NCBI GenBank assembly: GCA_029267445.1 | Contig: JAJUIU010000034.1 | Span: forward strand, 1-38,503 | Length of the DNA: 38,503 bases | Direction: 5' to 3' | Origin: Rhodospirillaceae bacterium | Lineage (GTDB): Bacteria > Pseudomonadota > Alphaproteobacteria > Azospirillales > Azospirillaceae | Shown: positions 1 through 38,503 of the stretch, piece after piece | Position numbering within the stretch: the stretch's first letter is position 1 | Layout: each line of letters begins with the position of its first letter | The notes under the pieces: model-generated | Told to the model about the DNA's origin: nothing | Seen by the model: only the letters and a program-made list of their open reading frames with translations | Database searches by the model: none | Position numbers and translations under genes: made by a program

Positions 1-530
<530 letters not shown>

Positions 531-556
531 TTTCCGGCGCATGGTCCGGAATCGAT

Positions 557-584
557 AAGGCCGGCGGGGCGACCCGCCGGCCTT
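557..584 (+). terminator. Rho-independent-type terminator after rpoD
   Basis: A perfect 12-bp stem (AAGGCCGGCGGG at 557-568 pairing with 573-584) closes a 4-base loop (GCGA) 27 bases after the rpoD stop and is followed by a short T-containing tract. Placement and shape fit an intrinsic terminator. It may also serve the convergent gene ending at 632, because the stem is symmetric. Confidence 0.8.
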
Positions 585-631
585 TCCTGTTTCGGCTCAG
601 GATGCCGATCCAGACCTGGCCGGGTGGTCGG

Positions 632-1582
632 TCAGCTTTTCTTGGCCTTCTTCTTTCTCTTCGCGGCCTTGGCGCTCTCCAGGTAGCGCTTGACCCTGGC
701 AGTGGAGCCAAACAGCTTCTGCAGCTTTTCCGCCTGGAAACGGACTGCCGCATCGCTATCCACGAAGCTCCGCGATCCGCCTGAATCCACCAGCTTCTGC
801 GATCGCGTCGCGCTGAGGATCTGCTTCTTCAGACGGACCCTCAGCCGTTCCCCTTTGGTGGCGGAGCTTCGCGAGCTGACCGTTTCGCCGCGCAGGGCCG
901 TCTTCCAGCCGTAAACGGCGCGTGGATTGAGGTTTTCAAGCTTCCAGAGTTCCAGCGCGACGTCCTTCAGATCGGCCTTCGACGCGTTCCTCGGAAGCTT
1001 CGCGATGCGCTTCTTCACGCCGGCATGTAGCGCCTTGTATGCACCCTTGTAGAGGTCGAGCTTTCCGCGCAGGTCTTCGTCCGGAACCTCTTCCTCCAGG
1101 ATTTTCGCGACATCGTCATGGGTCGGCGCCGCTTCGTACATGGCGGTCAGGCCGGCCCCATCCCCGGCTTCGATCCGATCCTCGAGTATCTTCCGTGTGA
1201 CGAGCGATGCGACCGTATGCGGCCCCTCGTTCACCTTTGGATTGCCGCCTCCCGCGAGGGCGTAGCTGTAGATTGTCGGCATCTTCGGACGCTCATCGAG
1301 ATGCTTCCAGGGGACATCCTCGATCTCCTCCTCGTCGTCGGTCACATCGTCGTCGTCCTTTTTGCTGCGCTTGGGCATCCGTTGAACGGTGACGCCTTCG
1401 CCGGCCACCGCTCCATGGATGGCTTCGGGGGCGGCATCGGACCCCTCCGGAAGAAGACGAGCCCGCAAGACCGGCCCCTCCCGAGACGGCGACGTGGCAA
1501 GCGGGTCCGCCGGTGCGGACCCTATCTCCCCACTCGGCAGACGTCTTCCGCTCCGGCCCGGCGGGTCAGGGTATCTGACCAT
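632..1582 (-). CDS. Hypothetical protein with acidic segment and lysine-rich C-terminal tail
   Basis: I do not recognise a family. The 316-residue reading starts at an ATG (1580-1582) behind a strong purine-rich ribosome site (GAGGAGAGGAAGG, 4-base spacer). A shorter 248-residue form starts MPKRSKK at 1378, where the protein begins to look well ordered but has no good ribosome site. From MPKRSKK onward there is an acidic run (DDDDVTDDEEEIED), a central helical region, then a basic end (AKRKKKAKKS). No signal peptide or membrane segment is visible. The first ~68 residues are Pro/Gly/Ala-rich and could be non-coding leader if the shorter start is used. The gene converges on rpoD and diverges from the gene at 1769. 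The coding frame looks less GC-rich than its neighbours, which may hint at acquisition. The gene is probable; its function is unknown. Confidence 0.65.
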   Translation of the reverse strand: MVRYPDPPGRSGRRLPSGEIGSAPADPLATSPSREGPVLRARLLPEGSDAAPEAIHGAVAGEGVTVQRMPKRSKKDDDDVTDDEEEIEDVPWKHLDERPKMPTIYSYALAGGGNPKVNEGPHTVASLVTRKILEDRIEAGDGAGLTAMYEAAPTHDDVAKILEEEVPDEDLRGKLDLYKGAYKALHAGVKKRIAKLPRNASKADLKDVALELWKLENLNPRAVYGWKTALRGETVSSRSSATKGERLRVRLKKQILSATRSQKLVDSGGSRSFVDSDAAVRFQAEKLQKLFGSTARVKRYLESAKAAKRKKKAKKS

Positions 1583-1641
1583 GACGCCTTCCTCTCCTCG
1601 GACTTGATACCCACACCAGCCTAAGCCGAAAACGCGAACAC

Positions 1642-1654
1642 TTAATAGGATTAA
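1642..1654. promoter_or_regulatory. AT-rich palindrome in divergent promoter region
   Basis: TTAAT-AGG-ATTAA is a perfect 5-bp inverted repeat in the 186-base gap between the divergent genes at 1582 and 1769. It stands out in a GC-rich window. It could be an operator or part of a promoter for the minus-strand gene. The TTAA half-sites are 5 bases apart, not the 7 of a CtrA box. No protein can be named. Confidence 0.35.
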
Positions 1655-1768
1655 TGAATTCGAGGCGAGCCGCCCCCTGGCGGTCCGGGCAGGCTGGGGG
1701 TGGTTGCCGAACCGGCACCGAAGCGCTTCTGTTGCCATTCCAGGCCCAATGCAAGGATGGAGCTTGCG

Positions 1769-2338
1769 ATGACCGGATTCCGACCGCTCCTCACGCCCAA
1801 CCTCGCCGGCTGGCGTATGGCCGGTGCCGGCGGGTTCGCCTGGGTGGAGGAGGAGGGCGGGCCGGCGCTGGAAAGCCATGGCGGCCACGGGCTGCTGTGG
1901 CATGCGGACACCGTGTTCGCCGATGTCGCGCTGCAAGTGGACTGGCGCTGCCTGGACCCCACGGACAATTCCGGTGTGTTCCTGCGCATCCTGCCGCTGG
2001 CGGACGATCCGCAACCGGCCATCGCGGATGGGTACGAGGTGCAGATCGACGATAGGGGCGTGGCGCCGGACGGGTCGACCGGCAGCCCGCTGCATCTGAC
2101 CGGGGCCGTCTACACGCTGGCGCCGGCGACCGTCCCCGCCTTCCGCCCGACCGGCGAATGGAACCGCTTCCTGGTGACGGCGCGGGGCGGCGACATCGCC
2201 GTCATCCTGAACGGATTGGCGGTGGCGCGGCTGGTCGGGGGAACGCGGCGGCGAGAGGGGCACATCGCCCTCCAGGCGCATCATGACGGCAGCCGGGTCC
2301 GGTTCCGGAACCTGCTGGTCCGGCCCCTGGACAGCTGA
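1769..2338 (+). CDS. DUF1080 (3-keto-disaccharide hydrolase-like) domain protein
   Basis: This 189-residue protein has the beta-sandwich pattern of the DUF1080/concanavalin-like fold. It has alternating strands, a segment DNSGVFLRILP, then GYEVQIDDRG and GEWNRFLVTARGGDIAVILNG, which match the family's 'NSG-hhhR', 'EhQh-D' and 'EWN' positions. The family is linked to carbohydrate binding or 3-keto-glycoside hydrolysis; the actual substrate here is unknown. The start is the ATG at 1769, preceded by GGAG with a 6-base spacer; an in-frame ATG at 1757 is also possible. No clear signal peptide is visible, unlike many secreted family members. The protein is nearly one domain long. Confidence 0.8.
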   Translation: MTGFRPLLTPNLAGWRMAGAGGFAWVEEEGGPALESHGGHGLLWHADTVFADVALQVDWRCLDPTDNSGVFLRILPLADDPQPAIADGYEVQIDDRGVAPDGSTGSPLHLTGAVYTLAPATVPAFRPTGEWNRFLVTARGGDIAVILNGLAVARLVGGTRRREGHIALQAHHDGSRVRFRNLLVRPLDS

Positions 2339-2348
2339 GGCCGGCCGC

Positions 2349-3179
2349 TCAGAAGCTGGGCACCTTGCGGGCGACGACCAGATGGTTGGCGGCCAGCCGG
2401 TTGACCGGCCAGACCCGGTCCGCCACGTCGTTCAGCCGGAAGGCCCGCTCCAGCAGGGACCTAACGACCGGCAGGTTGGCGAGGCGGTGCCCGCTGGTCG
2501 CCGTGGGCAGCAGCTGGTGGTAGCGCAGCACCTCCGGGCGGAAGCCGCTGTGCAGGAGCAGGCGGCGGACATCGTTCCGGCCATAGCGGCGGGTGTGGTG
2601 ATCGTTGCCGAGCGTGGCGTTCAGCCACTCGGTCCAGGACAGGGCGTTGGGCAGGAAGGTCAGGATCAGCCGCCCTTGCGGCCGCAGCACCCGCCACAGT
2701 TCCTCCAGCGAGCGCGTGTCGTTGGCGGCGTGCTCAAGCGTTCCGCTGCCGACCACCACGTCGAACTGCTCGTCGGCGTAGGGAAGGCGCCAGGCATGGT
2801 CCAGCGGGGTGTAGCTGAGGCCGGCGAAGTCATGGAAGGGGCCGAACTCGCCCCGGTCGATGTCGCAGCCGAAAAGATCCACGTCCGGCCCGAGATGGAT
2901 GCGGGCGAGGCAGGCGTCGACCGCGTGCCGGCAGCCCCAGTCCAGGAGCGTCCGGGCGCCGTCCAACCAGGGCGCGTAGGCCATGAAGGCGCCGACATGG
3001 CGCAGCAAAGCGGCGCGGTTTCGGGAATGCGCATGGATGTAGCGGTAGAAGCGCGCGTCTGGCGGTGTCGTGTCCAAGTACGCCGCGTACAGTTCGGCGA
3101 TCCGTTCCGCATAAGCCGCCGCCTGAGGCGAGGCGTCCCTTGCCCGCGGACGCGATCCGCGCCCGGTCTCCGCAACCAT
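2349..3179 (-). CDS. Class I SAM-dependent methyltransferase (Methyltransf_11 type)
   Basis: The 276-residue protein carries a Rossmann-type methyltransferase core. Motif I reads TLLDWGCRHAVDA, motif II has an acidic residue in FGCDIDRG, and the post-I region FDVVVGSGTLEHAAND is followed by LRPQGRLILTFLPN. Motif I is slightly unusual, with CRHAVDA in place of the common CGxG. The N-terminal ~90 residues are an extra helical segment. The ATG at 3179 has a good ribosome site (GGGAGG, 5-base spacer) and is preferred over an in-frame TTG at 3200. The gene stands alone and converges on the gene ending at 2338. The methyl acceptor cannot be told; type 11 enzymes act on lipids, quinones and sugars among others. 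Confidence 0.85.
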   Translation of the reverse strand: MVAETGRGSRPRARDASPQAAAYAERIAELYAAYLDTTPPDARFYRYIHAHSRNRAALLRHVGAFMAYAPWLDGARTLLDWGCRHAVDACLARIHLGPDVDLFGCDIDRGEFGPFHDFAGLSYTPLDHAWRLPYADEQFDVVVGSGTLEHAANDTRSLEELWRVLRPQGRLILTFLPNALSWTEWLNATLGNDHHTRRYGRNDVRRLLLHSGFRPEVLRYHQLLPTATSGHRLANLPVVRSLLERAFRLNDVADRVWPVNRLAANHLVVARKVPSF

Positions 3180-3366
3180 CCCCGCCTCCCAGCCGGTCAA
3201 CCGACAATCTTTGTGACCAGTGTGAAAAGGCTGTGATCCAGAGACAATCTCGCGGACGGCGGCAGGCGTGTCACCGCCGCGCTAATCCACCCACGGCGGG
3301 GTGGTCCGAACGGTTGTATCAGCGGGCGTGAATGGACACCCGTTGGGAGTACCGGACGTCCCGGGA

Positions 3367-3729
3367 TCAGGGCGATGGCCTTCGCCGGGGCCGCTTCCGG
3401 GCGGCGGCCCTCAGGGCGGCGTCCAGGCCCAGCCGCGCCCAGGCGATCAACTCCCCCTCGTCGTCGAAGGCGGCGTCCGGGGGCGGGTAGTAGGACATGG
3501 TCTGGTCGGGCTTGTCCGGGAACGGCACGAAAGGAGACAGGCCCTCCGCGACGAAGCGGGCGCGGTTCCCGTCATCCGCCTTGAGATACAGCGTGTCGTC
3601 CGCGATGAGGGCGAAGGTCATGCCGTCGAGCGACAAGCCCCAGCCGCCGAACATGGCGCGGGCCTTCACATCGCCCAGGGGCGCCAGCAGTTCCAGAATG
3701 TGGTCGACATAGTCGCGCGACGCCGGCAT
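3367..3729 (-). CDS. TfoX N-terminal domain family protein
   Basis: This 120-residue protein matches the TfoX N-terminal domain: a start like DYVDHILELLAPLGDVKARAMFGGWGL, then MTFALIADDTLYLKADD and a MSYYPPPD segment. It lacks the TfoX C-terminal domain that full-length TfoX/Sxy competence regulators have, as is common for stand-alone alphaproteobacterial members. Their role is not established. The ATG at 3729 lies 23 bases after the stop of sspB, so the two are probably one transcript. The C-terminus ends in an Arg-rich tail (ARKRPRRRPSP). Confidence 0.85.
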   Translation of the reverse strand: MPASRDYVDHILELLAPLGDVKARAMFGGWGLSLDGMTFALIADDTLYLKADDGNRARFVAEGLSPFVPFPDKPDQTMSYYPPPDAAFDDEGELIAWARLGLDAALRAAARKRPRRRPSP

Positions 3730-3752
3730 GCCTCAGGGCGCCTCCGGTCCGG

Positions 3753-4235
3753 TCACTTCTTGCGGAAGGCGTCCAGGGTGACGACCGTGCCGGTCTTCCC
3801 GGAATCATCGTCGGCGGGCGCGTCCTCCGCCTCCTCGGCGTCCTCGGGGGCGGCTTCCGCCTCCCCGCCGTCATTGGCGCCGAAGGGCTGGAACTGGAGC
3901 GCGAAGTTGACCGACGGGTCGGCGAAGGTGGTGATGGCGGCGAAGGGGACCACCAGTCGCTCATGCTGGCCGCCGAAGCTCAGCGTGACGGACATCCGCT
4001 CCTGCGTAACCTCAAGCCCATAGAACTGATACTGCAGGACGATCGTCATCTCCTGCGGGTACTGGCTGCGCAGGAAATCCGGCACCTGGACGCCGGCGGC
4101 ACCGGTGCGGAAGGTGATGTAGAAATGATGCTCGCCGGGAAGGCCGCCCTTCTCGACCTGGCGCAAGGCCTCGCGCACGACGCCCCTGAGGGCGGTTTCG
4201 ACCATCCGGTCGTATCGAAGCTGGTCCGTGGCCAT
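3753..4235 (-). CDS. sspB: SspB-alpha, ClpXP specificity-enhancing adaptor for ssrA-tagged proteins
   Basis: SspB tethers ssrA-tagged substrates to the ClpXP protease. The 160-residue protein starts MATDQLRYDRMVETALRGVV, typical of alphaproteobacterial SspB, and continues with the folded domain (EHHFYITFRT, VPDFLRSQYPQEMTIVLQYQFYGL, RMSVTLSFGG, LVVPFAAITTFADPSVNFALQF). A flexible acidic linker of about 35 residues follows, then the C-terminal ClpX-binding tail TVVTLDAFRKK. The ATG at 4235 gives the family N-terminus; in-frame upstream codons back to 4331 lie partly over the tmRNA gene and are not used here. The gene sits directly downstream of ssrA on the same strand and upstream of the TfoX-N gene. 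Confidence 0.95.
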   Translation of the reverse strand: MATDQLRYDRMVETALRGVVREALRQVEKGGLPGEHHFYITFRTGAAGVQVPDFLRSQYPQEMTIVLQYQFYGLEVTQERMSVTLSFGGQHERLVVPFAAITTFADPSVNFALQFQPFGANDGGEAEAAPEDAEEAEDAPADDDSGKTGTVVTLDAFRKK

Positions 4236-4284
4236 ATGTGCGCGAAACCTCATCGGGCGAGGCGAAACGAGTGGAGGGGCTTCT

Positions 4285-4583
4285 GTTGCCCGGTGCCCCC
4301 CCGAACCGCGTTCTACGCTACTGACTGACAACCCTGAAGGGGGTTATCAGGCAGCCATGCGGAGATCAGATGCAACGTTGTCGTTGGCATCTATCAAGAT
4401 GGCCCGGTAACGGCGGAACCATGCCGAGCGAAAACCATGCCTTTACCACGCGCGTCGATCCTGTTTCGCCCCCATGGACCCCGCCTCGGCGGGGGTGATG
4501 GTGGAGGCGCCGGGTACCGCCCCCGGGTCCGCAACGCTTATTCCGCATAGCGTTTATCGCCATAGCCGGGTCGCCCCGGCACC
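4285..4583 (-). ncRNA. ssrA: tmRNA (ssrA), circularly permuted two-piece form
   Basis: tmRNA rescues stalled ribosomes and adds a degradation tag. On the minus strand the acceptor piece comes first and ends at 4499 with encoded CCA (CGCCTCCACCA). A 25-base spacer (4474-4498) follows, then the coding piece starts at 4473 with GGGGGCGAAACAGGATCGACG, cf. the standard tmRNA 5' end. GGGGGCG pairs with CGCCUCC in a 7-bp acceptor stem with G-U at the third pair, the alanine identity element. A T-arm-like CCGGG/CCCGG stem lies just before. The tag frame encodes ANDNVASDLRMAA and stop. Outer ends are estimates: acceptor bases 4578-4583 (GGUGCC) can pair with coding-piece bases 4292-4297 (GGCACC), as helix 2 should. 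The spacer must be cut out to give two RNAs, as known in alphaproteobacteria. Confidence 0.93.
4347..4388 (-). other. tmRNA proteolysis-tag reading frame (ANDNVASDLRMAA, stop)
   Basis: The resume codon is GCC at 4386-4388, followed by AAC GAC AAC GTT GCA TCT GAT CTC CGC ATG GCT GCC and TGA (4347-4349). With the alanine carried by the tRNA domain, the added tag would be A-ANDNVASDLRMAA. The start ANDN is the usual alphaproteobacterial tag beginning, and the last two alanines are the ClpX signal. The penultimate region LRM is less usual than the common F/L-A-V-AA type. A short stem (AACCC/GGGTT) follows the stop, as expected for the next tmRNA helix. Confidence 0.9.
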
Positions 4584-4587
4584 CCCG

Positions 4588-4593
4588 AATATA
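4588..4593 (-). promoter_or_regulatory. Likely -10 element of the ssrA promoter
   Basis: TATATT on the minus strand lies about 6-10 bases before the predicted acceptor-piece start. No convincing -35 element is visible at the right distance, so this is a tentative call resting on position and match to TATAAT (5 of 6). Confidence 0.45.
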
Positions 4594-4715
4594 GGCACCC
4601 GGTGCGGCCCGTGGAAGGGTTATTCCGGCCGGGGGGCCGGAACGCTGTTCGGCGTTGCGGGGGAGGCCCCGCTGTCCTATCCAGGACGGAAGACCTTCCC
4701 GCAAACGGAGCGCCC

Positions 4716-5612
4716 ATGGCCGCCAACCATCCCGAGCACCAGTATCTGGACCTTTTAAGGATCCTGCTGGAGCGCGGGGCGGAACGGGTGGACCGCACGG
4801 GCGTGGGAACCCGCGCCATCTTCGGGCACCAGATGCGCTTCGATCTGGCGGCCGGGTTTCCGCTGCTGACGACGAAGCGCGTCTTCCACAAGCCCGCCAT
4901 CCACGAGCTGATCTGGTTCCTGTCCGGCAGCACACGCCTGCGTCCCCTGCTGGCGAACGGCGTGCGCATCTGGACCGATTGGCCGCTCGCCCGCTACCGC
5001 AAGGAGACGGGGGACGCGATCGAGCAGGCGGAGTTCGAGCGCCGCCTGCTGGAGGACGACGCGTTCGACGCCAAGTGGGGCGATCTCGGCCCCGTCTACG
5101 GCAAGCAGTGGCGCGCGTGGGAGGCGAAGGACGGCCGGGTGGTCGACCAGCTCTCGCAGCTCGTCCAGTCGATCCGGACCAACCCGACCAGCCGCCGCCT
5201 GCTGTTCACCGGCTGGAACGTGGGCGAGCTGGAGCGCATGGCCCTGCCGCCCTGCCACATGACCTACCAGTACTTCGTGGCGGACGGGCGCCTGTCCGGC
5301 ATCCTCTACCAGCGCAGCGCCGACACCTTCCTGGGCCTGCCCTGGAACCTGTGCGAGGCCGCCCTGCTGATCCACATGCTGGCCCAGCAATGCGACCTGG
5401 AGCCCGGCGAGCTGGTCTGGATGGGGGCCGACGTGCACCTCTACCTGAACCACCAGGAGCAGGCCCGCGTGCAGCTTTCCCGCGAGCCGCGACCGTTCCC
5501 GACGCTCAGGCTTCTGCGTCGCCCGGACAGCCTGTTCGACTATCGCTTCGAGGATTTCGAGATCAGCGGCTACGACCCCCACCCGCACATCAAGGCCGAC
5601 GTGGCGGTGTGA
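4716..5612 (+). CDS. thyA: Thymidylate synthase ThyA
   Basis: ThyA makes dTMP from dUMP with 5,10-methylene-tetrahydrofolate and releases dihydrofolate. The 298-residue protein has every landmark: [53 protein letters not shown], the nucleophile Cys180 in [25 protein letters not shown] for nucleotide binding, and [11 protein letters not shown]. It is longer than the 264-residue E. coli enzyme through an insertion around residues 90-125. The ATG at 4716 follows GGAG with a short spacer; longer readings run into the ssrA promoter region. It lies 72 bases upstream of folA, which recycles its dihydrofolate, so the two are likely cotranscribed. Confidence 0.97.
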
Positions 5613-5684
5613 GGGCGTGCGACGCTTGACCCCGGTGGGGCGTGGGTGGATGTTTCCCCGACGAACGATCGGGGCATGGGTTGC

Positions 5685-6194
5685 ATGGCGCGTCTGGCAT
5701 TGATCGCGGCGGTGGCGCGGAACGGTGTGATCGGCCACAACAACGCGCTGCCCTGGCGCCTGTCGGGCGACCTGAGGTTCTTCAAGCGCGCCACCATGGG
5801 CAAGCCCATCATCATGGGCCGCAAGACCTGGGAGAGCATCGGCGCCAAGCCGCTGCCCGGCCGCGCCAACATCGTGCTGACCCGCGACCAGGACTTCGCA
5901 CCCGACGGGGCGATCGTCTGCCACGGCTTCATCGGCGCCGTCACCGAGGCCAGGGCCATCGCCGAGCGGGACGGGGCGGAGGAGATCTGCGTCATCGGCG
6001 GTGAGAGCCTGTTCGCCGAGGCGCTGCGCATGGCCGACCGCATCTACTACACCGAGGTCGACGCCAGCCCGCCCGGCGACGTTGTGTTCCCGCCCTTCGA
6101 CCGCGCCAAATGGCGGGAAACCGAACTCGAGCGCGCCGAGGCAGCCGGCGCCGACAGCCCCGCCTACCGGATTTTGCGGCTGGATCGGATTTAG
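5685..6194 (+). CDS. folA: Dihydrofolate reductase
   Basis: This enzyme reduces dihydrofolate to tetrahydrofolate with NADPH. The 169-residue protein shows the family landmarks in order: [30 protein letters not shown], the [16 protein letters not shown] cofactor segment, [12 protein letters not shown], and [15 protein letters not shown] followed by IYYTEVD. The start is taken as the ATG at 5685 ([10 protein letters not shown]), which gives the normal family N-terminus. An in-frame ATG at 5676 and a further one at 5646 would add residues that look like leader. It follows thyA closely and completes the thymidylate cycle. Confidence 0.96.
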
Positions 6195-6229
6195 GTGCGC
6201 CGACTGCGGCAATGCCGTATATTCAGCGT

Positions 6230-6499
6230 ATGGAAATCGAGCTCGATCCAGGTAAGGATGCGGCGAATCAGGACAAACATGGTGTGTCCCTGCTGTTTGG
6301 CCGACAGGTGTTGTCCGACCCGGATCGGCTGGATGTCCTCGATGTTCGTTTCGACTATGGAGAGGACCGCTTCGCCACTTACGGCAAGGTGGACGGCCGC
6401 GTCTGGGTCTGTGTCTTCACGATGCGAGGTGCTGTCTACCGGGTTCTGAGTGTCAGGAAGGCGAACGAGCGGGAAACGGAGCGCTATCATGACCGCTGA
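6230..6499 (+). CDS. BrnT-like ribonuclease toxin
   Basis: The 89-residue protein matches the BrnT toxin family (DUF497). It has ELDPGKDAANQDKHGVSLLFGRQVLSDP near the start (the family's 'D-K...N..KHGVSF..A' motif), a central GEDRFATYGKVDGRVWVCVFTMR, and an end RVLSVRKANERETERYHDR (family 'RiISaR.A...E...Y'). BrnT toxins cleave RNA and block translation. The start is uncertain: ATG 6230 gives the family N-terminus, ATG 6212 adds six residues. A TATATT element at 6218-6223 could be a -10 box, which would make the mRNA nearly leaderless from 6230. The 3' end overlaps the antitoxin gene by 11 bases, so translation is coupled. Confidence 0.85.
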   Translation: MEIELDPGKDAANQDKHGVSLLFGRQVLSDPDRLDVLDVRFDYGEDRFATYGKVDGRVWVCVFTMRGAVYRVLSVRKANERETERYHDR

Positions 6500-6749
6500 C
6501 GAAAACATCGACCGCCCGCTGACCGATGACGAGTACGCGCGTGGCCGTGCGGCGATGCTGGCGCGGCAAGCCCGTGCCGCCACGGGCCTTTCCCAAAGCG
6601 CCTTCAGCGACAAGTATGGCATTCCCGTTGGCACATTGCGGGATTGGGAGCAGGGACGACGCCTGCCCGACGCGCCGGCGATCAGCTACCTCCGTGCGAT
6701 CCAACGGCTGCCCGTCGAGATCGCCGAGGCGCTGGGCGATGCGGCCTGA
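6489..6749 (+). CDS. Helix-turn-helix (XRE-like) antitoxin partnered with BrnT-like toxin
   Basis: The 86-residue protein starts at the ATG inside the last codons of the toxin gene. Residues 1-28 (MTADENIDRPLTDDEYARGR...) resemble the acidic 'pLTDeDFArArp' N-terminus of BrnA antitoxins. The C-terminal part is different: GLSQSAFSDKYGIPVGTLRDWEQGRRLPDAPAISYLRAI is a Cro/C1-type helix-turn-helix with the 'S...A...GIp..TLrdWEqGrr.P' pattern, not the ribbon-helix-helix of BrnA. It presumably neutralises the toxin and represses the operon. HTH partners for BrnT toxins are known, so this is a variant pairing and not a broken gene. Confidence 0.87.
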   Translation: MTADENIDRPLTDDEYARGRAAMLARQARAATGLSQSAFSDKYGIPVGTLRDWEQGRRLPDAPAISYLRAIQRLPVEIAEALGDAA

Positions 6750-6799
6750 GGTCACGACTGGCTTTCCTCTCCGCCCGGTTGAGGCGTAGAACCCGCCCC

Positions 6800-7441
6800 A
6801 TGCAGCTCACCCCCATTCCCGACACCGACCTGCCGCAGGCGATCGATACCGTGCGCGCCCATCTGGCGCCCGGCACCCTGGCCCGCGCGGTGTTCGACCG
6901 GATCGTCGCGACCCGGGATCTGGTCCCGCTGGGGGTCGACACGGCCGAACACCGGGCCCAGGGGGCGGATCTCGCCCGCCGGTTCGGCATCGGCACCATC
7001 GACGAGGAACCGGCACAGGCCTGGAGCTATGACGGGCGCAGCATCCGCACCCGGTCCGAGGCCTATGTCCTGATCCACGAGGTGGCGCACTGGCTCGTGG
7101 CCACGCCGGAGCGGCGGCGCCTGCTGGATTTCGGCTTGGGTGCCGGGCCGGAGAGCGGCCGGGTGGCGGAGGCGGACGCGCAGCTCTGCGTGACGAAGGA
7201 CGTCCAGATCGAGGAGGAGGCGCTGGCCAGCCTGCTGGGCATCCTGTGGGAGGTGGAGCTGGGCCAGCCCGCCATCCTGGCCTTCCTGGAGCAGAACTGG
7301 CTTGAGGGGTGGGAGCGGCCGGCCTGTGCGGAGAATCTGCGCGCCAATCTGGAGCGGCTGATGGCGCGCGGTCTGATCGATGCGGCCGGACGGCCGATCC
7401 AGCCCGAATCTTTCCGCGCGCGGGCTTCCGAAGCAGCTTGA
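6800..7441 (+). CDS. Putative HExxH metal-binding protein, possibly related to EpmC
   Basis: A 213-residue soluble protein with HEVAH at residues 93-97, followed by W and then RRLLDFGLGAGPESGRVAEADAQL. The sequence around HEVAHW, the DFG, and the following Gly-rich/acidic stretch recall the elongation factor P hydroxylase EpmC (HEISHW ... DFGYW), but the resemblance is partial and I am working from memory of that family. It could equally be an unrelated metalloprotein or zincin-like protein. The ATG at 6800 is chosen; the longer in-frame reading runs back through the antitoxin gene. No EF-P, epmA or epmB gene is in the window. The gene lies 50 bases after the antitoxin and may share its transcript. 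Confidence 0.7.
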   Translation: MQLTPIPDTDLPQAIDTVRAHLAPGTLARAVFDRIVATRDLVPLGVDTAEHRAQGADLARRFGIGTIDEEPAQAWSYDGRSIRTRSEAYVLIHEVAHWLVATPERRRLLDFGLGAGPESGRVAEADAQLCVTKDVQIEEEALASLLGILWEVELGQPAILAFLEQNWLEGWERPACAENLRANLERLMARGLIDAAGRPIQPESFRARASEAA

Positions 7442-7487
7442 TTCCACGCCGTTCGGCGGGGTGGACGGGGCGTTCGCGTTGGGTCTT

Positions 7488-7506
7488 CTATGGCGCAAAA
7501 CCATAG
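7488..7506. promoter_or_regulatory. Inverted repeat before the cystathionine beta-synthase gene
   Basis: CTATGG-N7-CCATAG forms a 6-bp inverted repeat ending 4 bases before the ribosome site (GGGAGG) of the gene at 7522. It could be an operator or an mRNA hairpin affecting translation. Evidence is the symmetry and position only. Confidence 0.35.
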
Positions 7507-7521
7507 CGTCCGGGAGGACTT

Positions 7522-8889
7522 ATGACCACCGCCCCCGCCATCCTGTCGATGATCGGCGATACGCCGATGGTCCGCGTGACCAAGTTCGACACCGGCCCCT
7601 GCGCGCTTTTCCTGAAGCTGGAGAACCAGAACCCCGGCGGGTCCATCAAGGACCGCATCGGTCTGAAGATGATCGAGGCGGCGGAGGCCTCCGGCGCGCT
7701 GAAGCCCGGCGGCACGGTGATCGAGGCCACCGCCGGGAACACCGGCCTAGGCCTGGCGCTGGTCTGCGCCGCCAAGGGCTACCGTCTGGTGCTGGTGATC
7801 CCGGACAAGATGGCGGTGGAGAAGATCAACCACCTCCGCGCCCTGGGGGCGGAGATCCACATCACCCGCTCCGACGTGGGCAAGGGCCACCCGGCCTACT
7901 ACCAGGACATCGCGGAACGGCTGTCGCGCGAGATCCCCGGCAGCTTCTACGTCAACCAGTTCGCCAACCCGGCCAACCCGCAGGCGCATGAGGACTGGAC
8001 CGGCCCGGAAATCCTGCGGCAGATGGACGGCGACGTGGACGCGGTGGTCTGCGGTGTGGGCTCCGGCGGCACGCTGACGGGCCTGGGCCGCTTCTTCGCC
8101 AAGGCCAGCCCGAAGACCCGGATGGTGGTGGCCGATCCGGCGGGCTCCATCATCCGGGACCTCGTGAAGACCGGCCGGCACGACGAGCCGGGAAGCTGGG
8201 TGGTGGAGGGGATCGGCGAGGATTTCGTGCCCCCCAACTGCGACCTCCAGTACGCCCGCGACGCCTACACCGTGACCGACGCGGAAAGCCTGAACGCGGC
8301 CCGCGACCTGCTGCGGAAGGAGGGCATACTGGGCGGGAGCTCGTCCGGCACCCTGTTCGCGGCGGCGCTGGCCTACTGCCGGAACCAGACGACGCCGCAG
8401 CGCGTGGTGACCTTCGTCTGCGACACGGGCAACAAGTACCTGTCCAAGATGTACAACGATGCCTGGATGGCGGATCAGGGATTCATCGCCATGGAGCGCC
8501 ACGGCGACCTGCGCGACCTTATGACCCGCCGCCACGACATGGGGCAGGTGGTCACCGTCGGGCCGGAGGACACGCTGCTGACGGCCTACAAGCGCATGCG
8601 GATCAGCGACGTCTCCCAGCTTCCCGTGATGGATGGCGCCCGCGTGGTCGGCATCCTGGACGAGAGCGACCTGCTGCTCCATGTCGAGAAGGACCCCGCC
8701 CGCTTCCGCGACAAGGTCTATACGGCCATGGTCAACCGGCTGGAAACGGTGCAGGCCGACGCGCCCATGGCGGCCGTGAAGGCGCTGCTGGACCGCAACC
8801 TGATCGCCATCGTGATGCAAGGCGAGACGTTCCTCGGCCTGCTGACGCGGGTCGACCTGCTGAACCACCTGCGACGCCAGATGCGCTGA
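7522..8889 (+). CDS. Cystathionine beta-synthase (PLP fold type II with two CBS domains)
   Basis: This enzyme condenses serine and homocysteine to cystathionine, the first step of reverse transsulfuration. The 455-residue protein has the PLP-lysine motif NPGGSIKDRIG (Lys43), the phosphate-binding loop GVGSGGTLTG, and IEATAGNTGLGLALV for substrate binding. From about residue 335 there are two CBS motifs (LMTRRHDMGQVVTVGPEDTL... and ...VYTAMVNRLETVQADAPM). Such a tail separates CBS from plain O-acetylserine sulfhydrylases. The N-terminal haem-binding segment of vertebrate CBS is absent. The start has a good ribosome site (GGGAGG, 4-base spacer). Cystathionine gamma-lyase follows after 8 bases. 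Confidence 0.93.
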   Translation: MTTAPAILSMIGDTPMVRVTKFDTGPCALFLKLENQNPGGSIKDRIGLKMIEAAEASGALKPGGTVIEATAGNTGLGLALVCAAKGYRLVLVIPDKMAVEKINHLRALGAEIHITRSDVGKGHPAYYQDIAERLSREIPGSFYVNQFANPANPQAHEDWTGPEILRQMDGDVDAVVCGVGSGGTLTGLGRFFAKASPKTRMVVADPAGSIIRDLVKTGRHDEPGSWVVEGIGEDFVPPNCDLQYARDAYTVTDAESLNAARDLLRKEGILGGSSSGTLFAAALAYCRNQTTPQRVVTFVCDTGNKYLSKMYNDAWMADQGFIAMERHGDLRDLMTRRHDMGQVVTVGPEDTLLTAYKRMRISDVSQLPVMDGARVVGILDESDLLLHVEKDPARFRDKVYTAMVNRLETVQADAPMAAVKALLDRNLIAIVMQGETFLGLLTRVDLLNHLRRQMR

Positions 8890-8897
8890 AGGCCCCC

Positions 8898-10061
8898 ATG
8901 ACCGACCGTCCGAACCGCCACGGCTTTTCCACCCGCGCGATCCACGCCGGCCAGAAGCCCGATCCCACGACCGGCGCCATCATGGTGCCGATCTACCAGA
9001 CGAGCACCTACGTCCAGGAGAGCCCCGGCGTCCACAAGGGCTTCGAGTACAGCCGCAGCCACAACCCCACCCGCTTCGCCTACGAGGCCTGCGTGGCGGA
9101 CCTGGAGGGCGGGCACCGGGGCTACGCCTTCGCCTCCGGCCTCGCGGGCGAGGCGACGGTGCTGGAGCTGCTGGACGCAGGGTCTCACGTCATCGCCATG
9201 GACGACCTCTATGGCGGCAGCTACCGGCTGTTCGAGCGGGTGCGGAAGCGCACGGCCAACCTTGGCTTCAGCTTCGTCGACATGGCCGACCCCGCTGCGG
9301 TGGAGGCCGCGATCCGGCCGGAGACGCGGATGCTGTGGGTGGAGACGCCCACCAACCCGCTCTTGAAGCTGGCGGATCTGGAGGCGCTGGCGGCCATCGG
9401 CCGGCGCCGCGGGCTGATCACCGTCTGCGACAACACCTTCGCCAGCCCGTGGGTGCAGCGGCCGCTGGAGCTGGGATTCGACATCGTCAGCCACTCCGCC
9501 ACCAAGTACCTGAACGGCCATTCGGACATGGTCGGCGGCATGGTGGTGGTGCGGGAGGCGGGGGAGATCGCCGACAAGCTGGCGTTCCTCCAGAACGCGA
9601 TCGGCGCCATCCAGGGCCCGTTCGACAGCTTCCTCGCCATGCGGGGCCTGAAAACGCTGGGCCTGCGGATGGAGCGGCACTGCCAGAACGCCCATGCCAT
9701 CGCCGAGTGGCTGGAGCGGCACCCGGCAGTCGCCCGCGTGCGCTATCCCTTCCTGCCCAGCCATCCGCAGCACGATCTCGCCAAGCGCCAAATGTCGGCC
9801 GGCGGCGGGATGATCACCATCCACCTGAAGGGCGGGCTGGAACCGGCGCGCCGGATGCTGGAGCGGACGGAGCTGTTCGCCCTGGCCGAGAGCCTGGGCG
9901 GGGTGGAAAGCCTGATCGAGCATCCGGGCATCATGACCCATGCCAGCATCCCGGCGGAGCAGCGGGCGGCCCTGGGCATTGACGACGGGCTGGTCCGCCT
10001 GTCCGTCGGGGTGGAGGACCTGGACGACCTGCTCGCCGACCTGGACCGGGCGCTGCGGTGA
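8898..10061 (+). CDS. Cystathionine gamma-lyase (Cys/Met metabolism PLP enzyme)
   Basis: The 387-residue protein is a fold type I PLP enzyme of the Cys/Met metabolism family. Landmarks are STRAIHAGQKPDPTTGAIMVPIYQTSTY, YSRSHNPTRFAYEACVADLEGG, FASGLAGEATVLELL, VETPTNPLLKLADL, DNTFASPWVQRPLELG, and the PLP lysine Lys203 in SHSATKYLNGHSDMVGG. Family members (gamma-lyase, gamma-synthase, beta-lyase) are alike. The 8-base spacing to cystathionine beta-synthase makes gamma-lyase, which releases cysteine from cystathionine, the best call. Downstream, its TGA overlaps the GTG start of the GNAT gene. Confidence 0.92.
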   Translation: MTDRPNRHGFSTRAIHAGQKPDPTTGAIMVPIYQTSTYVQESPGVHKGFEYSRSHNPTRFAYEACVADLEGGHRGYAFASGLAGEATVLELLDAGSHVIAMDDLYGGSYRLFERVRKRTANLGFSFVDMADPAAVEAAIRPETRMLWVETPTNPLLKLADLEALAAIGRRRGLITVCDNTFASPWVQRPLELGFDIVSHSATKYLNGHSDMVGGMVVVREAGEIADKLAFLQNAIGAIQGPFDSFLAMRGLKTLGLRMERHCQNAHAIAEWLERHPAVARVRYPFLPSHPQHDLAKRQMSAGGGMITIHLKGGLEPARRMLERTELFALAESLGGVESLIEHPGIMTHASIPAEQRAALGIDDGLVRLSVGVEDLDDLLADLDRALR

Positions 10062-10537
10062 CGACGATGGAAGCGATATCCAAGGCGGGAGTCACAATCG
10101 CCCCCGCCGATCCCCGTACAGCGGAGGCCAGAGCCCTGGTGGCCGAACTAGACGCCTTCCTGTCCGGGCTTTACGAGATGGACGACAACCACCTGACGCC
10201 AGTGGAGGAGCTGGCGGAGGCGGGGGCGGTTTTCCTGCTCGCCCGGGACGGCGGGCGCCCGCTCGGCTGCGGCGCCATCCGGCCCACCGCCGACTATGCG
10301 GAGGTGAAGCGGATGTATGTCCGGCCGGAGGCGCGGGGCCGCCGGGTCGGGCTGGCGATCCTGCGCGCGCTGGAGGCGGAGGCGCGGGCGCTGGGGGTGC
10401 CCTTCCTGCGGCTGGAGACCGGCCCGCGTCAGGTGGCCGCCGTCGCCCTGTACGAGCGCGAGGGCTTCGTCCGCCGCGGCGCCTTCGGCGACTATCCGAG
10501 TTGCGGCGGCAGCCTGTTCATGGAGAAGCGGCTGTAG
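10058..10537 (+). CDS. GNAT family N-acetyltransferase
   Basis: A single GNAT domain of 159 residues. The acetyl-CoA binding loop is VRPEARGRRVGLAILRALEAEA, and the C-terminal LYEREGFVRRGAFGDYPS is the usual end strand. The GTG at 10058 shares a GTGA overlap with the stop of the gamma-lyase gene, indicating translational coupling; an ATG at 10067 is the alternative. The substrate is unknown. Coupling to the cysteine-forming genes hints at an amino acid or thiol substrate, but the next gene (YjhX family) suggests another reading: in E. coli a YjhX-type toxin has a GNAT-like antitoxin, YjhQ. The regulated promoter between the two genes argues against one simple operon. Confidence 0.88.
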   Translation: MTTMEAISKAGVTIAPADPRTAEARALVAELDAFLSGLYEMDDNHLTPVEELAEAGAVFLLARDGGRPLGCGAIRPTADYAEVKRMYVRPEARGRRVGLAILRALEAEARALGVPFLRLETGPRQVAAVALYEREGFVRRGAFGDYPSCGGSLFMEKRL

Positions 10538-10560
10538 CCGCGTCCGCGAACACGCCCCGC

Positions 10561-10589
10561 TTGCCATCGCATCCGATGTCGGATATATC
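10561..10589 (+). promoter_or_regulatory. Sigma70-type promoter with palindromic operator between -35 and -10
   Basis: TTGCCA (10561-10566) and TATATC (10584-10589) are exactly 17 bases apart. They match the -35 and -10 consensus at 5 and 4 positions. Between them sits ATCCGA-TG-TCGGAT (10571-10584), a perfect 6-bp inverted repeat touching the -10 box, the classic place for a repressor. The predicted start lies near 10596, just before the mini-ORF at 10621. The protein that binds is unknown; the YjhX-family product or an outside regulator are options. Confidence 0.6.
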
Positions 10590-10620
10590 GACGGCCGTCC
10601 CGCCTCCCCAGGAGAGGTTC

Positions 10621-10647
10621 ATGTCTGGAATTGTCCCCATCGTGTGA
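10621..10647 (+). CDS. Eight-residue leader ORF (MSGIVPIV)
   Basis: A 9-codon frame (ATG to TGA) follows an excellent ribosome site (AGGAGAGG, short spacer) and lies about 25 bases after the predicted transcription start. A GC-rich inverted repeat (CGCCCG-N-CGGGCG) begins just after its stop, and the YjhX-family ATG is 115 bases further on. This is the layout of a leader peptide that controls downstream expression. The peptide itself is hydrophobic (two Ile, two Val), but too short to call a branched-chain attenuator. It is an inference from layout; it could instead be the start of a small mRNA unrelated to 10762. Confidence 0.45.
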   Translation: MSGIVPIV

Positions 10648-10761
10648 CCGCCGCCGCCCGTCCGCGGGCGGATGCCGGTCTGCGCGTCGACCCCCGCAAG
10701 GCCCCTTCGGCCCGGGGAGCGGTGCGCGTGCGCCCGCGTCACCACGATCACGACAGTTCCC

Positions 10762-11019
10762 ATGAACATCTCACGCAAGGAACAGCGCGTCCTGCACGCG
10801 CTGGCGCAGGGCGGCCGCATCGAGCTGCTCCGCGATGACGACAAGCGTCCCGTCACCGTCGACTGCTTCAACCGCGACGGCTGGCGGCTGATCGACTGCG
10901 ACCTCGCGCTTTTCCGGAAGCTCCGCGCCCGGCGCCTGATCGCGTCGGCGGACAGCGGCCCCTACCGCATCACGCGCAAGGGCCTCGCCGCCGTGCGGCC
11001 ACAGTTGGACAACCGGTGA
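10762..11019 (+). CDS. YjhX/TopAI family protein (UPF0386)
   Basis: The 85-residue protein is collinear with E. coli YjhX: it starts [20 protein letters not shown], has VDCFNRDGW and [16 protein letters not shown], and ends [21 protein letters not shown]. coli YjhX (TopAI) is reported to inhibit topoisomerase I and is neutralised by YjhQ, a GNAT-like protein. Whether this homologue is toxic is unknown; many alphaproteobacterial copies are solitary. It looks like a small winged-helix fold. The ATG at 10762 gives the family N-terminus; no strong ribosome site is seen, so expression may depend on the leader upstream. A repeat-containing hairpin follows. Confidence 0.9.
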
Positions 11020-11031
11020 GGCGGTTGGCCT

Positions 11032-11109
11032 GGGGCACCCTCGCCCCTTCGACAGGCTCAGGGTGAGGGTGCCCCAACTGCGCATCCTCGTCCTGAGCCC
11101 GTCGAAGGA
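11032..11109. repeat. REP-like inverted repeat pair and bidirectional terminator hairpin
   Basis: CCTTCGACAGGCTCAGG (11046-11062) and its near-perfect inverted copy (11093-11109, one mismatch) face each other. The first copy sits in the loop of an 11-bp perfect stem, GGGGCACCCTC (11032-11042) with GAGGGTGCCCC (11065-11075). The CTTCGACAGGCTCAG core is a palindromic repeat I know from many proteobacterial genomes between convergent genes. Here it separates the convergent YjhX-family gene and putR and ends right at the putR stop codon. It probably ends transcription from both sides. Confidence 0.8.
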
Positions 11110-11598
11110 CTACCGCCCCGGCGGCACCGGGATGGCGTGGGTGCTCTTCACCTCCTCCATCACCATGTAGGTGTGGGTCTGGGCCACGCCGGGGATGCTG
11201 GACAGGGTGTCGCCCAGGAAGGCGCGGTATGCGGCCATGTCGCGCACCCGCACCTTGACGAGATAGTCGAAGCCGCCGGCCACCATGTGGCACTCCAACA
11301 CGTCGGTCGACTTCGCCATGGCGTCGGCGAAGATCTGGAAGACGTCCGGCGTTGTGCGGTCCAGCCGCACCTCGATGAAGGCCAGCAGGGCCCGGTCCAG
11401 CTTCTCCGGCTCCAGCAGGGCCACGTAGCGGCGGATATGCCCCGACCGCTCCAGCCGCCGCACCCGCTCCAGGCAGGGCGTGGGCGACAGGTTCACCCGC
11501 CGCGCCAGCTCGACGTTCGCGATGCGCCCATCCTCCTGGAGGATGCGCAGGATGTTGAGGTCGATCCGGTCCAGCCTGTGATCGGTGTCGCTCGCCAT
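11110..11598 (-). CDS. putR: Lrp/AsnC family regulator, likely PutR (proline-dependent activator of putA)
   Basis: A 162-residue Lrp/AsnC regulator. Its N-terminal helix-turn-helix is LDRIDLNILRILQEDGRIANVELARRVNLSPTPCLERVRRLE, followed by the hinge IRRYVALLEPEKLDRALLAFIEV and the ligand-binding RAM domain with VLECHMVAGGFDYLVKVRVRDMAAYRAFL and GVAQTHTYMVMEEVK. It is divergent from putA across 126 bases. This is the arrangement of PutR in Agrobacterium and Rhodobacter, where an Lrp-type protein activates putA when proline is present. The putA product here has no DNA-binding domain, which fits control by PutR. The ATG at 11598 gives the family N-terminus. Confidence 0.93.
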   Translation of the reverse strand: MASDTDHRLDRIDLNILRILQEDGRIANVELARRVNLSPTPCLERVRRLERSGHIRRYVALLEPEKLDRALLAFIEVRLDRTTPDVFQIFADAMAKSTDVLECHMVAGGFDYLVKVRVRDMAAYRAFLGDTLSSIPGVAQTHTYMVMEEVKSTHAIPVPPGR

Positions 11599-11655
11599 AT
11601 GAAATCCGCCATGAAAGCCGTTCTCCAGGTGAAAATATGCCATAAATCCCAAAAA

Positions 11656-11675
11656 CGGCGGGAAATCTTCCGCCG
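11656..11675. promoter_or_regulatory. putR-putA intergenic inverted repeat, probable PutR site
   Basis: CGGCGG-N8-CCGCCG lies between the divergent putR and putA starts, with GATAAT (11683-11688) as a possible -10 box for putA just downstream. Lrp-type activators bind loose palindromes next to or upstream of the -35 region, so this is a candidate site. The call rests on symmetry and position. Confidence 0.45.
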
Positions 11676-11724
11676 ATCTCGCGATAATGACGGCAATTCC
11701 CCTCAAGCCTCCCAGGGACTTTCC

Positions 11725-14700
11725 ATGCCGGACGCCGTCGCCCCGCCCGCCCCGACGCCCAGCGCCTCCACCGCGCTCGCCACCGACCTGGACACGCTGC
11801 GCCACGCGCTCGCCACGGCCAAGCACCGCGACGAGGCGGCGGCGGTGAAGGCGCTGCTGGCCGCCCACGACCTTTCGCCCCACGCCCGCGCCGCGATCGG
11901 CCACAAAGCCGTGGCGGTGGTGGAGGCGGCCCGCGCCCGGCGCGGCGAGCTGGGGCCGCTGGACGCGCTGCTGCAGGAATTCGGCCTGTCGAACCAGGAG
12001 GGTGTCGCCCTCATGTGCATCGCCGAATGCCTGCTGCGCATCGCCGACCCGGACACGGCCGACCAGCTGATCGCCGAGAAGCTGAGCCGGGGCCAGTGGG
12101 ACGCGCATCTGGGCCGCTCCGACAGCGCCTTCGTCAACGCCACCGCCTGGGCGCTGGCCATGACCGGCCGCGTCATGGACCTGGACAAGGAGCAGGTGGG
12201 CGGCGACGCGCCGGGCTTCCTGAAGAAGCTGGTGGCCCGCACGGGCGAGCCGGTGATCCGCGCCGCCATGGGGCAGGCCATGCGCCTGATGGGCGAGCAC
12301 TTCGTGATGGGCCGCACCATCGGGGAGGCGCTGTCCGCCGCCCGCAAGGCGAAGCCGGACGGCACGCTGCACAGCTACGACATGCTGGGCGAGGGGGCGC
12401 GGACCTGGGCGCAGGCCGGCCGGTACCTGGAAGCCTACGCCCATGCCATCGACGCGGTGGGGCGGGAGGCGAAGGGACGGGGGCCGCTGGTGTCGCCCGG
12501 CGTCTCCATCAAGCTGTCCGCCCTGCATCCGCGCTACGTCCAGGCGCAGAGGGCGCGGGTGATGGAGGAGCTGGTGCCGCGCGTGAAGCGGCTGGCGCTC
12601 CAGGCCAAGGGATACGACATCAACCTGACCATCGACGCGGAGGAGGCGGACCGCCTGGACCTCTCGCTGGACCTCATCCAGGCGCTGGCGCTCGATCCGG
12701 ACCTCGCCGGCTGGAACGGGTTCGGCCTCGCCGTCCAGGCCTATCAGAAGCGGGCGCCGCTGCTGATCGACTGGCTGGCGGCGTTGGCCCGCAAGGCCGG
12801 GCGGCGGCTGATGGTGCGGCTGGTCAAGGGCGCCTACTGGGACGCCGAGATCAAGCACAGCCAGATCCAGGGGCACGCCGACTACCCGGTCTACACCCGC
12901 AAGGCGGGGACGGACCTGTCCTATCTCGTCTGCGCCCGGCGGATGCTGGCGGTGCCAGACGCCATCTTCCCGCAGTTCGCCACCCACAACGCCTACACCA
13001 TCGCCGCCATCCTCGACATCGCCGGGGACAACCGGGACCTGGAGTTCCAGCGCCTGCACGGCATGGGCGAGCTGCTGTACGACGCGGCGCGCGACGTGCT
13101 GAAGAAAATGCCCCGGGTGCGGGTCTACGCGCCGGTCGGCACGCATGAGGATCTGTTGCCCTACCTCGTCCGGCGGCTGCTGGAGAACGGGGCGAACAGC
13201 AACTTCATCAACGCCTACATGGACCCGGATGTGCCGGTGGCGCAGGTGGTGGCGGACCCGGTCAGCCTGCTGGACGAACAGGCGGGCCTGCGCCACCCGC
13301 GCATCCCGGTGCCGGCCGATCTGTTCGGTCCCGGCCGCCGCAACGCGCGCGGTGTCGACCTGACCGCACCCGAGCTGACCGGCGACCTGCAGCGCCGGAT
13401 GGAGACCGCGCTGAGGCGGGCCTGGACGGCGGCCCCCATCGTCGGCGGGACGGAGCGGAAGGGGGCCGCCGCCCCCGTGACCGACCCCGCCGACCGGCGC
13501 CGTGCCGTCGGCACCGTGGTGGAGGCCGACGCGGCGCTGGTGGCCGAGGCGATGAAGCGCGCCGCCGCCGCCCAGCCGGAATGGGACAGGGCCGGTGCCG
13601 CCGCCAGGGCGGCCGTGCTGACCCGCACGGCCGACGCGATGGAGGCCGCGCACGCGGAGCTGATGGCGCTGCTGTGCCGCGAGGCCGGCAAGACGCTGCC
13701 CGACGCCGTGGCCGAGGTGCGCGAGGCGGTGGATTTCTGCCGCTACTACGCGGCCCAGGCGCTTGAGCAGTTCGGCGGGCCGGTGCGCCTGCCGGGGCCG
13801 ACGGGGGAGAGCAACGAGCTGCATCTGGCCGGGCGCGGCGTTTTCGCCTGCATCAGCCCCTGGAACTTCCCGCTGGCGATCTTCATCGGACAGGTGGCGG
13901 CCGCACTGGCGGCCGGCAACGCGGTCGTGGCGAAGCCGGCGGAGCAGACGCCGCTGATCGCGGCGGAGGCGGTGCGGCTGCTGCACAAGGCGGGCGTGCC
14001 GGGCGACGTTCTGCACCTGCTGCCCGGCCGGGGCGAAGTGGTCGGCGCGGCGCTGATCGCCGACCGGCATCTGTCCGGCGTGACCTTCACCGGCTCCACC
14101 GAGACCGCGCGGATCATCAACCGGACGCTGGCCGGGCGCGACGGACCGATCCTGCCCCTGATCGCAGAGACCGGCGGGCAGAACGCGATGATCGTCGATT
14201 CGACGGCGCTTCTGGAGCAGGTGGTGGACGACTGCCTGACCTCCGCCTTCCAGTCCGCCGGGCAGCGCTGCTCCGCCATGCGGGTGGTGTTCGTGCAGGA
14301 CACGGTCGCGGACGCGCTGGCGACCATGCTGGCCGGCGCCATGGACCTGCTGACGCTCGGCGATCCGATGCGGCTCGCCACCGATGTCGGCCCGGTGATC
14401 GACGAGGACGCCCGCCGCATCCTCCAGGACCATGCCGCCCGCATGGACCGGGAGGCCCGGCTGATCAAGGCGGTGACGGTCCCGGCCGAGCTGGAGGGCG
14501 GCACCTTCTTCGGCCCCCGGCTTTACGAGATCGACGGGCTGGCCCGGCTGCCGCGCGAGGTGTTCGGTCCGATCCTGCACATGGTGCGCTGGCGGGCCGG
14601 CGAGCTGGACAAGGTGGTCCAGGACATCCAGGCGACCGGGTACGGGCTCACCTTCGGCGTGCACAGCCGCCTGGAGAACCGCGCCCAGGACCTGTTCGCC

Positions 14701-14907
14701 CGGCTGGGGGTCGGCAACACCTACGTGAACCGGAACATGGTGGGGGCCGTGGTCGGGGTGCAGCCCTTCGGAGGGCAGGGACTGTCCGGCACCGGTCCCA
14801 AGGCGGGCGGGCCGCATTATCTGCACCGATTCGCGACCGAGAAGACCCTGACCGTCAACACCACCGCCTTCGGCGGCAACACAACCCTATTGGAACTGGG
14901 GGGATAA
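11725..14907 (+). CDS. putA: Bifunctional proline dehydrogenase / P5C dehydrogenase PutA
   Basis: PutA oxidises proline to glutamate in two steps with FAD and NAD. The 1060-residue protein has an N-terminal helical domain and the FAD-linked proline dehydrogenase barrel (GVSIKLSALHPRY, RLVKGAYWDAEIKHSQ, QFATHNAYTIAAI, about residues 180-490). The aldehyde dehydrogenase domain follows (ISPWNFPLAIFIGQ, Glu815 in AETGGQNA, Cys849 in SAGQRCSA, VNRNMVGAVVGVQPFGGQGLSGTGPKAGG). The ribbon-helix-helix domain of E. coli PutA and its length (1320 residues) are absent, so this is the short type that cannot act as its own repressor. The start ATG follows AGGGA. It diverges from putR, its likely activator. 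Confidence 0.97.
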   Translation: MPDAVAPPAPTPSASTALATDLDTLRHALATAKHRDEAAAVKALLAAHDLSPHARAAIGHKAVAVVEAARARRGELGPLDALLQEFGLSNQEGVALMCIAECLLRIADPDTADQLIAEKLSRGQWDAHLGRSDSAFVNATAWALAMTGRVMDLDKEQVGGDAPGFLKKLVARTGEPVIRAAMGQAMRLMGEHFVMGRTIGEALSAARKAKPDGTLHSYDMLGEGARTWAQAGRYLEAYAHAIDAVGREAKGRGPLVSPGVSIKLSALHPRYVQAQRARVMEELVPRVKRLALQAKGYDINLTIDAEEADRLDLSLDLIQALALDPDLAGWNGFGLAVQAYQKRAPLLIDWLAALARKAGRRLMVRLVKGAYWDAEIKHSQIQGHADYPVYTRKAGTDLSYLVCARRMLAVPDAIFPQFATHNAYTIAAILDIAGDNRDLEFQRLHGMGELLYDAARDVLKKMPRVRVYAPVGTHEDLLPYLVRRLLENGANSNFINAYMDPDVPVAQVVADPVSLLDEQAGLRHPRIPVPADLFGPGRRNARGVDLTAPELTGDLQRRMETALRRAWTAAPIVGGTERKGAAAPVTDPADRRRAVGTVVEADAALVAEAMKRAAAAQPEWDRAGAAARAAVLTRTADAMEAAHAELMALLCREAGKTLPDAVAEVREAVDFCRYYAAQALEQFGGPVRLPGPTGESNELHLAGRGVFACISPWNFPLAIFIGQVAAALAAGNAVVAKPAEQTPLIAAEAVRLLHKAGVPGDVLHLLPGRGEVVGAALIADRHLSGVTFTGSTETARIINRTLAGRDGPILPLIAETGGQNAMIVDSTALLEQVVDDCLTSAFQSAGQRCSAMRVVFVQDTVADALATMLAGAMDLLTLGDPMRLATDVGPVIDEDARRILQDHAARMDREARLIKAVTVPAELEGGTFFGPRLYEIDGLARLPREVFGPILHMVRWRAGELDKVVQDIQATGYGLTFGVHSRLENRAQDLFARLGVGNTYVNRNMVGAVVGVQPFGGQGLSGTGPKAGGPHYLHRFATEKTLTVNTTAFGGNTTLLELGG

Positions 14908-15111
14908 TCCTCTCAATCCCAGGATCATACACTCCCACTCGCCTCGGAATTGCAAGTCCAGTCGTCCACTTGCTGCATTGGTCGTGCGCACGTTGGATTA
15001 GCGCTACCGCATGTCCAAGGGGGTTAAACAAAATTTGCTCCCATGGTATGCAGACATGAGCGGGGCGCATAAACCGGCGCCATGCGTCATGTGAGTCCTT
15101 ATCGGTGCGTT

Positions 15112-15828
15112 ATGGCGGACATCGCCGATGCTCCCCTGGTCCTGATCGTCGAGGATGAGCCCGCCACCCGGGCTCTGCTGGCGAGCTATTTCCACGCGGC
15201 GGGGTTCCTCGTCGCCGAGGCGGAAAGCGGACGCCAGACCCGCGAGGCGATGCTGCGGCAGCCGCCCGACCTCGTGTTGCTGGACATCGAGCTGCCGGAC
15301 TAGGACGGCTTCTCCCTGGCCAAGAGCATCCGGGAGACCTCCAACGTCGGCATCATCATCGTCACGCAGCGGGCCAACGAGGACGACCGGGTCTTCGGGC
15401 TGGAGACCGGTGGCGACGACTACATCACCAAGCCGCCCAACCCGCGTGAGCTTCTGGCACGCGCCCGCAACCTGCTGCGCCGCACGCATCCGACCAAGAT
15501 GCGCCGCGCGGAGGGGGCGGTGCGCCGGTTCGGGGGCTGGACCATGGACCTCGCCCGCCGCCGCCTGATCAGCCCGGAGGGCCAGGAGGTCAGGGTGACG
15601 CGTGGCGAGTTCGAGCTGCTGGCCCTGCTGGTCCGGTCCGGCGGCCGCGTTGTGACCCGCGATCAGCTGATCGACGCGGTCAGCGGCACCGACCGCAACC
15701 CCAACGACCGGACGATCGACGTGCTGGTCAGCCGCCTGCGCCGGAAGATGGGCGACGAGGGGGGCTCCCCCCGCATGATCCTGACCGAGAAGGGGCTGGG
15801 CTACAGGCTCGGCGTCGACGTCGGCTGA
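15112..15828 (+). pseudogene. OmpR/TorR-type response regulator interrupted by an in-frame amber codon
   Basis: One continuous frame encodes a receiver domain and a winged-helix output domain, but codon 64 is TAG (15301-15303). The receiver reads LVLIVEDEPATRALLASYF and phospho-acceptor Asp58 in LVLLDIELPD. It then meets TAG where DEDG or similar is expected, and continues DGFSLAKSIRE... with TGGDDYITKPPNPRELLARARNLL. The output domain has VTRGEFELLALLVRSGGRVVTRDQLIDAV and DVLVSRLRRKMGD. GAG to TAG is one base change; nothing else is broken. No ATG or GTG with a ribosome site lies just after the stop; ATG 15499 or 15544 could give only the DNA-binding part. An upstream in-frame ATG at 15082 is an alternative start. 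It ends inside the convergent kinase gene. Confidence 0.85.
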
Positions 15829-17891
15829 AGCATCGCGGGACCGTCGGCCCCTGTGCTGACGAGCGTCCGCAGATAGTGCTGCAGCGCCTCAACCGACGGA
15901 CCGAACGTGGCGTCGAGGTCCCGCGCGCCGGCGATGGCGCCGGCGTCGTCGCCGGCCTCGGCCAGGCGCTCCGTCTCCCGGCACAGCGCGCCCAGCGGGC
16001 GCAGTCCAACGGTCAGCGCTCCGCTACCGAGCTTGTGGGCGGATTTCGCCAGCGCGTTCAGATCCCGGTCCGCCATCGCCTCGCGCACGGTGGCCAGCGT
16101 CGCGGGAGCCGCCCGCAGGAAGCTCTCGATCACATGGGCGAGGCGGCCGGGCCCCAGCACGCCCAGATGCCCGTCGAGGGTCGGCCGGTCCAGAAGGTCG
16201 GGGCGGGCCGTTCCCGCCCCCGTGGATGCCGGCGTTCCGGTCTGCTCCGGCGGCGGTTCCGCCCGCTTGCCGACCACCTCAGCCAGCACGGCGCGCAGCC
16301 GGTCGCGGTCGACGGGCTTGGCCAGGGCCGTCTGCATGCCGGCGGCCTTGTATCGTGCGGTCTGCGACGGCAGGACATTCGCCGTCATGGCGACGATGGG
16401 CACGGCCGCGGCAACCGGATCGGGAAGGGCGCGGATGCGCCGGGTCGCGGCGGGGCCGCCGAAACCGGGAAGGCGGATGTCCATCAGGATGATGTCGAAC
16501 CCGCCCTTGGCCGCCGCCGCGACCGCGTCGCGGCCGTTGGTCGCCAGGGTCACGCGGTGGCCGTCGCGCTCCAGCAGCGTGCGGGCGAGAAGGGCGCTGA
16601 CCTCGTCATCCTCCACCAGCAGGACGGACAACGCCTGCTTGGCCTGCGCCGGCGTGGCGCTGCCCGAAGAGGGGCGGACGCCGAGATGCGCGTCGATGGC
16701 GCGCAGCATGTCCTCGGCCGACGCCATGATCCGGCGCACATGGTCGCGCTGGTCCGGCGTCAGCGGCGTATCGTCCAGGATCTGCACGAAGCCGAAGATG
16801 CCGTTCAGCGGGGTCCGCAGCTCATGGGCCAGCTCCGCCTGATCGGCGACGCCGCGCCGCTCCGTCAGTTCCACCGCGCGCCTTGCCTCCGCCAGCGCCG
16901 ACTCCGTGCTGCGCAGGCGGGTCGCCTCGGCCAATGCCACCATGCGGAGCGGCCGGTCCCCGACGGTCACGGTGGCGATCCGCGCCACCAGCGTCCGCGA
17001 AGGGCCCGCCGCCGGTGTCAGAACCTGCTCCACCGTCCCCATGGCGGGCAGATCCCGCAGCCAGCGGCCGACAGCCTCGGCCGGCAGTCCGGACAGGATG
17101 TCATCGGCGCCGGCGCTGCGGCCCGTCTCCCGCCCGTCCGCCTCCAGGACCACCATCGGGGTCGGCAGGCCGCGCAGCAGGGCGGCCAGTTCGGCCCTGC
17201 GCCCCTCCCGCGTCTGATCCAGGTCGGTCGCCAAGCGGTCGCGTTCCACAAGTGCTGCGGCGGTCCGGGCCTCCGCCGCGTCGATCGCGGCGGCCAGGGC
17301 GCGCCACTGCAGCTCCCGGACCCGTGCCGCGTAACCGGTCGCGTTCGCAGCCAGACCGGCCAGCAGAACCTCCATCTGCGGCCATGCGCCATTGCCGAAC
17401 TGCGGCATCAGGTGGATCGCCGTGAGCGCGAGCCCCAGGGCCAGCGACTGGCGCGGCGTGCTTGGGAACAGCAGATAGACCAGCAGCAGGATGGACAGCG
17501 CCGCGACATGGGACGCCAGCTCCACGGGCCAGAGCCAGGCGGTGGCCACATGCTGCAGCACCAGCCCCGCCTGCCAGAGCGTCAGCCGGAAGCGCAGCCT
17601 TTCAGGTGCCGGCGGGCCGAGGGTGCTCCAGCCGATCACCAGGGCCGCGATGACAAGCCCGAGCCGCAGCGCCAGCAGCAAGAGCAGCCCGGCGTCCGCC
17701 CCCAGTACGCGCGAATCGACGACTGTGAAACACATCACCACGGCACAGCCGGCGCTCAGCGCGAGGCGCGTCTGACCGACCAGCGCGTCCCACGTGGTCG
17801 TTCCCGGCAGGCTGGACGAAGGATATGTCACGGCGGAGCGGATTCCGGGTGGGGGCGCGGAGACGGTACTGGAAAGCACCGGCGCCATCAT
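15801..17891 (-). CDS. Hybrid sensor histidine kinase-like protein lacking the ATPase domain (HisKA-REC-HPt)
   Basis: A 696-residue membrane protein with about six hydrophobic segments in residues 25-200 and a degenerate PAS-like region. A HisKA helix pair has His356 in AELAHELRTPLNG, a receiver has Asp471 in IILMDIRLPG, and a C-terminal HPt domain has His619 in ALAKSAHKLGSGAL. Only about 60 residues separate His356 from the receiver start (ALSVLLVEDDEV), and no N, G1, F or G2 box is seen, so the catalytic ATP-binding domain is missing. The product could be a phosphatase or a phosphorelay protein fed by another kinase, or a decayed TorS-like kinase. The start is at the tandem ATGs (17889-17891, 17886-17888) after GGGAAG; ATG 17918 is an alternative. 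Its 3' end overlaps the convergent regulator gene by 28 bases. Confidence 0.87.
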   Translation of the reverse strand: MMAPVLSSTVSAPPPGIRSAVTYPSSSLPGTTTWDALVGQTRLALSAGCAVVMCFTVVDSRVLGADAGLLLLLALRLGLVIAALVIGWSTLGPPAPERLRFRLTLWQAGLVLQHVATAWLWPVELASHVAALSILLLVYLLFPSTPRQSLALGLALTAIHLMPQFGNGAWPQMEVLLAGLAANATGYAARVRELQWRALAAAIDAAEARTAAALVERDRLATDLDQTREGRRAELAALLRGLPTPMVVLEADGRETGRSAGADDILSGLPAEAVGRWLRDLPAMGTVEQVLTPAAGPSRTLVARIATVTVGDRPLRMVALAEATRLRSTESALAEARRAVELTERRGVADQAELAHELRTPLNGIFGFVQILDDTPLTPDQRDHVRRIMASAEDMLRAIDAHLGVRPSSGSATPAQAKQALSVLLVEDDEVSALLARTLLERDGHRVTLATNGRDAVAAAAKGGFDIILMDIRLPGFGGPAATRRIRALPDPVAAAVPIVAMTANVLPSQTARYKAAGMQTALAKPVDRDRLRAVLAEVVGKRAEPPPEQTGTPASTGAGTARPDLLDRPTLDGHLGVLGPGRLAHVIESFLRAAPATLATVREAMADRDLNALAKSAHKLGSGALTVGLRPLGALCRETERLAEAGDDAGAIAGARDLDATFGPSVEALQHYLRTLVSTGADGPAMLQPTSTPSL

Positions 17892-18012
17892 ATACTTCCC
17901 AAATAAATCGCGGTCCATGCGGCCGGCACTTGCCCTTATGCTGCCGCGGACGCGCCGCATCATGCGGGTCGCCCGATGAAGGGGCGTCCGTGCCGGTTCC
18001 AGGAGTCCGTCG

Positions 18013-18861
18013 ATGCAGTCCTCCTCCCGCGTTCCCCCGTGCCGCCGTTCCCGGGTGGCGGGATTCGCCATGGCCCTGCTCCTGACCGCGGCGCCCGTGG
18101 CAGCCACCGCCCAAACTGGGGGTGACGAACAGCCGAACGGCGCCACCATCCAGTGGGCGCAGCAGATCCTGGACGATCAGGGCTTCTACCAGGGACGGGC
18201 GCATGGCCGGATGGATGCCGCCACGGCCGCCGCCATCACCGCCTATCAGCGCAAGAACGGCCTGAAGCCGACCGGGCGGCTGGACCGCGCCACCATCGAC
18301 AAGATGCTGGAGACGCGCGAGCCGCCCAAGACCGTGGGCAACCTCGCCGATCCGAACAGCCGCGCGCGCTCGAGCGGGCCGATGCTGCGGGAGGAGGAGG
18401 TCCGTCCCCAGGCGGCCCCGTCCGCGCCGGGTGTCGAGCGTGGCGAGGGGGCCGAACAGTCGACCCTGGGCGGCCCGGTGTCACCCGGTGCCGCGCCCGG
18501 CCCGCCCGCCCCGGCGGCGCGCCCGGCGGCCCGGGTGGAGGCGCCTGCGGGTGGCGAGGGCGCGCAGCCCACGGCGGCCCCGCGCAGCAGTGTTGCCGTG
18601 GAGGGCGGGGAGTCGGCCGGGACCGACCTGCGCGCGCTGCTTCCGATGAATGTCGTCCGGTACGCGTTGCTGGGCATCGTCGGCGTCATCGTGCTGGGCA
18701 TGGCCTTCGTCTGGTGGTCGGGCGGGCGCCGGTCGCGGTCCCCCGCGAAGACCCGGCGCGCCGCGCCGGCGGCGCCGGGCAGGGCCGAGCCCACGCTTGG
18801 CAGGAAGGAACCGGGCCTGAGGGCGGACCCAGGCGGCGGGCTGCGCGCCGGCCGCCGCTGA
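18013..18861 (+). CDS. Membrane-anchored peptidoglycan-binding domain protein
   Basis: The 282-residue protein starts with a signal-like segment (RVAGFAMALLLTAAPVAATAQ). A PG_binding_1 domain follows at about residues 50-100 (WAQQILDDQGFYQGRAHGRMDAATAAAITAYQRKNGLKPTGRLDRATIDKML), then about 110 residues of Pro/Ala/Gly-rich linker. A transmembrane helix (YALLGIVGVIVLGMAFVWW, near residue 220) and an Arg-rich tail end it. With signal peptide, periplasmic wall-binding domain and a tail on the other side, it may tether the membrane to the wall or sense it. The ribosome site AGGAG lies 7 bases before ATG. It diverges from the kinase-like gene. No enzymatic domain is present. Confidence 0.8.
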   Translation: MQSSSRVPPCRRSRVAGFAMALLLTAAPVAATAQTGGDEQPNGATIQWAQQILDDQGFYQGRAHGRMDAATAAAITAYQRKNGLKPTGRLDRATIDKMLETREPPKTVGNLADPNSRARSSGPMLREEEVRPQAAPSAPGVERGEGAEQSTLGGPVSPGAAPGPPAPAARPAARVEAPAGGEGAQPTAAPRSSVAVEGGESAGTDLRALLPMNVVRYALLGIVGVIVLGMAFVWWSGGRRSRSPAKTRRAAPAAPGRAEPTLGRKEPGLRADPGGGLRAGRR

Positions 18862-18906
18862 GGCCCCGCGGGTCACGTCGTTTCCGGCGGACGCCCGTCC
18901 GCAAGC

Positions 18907-18920
18907 GATTCGTGCGAATC
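18907..18920. promoter_or_regulatory. Inverted repeat upstream of the amino acid dehydrogenase gene
   Basis: GATTCG-TG-CGAATC is a perfect 6-bp inverted repeat with a 2-base centre in the 175-base gap before the gene at 19037. It has the same geometry (6-2-6, TG centre) as the one at 10571-10584 but a different sequence. A repressor or Lrp-type site is possible; no -10/-35 pair is obvious next to it. Confidence 0.4.
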
Positions 18921-19036
18921 AACGCCTGACAACGAAATCGACCCCGGCACGGCTGGGGAAATAAAATGTCGCCAACGGATAAGGGTCCGTGGCGCAGCCG
19001 ATCCGGCGCGCGGGGCCCAACGGCAGGAGACGACCG

Positions 19037-20143
19037 ATGGCGGATGGCGCGGTGACCGGAAACGTTTTCGGCGCGACGGATTTCGACGATCACGAGCTTG
19101 TTGTGTTCGGCCGCGACAAGGACAGCGGCCTGAAGGCGATCGTCGCGGTGCATGACACGGCACTCGGCCCCGCCTGCGGTGGCTGCCGCATGTGGCCCTA
19201 CGCGACCGAGGCGGAGGCGGTGCGCGACGTGCTGCGGCTGTCGCGCGGCATGAGCTACAAGAACGCCATGGCAGGCCTCCCCCTCGGCGGGGGCAAGTCC
19301 GTTATCATCGGCGACAGCCGGACGGGCAAGAGCGAGGCTCTGCTGCGCGCCTTCGGCCGGGTGGTGGACAGCCTCGGCGGCCGCTACATCGCGGCGGAGG
19401 ATGTCGGGATCACGGTCGCAGACGTCCATGTCATGGGCCAGGAGACCCGTCACGTGGCCGGCCTGAACAAGGGCCATGACGCCAGCGGCGACCCGTCGCC
19501 CTTCACCGCCTACGGCGTCTATCTCGGGATCAAGGCCGCCGTCCGGCACAAGCTTGGTGCCGAATCCCTGAAGGGCGTGCGCGTCGCCGTGCAGGGCCTG
19601 GGGAATGTCGGCGGGCATCTGGTCCGGCGGCTGGCGGATGAGGGGGCCGTGCTGACGGTCAGCGACATCCATGCCGAAACGGTGGCGCGGGTCGTCGACG
19701 CGTGCGGCGCCACGGCGGTCGATCCGGCCCGCATCCACGCGGCGGACGTCGACGTCTTCGCCCCGTGCGCCCTGGGTGCCGTCATCAATCCGGAAAGCCT
19801 GGACGCGCTGAAGGCCGGCATCGTCGCGGGCGGTGCGAACAACCAGCTCTCCACCGACGCGATGGGGGCGGCGCTGCGGCAGCGCGGCGTGCTCTACGCC
19901 CCGGATTACGTCATCAACGCCGGCGGCATCATCAACGTGGCCGGCGAGGTGCTGCACGGCTACGACCGCGCCGAGGTGCTGCGCCAGGTGGAGCGCATCC
20001 CGGCGACGCTGACGGACATCTTCCGCCGGGCGGAGCGGGAGGATCGTCCCACCAGCGCCATCGCCGACGAGATGGCGCGCGAGCGGCTGGCCGCGGCGCG
20101 GGCGGCGAAGCGCAACCCGGCCCTGGCGCGGGTGGCGGAGTAG
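19037..20143 (+). CDS. Leu/Val/Phe dehydrogenase family (amino acid dehydrogenase)
   Basis: This family reversibly deaminates branched-chain or aromatic amino acids with NAD. The 368-residue protein has the catalytic region GPACGGCRMWPYATEAEAVRDVLRLSRGMSYKNAMAGLPLGGGKSVI with Lys75 and Lys87, AAEDVGITVADVHVMGQETRHVAGL, and the Rossmann motif VAVQGLGNVGGHLVRRLAD. NADH-binding DVDVFAPCALGAVIN and GGANNQL, and VINAGGIINVAGE complete it. It matches leucine dehydrogenase layout; substrate choice among Leu, Val and Phe cannot be read off. The ATG at 19037 has an AGGAG site 8 bases upstream; an earlier in-frame start at 18989 is less likely. The topoisomerase gene follows after 68 bases on the same strand. 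Confidence 0.92.
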   Translation: MADGAVTGNVFGATDFDDHELVVFGRDKDSGLKAIVAVHDTALGPACGGCRMWPYATEAEAVRDVLRLSRGMSYKNAMAGLPLGGGKSVIIGDSRTGKSEALLRAFGRVVDSLGGRYIAAEDVGITVADVHVMGQETRHVAGLNKGHDASGDPSPFTAYGVYLGIKAAVRHKLGAESLKGVRVAVQGLGNVGGHLVRRLADEGAVLTVSDIHAETVARVVDACGATAVDPARIHAADVDVFAPCALGAVINPESLDALKAGIVAGGANNQLSTDAMGAALRQRGVLYAPDYVINAGGIINVAGEVLHGYDRAEVLRQVERIPATLTDIFRRAEREDRPTSAIADEMARERLAAARAAKRNPALARVAE

Positions 20144-20211
20144 CGGGCGCGACGATCGCCGCCGCCGGCTGTTTGCGGACGATCCGGAACAGCTGGCGCG
20201 GCATCGTTTCC

Positions 20212-21276
20212 TTGACACTCGAAGAGCAGGCGGCCGAGGAGGCCGATCTCCGCTACGTCAATGACGACGAGCCGGGCATCCGCCGGCTGAAGGCGGGCAA
20301 ATCCTTCCGCTATGTCGATCCGGAGGGGCGGCCGATCCGCGACGCCGCGACCCTGGACCGGGTCCGCGGGCTCGCGATCCCGCCCGCCTATACCGATGTC
20401 TGGATCTGCGCCGATCCCGCCGGGCACATCCAGGCGACGGGCCGCGACGCGCGGGGACGCAAGCAGTACCGCTACCACCCCCGCTGGACCGAGGTGCGGG
20501 ACGCGAACAAGTTCGAACGCCTCCTGGCCTTCGCCCGCGCCCTGCCGCGCATCCGCGACCGCGTGGACGCCGAAATGCGCGGCACGGCGCTGAGCCGGGA
20601 GCGGGTGCTGGCCTGCGTCGTCCGTCTACTGGACACCACCCTGATCCGCATCGGCAACGACAGCTACGCCAAGGAGAACAAGAGCTTCGGCCTCACCACC
20701 CTGCGCGACCGCCATGTCCGGATCGACGCCGGGCAGATCCGCTTCGCCTTCACGGGCAAGAGCGGCAAGGAATGGAAGCTGCAGCTGAAGGACCGCCGCC
20801 TCGCCAAATTGGTGAAGGCCTGCCAGGACGTGCCGGGCCAGCGCCTGTTCCAGTACTACGACGACGGGGGCGGGCGCCACCCGGTCACCTCAGGCGAGGT
20901 CAACGCCTACATCCGCGAGGCGGCCGGCGACGACTTCAGCGCCAAGGATTTCCGCACCTGGGCGGGCACGGTGCTGGCGGCCCATGCCCTGGAGGCCATG
21001 GAGGAGGTGGACACCCGGACACGGCGCAAGCGGAACCTGACCGAGGCGATCCGGCGGGTCGCCGCGCGGCTGGGGAACACGCCGGCCGTCTGCCGCCGCT
21101 GCTACGTGCATCCGGAGATCGGCAACGCCTATCTGGATGGCGCGCTGGCCGAACAGGTCCGCGAGGAGGCGGCGCGGACGCTGCGGGAGGAGCTGCCGGG
21201 CCTGACGCCGGAGGAGGCCGTGGTCACCGGCTTCCTGGAGCGCAGGCTGGCCTCCGCCGGTAGTGGTACCCCCTGA
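20212..21276 (+). CDS. DNA topoisomerase IB (poxvirus type)
   Basis: A type IB enzyme relaxes supercoils by a tyrosine-linked nick. The 354-residue protein has the bacterial IB N-terminal domain (DLRYVNDDEPGIRRLKAGKSFRYVD, IPPAYTDVWICADPAGHIQATGRDARGRKQYRYHPRW) and the catalytic core: ARG-type motif LIRIGNDSYAKENKSFGLTTLRDRHV, FAFTGKSGKEWKLQLKD, SAKDFRTWAGTVLAA, and the nucleophile Tyr298 in CRRCYVHPEI. The start is taken as TTG 20212 (MTLEEQAAEEADLRYV); there is no ATG/GTG at a suitable place upstream in frame, and the N-terminus is not certain. It lies shortly after the dehydrogenase gene on the same strand. Confidence 0.93.
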   Translation: MTLEEQAAEEADLRYVNDDEPGIRRLKAGKSFRYVDPEGRPIRDAATLDRVRGLAIPPAYTDVWICADPAGHIQATGRDARGRKQYRYHPRWTEVRDANKFERLLAFARALPRIRDRVDAEMRGTALSRERVLACVVRLLDTTLIRIGNDSYAKENKSFGLTTLRDRHVRIDAGQIRFAFTGKSGKEWKLQLKDRRLAKLVKACQDVPGQRLFQYYDDGGGRHPVTSGEVNAYIREAAGDDFSAKDFRTWAGTVLAAHALEAMEEVDTRTRRKRNLTEAIRRVAARLGNTPAVCRRCYVHPEIGNAYLDGALAEQVREEAARTLREELPGLTPEEAVVTGFLERRLASAGSGTP

Positions 21277-21288
21277 TGTCAACGCAGC

Positions 21289-21317
21289 ATGACAGGACGC
21301 CGCGCGCGCCTTACAAT
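21289..21317 (+). promoter_or_regulatory. Sigma70-type promoter for the gene at 21362
   Basis: ATGACA (21289-21294) and TACAAT (21312-21317) are exactly 17 bases apart and match the -35 and -10 consensus at 5 positions each. Transcription would start near 21324, about 38 bases before the ATG at 21362. Confidence 0.65.
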
Positions 21318-21361
21318 GCGACCCCGACGGCGCTGGGCCGGGACGAAGTGCGGGTGACGGG

Positions 21362-21748
21362 ATGCGGGAGCTGCGCGCCATCAGCTTCACGGAACGGGAA
21401 CTGACGACGGCGCTGATCGAGTTCAGCGGCCGGCTCAAGCGCAAGCTGCCCGTCGGCACCGTCATGGACGCCAAGATCAATTCGGAAGCGCCGATCAAGA
21501 TCGTCCTGCCGATCCAGGACGACTACGGCGAGATGAAGGAAATCCCCTACAGCGAGATGGAGGTCGCCGCCGCCCTGGTGCATTACTGCATGGGACGGAA
21601 GGTCCGGCTGCCGGCGCGGGGGGAGAAGATCATCCAGATCATCGCGGGCCAGCCCACCCTCGTGATCTGGATTCCGGACGGCTCCACCGGCGGCCCCTCC
21701 AAGGCCGCCCTGGTCAAGCGCCTGAAGGCGACGGCCGCCGCGCGGTGA
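21362..21748 (+). CDS. Hypothetical protein, 128 residues, family not recognised
   Basis: A soluble protein with no signal peptide or membrane helix. It begins MRELRAISFTERELTTALIEF and continues with a basic stretch (SGRLKRKLPVGTV), alternating strands (IKIVLPIQDDYGEMKEIPYSEMEVAAALVHY) and a C-terminal strand (PTLVIWIPDG) before a Lys/Arg/Ala tail. The pattern suggests a small alpha/beta domain; the MKEIPYSEMEV segment could be a binding surface. It has its own good promoter upstream. I would guess it is a conserved Rhodospirillales protein, but no function can be given. Confidence 0.75.
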   Translation: MRELRAISFTERELTTALIEFSGRLKRKLPVGTVMDAKINSEAPIKIVLPIQDDYGEMKEIPYSEMEVAAALVHYCMGRKVRLPARGEKIIQIIAGQPTLVIWIPDGSTGGPSKAALVKRLKATAAAR

Positions 21749-21882
21749 CCGCTGCCGTCCGGGCGCCGGGCCGCCATTGACAGGCGCCCGCCGTTCCGGC
21801 AGTTGGAGGCCCGAACTCGCGGATGCCCCCTTCGGGGTCCTCCGCCCGTGCCACGCGATCCCGTGCCTTCGAGGACACTTCG

Positions 21883-22629
21883 ATGACGTCTGCCGCCAAC
21901 CAGTCCGGCGCTCCCCAGCTTCCGCTGTTCTACCGCGATCCGATCCCCGTGGACGTGAACCGGCACCGCGACTGGAAGATCAAGCAGACCCGGTCCTTCG
22001 CCTATGCCGCCCGCACGAACGCGATCCCCATCGTGGCGGAGGAGTTCCCCTCGCTGCACGCGCACTACCCGATCGTCTTCAGCAACGGCGAACGTCCGGC
22101 GGCCCTGGCCCTCGTCGGGCTGCGCCCGCAGGTGAACCTGCATGTCGACGCCGAGGGCAACTGGCGCAAGGGCTATCCGATCCCGGCCTATGTCCGCCGC
22201 TATCCGTTCATCCTGATGGAAAGCCCGGACCGCGACCGTCTGATCCTGTGCATGGAGGAGGACCCGGCGGTGGTGGCGCCCGACGGCGAAATCCCGCTGT
22301 TCGACGGCGAGCAGGCCGCCCAGGGCGGCAATGACGCCCTCAACTTCTGCGCCTCGTTCAACCAGGCCGCCCAGGTCACCCAGGCCTTTTGCGACGCGTT
22401 GAAGGAGAAGGGCATCCTGGTCGACCAGCGGGCCGACGTGGTGACGCCCGACAAGCAGCGCCTGTCCCTGGCCGGCTTCAGCGTCGTGGACGAGAACAAG
22501 CTGAACGAGCTGCCGGACGAGGTCATCCTCGACTGGCGCAAGAAGAACTGGCTCGGCCTGATCTACACGCACCTTCTGTCGCTGAACCGCTGGAACGAGC
22601 TGATCGAGCGGGCGACGGAAAAGGCCTGA
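21883..22629 (+). CDS. SapC family protein
   Basis: The 248-residue protein matches the SapC family: LPLFYRDPIPVDVNRHRDWKIKQTRSFAYAARTNAIPIVAEEFP, YPIVFSNGERPAALALVGLRPQVNLHVDAEGNWRKGYPIPAYVRRYPFIL, and LCMEEDP. Many SapC homologues are annotated from an S-layer-linked protein of Campylobacter; the biochemical role is not settled. No signal peptide is present, so it is likely cytoplasmic here. The ATG at 21883 follows GAGGA with an 8-base spacer and gives the expected family N-terminus. It stands about 130 bases after the previous gene. Confidence 0.88.
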   Translation: MTSAANQSGAPQLPLFYRDPIPVDVNRHRDWKIKQTRSFAYAARTNAIPIVAEEFPSLHAHYPIVFSNGERPAALALVGLRPQVNLHVDAEGNWRKGYPIPAYVRRYPFILMESPDRDRLILCMEEDPAVVAPDGEIPLFDGEQAAQGGNDALNFCASFNQAAQVTQAFCDALKEKGILVDQRADVVTPDKQRLSLAGFSVVDENKLNELPDEVILDWRKKNWLGLIYTHLLSLNRWNELIERATEKA

Positions 22630-22655
22630 TCGCGCGGCGCCGCGCATCCTTCCGC

Positions 22656-22673
22656 GTTACACATGCGTTACAC
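22656..22673 (+). promoter_or_regulatory. Direct repeat GTTACAC-N4-GTTACAC, OmpR/PhoB-type operator candidate
   Basis: Two identical 7-mers GTTACAC (22656-22662 and 22667-22673) are separated by 4 bases, i.e. one per helical turn (11-bp period; the repeat is in fact 9 bases, GCGTTACAC). This 7-4-7 layout is that of OmpR/PhoB-type response regulator boxes. TATAGT at 22706-22711 could be the -10 element of the promoter for the gene at 22743, putting the repeat near -65 to -45, where an activator would sit. The binding protein is unknown. Confidence 0.55.
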
Positions 22674-22742
22674 GCGGAGATGATGCGCGGCCCGCCGGGT
22701 CACGTTATAGTCGTGGCAAAGGATTCTCTGGAGGTCTCGATC

Positions 22743-23063
22743 ATGCAGTCCAGCGCCAAGTCCCGTCGCGTGTTCCTCCGCGCCGCAGCCCTGGCCGGCG
22801 CCGGTGTCGGCGCGGTCGCCGCCGGACCGGCCCTCGCGTTCCGTCTGCTGCCGGCCGACGATTACGCCGCCATGATCGAGAACGCCTGCACCGACGAGAC
22901 GCAGGTCCACGCGAAGATCCTGTCCGACGTGCAGAAGGAGCTGGGCATCCAACTGACCGAGGACGAGGCGCAGCAGGTGCTGAAGCAGATGCGCTGCCCG
23001 TTCTGCGGCTGCAACATGCTGGAGGCGGCCAAGTCCGCCACGCCGACCCAGCCGGGCTTCTGA
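22743..23063 (+). CDS. Small Tat-exported protein with a CPFCGC motif
   Basis: The 106-residue protein starts with a twin-arginine signal (SRRVFLRAAALAGAGVGAVAAGPALA; SRRxFL is the Tat motif), cleaved probably after ALA near residue 32. The mature part is about 74 residues, contains a helical region (DETQVHAKILSDVQKELGIQLTEDEAQQVLKQM) and then RCPFCGCNML, with three cysteines in CxxCxC spacing. Tat export suggests a folded protein or a bound cofactor. CxxCxC could hold a metal or act in redox. I know no named family. GGAGG lies 8 bases before ATG. It has its own promoter region with the GTTACAC repeat. Confidence 0.78.
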   Translation: MQSSAKSRRVFLRAAALAGAGVGAVAAGPALAFRLLPADDYAAMIENACTDETQVHAKILSDVQKELGIQLTEDEAQQVLKQMRCPFCGCNMLEAAKSATPTQPGF

Positions 23064-23102
23064 TCTCCCAAGGCCGGGGCGGCACCGCCGCCCCCGCAGA
23101 CG

Positions 23103-23543
23103 ATGGCGGAGGTGCCGGTGGCGCTCGAACTCCGCACCTTCACGATCCGCGACGGCGCCGCCGAGGACGACGAGGCGCGCGCCGCCGCGTTCCTGCGCTC
23201 CATCGAGGTGGTGCGGATCGACACCGCCTATGGCGACGGCGCCTGGCGCATCCTGGTCCATTACGAGGACCCGCGGCGCAAGGAGGAGCGGGCGCAGATC
23301 GAAAGCGCCATCATGGACGCCGTCAACGCGTGGCGGGTGGCGGAGGCGCACCGGCGCGGCGTCGATCGGGAGGCGGTGCTGTCCCAGACCATGGTGGCCG
23401 AGATCGCCCGCTACGCCCCCACGACGGAGACCGAGCTTTCGGTCATCGCCGGCGCGCTGGGGGCAGATACCGGAAACTATGGCGCCGAGATCGTGCGGGT
23501 CGTGCGCCGGACCATGGAGGCGCTGACGGACGACGGCGCCTGA
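23103..23543 (+). CDS. HRDC domain protein
   Basis: The 146-residue protein has an N-terminal strand-rich part (VPVALELRTFTIRDGAAEDDEARAAAFLRSIEVVRIDTAY). The C-terminal ~70 residues read VNAWRVAEAHRRGVDREAVLSQTMVAEIARYAPTTETELSVIAGALGADTGNYGAEIVRVVRRTMEAL, the pattern of an HRDC (helicase and RNase D C-terminal) domain. HRDC domains bind nucleic acid, but this one stands without a helicase or nuclease. The start at ATG 23103 lacks a clear ribosome site; GTG 23118 is an alternative. The gene lies 40 bases downstream of the Tat protein, probably in one transcript, and converges on the NfeD gene 22 bases away. Confidence 0.8.
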   Translation: MAEVPVALELRTFTIRDGAAEDDEARAAAFLRSIEVVRIDTAYGDGAWRILVHYEDPRRKEERAQIESAIMDAVNAWRVAEAHRRGVDREAVLSQTMVAEIARYAPTTETELSVIAGALGADTGNYGAEIVRVVRRTMEALTDDGA

Positions 23544-23565
23544 ACCGGCGCCGCCGCCTCCCGTC

Positions 23566-24006
23566 TCAGGCCGGCTCCACCCGCAGCATCGCCCCGTCCG
23601 CCGACACCACGCGGACCTGGGCGCCCGCCGGCAGGTCCTGCCCCGCCACCGACCAGAGCGTGTCGCCGACGAAGGCGCGGCCGCGCCCGTTGACGATCGC
23701 GCTCTCCAGCACGAGGGTTTGGCCGACATACTGCGCCGCGCGACGGTTCAGGTTGGGCTGATCCGTCTCGTCCAGCCTGGGCTTCGGGATGAAGCGCGTC
23801 GCCACCACCGCCGCGATGGCCAGCAGGGCGAAGGCGCCGAACTGCACCGGCACCGGCAGGTCCGGGATCAGCAGCAGGCCGAGACCGACGGCCCCCGCCG
23901 CCAGTCCCAGCCAGATGAAGGCGGCACCCGGCAGGAACATCTCGACCACGCCGAGGATGAGGGCCAGCACCCACCAGTGCCAGAATTCGATCGTGACGTC
24001 GTTCAT
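23566..24006 (-). CDS. NfeD-like membrane protein
   Basis: A short-form NfeD homologue of 146 residues. It has two to three hydrophobic stretches in the first ~70 residues (WHWWVLALILGVVEMFLPGAAFIWLGLAAGAVGLGLLLI, FGAFALLAIAAVVATRF). A C-terminal OB-fold domain follows (GQTLVLESAIVNGRGRAFVGDTLWSVAGQDLPAGAQVRVVSADGAMLRVEPA). Short NfeD proteins occur with SPFH proteins and are thought to help them at the membrane. The SPFH gene lies directly upstream with a 24-base gap, so the two form one operon. The ATG at 24006 is preceded by GGGGGATT. Confidence 0.93.
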   Translation of the reverse strand: MNDVTIEFWHWWVLALILGVVEMFLPGAAFIWLGLAAGAVGLGLLLIPDLPVPVQFGAFALLAIAAVVATRFIPKPRLDETDQPNLNRRAAQYVGQTLVLESAIVNGRGRAFVGDTLWSVAGQDLPAGAQVRVVSADGAMLRVEPA

Positions 24007-24030
24007 GACGCAATCCCCCCGCTAGCGGCG

Positions 24031-25065
24031 TCAGCCCTGGGTGTCCGCGTCGCTTCCACGCTCGCCCCAGGGGCCGGCGCCGGGCTCGGGCAGGGCGGGC
24101 TGGGCCGGACGCGCCGGCCGGCTCGGCTGCGCCGGGCGCGGCGGCTCCGGCGCCTTCGGGAAGGCGTCCTTCGCCAGCTCCGCGATGCCGCCCAGCGCGC
24201 CGATGACGGACGACGCCTCCAGCGGCATGAACAGGATCTTCTGGTTCGGGCTGGTGGCGAAATCCTTCAGCGTGTCGACGTAGCGCTGGGCCACGAAGTA
24301 GTTGATGGCCTGGACATTGCCGCTGGAAATCGCCTCCGACACCATGCGGGTCGCCGCCGCCTCGGCCTCCGCCTCGCGCTCGCGCGCCTCGGCGTCCCGG
24401 AAGGCGGCCTCGCGCCGGCCCTCGGCCTGGAGGATCTGGGCCTGCTTCTCACCCTCCGCTTTCAGGATGGCGGCCTGCCGCAGGCCCTCCGCCTCCAGGA
24501 TGACGGCGCGGCGGTCGCGTTCCGCCTTCATCTGGCGGGCCATGCTGTCCACGAGGTCGCGCGGCGGCTGGATGTCCCGGATCTCGATGCGGGTGACCTT
24601 GACGCCCCAGGGCTGGGTCGCGTCGTCCACCACGTGCAGGAGCTGGGCGTTGATCTTGTCGCGCTGGGACAGGAGCTCGTCCAGGTCCATGGAGCCCATG
24701 ACCGTGCGGATGTTGGTCATGGTCAGGTTCAGGATGGCGAGCTGCAGCTGGTTCACCTCGTAGGCGGCCTTGGCCGCGTCCAGCACCTGGAAGAAGACGA
24801 CGCCGTCCACCGTCACCATGGCGTTGTCCTTGGTGATGACCTCCTGGCTGGGGACGTCCAGCACCGTCTCCATCATGTTCTGTTTGGCGCCGATCCGGTC
24901 CACCACGGGGACGATGAAGTTCAGCCCCGGCGGCAGGGTGCGCGTGTAGCGGCCGAACCGCTCCACCGTGTACTCCATGCCCTGCGGTACCGCCTTGACC
25001 CCCATGAGCAGCAGCGCCACGGCGAAGACCACGAGCGCGATCACGAAAAGGCTGACACCGTCCAT
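24031..25065 (-). CDS. SPFH/band 7 (stomatin/QmcA-like) protein
   Basis: A 344-residue protein with one N-terminal membrane helix ([19 protein letters not shown]). An SPFH domain follows ([69 protein letters not shown]). A long Ala/Glu-rich coiled coil comes next (about residues 190-240, with repeated AILEAEG/ILQAEG units), and a Pro-rich tail ends it. It resembles QmcA and other stomatin-type scaffolds that form membrane microdomains and touch proteases such as FtsH. ATG 25065 has a GGGGAGG ribosome site; longer in-frame starts are not preferred. It is cotranscribed with NfeD. The 68-base gap to the AI-2E gene may allow cotranscription with it too. Confidence 0.95.
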
Positions 25066-25133
25066 CCCATCCTCCCCAGTGTGTCGGGGAAGATATGATC
25101 CCGCCGAGGTCGTTGCGGAAGGGGTAACTCCTG

Positions 25134-26246
25134 TCAGCCGCCGATCAGCGCGCCCAGCGTCCGCAGCGGCGGGGTCGCGTCGCACAGGATCTTGAAGGCG
25201 GCCAGGATGGGGACGGCCAGCAGCGCGCCTGGAATGCCCCAGAGCCAGCCCCAGAACAGGACCGTGGCGAAGACGAAGATCGGGTTCAGCGTCAGCCTCC
25301 GGCCGACGATGAAGGGAGTCACGAAGTTGCCCTCCAGCATGGTCAGGCAGACGAAGGCGAGCGGAGGGGCCGCGATCTCCCACCAGGTGTCGAAGCTGAG
25401 CAATGCCACCACGGCCAGGATGCCCGTGGTCGCGGCGGAACCCAGGTAGGGGATGAAGTTCAGGAGTCCGGCCAGCATGCCCCAGAGCAGCGGGTTGGGC
25501 ATGCCGACGGCCCACAGGATCGCCGCCGCGACAAGGCCCAGCGCCAGGTTGATGGCTGTGACCGTCACCAGGTAGGTGGTGATGTTGATCTGCACCGTGT
25601 TCACGATGTCGGCCAGATGCAGCCGGTCGCCGACGCGCGGCATCGACTGCATCACCGATTCAAGGGTATGCCGTCCGAAAGCCAGGAAGAAGAAGGTGAG
25701 GGCCACCGTCACGGCCGCCTGGGCGACCACGATCTGCGTCTGGCTGAGGATCGATTCGGCGAAGGACGGCCCCTTGACCACGACCTCGGGGGCCGCGTCC
25801 GCGTTGTCGCTCGCCATGTCGGAGATCTGCTCCGTCGCGGCGCGCGCCTGCTCCAGCGACTGCTGCACGTCGGCCAGCTTGACGCGCAACTCCTGCATCA
25901 GGGTCGGCGCCCGCTCCATCCAGGATACCGCCGGGTCGGCCAGCGCCGTGACACCCGCAGCCACCAGCCCCAGGGTGGCCAGCATAACCAGTGCCGCACC
26001 CAGCGGTTCCGGCACGTACAGCCGGCGCAGGCCCTTGACCGCCGGGCGCAGCAGCAGGCTGAGCAGGAACGCCAGGAAGATCGGCAGCAGCACGTCCTGG
26101 GCGAAATAGAGCGTGTACATGGTCGCCAGCGCCAGCAGGCAGACCAGCGTGATCTTCAGGACGCGCAGCGGGTCGTCCCGCGTGGGCGCCGCGGCCTCCG
26201 CCTTCGCCTCGGCGAAGGTCCGTTCCACGGCCGTCTGTTCAGGCAT
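25134..26246 (-). CDS. AI-2E family transporter / PerM-like membrane protein
   Basis: The 370-residue protein is predicted to have about seven to eight membrane segments: [79 protein letters not shown], and a C-terminal group with [63 protein letters not shown]. The [15 protein letters not shown] and [15 protein letters not shown] segments are signatures of the AI-2E transporter (UPF0118) family. Substrates vary and are mostly unproven (autoinducer-2, ions, protons). The start ATG at 26246 gives the best N-terminus; longer in-frame readings reach into the divergent promoter region of the CreA gene. Confidence 0.93.
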
Positions 26247-26392
26247 CTGCGTCCGATCCACAATGGGGGCGGATGGAAACACGCGGGGACGGCGGATTGT
26301 TCGCGCCGTCCCGAATGACCACATGCCATGAAAGAGCGTGGCAGGGCCGACCGCCGCTTTCGCCACCGCCGCCTGCGCCAAGGAGCCGACCC

Positions 26393-26896
26393 ATGCGCCT
26401 CGCATCGCCGCTGCGCCGCCTGACCGCCTTGATGGCCCTGTTGATGGGGCTGGCGGCCGGTCCCGCCATCGCCGAGGAGGTCGGCGAGTTCAGCAACGAC
26501 TGGACCGGCAACGAGCTGAAGGTCCAGGCGGTCGCCGACCCGAAGGTCCAGGGTGTGACCTGCCATGTCGTCCATTTCGACCGGTCGCTGATCGACCGGG
26601 TGTCGAAGGGCAACTGGTTCGAGGACCCCTCCAACGCGTCCATCGCCTGCCGCCAGACCGGCCCGATCGTCATCGGCGACATCGCCACCGGGAAGGGCGG
26701 CGAGGAGGTCTTCTCCGAGCGCAAGAGCCTGATCTGGAAGTCGATCGCGGTCCGGCGCATCTACGACCGCAAGAACGACACGCTGATCTATGTCGTCTAC
26801 AGCCGGCAGGTGACCGAGGCGTCGGCCAAGATGGCCATCTCCACCGTGCCCCTGTTCCAGGCCAACGCCACCTGGGAGAAGGGCAAGCCGAGCTGA
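26393..26896 (+). CDS. creA: CreA family periplasmic protein
   Basis: A 167-residue secreted protein: an N-terminal signal (LRRLTALMALLMGLAAGPAIAEE) is followed by the CreA family domain, with FSNDWTGNELKVQAVADPKVQGVTCHVVHFDRS, NASIACRQTGPI, EEVFSERKSLIWKSIAVRRIYDRKNDTLIYVVYSR and ASAKMAISTVPLF. Two cysteines in the mature part (CHVV and ACRQ) probably form a disulfide. CreA's function is unknown; the name comes from the E. coli creABCD locus. AAGGAG with a 7-base spacer precedes ATG. It diverges from the AI-2E gene. Confidence 0.92.
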   Translation: MRLASPLRRLTALMALLMGLAAGPAIAEEVGEFSNDWTGNELKVQAVADPKVQGVTCHVVHFDRSLIDRVSKGNWFEDPSNASIACRQTGPIVIGDIATGKGGEEVFSERKSLIWKSIAVRRIYDRKNDTLIYVVYSRQVTEASAKMAISTVPLFQANATWEKGKPS

Positions 26897-26898
26897 GA

Positions 26899-26940
26899 GC
26901 GGCGCGAAGGGCCCCCGCGTGCGCCGCGCGCTCGCGCCGC
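26899..26940 (+). terminator. Possible terminator hairpin after creA
   Basis: GCGGCGCGA (26899-26907) pairs perfectly with TCGCGCCGC (26932-26940); the 24-base loop is itself GC-rich. It starts just after the creA stop. No T-tract follows, so it could also be a hairpin of another role. Confidence 0.4.
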
Positions 26941-26942
26941 GA

Positions 26943-26971
26943 TTGACACCCCAAACGCATTAACACAAAAT
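26943..26971 (+). promoter_or_regulatory. Sigma70-type promoter for the gene at 27030
   Basis: A perfect -35 TTGACA (26943-26948) and CAAAAT (26966-26971) are separated by exactly 17 bases in an unusually AT-rich stretch of this window. Start of transcription would be near 26978, leaving about 50 bases of leader before ATG 27030. Confidence 0.7.
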
Positions 26972-27029
26972 TGCGGGTGTTTCGATTGCAACGCGCTAAG
27001 CCGAGGCGGGCTGTCCGGTCCGAGCGGAA

Positions 27030-28775
27030 ATGACCTTGAGCAGCTTGTTCGGTGGCGGCGGCAAGGCGGGTTCGCCCCTTTCCTTCGAAGTCCAGATCTA
27101 CAAGGGCGAACGCTGGGTGACCGAGACGGTCTGCCGCAGCGAGGAGGAGGCGCGCGCACACGGGCAGCGCATTCTGCCCAACCATGAGGGCATCCGCGTC
27201 GTCCGGGAATACACGCGCCCCGATGGCGCCATGGTCGAGACGGTGCTGCACACCGAGATGCGGCAGGGGAACGGCAAGAAGCCGATCGCCGTCGGCCAGA
27301 TCGAGGAGGCCCCGGTCTGCCAGAGGCCGGAGGACTATCTCGGATTCGAAAGCCGGCAGACCATTACCCGCCTGTTGCGCCAATACCTGGAGGAGAAGTC
27401 GCTGACGGCCTCCGAGCTGCTGCACAATCCGGGCGAGATGAAGCGGGTGATGAACTTCGAGGCGCTGGTGCCCAGCGCCGTCACCCGCGTGGCCGGAATC
27501 CAGTCGAAGACGACCGGCGAGGACATGAAGGCGCGGCGCAACGGCATCTACGACGCGCTCGACCTGCTGCGCCAGAAGGCCGATCAGGCGACGCTGAAGA
27601 CGGCGGCCGCCAAGCCGAAGGAGGCCGGCTTCTCCGCCGCCATGCAGGTCTGCGAGAAGGCGGCCGCCGGCAACAGGAGCGAGGCCGAATATCTGGCCCG
27701 GGTCATGCTGTGCCGGGATCTGGTCAACGTCCGCAACGTTCTGGGCAAGGTGGAATGGATCCTGGAGCTGTGCGGGGACGGCCGGATCGAGCCGCAGCAC
27801 ATGGCGATCCTGGACAGCCTGATCGCCGACGCGCTGGGCTCCACCACCGTGATGCAGGACATGCTGGGCCGCCAGCCGAACCTGATCACGGCGCTGATGC
27901 GCACCATCGACATCATCGAGGGCAAGTTCGAGCCGCACGACCGTGAGCAGGCGCCGGCCGTGACCGGCCTGCTGTCGAAATGGATCGGCACCGGCAGCGC
28001 GCCGGAGAGCCAGAAGGTGCTGGCCGATTTCCTCTGCCGGAACATCCGGGGGACGCAGCGCCTCAGCAACAGCGATCCCGAGGCGCAGCGCGACTCCTAC
28101 AAGGCCCTGGTCGGCCGCATCCTCGCCGATGGCGGCTTCTTCGGCGGAGCCGCCATGGCGGAGGCGCTGACCCTGGGATATCTCCGCTTCATCGAGCAGG
28201 GCGGGGGCGAGGGGCGGCGGCTGTCGATGGACGGCGTGCAGGCCATGATGGAGGCGGGCCACCAGCGCCTGCGCTACCTGATCCTGCTGTCGCAGACCGA
28301 AACCGGCGCCAAGGAGATCCAGACGCTCGTCGGGCAGATCGGCGTGCTGGTGAACAACCGGGGCGGCCTGCATGGGCTGGTGCCGCAGTCGGTTCCGCTG
28401 AAGCCGAAGATGCAGATCATGGCGGCGCTCTACACCGCCATGCTGTCCAGCGGCCTGCCGGACGCGGAGAAGAAGGCCTACGCCGAGCGCATCGACGACC
28501 TGGTGGCGGACTACATCACCACCACCCGGATCGTGGAGAAGCTGGACGATCCGACGGCCACGCTGCGCGTGCGGGCGAGCCGCCTCGTCCAGTTCGCCGC
28601 CGCCGACGTGCTGTCGAGTCCCAAGGCCCGCCGCATCGTGCGCGACCAGGTCATCGGCCACCTCCGCCAGCCCAACTTCGACGGCAAGTTCGTCGAGGGG
28701 CTGAACACGCCGGAGGAGAAGGCGGCGGCGCTGAAGAACTTCTACGAGCTGCTGGCCCGCGCCCAGTTCATGTGA
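27030..28775 (+). CDS. Conserved-looking 581-residue protein of unknown function
   Basis: I do not recognise a family. The N-terminal ~90 residues form a strand-rich domain (FEVQIYKGERWVTETVCRSEEEARAHGQRILPNHEGIRVVREYTRPDGAMVETVLHTEM). The rest, about residues 100-580, is almost entirely alpha-helical and repeat-like, with amphipathic helices such as RQTITRLLRQYLEEKSLTASELL and MKARRNGIYDALDLLRQKAD. No signal peptide or membrane segment is seen, and no catalytic motif or nucleotide-binding loop. The helical part could be a solenoid scaffold. A good promoter lies upstream; the ATG at 27030 follows AGCGGAA. It converges on the AbrB-family gene 19 bases away. It looks well preserved, not decayed. 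Confidence 0.85.
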   Translation: MTLSSLFGGGGKAGSPLSFEVQIYKGERWVTETVCRSEEEARAHGQRILPNHEGIRVVREYTRPDGAMVETVLHTEMRQGNGKKPIAVGQIEEAPVCQRPEDYLGFESRQTITRLLRQYLEEKSLTASELLHNPGEMKRVMNFEALVPSAVTRVAGIQSKTTGEDMKARRNGIYDALDLLRQKADQATLKTAAAKPKEAGFSAAMQVCEKAAAGNRSEAEYLARVMLCRDLVNVRNVLGKVEWILELCGDGRIEPQHMAILDSLIADALGSTTVMQDMLGRQPNLITALMRTIDIIEGKFEPHDREQAPAVTGLLSKWIGTGSAPESQKVLADFLCRNIRGTQRLSNSDPEAQRDSYKALVGRILADGGFFGGAAMAEALTLGYLRFIEQGGGEGRRLSMDGVQAMMEAGHQRLRYLILLSQTETGAKEIQTLVGQIGVLVNNRGGLHGLVPQSVPLKPKMQIMAALYTAMLSSGLPDAEKKAYAERIDDLVADYITTTRIVEKLDDPTATLRVRASRLVQFAAADVLSSPKARRIVRDQVIGHLRQPNFDGKFVEGLNTPEEKAAALKNFYELLARAQFM

Positions 28776-28796
28776 GCCTCGGCCAGTGTGAGCCTC
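28771..28796. repeat. Short direct duplication at the converging 3' ends
   Basis: TGTGAGCCTC occurs at 28771-28780 and again at 28787-28796 (16-base period). The first copy holds the stop codon (TGA) of the gene ending at 28775; the second borders the stop of the minus-strand gene ending at 28795. It may be a replication-slippage duplication. Confidence 0.45.
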
Positions 28797-29892
28797 AGTC
28801 GGCGGGTTCCGTCGTGCCGGCGTCCCGTCCGGCCCGGCCGCGCCAGAGGCGCCAGGCCACCGGCGCCAGGATGATGATGGCCACGATCCGGACGATGTGG
28901 TGGGTGGCGACGAAGGGCGCGTCCACCTGCAGCGACAGCGCCACCAGGCTCATCTCCGCGAGGCCGCCCGGCGCGTAGGCCAGGATCAGTGCCGGCAGGC
29001 TCAGCCCCGTCAGCAGGTGCACGGCCACGGCGGTCACGACCGTCACCGCCAGCAGCAGGGCCGTCAGCCCGACCGCCACCTTGGCCGCCCGCCACAGCCG
29101 CGCCGGGCTTTCGCCCGCGAAGCGGCTGCCGATCGCGGCACCGACGACGACCTGCGCCGCCGCCACGAGCAGGCCCGGGGGCTTGCCCGCCGTCAGACCG
29201 GCGAGGTGGATGGCTGCGCTGAGCATCATCGGCCCGACGAGCTGTCCAGCCGGGATGCGCAGCCTGTGCGCCACAGGGGCCGCCAGCCCGCAGGCGGCCA
29301 GCAGCAGCCAGTCGCGCGCCGGCAGTTCCGTCAGCGCCGGTCCCAGGCCGCCCAGCGACCAGTCGCGGGCGGCCGCGTCGTATCCCGGCAGCGCCTGGAA
29401 GGCGAAGGGCACCGTCAGCACCACCAGCATGATCCGCAGCGAGTGGCCGAGCGCGATCATGCGGTCGTCCCCGCCCATGGCGCCGCCCATCAGCACCATC
29501 TCGTTGAAGCCGCCGGGCATGGCCGTGAAGTAGGCGGTCACCCCGTCGAAGCGGGCGACCCGCCGCAGGTACCAGAGCCCGGCCGCCGCCGCCGCGACGA
29601 TGTAGACCGCCAGTCCGGCGAGGCTCACCACCCAGTCGCCCAGCCGGTCCAGCAGGTCGGGCGTGAAGGAGCTGCCCAGCATGATGCCGAGCACGACGAC
29701 CATGACGGTCCGCAGCGGCTTCGGCACACCCACCCTGACGCCGGCGATGGCGGCGGCACTGGTGGCGATCATCGCCCCGATCATGAAGGCGAGCGGCACA
29801 TGCAGCAGGAAGCAGAGATAGCCGCCCGCCGTGCCCAGGCCGAGGGCCGTGACCAACCCCCGCCAGTCAACCGAACGCGGCGCCCCGGTCAC
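28795..29892 (-). CDS. AbrB family (PF05145-type) membrane protein
   Basis: A 365-residue, strongly hydrophobic protein with about 10 predicted membrane segments arranged as two repeated halves. Signatures are LHVPLAFMIGAMIATSAAAIAG, VMVVVLGIMLGSSF, VTAYFTAMPGGFNEMVLMGGAMGGDDRMIALGHSLRIMLVVLTVPFAF in the first half. In the second, RIPAGQLVGPMMLSAAIHLAGL and LALILAYAPGGLAEMSLVAL-like text echo them. The family is often called 'AbrB/ammonia monooxygenase-like' but neither name reflects a known role; transport is the likely function. The start is a GTG in a GTGA overlap with the stop of the deacylase gene upstream, so translation is coupled. Confidence 0.9.
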   Translation of the reverse strand: MTGAPRSVDWRGLVTALGLGTAGGYLCFLLHVPLAFMIGAMIATSAAAIAGVRVGVPKPLRTVMVVVLGIMLGSSFTPDLLDRLGDWVVSLAGLAVYIVAAAAAGLWYLRRVARFDGVTAYFTAMPGGFNEMVLMGGAMGGDDRMIALGHSLRIMLVVLTVPFAFQALPGYDAAARDWSLGGLGPALTELPARDWLLLAACGLAAPVAHRLRIPAGQLVGPMMLSAAIHLAGLTAGKPPGLLVAAAQVVVGAAIGSRFAGESPARLWRAAKVAVGLTALLLAVTVVTAVAVHLLTGLSLPALILAYAPGGLAEMSLVALSLQVDAPFVATHHIVRIVAIIILAPVAWRLWRGRAGRDAGTTEPAD

Positions 29893-30839
29893 GGCAGGAT
29901 GCGGCCCAGGCGGACGGCCGTCTGGCCCGGCTTCAGCCGTCGGGACGGCATGATGAGGATGCAGTCGTCGTAGGGTGTCGTGACCGGGGTCTCCCCGTCA
30001 TGGGCGATCACCGTGCCCGCCGCGGGGATCACCTCCATCCCCTCGAACTCCCGCACGAAGTGGAAGTTGTCCCCGCTGGCGGTGACGGCACGGGTAACTT
30101 GCACCCGGTGCGGCGGGGCGCTCGGGACGGCTGACAGCCAGTCCGCGACGTCGTCATGGTCGACCGCACCCGTCGCCAGCAGGAATCGCAGCGCCACCTG
30201 GACGGCGAGGTCGGCCGTCTCCCGCCGCCAGTGCTGGCCGCATTCGACCAGGATGGCCACCGCCGCCCCGTCCGGATCGGTGAAGCGCGGATGGTCGATC
30301 AGGCGGCGCCCGCCGGCATGGCCGGTGTCGCTCACGATCCAGGCCGGCAGGCCCACCCGCGCGGCGAGCGCGGCCCCGCGCGGGGTGGGGCCGCTCAGGA
30401 ACAGTGGAGGCGACCCCGTCTGCATGGAGTGGATGTCGAGCAGCAGGTCGGCGGTTTCGAACAGGGGGCGGAGCTCCCGCGCGCGGGCCAGTTCGACGGA
30501 GGTGCGCCCGCCCTCCAGCGCCTCGGCCGACCAGACGCGGTTCATGTCCTCCTCCACGAAGCGCGACGCGGCCGGGTTCTCCGGATCGAAGGCGCCATAG
30601 GCGGAGACATTGGCAAAGCACAACGTCAGCCGTCCGCGCCGGGGGCGGAGGCCGCTGCGGATCAGGAAGTCCAGGGCGTGGGCGCCGCAGAGCTCGTTGC
30701 CGTGCATCAGCGCGTTCAGGAGCACATGCGGCCCAGGCGCCGCCGCCGTCCAGCTCAGCACATGGGACGGGACGCCGTCGCCCGCGTAGCGCGCGATGTC
30801 GACCGGCATCAGCTCGACCGTCTGGCTGGTGATGGACAA
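29889..30839 (-). CDS. Succinylglutamate desuccinylase/aspartoacylase family zinc deacylase
   Basis: A 316-residue carboxypeptidase-like zinc enzyme. Metal ligands are His and Glu in ALMHGNELCG and a His in LLLDIHSMQTG; an Arg/Asn pair is in EEDMNRVW, and the catalytic Glu lies in AVAILVECGQHW. The C-terminal part (GDNFHFVREFEGMEVIPAAGTVIAHDGE) is the family beta domain. The natural substrate is probably an N-acyl amino acid, not determinable here. The start is TTG 30839 (weak) or ATG 30809. The stop overlaps the GTG start of the AbrB-family gene, suggesting that transporter and deacylase act on the same compound. It diverges from the formylglutamate amidohydrolase-like gene across ~217 bases. 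Confidence 0.88.
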   Translation of the reverse strand: MSITSQTVELMPVDIARYAGDGVPSHVLSWTAAAPGPHVLLNALMHGNELCGAHALDFLIRSGLRPRRGRLTLCFANVSAYGAFDPENPAASRFVEEDMNRVWSAEALEGGRTSVELARARELRPLFETADLLLDIHSMQTGSPPLFLSGPTPRGAALAARVGLPAWIVSDTGHAGGRRLIDHPRFTDPDGAAVAILVECGQHWRRETADLAVQVALRFLLATGAVDHDDVADWLSAVPSAPPHRVQVTRAVTASGDNFHFVREFEGMEVIPAAGTVIAHDGETPVTTPYDDCILIMPSRRLKPGQTAVRLGRILP

Positions 30840-31056
30840 GGGCCTGTCCCCGAAGCATGGGCGGAAGCGGCGCGAACGCGTCCACAGGATGGAGGGTGGC
30901 TACCTTTTTGTCGACGGTCGCGCCGCCGCACGGTATACGGTTTTGTCATAATTGAAAGAACGGCGGATCGCGGGGGATCGCCCGGACGGGTCCGCCACAG
31001 GGGCTGGAACGTCGGAGCCAGGCGCCGGAGCACGTGATCGCTGATACGGGGAACCG

Positions 31057-31923
31057 ATGAGCCTGGTGATCGACGATGTGCTGATCCGCCTGGATCCGTC
31101 CGGCGGCAGCGTGCCCGTGGTTCTCGACTCCCCGCACAGCGGCACGCGCTATCCCGCAGGGTTCAACTTCGTCTGCCCGCTCCCCCTGCTGCGGCAGGCC
31201 GAGGACACCCATGTGGACGAGCTGTTCGCGGCGGCACCCGACTACGGCGCCACCCTGATCTGCGCCCTTTTCCCCCGCGCCTTCCTGGATGTGAACCGGG
31301 CGTCGGACGACATCGATCCCGAGATGCTGGACGGTCCGTGGCCAGGGCCCCTGAACCCGTCGGAGAAATCGGCGATGGGCATGGGGCTGGTCCGCAACCT
31401 GTGCCGCCCCGGCCTGCCGATGTATGACGGCAAGCTGCCCGTCGCCGAGGTCGTGGACCGGATCGAACGGTACTGGCGCCCCTATCACGAGCAGCTCGCA
31501 GGCTGCATCGACCAGCTCCACGGCCGGTTCGGCATGGTCTGGCACATCAACTGCCATTCGATGCCGTCGCTGACGGTCGGGGCCGACGACCGGGAGGGCG
31601 GGGCCGACTTCGTGCTGGGCGACCGGGATGGCACCACCTGCGACCCCGGCTTCACCCGGTTCGTCGCCGATTATCTGCGCGCACTGGGATACCGGGTCCG
31701 CATCAACGACCCCTACAAGGGCGTGGAGCTGGTCCGCCGCTACTCCCGCCCCGCCCGGGGGCGCCACAGCCTGCAGCTCGAGATCGACCGGCGCCTCTAC
31801 ATGAACGAGGAGACGCTGGAGAAGCATTCCGGCTTCGACCGTCTCCGCGCCGACCTCAACCGTCTGGTCGCGGCGATCTGCGACCACGCCGGGGCGATGG
31901 TGGCCCGCCGGGCGGCGGAGTAG
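31057..31923 (+). CDS. N-formylglutamate amidohydrolase family protein
   Basis: The 288-residue protein belongs to the FGase family, which includes HutG (formylglutamate to glutamate plus formate, last step of histidine use). Landmarks are VPVVLDSPHSGTRYP, EDTHVDELFAAAPDYGATLICALFPRAFLDVNRASDDIDPEML, WHINCHSMPS and RRYSRPARGRHSLQLEIDRRLYMNEETLEK. No other hut gene is in the window, so the true substrate may differ. GGGGA precedes the ATG. The 217-base divergent region carries CATAAT (30947-30952) as a possible -10 box. A zinc deacylase lies on the other side, which suggests a theme of N-acyl amino acid breakdown. Confidence 0.93.
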   Translation: MSLVIDDVLIRLDPSGGSVPVVLDSPHSGTRYPAGFNFVCPLPLLRQAEDTHVDELFAAAPDYGATLICALFPRAFLDVNRASDDIDPEMLDGPWPGPLNPSEKSAMGMGLVRNLCRPGLPMYDGKLPVAEVVDRIERYWRPYHEQLAGCIDQLHGRFGMVWHINCHSMPSLTVGADDREGGADFVLGDRDGTTCDPGFTRFVADYLRALGYRVRINDPYKGVELVRRYSRPARGRHSLQLEIDRRLYMNEETLEKHSGFDRLRADLNRLVAAICDHAGAMVARRAAE

Positions 31924-31934
31924 CGGGCGGGCGC

Positions 31935-32702
31935 TCAGGGGGCGAACTGCTCCTTGAGGATGCGTTCCTCCAGGTTCAGCTCCGGGTCGAACAGCAGGGT
32001 GGAGCCCACCGTCCGGTCCTCGAAGACCTCCACCCGCAGCACGTCGCGCACCTCGGTGAAGTCGGCGACGGCGCTGACCGGGCGCTTGTGCGCCTCCAGC
32101 ACGTCGAAGGTGATCCGCGCCTCGTGCGGCAGCAGGGCGCCGCGCCAGCGGCGGGGCCGGAAGGCGCTGATCGGTGTCAAGGCGAGGATGCCCGCCCCCA
32201 GCGGCAGGATCGGCCCATGGGCCGACAGGTTGTAGGCGGTGCTGCCGGCGGGGGTGGAGACCAGGGCGCCATCGCAGGCCAGCTCGTCCAGCCGCACCAC
32301 CCCGTCGACGCTGATCCGCAGTTTCGCCGCCTGCCGCGTCTCGCGCAGCAGCGAAACCTCGTTGAAGGCGAGGCCGTCGGTGGTGCCCGACGCGGTGGTG
32401 GCCAGCATGCGCAGGGGGTTGAGCGTGACGCGCTGGGCCCGGGCGATCCGGTCCGGCAGCCCGTCCTCCCCGTAATCGTTCAGCAGGAACCCGACCGAGC
32501 CCCGGTTCATGCCGTAGATCGGCGTGCCCCGGGCAAGGCATCTATGCACGGTCTCCAGCAGGAACCCGTCGCCGCCCAGGGCCACGACCACGTCGGCCTC
32601 CGCGGCTGGAACACCGCCATGCCGCTCGACCAGCCGGGCGCGGGCGGCCTGGGCGTCCGCCGTCTCGGCCGCGACGAAGGCGAGCCGCGCGGCGGAACTC
32701 AT
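31935..32702 (-). CDS. nadK: NAD kinase
   Basis: NAD kinase phosphorylates NAD to NADP. The 255-residue protein carries the family motif [16 protein letters not shown] (Asp45 in GGDG), the substrate loop [28 protein letters not shown], the second conserved block [39 protein letters not shown], and RPRRWRG. All are as expected, including TPAGSTAYN. The ATG start lies in a 4-base ATGA overlap with the stop of moaA, so translation of the two is coupled. It converges on the FGase gene 11 bases away. Confidence 0.95.
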
Positions 32703-33775
32703 CCGCCGGTCACGCTCATGTGCCGGCCGACGGCGGGCTGGCGGCGGCGCCGGTCGATGACGAAGTCGTGCCCCTTGGGCTTGCGGGTGATCGCCTCGCG
32801 GATGGCCGCGATCAGCGCGCCGTCGTCGTCCGGGCTCGCCCGCAGCGGGGCGCGCAGATCGGCCGCGTCCTCCTGGCCCAGGCACATGTAGAGGGTGCCG
32901 GTGCAGGTCACCCGCACCCGGTTGCAGCTTTCGCAGAAGTTATGGGTCAGCGGCGTGATGAAGCCGAGCTTGCGGCCCGTCTCCTCGATCCGGACATAGC
33001 GGGCAGGACCGCCGGAGCGGTAGTCGATGTCGGTCAGGGTCCAGCGCCTGGACAGGTCGGCCCGCACCTGGGAGAGGGGCAGATACTGGTCGGCCCGCGT
33101 CTCCCCGCCGCCGTTGCCGTCGATGTCGCCCAGCGGCATGACCTCGATCAGGGTCAGGTCGTGCCCCTCCTCGCCGCACCAGCGGATGAGGTCGTCGAAC
33201 TCCATGTCGTTCACGCCCTTGAGCGCGACGGCGTTGATCTTGACGGCGAGGCCCGCCTCCTTGGCGGCGAGCACGCCCTCCATCACCTGGGCGAAGCGGC
33301 CCCAGCGGGTGATCTGGTGGAACTTGTCGGGGTCCAGCGTGTCCAGGCTGACATTGATCCGGCGGACGCCGGCCGCGCGCAGCTCGTCGGCGTAGCGGGC
33401 GAGCTGGCTGCCGTTCGTGGTCAGCGTCAGCTCCTCCAGGTCGCCCGTGCGCAGATGGCGTCCCAGGCGCCGCACCAGCTCCATGATGTTGCGCCGGACC
33501 AGCGGCTCGCCACCGGTCAGGCGCAGCTTGCGGGTGCCGAGCGCCACGAAGGCGCTGCACAGCCGGTCCAGCTCCTCCAGCGACAGGATCTCCGCCTTCG
33601 GCAGGAAGTGCATGTCCTCCGACATGCAGTAGACGCAGCGGAAGTCGCAACGGTCGGTGACGGAGACGCGGACATAGGTGATCGCGCGGCCGAACGGGTC
33701 CACCAGCGGCTGTCCCGCCGGGCTCAGCAGTCCGGCACGGCCGGCGGGCGTGATCATGCCATCCGCACTCGCCAT
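32699..33775 (-). CDS. moaA: GTP 3',8-cyclase MoaA (molybdenum cofactor biosynthesis)
   Basis: MoaA is a radical-SAM enzyme that starts Moco synthesis from GTP. The 358-residue protein has the cluster motif [10 protein letters not shown] (Cys43, Cys47, Cys50), [45 protein letters not shown] and [14 protein letters not shown]. The second cluster near the C-terminus is [22 protein letters not shown] (two Cys, then one 14 later). It ends in Gly-Gly (SVTGG), typical of MoaA. ATG 33775 follows GGGAGAG; a GTG at 33793 is an alternative. nadK overlaps its 3' end. No other moa, mob or mog gene is in the window. Confidence 0.95.
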
Positions 33776-33998
33776 CGGCTCGCTCTCTCCCACCCCTGGA
33801 CCCGGTCGCGCCCGGGTCTCGTCTTTGCGCGGCTGCCGCGCGGCGCCGTATCAGGGAAGATATAGCGGTCCCGCGCGCCGGCTCCAAGCCATCCTTGCAG
33901 CAGGCCCCGAAGGCACGGATCAGCATCCGGGCGGTTTCCACGGACGTGTGTTGATGCTTAACTTGCCGGGTCGACGCCCGCGGAGGAGACCACCACCC

Positions 33999-36029
33999 AT
34001 GCGCAAGCTGTTGATCGGCATCGCCGTCCTGTTCGTCCTGCTGGTGGTCGCCGTGGTGGCGCTGCCCTTCCTGGTGCCGAAGGACGCGCTGGTGGCACGG
34101 CTGGAGCGGGAGGTGACGGAGCGCACCGGCCATCGGCTGGAGGTTTCCGGACCCGTCGACGTCTCGGTCATCCCCAACCTCGCCGTCACCATGCGGGATG
34201 TGCGCTTCGCCGGGTTCGAGGGCGGCGCCGCGCTGGCGGCCCTGGACCGGCTGGATGTGCGCCTCGCCCTGTGGCCGCTGCTCTCCGGCGAGGTGCGGGT
34301 GGACCGCTTCGTCCTGGTCGAGCCCGTCATCGCGCTGGAGGTGGACGCCAAGGGCCGCACCAACTGGGCGATGAAGCCCCAGGCCCCCGCCCAGCCGCAG
34401 TCGGACGGCGGCGGTGCGGCATCCGTGCAGGAGGTGGTGCTGGGCGATGTGGAGATCGTCGACGGGCGCGTCACCTACACCGACCGGCGCGCCGGCACGA
34501 CCCGGACCGTGGAGAACCTGGACGCCACCGTCGGGCTCGAGGGGCTGGACCGGCCGTTCGTGCTGGACGCGGAGATGGAGCTGGACGGCCGGCCGGTCAC
34601 GGTCGAGGCGCTGGCCCAGCCGGCGCGCGCCCTGATCGAGGGCGGGTCGGCGGAGTTCACCACCCAGGTCGCGGCCGCCGGCGCCAGGCTGGAGCTGAAG
34701 GGCGTGTTGGAACGCCCGACCGCCGGCGATCCCAGCGTCGCGGGCAACATGGCCCTGGCGGTGGGGGACCTTCCGGCGCTGCTGGCCTGGGCCGGCGGCA
34801 CGGAACCGGCCGCCCTGCCGGTGAAAAGCCTTTCCCTCACCAGCGGGCTGCGCGCCTCGCCGAAGCAGGTGGCGCTCTCCGGGATGAAGCTCCAGGCCGA
34901 CGAGATCGCCGCGACCGGCGATCTGGGCGTGGCGCTCGGTGGCGCCCGCCCGGCGGTGAAAGGCAAGCTCGCCGTCAGCGCGCTCGATCTCGACGCGCTG
35001 ATGCCGCCGGCCGGCGGTGCCGCCGCCCCAGCCCCCTCTGCCCCACCGCCCGAAGGCGGATCGCCGTCCCCCGCTGCCGAAGGCTGGAGCCGCGAGCCGA
35101 TCGACCTGTCGGCGCTGCGGACCGTCGACGCCGATGTCGACATCAGCCTCGCCGGCGTGAAGCTGGCGGGGGTGGAGACCGGCGCCACCGCCCTGTCCCT
35201 GGACCTCAACGACGGGCGGCTGCGGACGGCGCTGGCGGACACCGCCGTCTTCGGCGGCACCGTGAAGGGCGAGGCCGCGATCGACAGCCGCGCCGCGATG
35301 CCCGGCTGGCGGGTGAACGCGGCGGTCCAGGGCGTCCAGGCGGAGCCCGTGCTGAAGCGCTTCGCCCAGTTCGACAAGCTGACGGGGACGACGGAGGGCA
35401 AGGTCGATCTGCGGATGGCGGGGGCCAGCGTCTACGACCTGATGCGGACCATGGACGGGGAGGGCGCCTTGCTGTTCCGCGACGGCGCGATCCGGGGCGT
35501 GAACATCGCGGGTCTGGTGCGCAGCGTCACTGGCGGCGCCAGCGAGGGTCCACAACAGACCGACTTCGCGGAGATGGGCGGCACCTTCCAGGTGCGCCAG
35601 GGCACCGCCTCGAACGAGGACTTCCGGCTGATCGCCCCGCTGCTGCGCGTCGGCGGGGGCGGCAAGGTATTCCTGCCGGACCGGCGGGTCGACTTCCGGA
35701 TCGTGCCGCGTCTGGTCGCGTCGATCCAGGGGCAGGGGGCCGCCGAGGCGGACCAGCGCGGCCTGTCGGTCCCGATCCTTATCCAGGGCACATTCGAGAA
35801 CCTGAGCTTCAAGCCAGACCTCGCCGCCATCGCCACCGAGACGCTGAAGGACCCCGCCGCCGTGAAGGAGCAGATCCAGGGCGTGCGGGACGCTGTCCGG
35901 GGGGCGGGCGAGAACGCCAACCCCGGTCAGGCCGTGGAAGGCCTGCTGAAGGGGCTGCTGGGTGGGCAGCGCCAGCAGCAACAGCCGCCGCCACCTCCCT
36001 CGACGGCGCCCCAGCAGGGCGGCCAGTGA
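33999..36029 (+). CDS. AsmA family protein
   Basis: The 676-residue protein has an N-terminal membrane anchor (LLIGIAVLFVLLVVAVVALPFLV). The AsmA domain starts with VPKDALVARLEREVTERTGHRLEVSGPVDVSVIPNLAVTMRDVRFAGFEG and runs to LVEPVIALEVDAKGRTNW. The second part holds the AsmA_2-like C-terminal region (TGTTEGKVDLRMAGASVYDLMRTMDGEGALLFRDGAIRGVNIAGLVRS). A Gln/Pro-rich tail ends it. AsmA proteins are large beta-rich periplasmic tubes thought to move or sort phospholipids between membranes. GGAGGAG precedes the start with a 10-base spacer. It is divergent from moaA and 3 bases from the converging gene at 36033. Confidence 0.93.
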   Translation: MRKLLIGIAVLFVLLVVAVVALPFLVPKDALVARLEREVTERTGHRLEVSGPVDVSVIPNLAVTMRDVRFAGFEGGAALAALDRLDVRLALWPLLSGEVRVDRFVLVEPVIALEVDAKGRTNWAMKPQAPAQPQSDGGGAASVQEVVLGDVEIVDGRVTYTDRRAGTTRTVENLDATVGLEGLDRPFVLDAEMELDGRPVTVEALAQPARALIEGGSAEFTTQVAAAGARLELKGVLERPTAGDPSVAGNMALAVGDLPALLAWAGGTEPAALPVKSLSLTSGLRASPKQVALSGMKLQADEIAATGDLGVALGGARPAVKGKLAVSALDLDALMPPAGGAAAPAPSAPPPEGGSPSPAAEGWSREPIDLSALRTVDADVDISLAGVKLAGVETGATALSLDLNDGRLRTALADTAVFGGTVKGEAAIDSRAAMPGWRVNAAVQGVQAEPVLKRFAQFDKLTGTTEGKVDLRMAGASVYDLMRTMDGEGALLFRDGAIRGVNIAGLVRSVTGGASEGPQQTDFAEMGGTFQVRQGTASNEDFRLIAPLLRVGGGGKVFLPDRRVDFRIVPRLVASIQGQGAAEADQRGLSVPILIQGTFENLSFKPDLAAIATETLKDPAAVKEQIQGVRDAVRGAGENANPGQAVEGLLKGLLGGQRQQQQPPPPPSTAPQQGGQ

Positions 36030-36032
36030 GGC

Positions 36033-36773
36033 TCAGCCGGGCGGAAGGGTGCCGGGCGCCGTCAGCGTCACTTGCCGCGTGCAGCCGGCGAGGGCCTTGA
36101 CGGCCCCGCCTTCGCCGACGATCCGCGCGGCGGCGTCCGCGTCGGTGACCAGGGTGCCCGACAGGATGTGCAGCCCGGCCTGGAACAGGGCCGGGGCCAG
36201 CGGCGTGCCGGGGCCGACGAGGGCGACGGTGAGGGGCGGGTTCCCGGCCGCGAGCGCGAGGTAGCGGGACACGCCGCCGTTCGCCACGGCGGACGCCGTG
36301 ATGACCAGCCCAGCCGCCGCCGCGATGGCCGGGCCGGCCGCATTCTCAGCCAGTTCGCCCGGGCCCGGTTCGCGTTCCACCACCGTGCAGCCGGGAACCC
36401 GGTCCGCGATGCCGGGAAAACGGCCGACGACGACCGTCCGGGACGCGACCGCCCGGAACAGGTCCAGGCCGTTCCCGTCGGTTCCCGCGGGTGCCGCCGC
36501 CGCGCAGGCGGCGTTCACCGCCGCGATCCCGACGGCCACAAGCACCGGGTTGTCCGACCGGACCAGCGCGGCCAGGGCGCGCAGCCCGCCGGCCGCGAGC
36601 CCTCCGGCCCCCTCCGGCGCCTTGCAGCCGGGTGTGCCGCGGTCGGGCGTGTGGGCGAGGCCGCAGGCCCCGTCCGCGTCGACCAGGGTCCAGTTCAGCC
36701 CGACAACGACCCGGCGGACCGGCCGGTCAGCGACCGTGTCCGCGAGGGCGAAGAGCAGGGGATCGGCACCCAT
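36033..36773 (-). CDS. DUF364-like (putative heavy-metal chelation) protein
   Basis: The 246-residue protein fits the DUF4213/DUF364 pair: an N-terminal part with RRVVVGLNWTLVDADGACGLAHTPDRGTPGC, then ALVRSDNPVLVAVGIAAVNAACA. The C-terminal DUF364 part has VVVGRFPGIADRVPGCTVVEREPGPGELAENAAGPAIAAAAGLVITASAVANGGVSRYLALAAGNPPLTVALVGPGTPLAPALFQAGLHILSGTLVTD. Such proteins are suspected of binding metal chelates; the role is unproven. The ATG at 36773 lies 10 bases after the DUF3553 gene's stop. The two are probably coupled, although no strong ribosome site is visible. Confidence 0.8.
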   Translation of the reverse strand: MGADPLLFALADTVADRPVRRVVVGLNWTLVDADGACGLAHTPDRGTPGCKAPEGAGGLAAGGLRALAALVRSDNPVLVAVGIAAVNAACAAAAPAGTDGNGLDLFRAVASRTVVVGRFPGIADRVPGCTVVEREPGPGELAENAAGPAIAAAAGLVITASAVANGGVSRYLALAAGNPPLTVALVGPGTPLAPALFQAGLHILSGTLVTDADAAARIVGEGGAVKALAGCTRQVTLTAPGTLPPG

Positions 36774-36783
36774 CGCGGCCGAC

Positions 36784-36972
36784 CTAGACAAGGTCCGGAT
36801 CGTCGGGGTCGACAACCCGGAGGGTGATCACGGCGGCGTTGATCAGCAACTTGCCCGCGTTCTCGAAGTTCACCGTCACCCGCTGTCCGATCACCGACTG
36901 CACCTGCCCAAGGCCCCAGTCCGGCTGGTCCGGATGGCGCACCAGGGCGCCGGGCACGATCGCGGGGTCCAT
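36784..36972 (-). CDS. Small DUF3553-like protein
   Basis: A 62-residue protein, MDPAIVPGALVRHPDQPDWGLGQVQSVIGQRVTVNFENAGKLLINAAVITLRVVDPDDPDLV. The VRHP..PDWGLGQVQSVIG...TVNFE.AGK segment is the DUF3553 pattern, similar to the small beta-barrel (Tudor-like) domain found at the C-terminus of UvrD/PcrA helicases. In helicases that domain contacts RNA polymerase; a stand-alone copy could bind it too, but this is inference. The ATG at 36972 has AGGTGG 8 bases upstream; an in-frame GTG at 36984 adds four residues. Upstream of the DUF364 gene, divergent from chpT. Confidence 0.8.
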   Translation of the reverse strand: MDPAIVPGALVRHPDQPDWGLGQVQSVIGQRVTVNFENAGKLLINAAVITLRVVDPDDPDLV

Positions 36973-37064
36973 CGCGTTATCCACCTGTTAAGTGTTGTAA
37001 AGCCATGCTCTGGGGCCACAGTCTAGCGTCGCGCCACGGCGGAAGGCAGGCAAGGGGGATGGTC

Positions 37065-37706
37065 ATGGGTGTCACTGGTGATGCGACCCTGGGCGTCCGC
37101 GCGATCGAGCTGCTCTGCTCGCGGCTCTGCCATGATCTCGTCAGCCCCGTTTCCGCCATCAGCAACGGCGTGGAGCTGCTTGAGGAGAGCGGCGTCGACA
37201 TGTCCGACGACGCCATGCAGCTCATCGCCCAAAGCGCCGAGATCGCCTCCCGACGGCTCAAGCTGTTCCGCATGGCCTTCGGTGCGGCGGGCGGACAGGA
37301 CGAGGTCCGGCTGGACGATGTCCGGGCGCTGGTCGACGGCTGGTTCCTGGGTGGGAAGGTCCAGGTGCGCTGGGATGTCGACAGCCTCGACGGCGCGCCG
37401 CGCGGACTTCCCAAGATGATGATGGTGGCCGCCCTGCTGTGCGACGAATCCCTGCCGCTGGGCGGGACCCTGCGCGTGACGGGCCGGGCCGAAGCCGTGG
37501 AATTGGCCGCCGCCGGCCACCGCTGCGCCATCCGGCCGGAGGCGCGGGACGTGCTGTCGGGCCGGGTCGGCGAAGAGGATCTGACCCCGCGCAGCGCCGT
37601 CGCCTACGTCGCCCTGCGCACGGCGGCCCATTACGGCCTGTCGCTCGACATCCGTGAACCGGGGCTGGACCTGCTCTCCATCCACGTCGCCGCGACGACC
37701 GCCTGA
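37065..37706 (+). CDS. chpT: ChpT histidine phosphotransferase
   Basis: ChpT passes phosphate from the hybrid kinase CckA to CtrA and CpdR, which set cell-cycle and motility programs in alphaproteobacteria. The 213-residue protein has the phospho-histidine His23 in LCSRLCHDLVSPVSAISNGVELLEE, the ChpT N-terminal helical bundle, and an ATPase-like C-terminal domain that no longer binds ATP (family PF10090-type). The ATG at 37065 has a GGGGG site 7 bases upstream; an ATG at 37059 is too close to that site. It is followed, after 184 bases, by cheA on the same strand, which fits the link between the CtrA pathway and chemotaxis/motility in this group. Confidence 0.92.
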   Translation: MGVTGDATLGVRAIELLCSRLCHDLVSPVSAISNGVELLEESGVDMSDDAMQLIAQSAEIASRRLKLFRMAFGAAGGQDEVRLDDVRALVDGWFLGGKVQVRWDVDSLDGAPRGLPKMMMVAALLCDESLPLGGTLRVTGRAEAVELAAAGHRCAIRPEARDVLSGRVGEEDLTPRSAVAYVALRTAAHYGLSLDIREPGLDLLSIHVAATTA

Positions 37707-37890
37707 CGGTCACGCCGTCCGTTCCGCGCCATGTGACGGGACAGGGCCTCTTGTCGCATGGTTAATGCGGCATCATCCCTTCGAAAGAGGTAAGATGATT
37801 TTAACTCGAATGTGATTTGTTCGGGTTGCCGGGTCCGATGCGACGCGTCTGGACCTCATCGCCGAGACGGGCTGAGTGCGGGGCTGGACC

Positions 37891-38503
37891 ATGGACGATC
37901 TGCTGAGTGAATTCCTCACCGAGACGAACGAGAACCTTTCGGTGCTCGACGTCGAGCTGGTCCGGTTGGAGCAGAACCCCAACGATCCGGGCCTGCTCAG
38001 CAACATCTTCCGCCTCGTCCACACCATCAAGGGCACCTGCGGCTTCCTCGGCCTGCCCCGCCTGGAATCGGTCGCCCATGCGGCCGAGAACGTGCTTGGC
38101 CGCTTCCGCGACGGCGAACTGGAGGTGACGCCCTACGCGGTGTCACTGATCCTGGAATCCCTGGACACGATCAAGGGCATCCTCTCCGTCCTGGAGAAGA
38201 CGGAATCGGAACCCGCGGGCGACGACCGCGACCTGATCGAGCGCCTGAACGCGATGGCGGAGGGCCGCGAGCTGCCGAAGGCGGGGGCTGCCGCCCAGGC
38301 CACCCCCGCTGCCGCCCCCGTCGAGGAGGCGCCGGCCGCCGAACCGGAAGCGGATGAGTTCGGCTTCGTGCCGGTTCCGGCGAAGAAGGAGGTGCTCGCC
38401 GCCTCGGCCGCCGCACCCGGCCTGGCCCAGGCCCGCGCCGACGCCCCGGGGGCCGCGGCGGCACCGCCGGCCCCGGCGCCCGAGCCTCCGCCGCCGGCTC
38501 CCG
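37891..38503 (+). CDS. cheA: Chemotaxis histidine kinase CheA, N-terminal part (3' end outside window)
   Basis: The frame is open to the right edge (about 204 residues). It starts MDDLLSEFLTETNENLSVLDVEL and reaches the P1 (HPt) domain with phospho-acceptor His44 in IFRLVHTIKGTCGFLGLPRLE, then VAHAAENVLGRFRDGEL. After the P1 domain, from about residue 130, comes a long Pro/Ala/Glu-rich linker; the P2-P5 domains lie beyond the window. CheA receives signals from chemoreceptors and phosphorylates CheY and CheB. The start ATG at 37891 has only a weak GGGG site. The 184-base region before it shows no clear sigma54 or sigma28 element. Confidence 0.93.
   Translation, partial: MDDLLSEFLTETNENLSVLDVELVRLEQNPNDPGLLSNIFRLVHTIKGTCGFLGLPRLESVAHAAENVLGRFRDGELEVTPYAVSLILESLDTIKGILSVLEKTESEPAGDDRDLIERLNAMAEGRELPKAGAAAQATPAAAPVEEAPAAEPEADEFGFVPVPAKKEVLAASAAAPGLAQARADAPGAAAAPPAPAPEPPPPAP

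Follow-up and report, generated by a model that had tools for sequence, protein, structure and literature searches.

The window, by which we mean the whole stretch of 38,503 nucleotides that was analysed, contains a gene for a 696-aa protein that combines a HisKA domain, a receiver and an HPt domain and has no HATPase_c domain. Its end is overlapped by 28 bases by a convergent gene for a response regulator, and the pair lies among genes whose neighbourhood is conserved in relatives (Table 1). The preliminary description of this DNA had given the coordinates, strand and frame of the partner gene correctly: the open frame at 15801-17891 (-) has 696 codons. The start was set at the ATG at 17891, because the alternative in-frame start upstream, at 18149, would make the gene overrun its divergent neighbour. 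A promoter and terminator scan of 14900-18200 returned 0 and 0.

Table 1. Features of the locus (positions are those of the window)
Feature	Position	Strand	Basis
putA (proline dehydrogenase / aldehyde dehydrogenase), conserved neighbour	11755..14904	+	
OmpR/TorR-type response regulator, receiver and Trans_reg_C, in-frame TAG inside the receiver	15112..15828	+	Pfam, homologues
696-aa protein: membrane helices, PAS-like stretch, HisKA, receiver, HPt, no HATPase_c	15801..17891	-	Reading frame, Pfam, model
HPt domain, residues 587-652, His619	15933..16133	-	Pfam, model
Receiver domain, residues 423-536, Asp471	16284..16625	-	Pfam, model
Short linker, residues 401-422, position of HATPase_c in complete kinases	16626..16691	-	Pfam, model, control spacing in the genome
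HisKA domain, residues 352-400, phospho-acceptor His356	16692..16838	-	Pfam
PAS-like stretch, about residues 230-335	16887..17204	-	Aligns with the region of kinase L090 that bears PAS; low model confidence
Predicted membrane helices, about residues 32-200	17292..17798	-	Model helices (pLDDT mostly 50-67); hydropathy
Peptidoglycan-binding-domain protein, conserved neighbour	18013..18861	+	
Glu/Leu/Phe/Val dehydrogenase, conserved neighbour	18989..20143	+	

Pfam recognises the three domains of the 696-aa protein with E-values of 2.1e-12 (HisKA, PF00512), 1.3e-21 (Response_reg, PF00072) and 1.3e-10 (Hpt, PF01627). The three phospho-sites, described earlier as intact, are confirmed by both the motifs and the Pfam matches: His356 lies in ELAHELRTP, Asp471 in ILMDIRLPG and His619 in KSAHKLGSG. 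No HATPase family is listed for the protein up to E 1. The HisKA match ends at residue 400 and the receiver match starts at 423, a gap of 22 residues; the "about 60 residues" of the preliminary description are obtained if one counts from His356, and not from domain match to domain match. The AlphaFold2 model (built on 8 sequences; mean pLDDT 68, pTM 0.33) has a helical hairpin, 315-373/379-402, at moderate confidence (pLDDT mostly 65-85), followed by a low-confidence linker, and shows no alpha/beta ATPase fold between the hairpin and the receiver. The receiver and the HPt domain mostly exceed a pLDDT of 90; the membrane and PAS-like parts are modelled poorly. Hydropathy peaks appear only near residues 45-86 and 127-138, and the PAS-like stretch has no Pfam match and a pLDDT below 50 over much of its length. 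A relic HATPase inside the gap can be dismissed considering its 22 residues, the lack of a Pfam match and the lack of a fold, so that the absence of an ATPase domain claimed earlier stands, also with respect to a divergent HATPase_c, for which Pfam gave nothing. A protein of this composition is not expected to make a phospho-histidine of its own from ATP, and the earlier statement that it could not phosphorylate itself follows from the absence of the ATPase.

A HisKA domain without HATPase_c is not usual for this genome. Of the 41 HisKA domains above the Pfam cut-off, 39 are followed in the same orientation, after 124-172 nt, by HATPase_c, for which the genome has 59 listed matches. The two exceptions are the 696-aa gene and G000:C65:53440-53640, whose translation reads SEEVRVPLN at the position of the H-box and which has no HATPase match at E 0.001. 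The count of 41 omits two HisKA matches below the cut-off, C160:50983 with an adjacent HATPase_c and C25:19989 without one listed.

In the family, 20 of 82 genomes, counting G002 and the window, have the regulator with an identity of at least 86% to the query copy from genome G002; the order-level search gave the same 82 genomes. Identity to the G002 copy across this clade is 86-91%, with one copy (L076) recovered from query residue 20 onward only. A scan of named genomes yielded 15 regulator loci at 86-90% identity, in records of Nitrospirillum, Niveispirillum, Oleisolibacter albus, Aerophototrophica crusticola, Azospirillum sp. and alpha proteobacterium AAP38. Contig coordinates served to match these records to the coded genomes. 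The window's genus code is represented by a single genome in the sets searched.

The regulator is adjoined by putA in 20/20 genomes and by the partner in 17/20; on the far side of the partner comes the peptidoglycan-binding gene in 17/20, followed by the dehydrogenase gene in 14/20 within the stretches fetched. That three Niveispirillum-type genomes (G018, G093, G094) had lost the partner altogether was considered and rejected: the gene is unlinked there (67-70% identity to the partner of G011), with the peptidoglycan-binding protein and dehydrogenase genes still alongside, i.e., it has been relocated together with two neighbours. In another genome of the same genus code (G092; 93% complete, 860 contigs) neither the regulator nor a close partner was found.

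The partners differ in what they retain. The HisKA-REC-HPt form occurs in the window and in Aerophototrophica; G002 and Oleisolibacter have a receiver with its Asp and HPt; eight Niveispirillum-type genomes have a pseudo-receiver, in which the Asp is replaced, and HPt; seven Nitrospirillum-type genomes and G012 have HPt alone. HisKA is thus kept in 2/20 partners and the receiver Asp in 4/20, the receiver being degenerate in 8 and absent in 8, and the HPt histidine is kept in 20/20, the three relocated partners included. No HATPase was detected in the 11 of these 20 that were scanned with Pfam (the window and 10 orthologues); the other nine were judged by alignment, length and motifs. This bears on the proposal that the ATPase is missing through an assembly deletion or through annotation. 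The source is a draft genome of 174 contigs, which speaks for such an artefact; however, independent genomes are without the domain in the same gene, and the HisKA of Aerophototrophica ends at the same helix. An annotation gap in homologues, which the preliminary description had named as a way to overturn its reading, was looked for and not found, with 10 orthologous partners at the same locus lacking HATPase_c. Since the absence is common to relatives, we reject this explanation and give it almost no credence.

The H-boxes of the two HisKA-bearing members read AHELRTPLNG and AHDLRTPLNG, and in both the hairpin stops at the same point ahead of the receiver, with a longer linker in Aerophototrophica. 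For the Niveispirillum partner, AlphaFold2 predicts a helical hairpin at 151-178/182-205. Against the profile of a 12-sequence HisKA alignment its local score is 17.1 (100 column shuffles gave a mean of 9.8 and a maximum of 19.5) and its global score is 12.1 (shuffles: mean 3.7, maximum 16.1); a two-sequence HisKA profile scores 23.9, a value without a shuffle control. Taken together, this is only suggestive of a degenerate HisKA in the Niveispirillum partners.

Complete kinases are found outside the clade. The ten best regulator matches there, from eight genomes of genus code g11, belong to related convergent pairs, and HATPase_c is present in the partner in 10/10; three of the ten kinases carry the TorS sensor domain (PF21689). 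We take the code g11 to stand for Azospirillum. The regulator closest to the clade is that of L090 (92/87), which sits on a long branch (0.87) and has a partner of the architecture PAS-HisKA-HATPase-REC-HPt. The 696-aa protein aligns with this partner on both sides of the missing stretch, passing from 400 to 421 where L090 passes from 357 to 553; the loss of the ATPase is clean and in frame, as had been described. None of the HATPase-bearing pairs lies beside putA in the stretches fetched, and no such regulator occurs within 1.5 kb of putA in any of the 11 outgroup loci fetched. The latter suggests that the pair probably arrived beside putA on the stem of the clade; both together mean that the complete ancestor is reconstructed from relatives and not from an ortholog at the same site.

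The rooted putA tree (19 clade members and 4 outgroups) unites the window with G002 (85/72; G002 on a long branch), G012 with Nitrospirillum (86/77), and Aerophototrophica with Oleisolibacter and Niveispirillum (100/99), and the two HisKA-bearing members sit in different branches. Considering this separation, the ATPase-less HisKA-REC-HPt form would be ancestral for the partner in this clade. The simplest account would then involve a single loss of the ATPase before the window and Aerophototrophica split, later separate losses of HisKA, at least three in number (in G002, in the Nitrospirillum line, and in Oleisolibacter with Niveispirillum), at least two losses of the receiver or its Asp, and none of HPt. 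The tree of the regulator differs from this: G012 is placed outside all others (95/97), and the window, G002 and Aerophototrophica form no resolved grouping. The order of events and the separation of the HisKA bearers are consequently those of the putA tree, with its moderate supports.

A comparison of the window with Aerophototrophica gives identities of 25/50 in HisKA, 77/118 in the receiver, 50/100 in HPt and 29/70 in the membrane stretch, with chance pairing at 8-11% (8% for HisKA); the similarity of HisKA is at the level of that of HPt. Codon differences at positions 1+2 versus position 3 are 54/236 and 56/118 in the receiver (p 5.2e-06) and 56/200 and 58/100 in HPt (p 6.9e-07), which indicates that both domains are under strong constraint. 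The corresponding values for HisKA are 28/100 and 21/50 (Fisher p 0.098, not significant), and the membrane stretch shows no position bias (64/140 and 32/70; p 1). The NG86 dN/dS ratio was judged unreliable, the third positions being about 90% GC.

The regulator of the window carries an internal stop, which is found in this copy only among the 20 orthologous ones. Apart from the TAG, it is 91% identical to the G002 copy, and its branch length is ordinary (0.037, against 0.038 for G002). Because of these three points the break appears to be either a recent event or an assembly error; the regulator-partner pair may be freshly broken here, or the assembly may be wrong, and the immediate output of the pair in this genome may be missing. 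One could regard the whole locus as a dying two-component system that first lost its ATPase and now has a broken regulator. The in-frame TAG agrees with such decay, as does the membrane stretch, weakly conserved and without codon-position bias. We nevertheless find decay highly unlikely: the gene keeps 696 open codons with receiver and HPt strongly constrained, the otherwise intact regulator on its ordinary branch would place the break in the recent past, and the absence of the ATPase is common to the relatives scanned.

Our preferred explanation, which we hold to be probable though by no means assured, is that a former TorS-type hybrid kinase survives as a membrane-bound HPt or relay partner of the convergent regulator. 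The ATPase domain would have been lost in an ancestor of part of Azospirillaceae (the family as judged from the named relatives). A hybrid kinase elsewhere in the cell would charge Asp471 or His619, and His619 would pass the phosphoryl group on to the Asp of the regulator; the HisKA hairpin would hold the dimer together and may still dock kinases. The domain content, the missing ATPase, the retained HPt histidine and the linkage to the regulator are observations; which way phosphate flows, what donates it, what HisKA does and that the loss happened once are inferred. The preliminary description had left the choice between a phosphatase, a relay fed by another kinase and a decoy. The homologues favour the relay or HPt function, since of the three phospho-sites only the histidine of HPt persists in all 20 partners; a phosphatase acting as a sink would use the same parts. 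The retention of HPt in every lineage and its linkage to the strongly conserved regulator in 17/20 point, at the level of sequence comparison, to a phosphotransfer partner that is either charged by another kinase or discharges the regulator.

The discharging alternative is a phosphate sink, in which the phosphoryl group would run from the regulator to His619, to Asp471 and to water; the protein would then be the phosphatase of a regulator charged by other kinases or small phosphodonors. Such a reverse phosphorelay is said to have been described for the Arc system by Georgellis in 1998. A receiver and HPt with intact Asp and His persist without HisKA in G002 and Oleisolibacter, which is all that a sink needs, and the sink explains much of the same conservation as the relay. 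Phosphatase activity was also suggested for archaeal HisKA-only proteins in the cited part of PMC5847659. However, 16/20 partners have lost the receiver Asp or the receiver itself and have retained HPt, and a bare HPt is unable to complete a sink by itself; these losses count against the proposal, which we consider unlikely, though worth keeping in mind.

Another alternative retains a function for His356: the ATPase of a foreign kinase would phosphorylate it across a dimer, and the result would be a split kinase with a full His-Asp-His relay. His356 and the H-box are kept in two members from different branches of the putA tree, with no ATPase in the gene, and a split kinase of another type, Hik36 (HPt) with Hik43 (catalytic domain), is mentioned for Synechocystis in the cited part of PMC7656254. 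Considering, however, that HisKA occurs in only 2/20 partners and that a dedicated ATPase partner was not found, charging in trans seems quite improbable. We assign similarly low odds to its extended version, in which the ATPase-less HisKA-REC-HPt protein would have been a stable split kinase, phosphorylated on HisKA in trans ever since the lineages of the window and Aerophototrophica parted, with the relatives then shedding parts stepwise down to bare HPt. If true, this would offer a visible path from a hybrid kinase to a stand-alone phosphotransfer protein.

Some phosphotransfer proteins are thought to derive from kinases, and intermediate stages of this conversion are rarely seen. ChpT is a kinase-derived phosphotransfer protein of the kind proposed here for the 696-aa protein; they differ in that ChpT-like proteins have the PF10090 C-terminal domain, whereas the 696-aa protein has no Pfam match to PF10090 and nothing in place of the ATPase. 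RcsD is a kinase-derived membrane protein that acts through its HPt and keeps a kinase-like region without the acceptor His, while in the 696-aa protein the acceptor His is kept and the ATPase is gone. A TorS-type hybrid kinase shares with our protein the order HisKA, receiver, HPt and the convergent OmpR-type regulator, the latter as in the three pairs with a TorS sensor; the 696-aa protein has neither HATPase_c nor the TorS sensor domain PF21689 and is no kinase by itself. Of the features of a hybrid kinase it possesses the HisKA His, the receiver Asp and the HPt His, and lacks HATPase_c.

The closest functional parallels are GacS serving LadS and SypF serving HahK/RscS, where the HPt is all that is required of a hybrid kinase for handing phosphate from a second kinase on to the regulator. 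According to the cited parts of the two papers, LadS relies on GacS for its HPt alone (PMC4866733), and a sypF deletion regains full biofilm when given nothing but the HPt of SypF, the deletion itself still making weaker biofilms, partly through LuxU (PMC12369376). These proteins differ from ours in keeping their own kinase parts: the same passages report autophosphorylation of GacS (PMC4866733) and term SypF a sensor kinase (PMC12369376).

With respect to classification, the 696-aa protein has a HisKA with its His and no recognisable HATPase; it belongs to the loose class "HisKA, no HATPase" and is not a histidine kinase if an ATPase is demanded. This class is already known. In the consulted portions of the sources, P2CS treats HisKA-only or HATPase-only proteins as probable incomplete kinases (PMC2716373), a family without HATPase is noted in Archaeoglobus fulgidus (PMC1183210), and an archaeal census discusses HATPase-less proteins as possible acceptors or phosphatases and states that REC-HisKA regulators had not been studied experimentally (PMC5847659). 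Our protein differs from these possible incomplete kinases in being bacterial, in having a receiver and HPt, and in lying beside a regulator within a reduction series at one locus. The cited passages of PMC4618731 define a phosphotransfer protein by HPt or HisKA with no REC and no HATPase; the 696-aa protein falls outside this definition by its receiver, and the HPt-only L063, L086 and L087 fall within it. The same passages indicate that HisKA-only transmitters were retained in an Azospirillum survey when they adjoined another two-component gene. In myxobacteria, orthologous two-component proteins are reported to have gained and lost domains (cited part of PMC4603909). We found no report of this locus in the open-access literature searched, nor a text there joining Azospirillaceae, a response regulator and HPt.

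What is new, in our view, is that a single locus displays a graded series: around the regulator that anchors it, neighbouring genera have ATPase-less intermediate forms, pseudo-receivers or HPt alone, and the related pairs elsewhere have complete kinases. With such a series one can test which domain a hybrid kinase may drop first and what feeds HPt after the kinase is lost; it is also a warning, since the name "hybrid histidine kinase" is easily given to these genes in error. The preliminary description does not mention the TAG in the regulator, and the stepwise reduction becomes visible only when other genera are compared with the window.

As to the surroundings in which the relay would operate, only six PF01627 matches are listed for the genome, of which one is the 696-aa gene and two are hybrid kinases; the others are a stand-alone HPt, a LuxU-like one and a CheA-like start (the labels CheA-like and LuxU-like are our own). 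Pfam may overlook further HPt domains; C126:13759-14484 can be aligned across the HPt region and has no Pfam match there. The ChpT-like gene at 37005-37706 of the same window belongs to a family (PF10090) other than the PF01627 HPt. At least four hybrid kinases, on contigs C153, C103, C72 and C24, have a receiver and no Pfam HPt, and these could be candidate phosphate donors.

In the Niveispirillum-type orthologues of the HisKA-REC-HPt protein, the receiver is a pseudo-receiver, its acceptor Asp being replaced by Ser, Gly or Ala in all eight copies counted (those of the stretches L068, L071, L073, L077, L088, L137, L138 and L139). In three Niveispirillum-type genomes, the gene of this orthologue was relocated jointly with the peptidoglycan-binding protein and dehydrogenase genes, away from putA and the convergent response regulator, as follows from the comparison of L137-L139 with L072, L074 and L075. 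The vacated place beside putA and the regulator is taken by a gene that we presume to be SpoVR-like.

The regulator in the window carries an in-frame TAG inside its receiver; 19 of the 20 orthologous copies are free of internal stops. In Nitrospirillum amazonense BR 11880 (L076:6057), the regulator match begins only at query residue 20, and a frameshift may be present at the start of that gene.

Coordinates of the response regulator and of other two-component features
Feature	Location	Strand	Remarks
Convergent response regulator	window 15112-15828	+	
ChpT-like histidine phosphotransferase	window 37005-37706	+	PF10090
HPt of CheA-like protein	window 37897-38175		the CheA-like protein starts directly after the ChpT-like gene
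Degenerate kinase	L133:6098-7561 (G000:C65)		487 aa

Only the beginning of the CheA-like protein lies inside the window, the remainder being beyond its edge. In the degenerate kinase, found on another contig of the same genome (C65), the H-box His is replaced by Glu, and a search for a HATPase match in this protein gave none. Its neighbours presumably include DivK-like and PleD-like genes, as well as what we take to be an aspartyl-tRNA synthetase gene.
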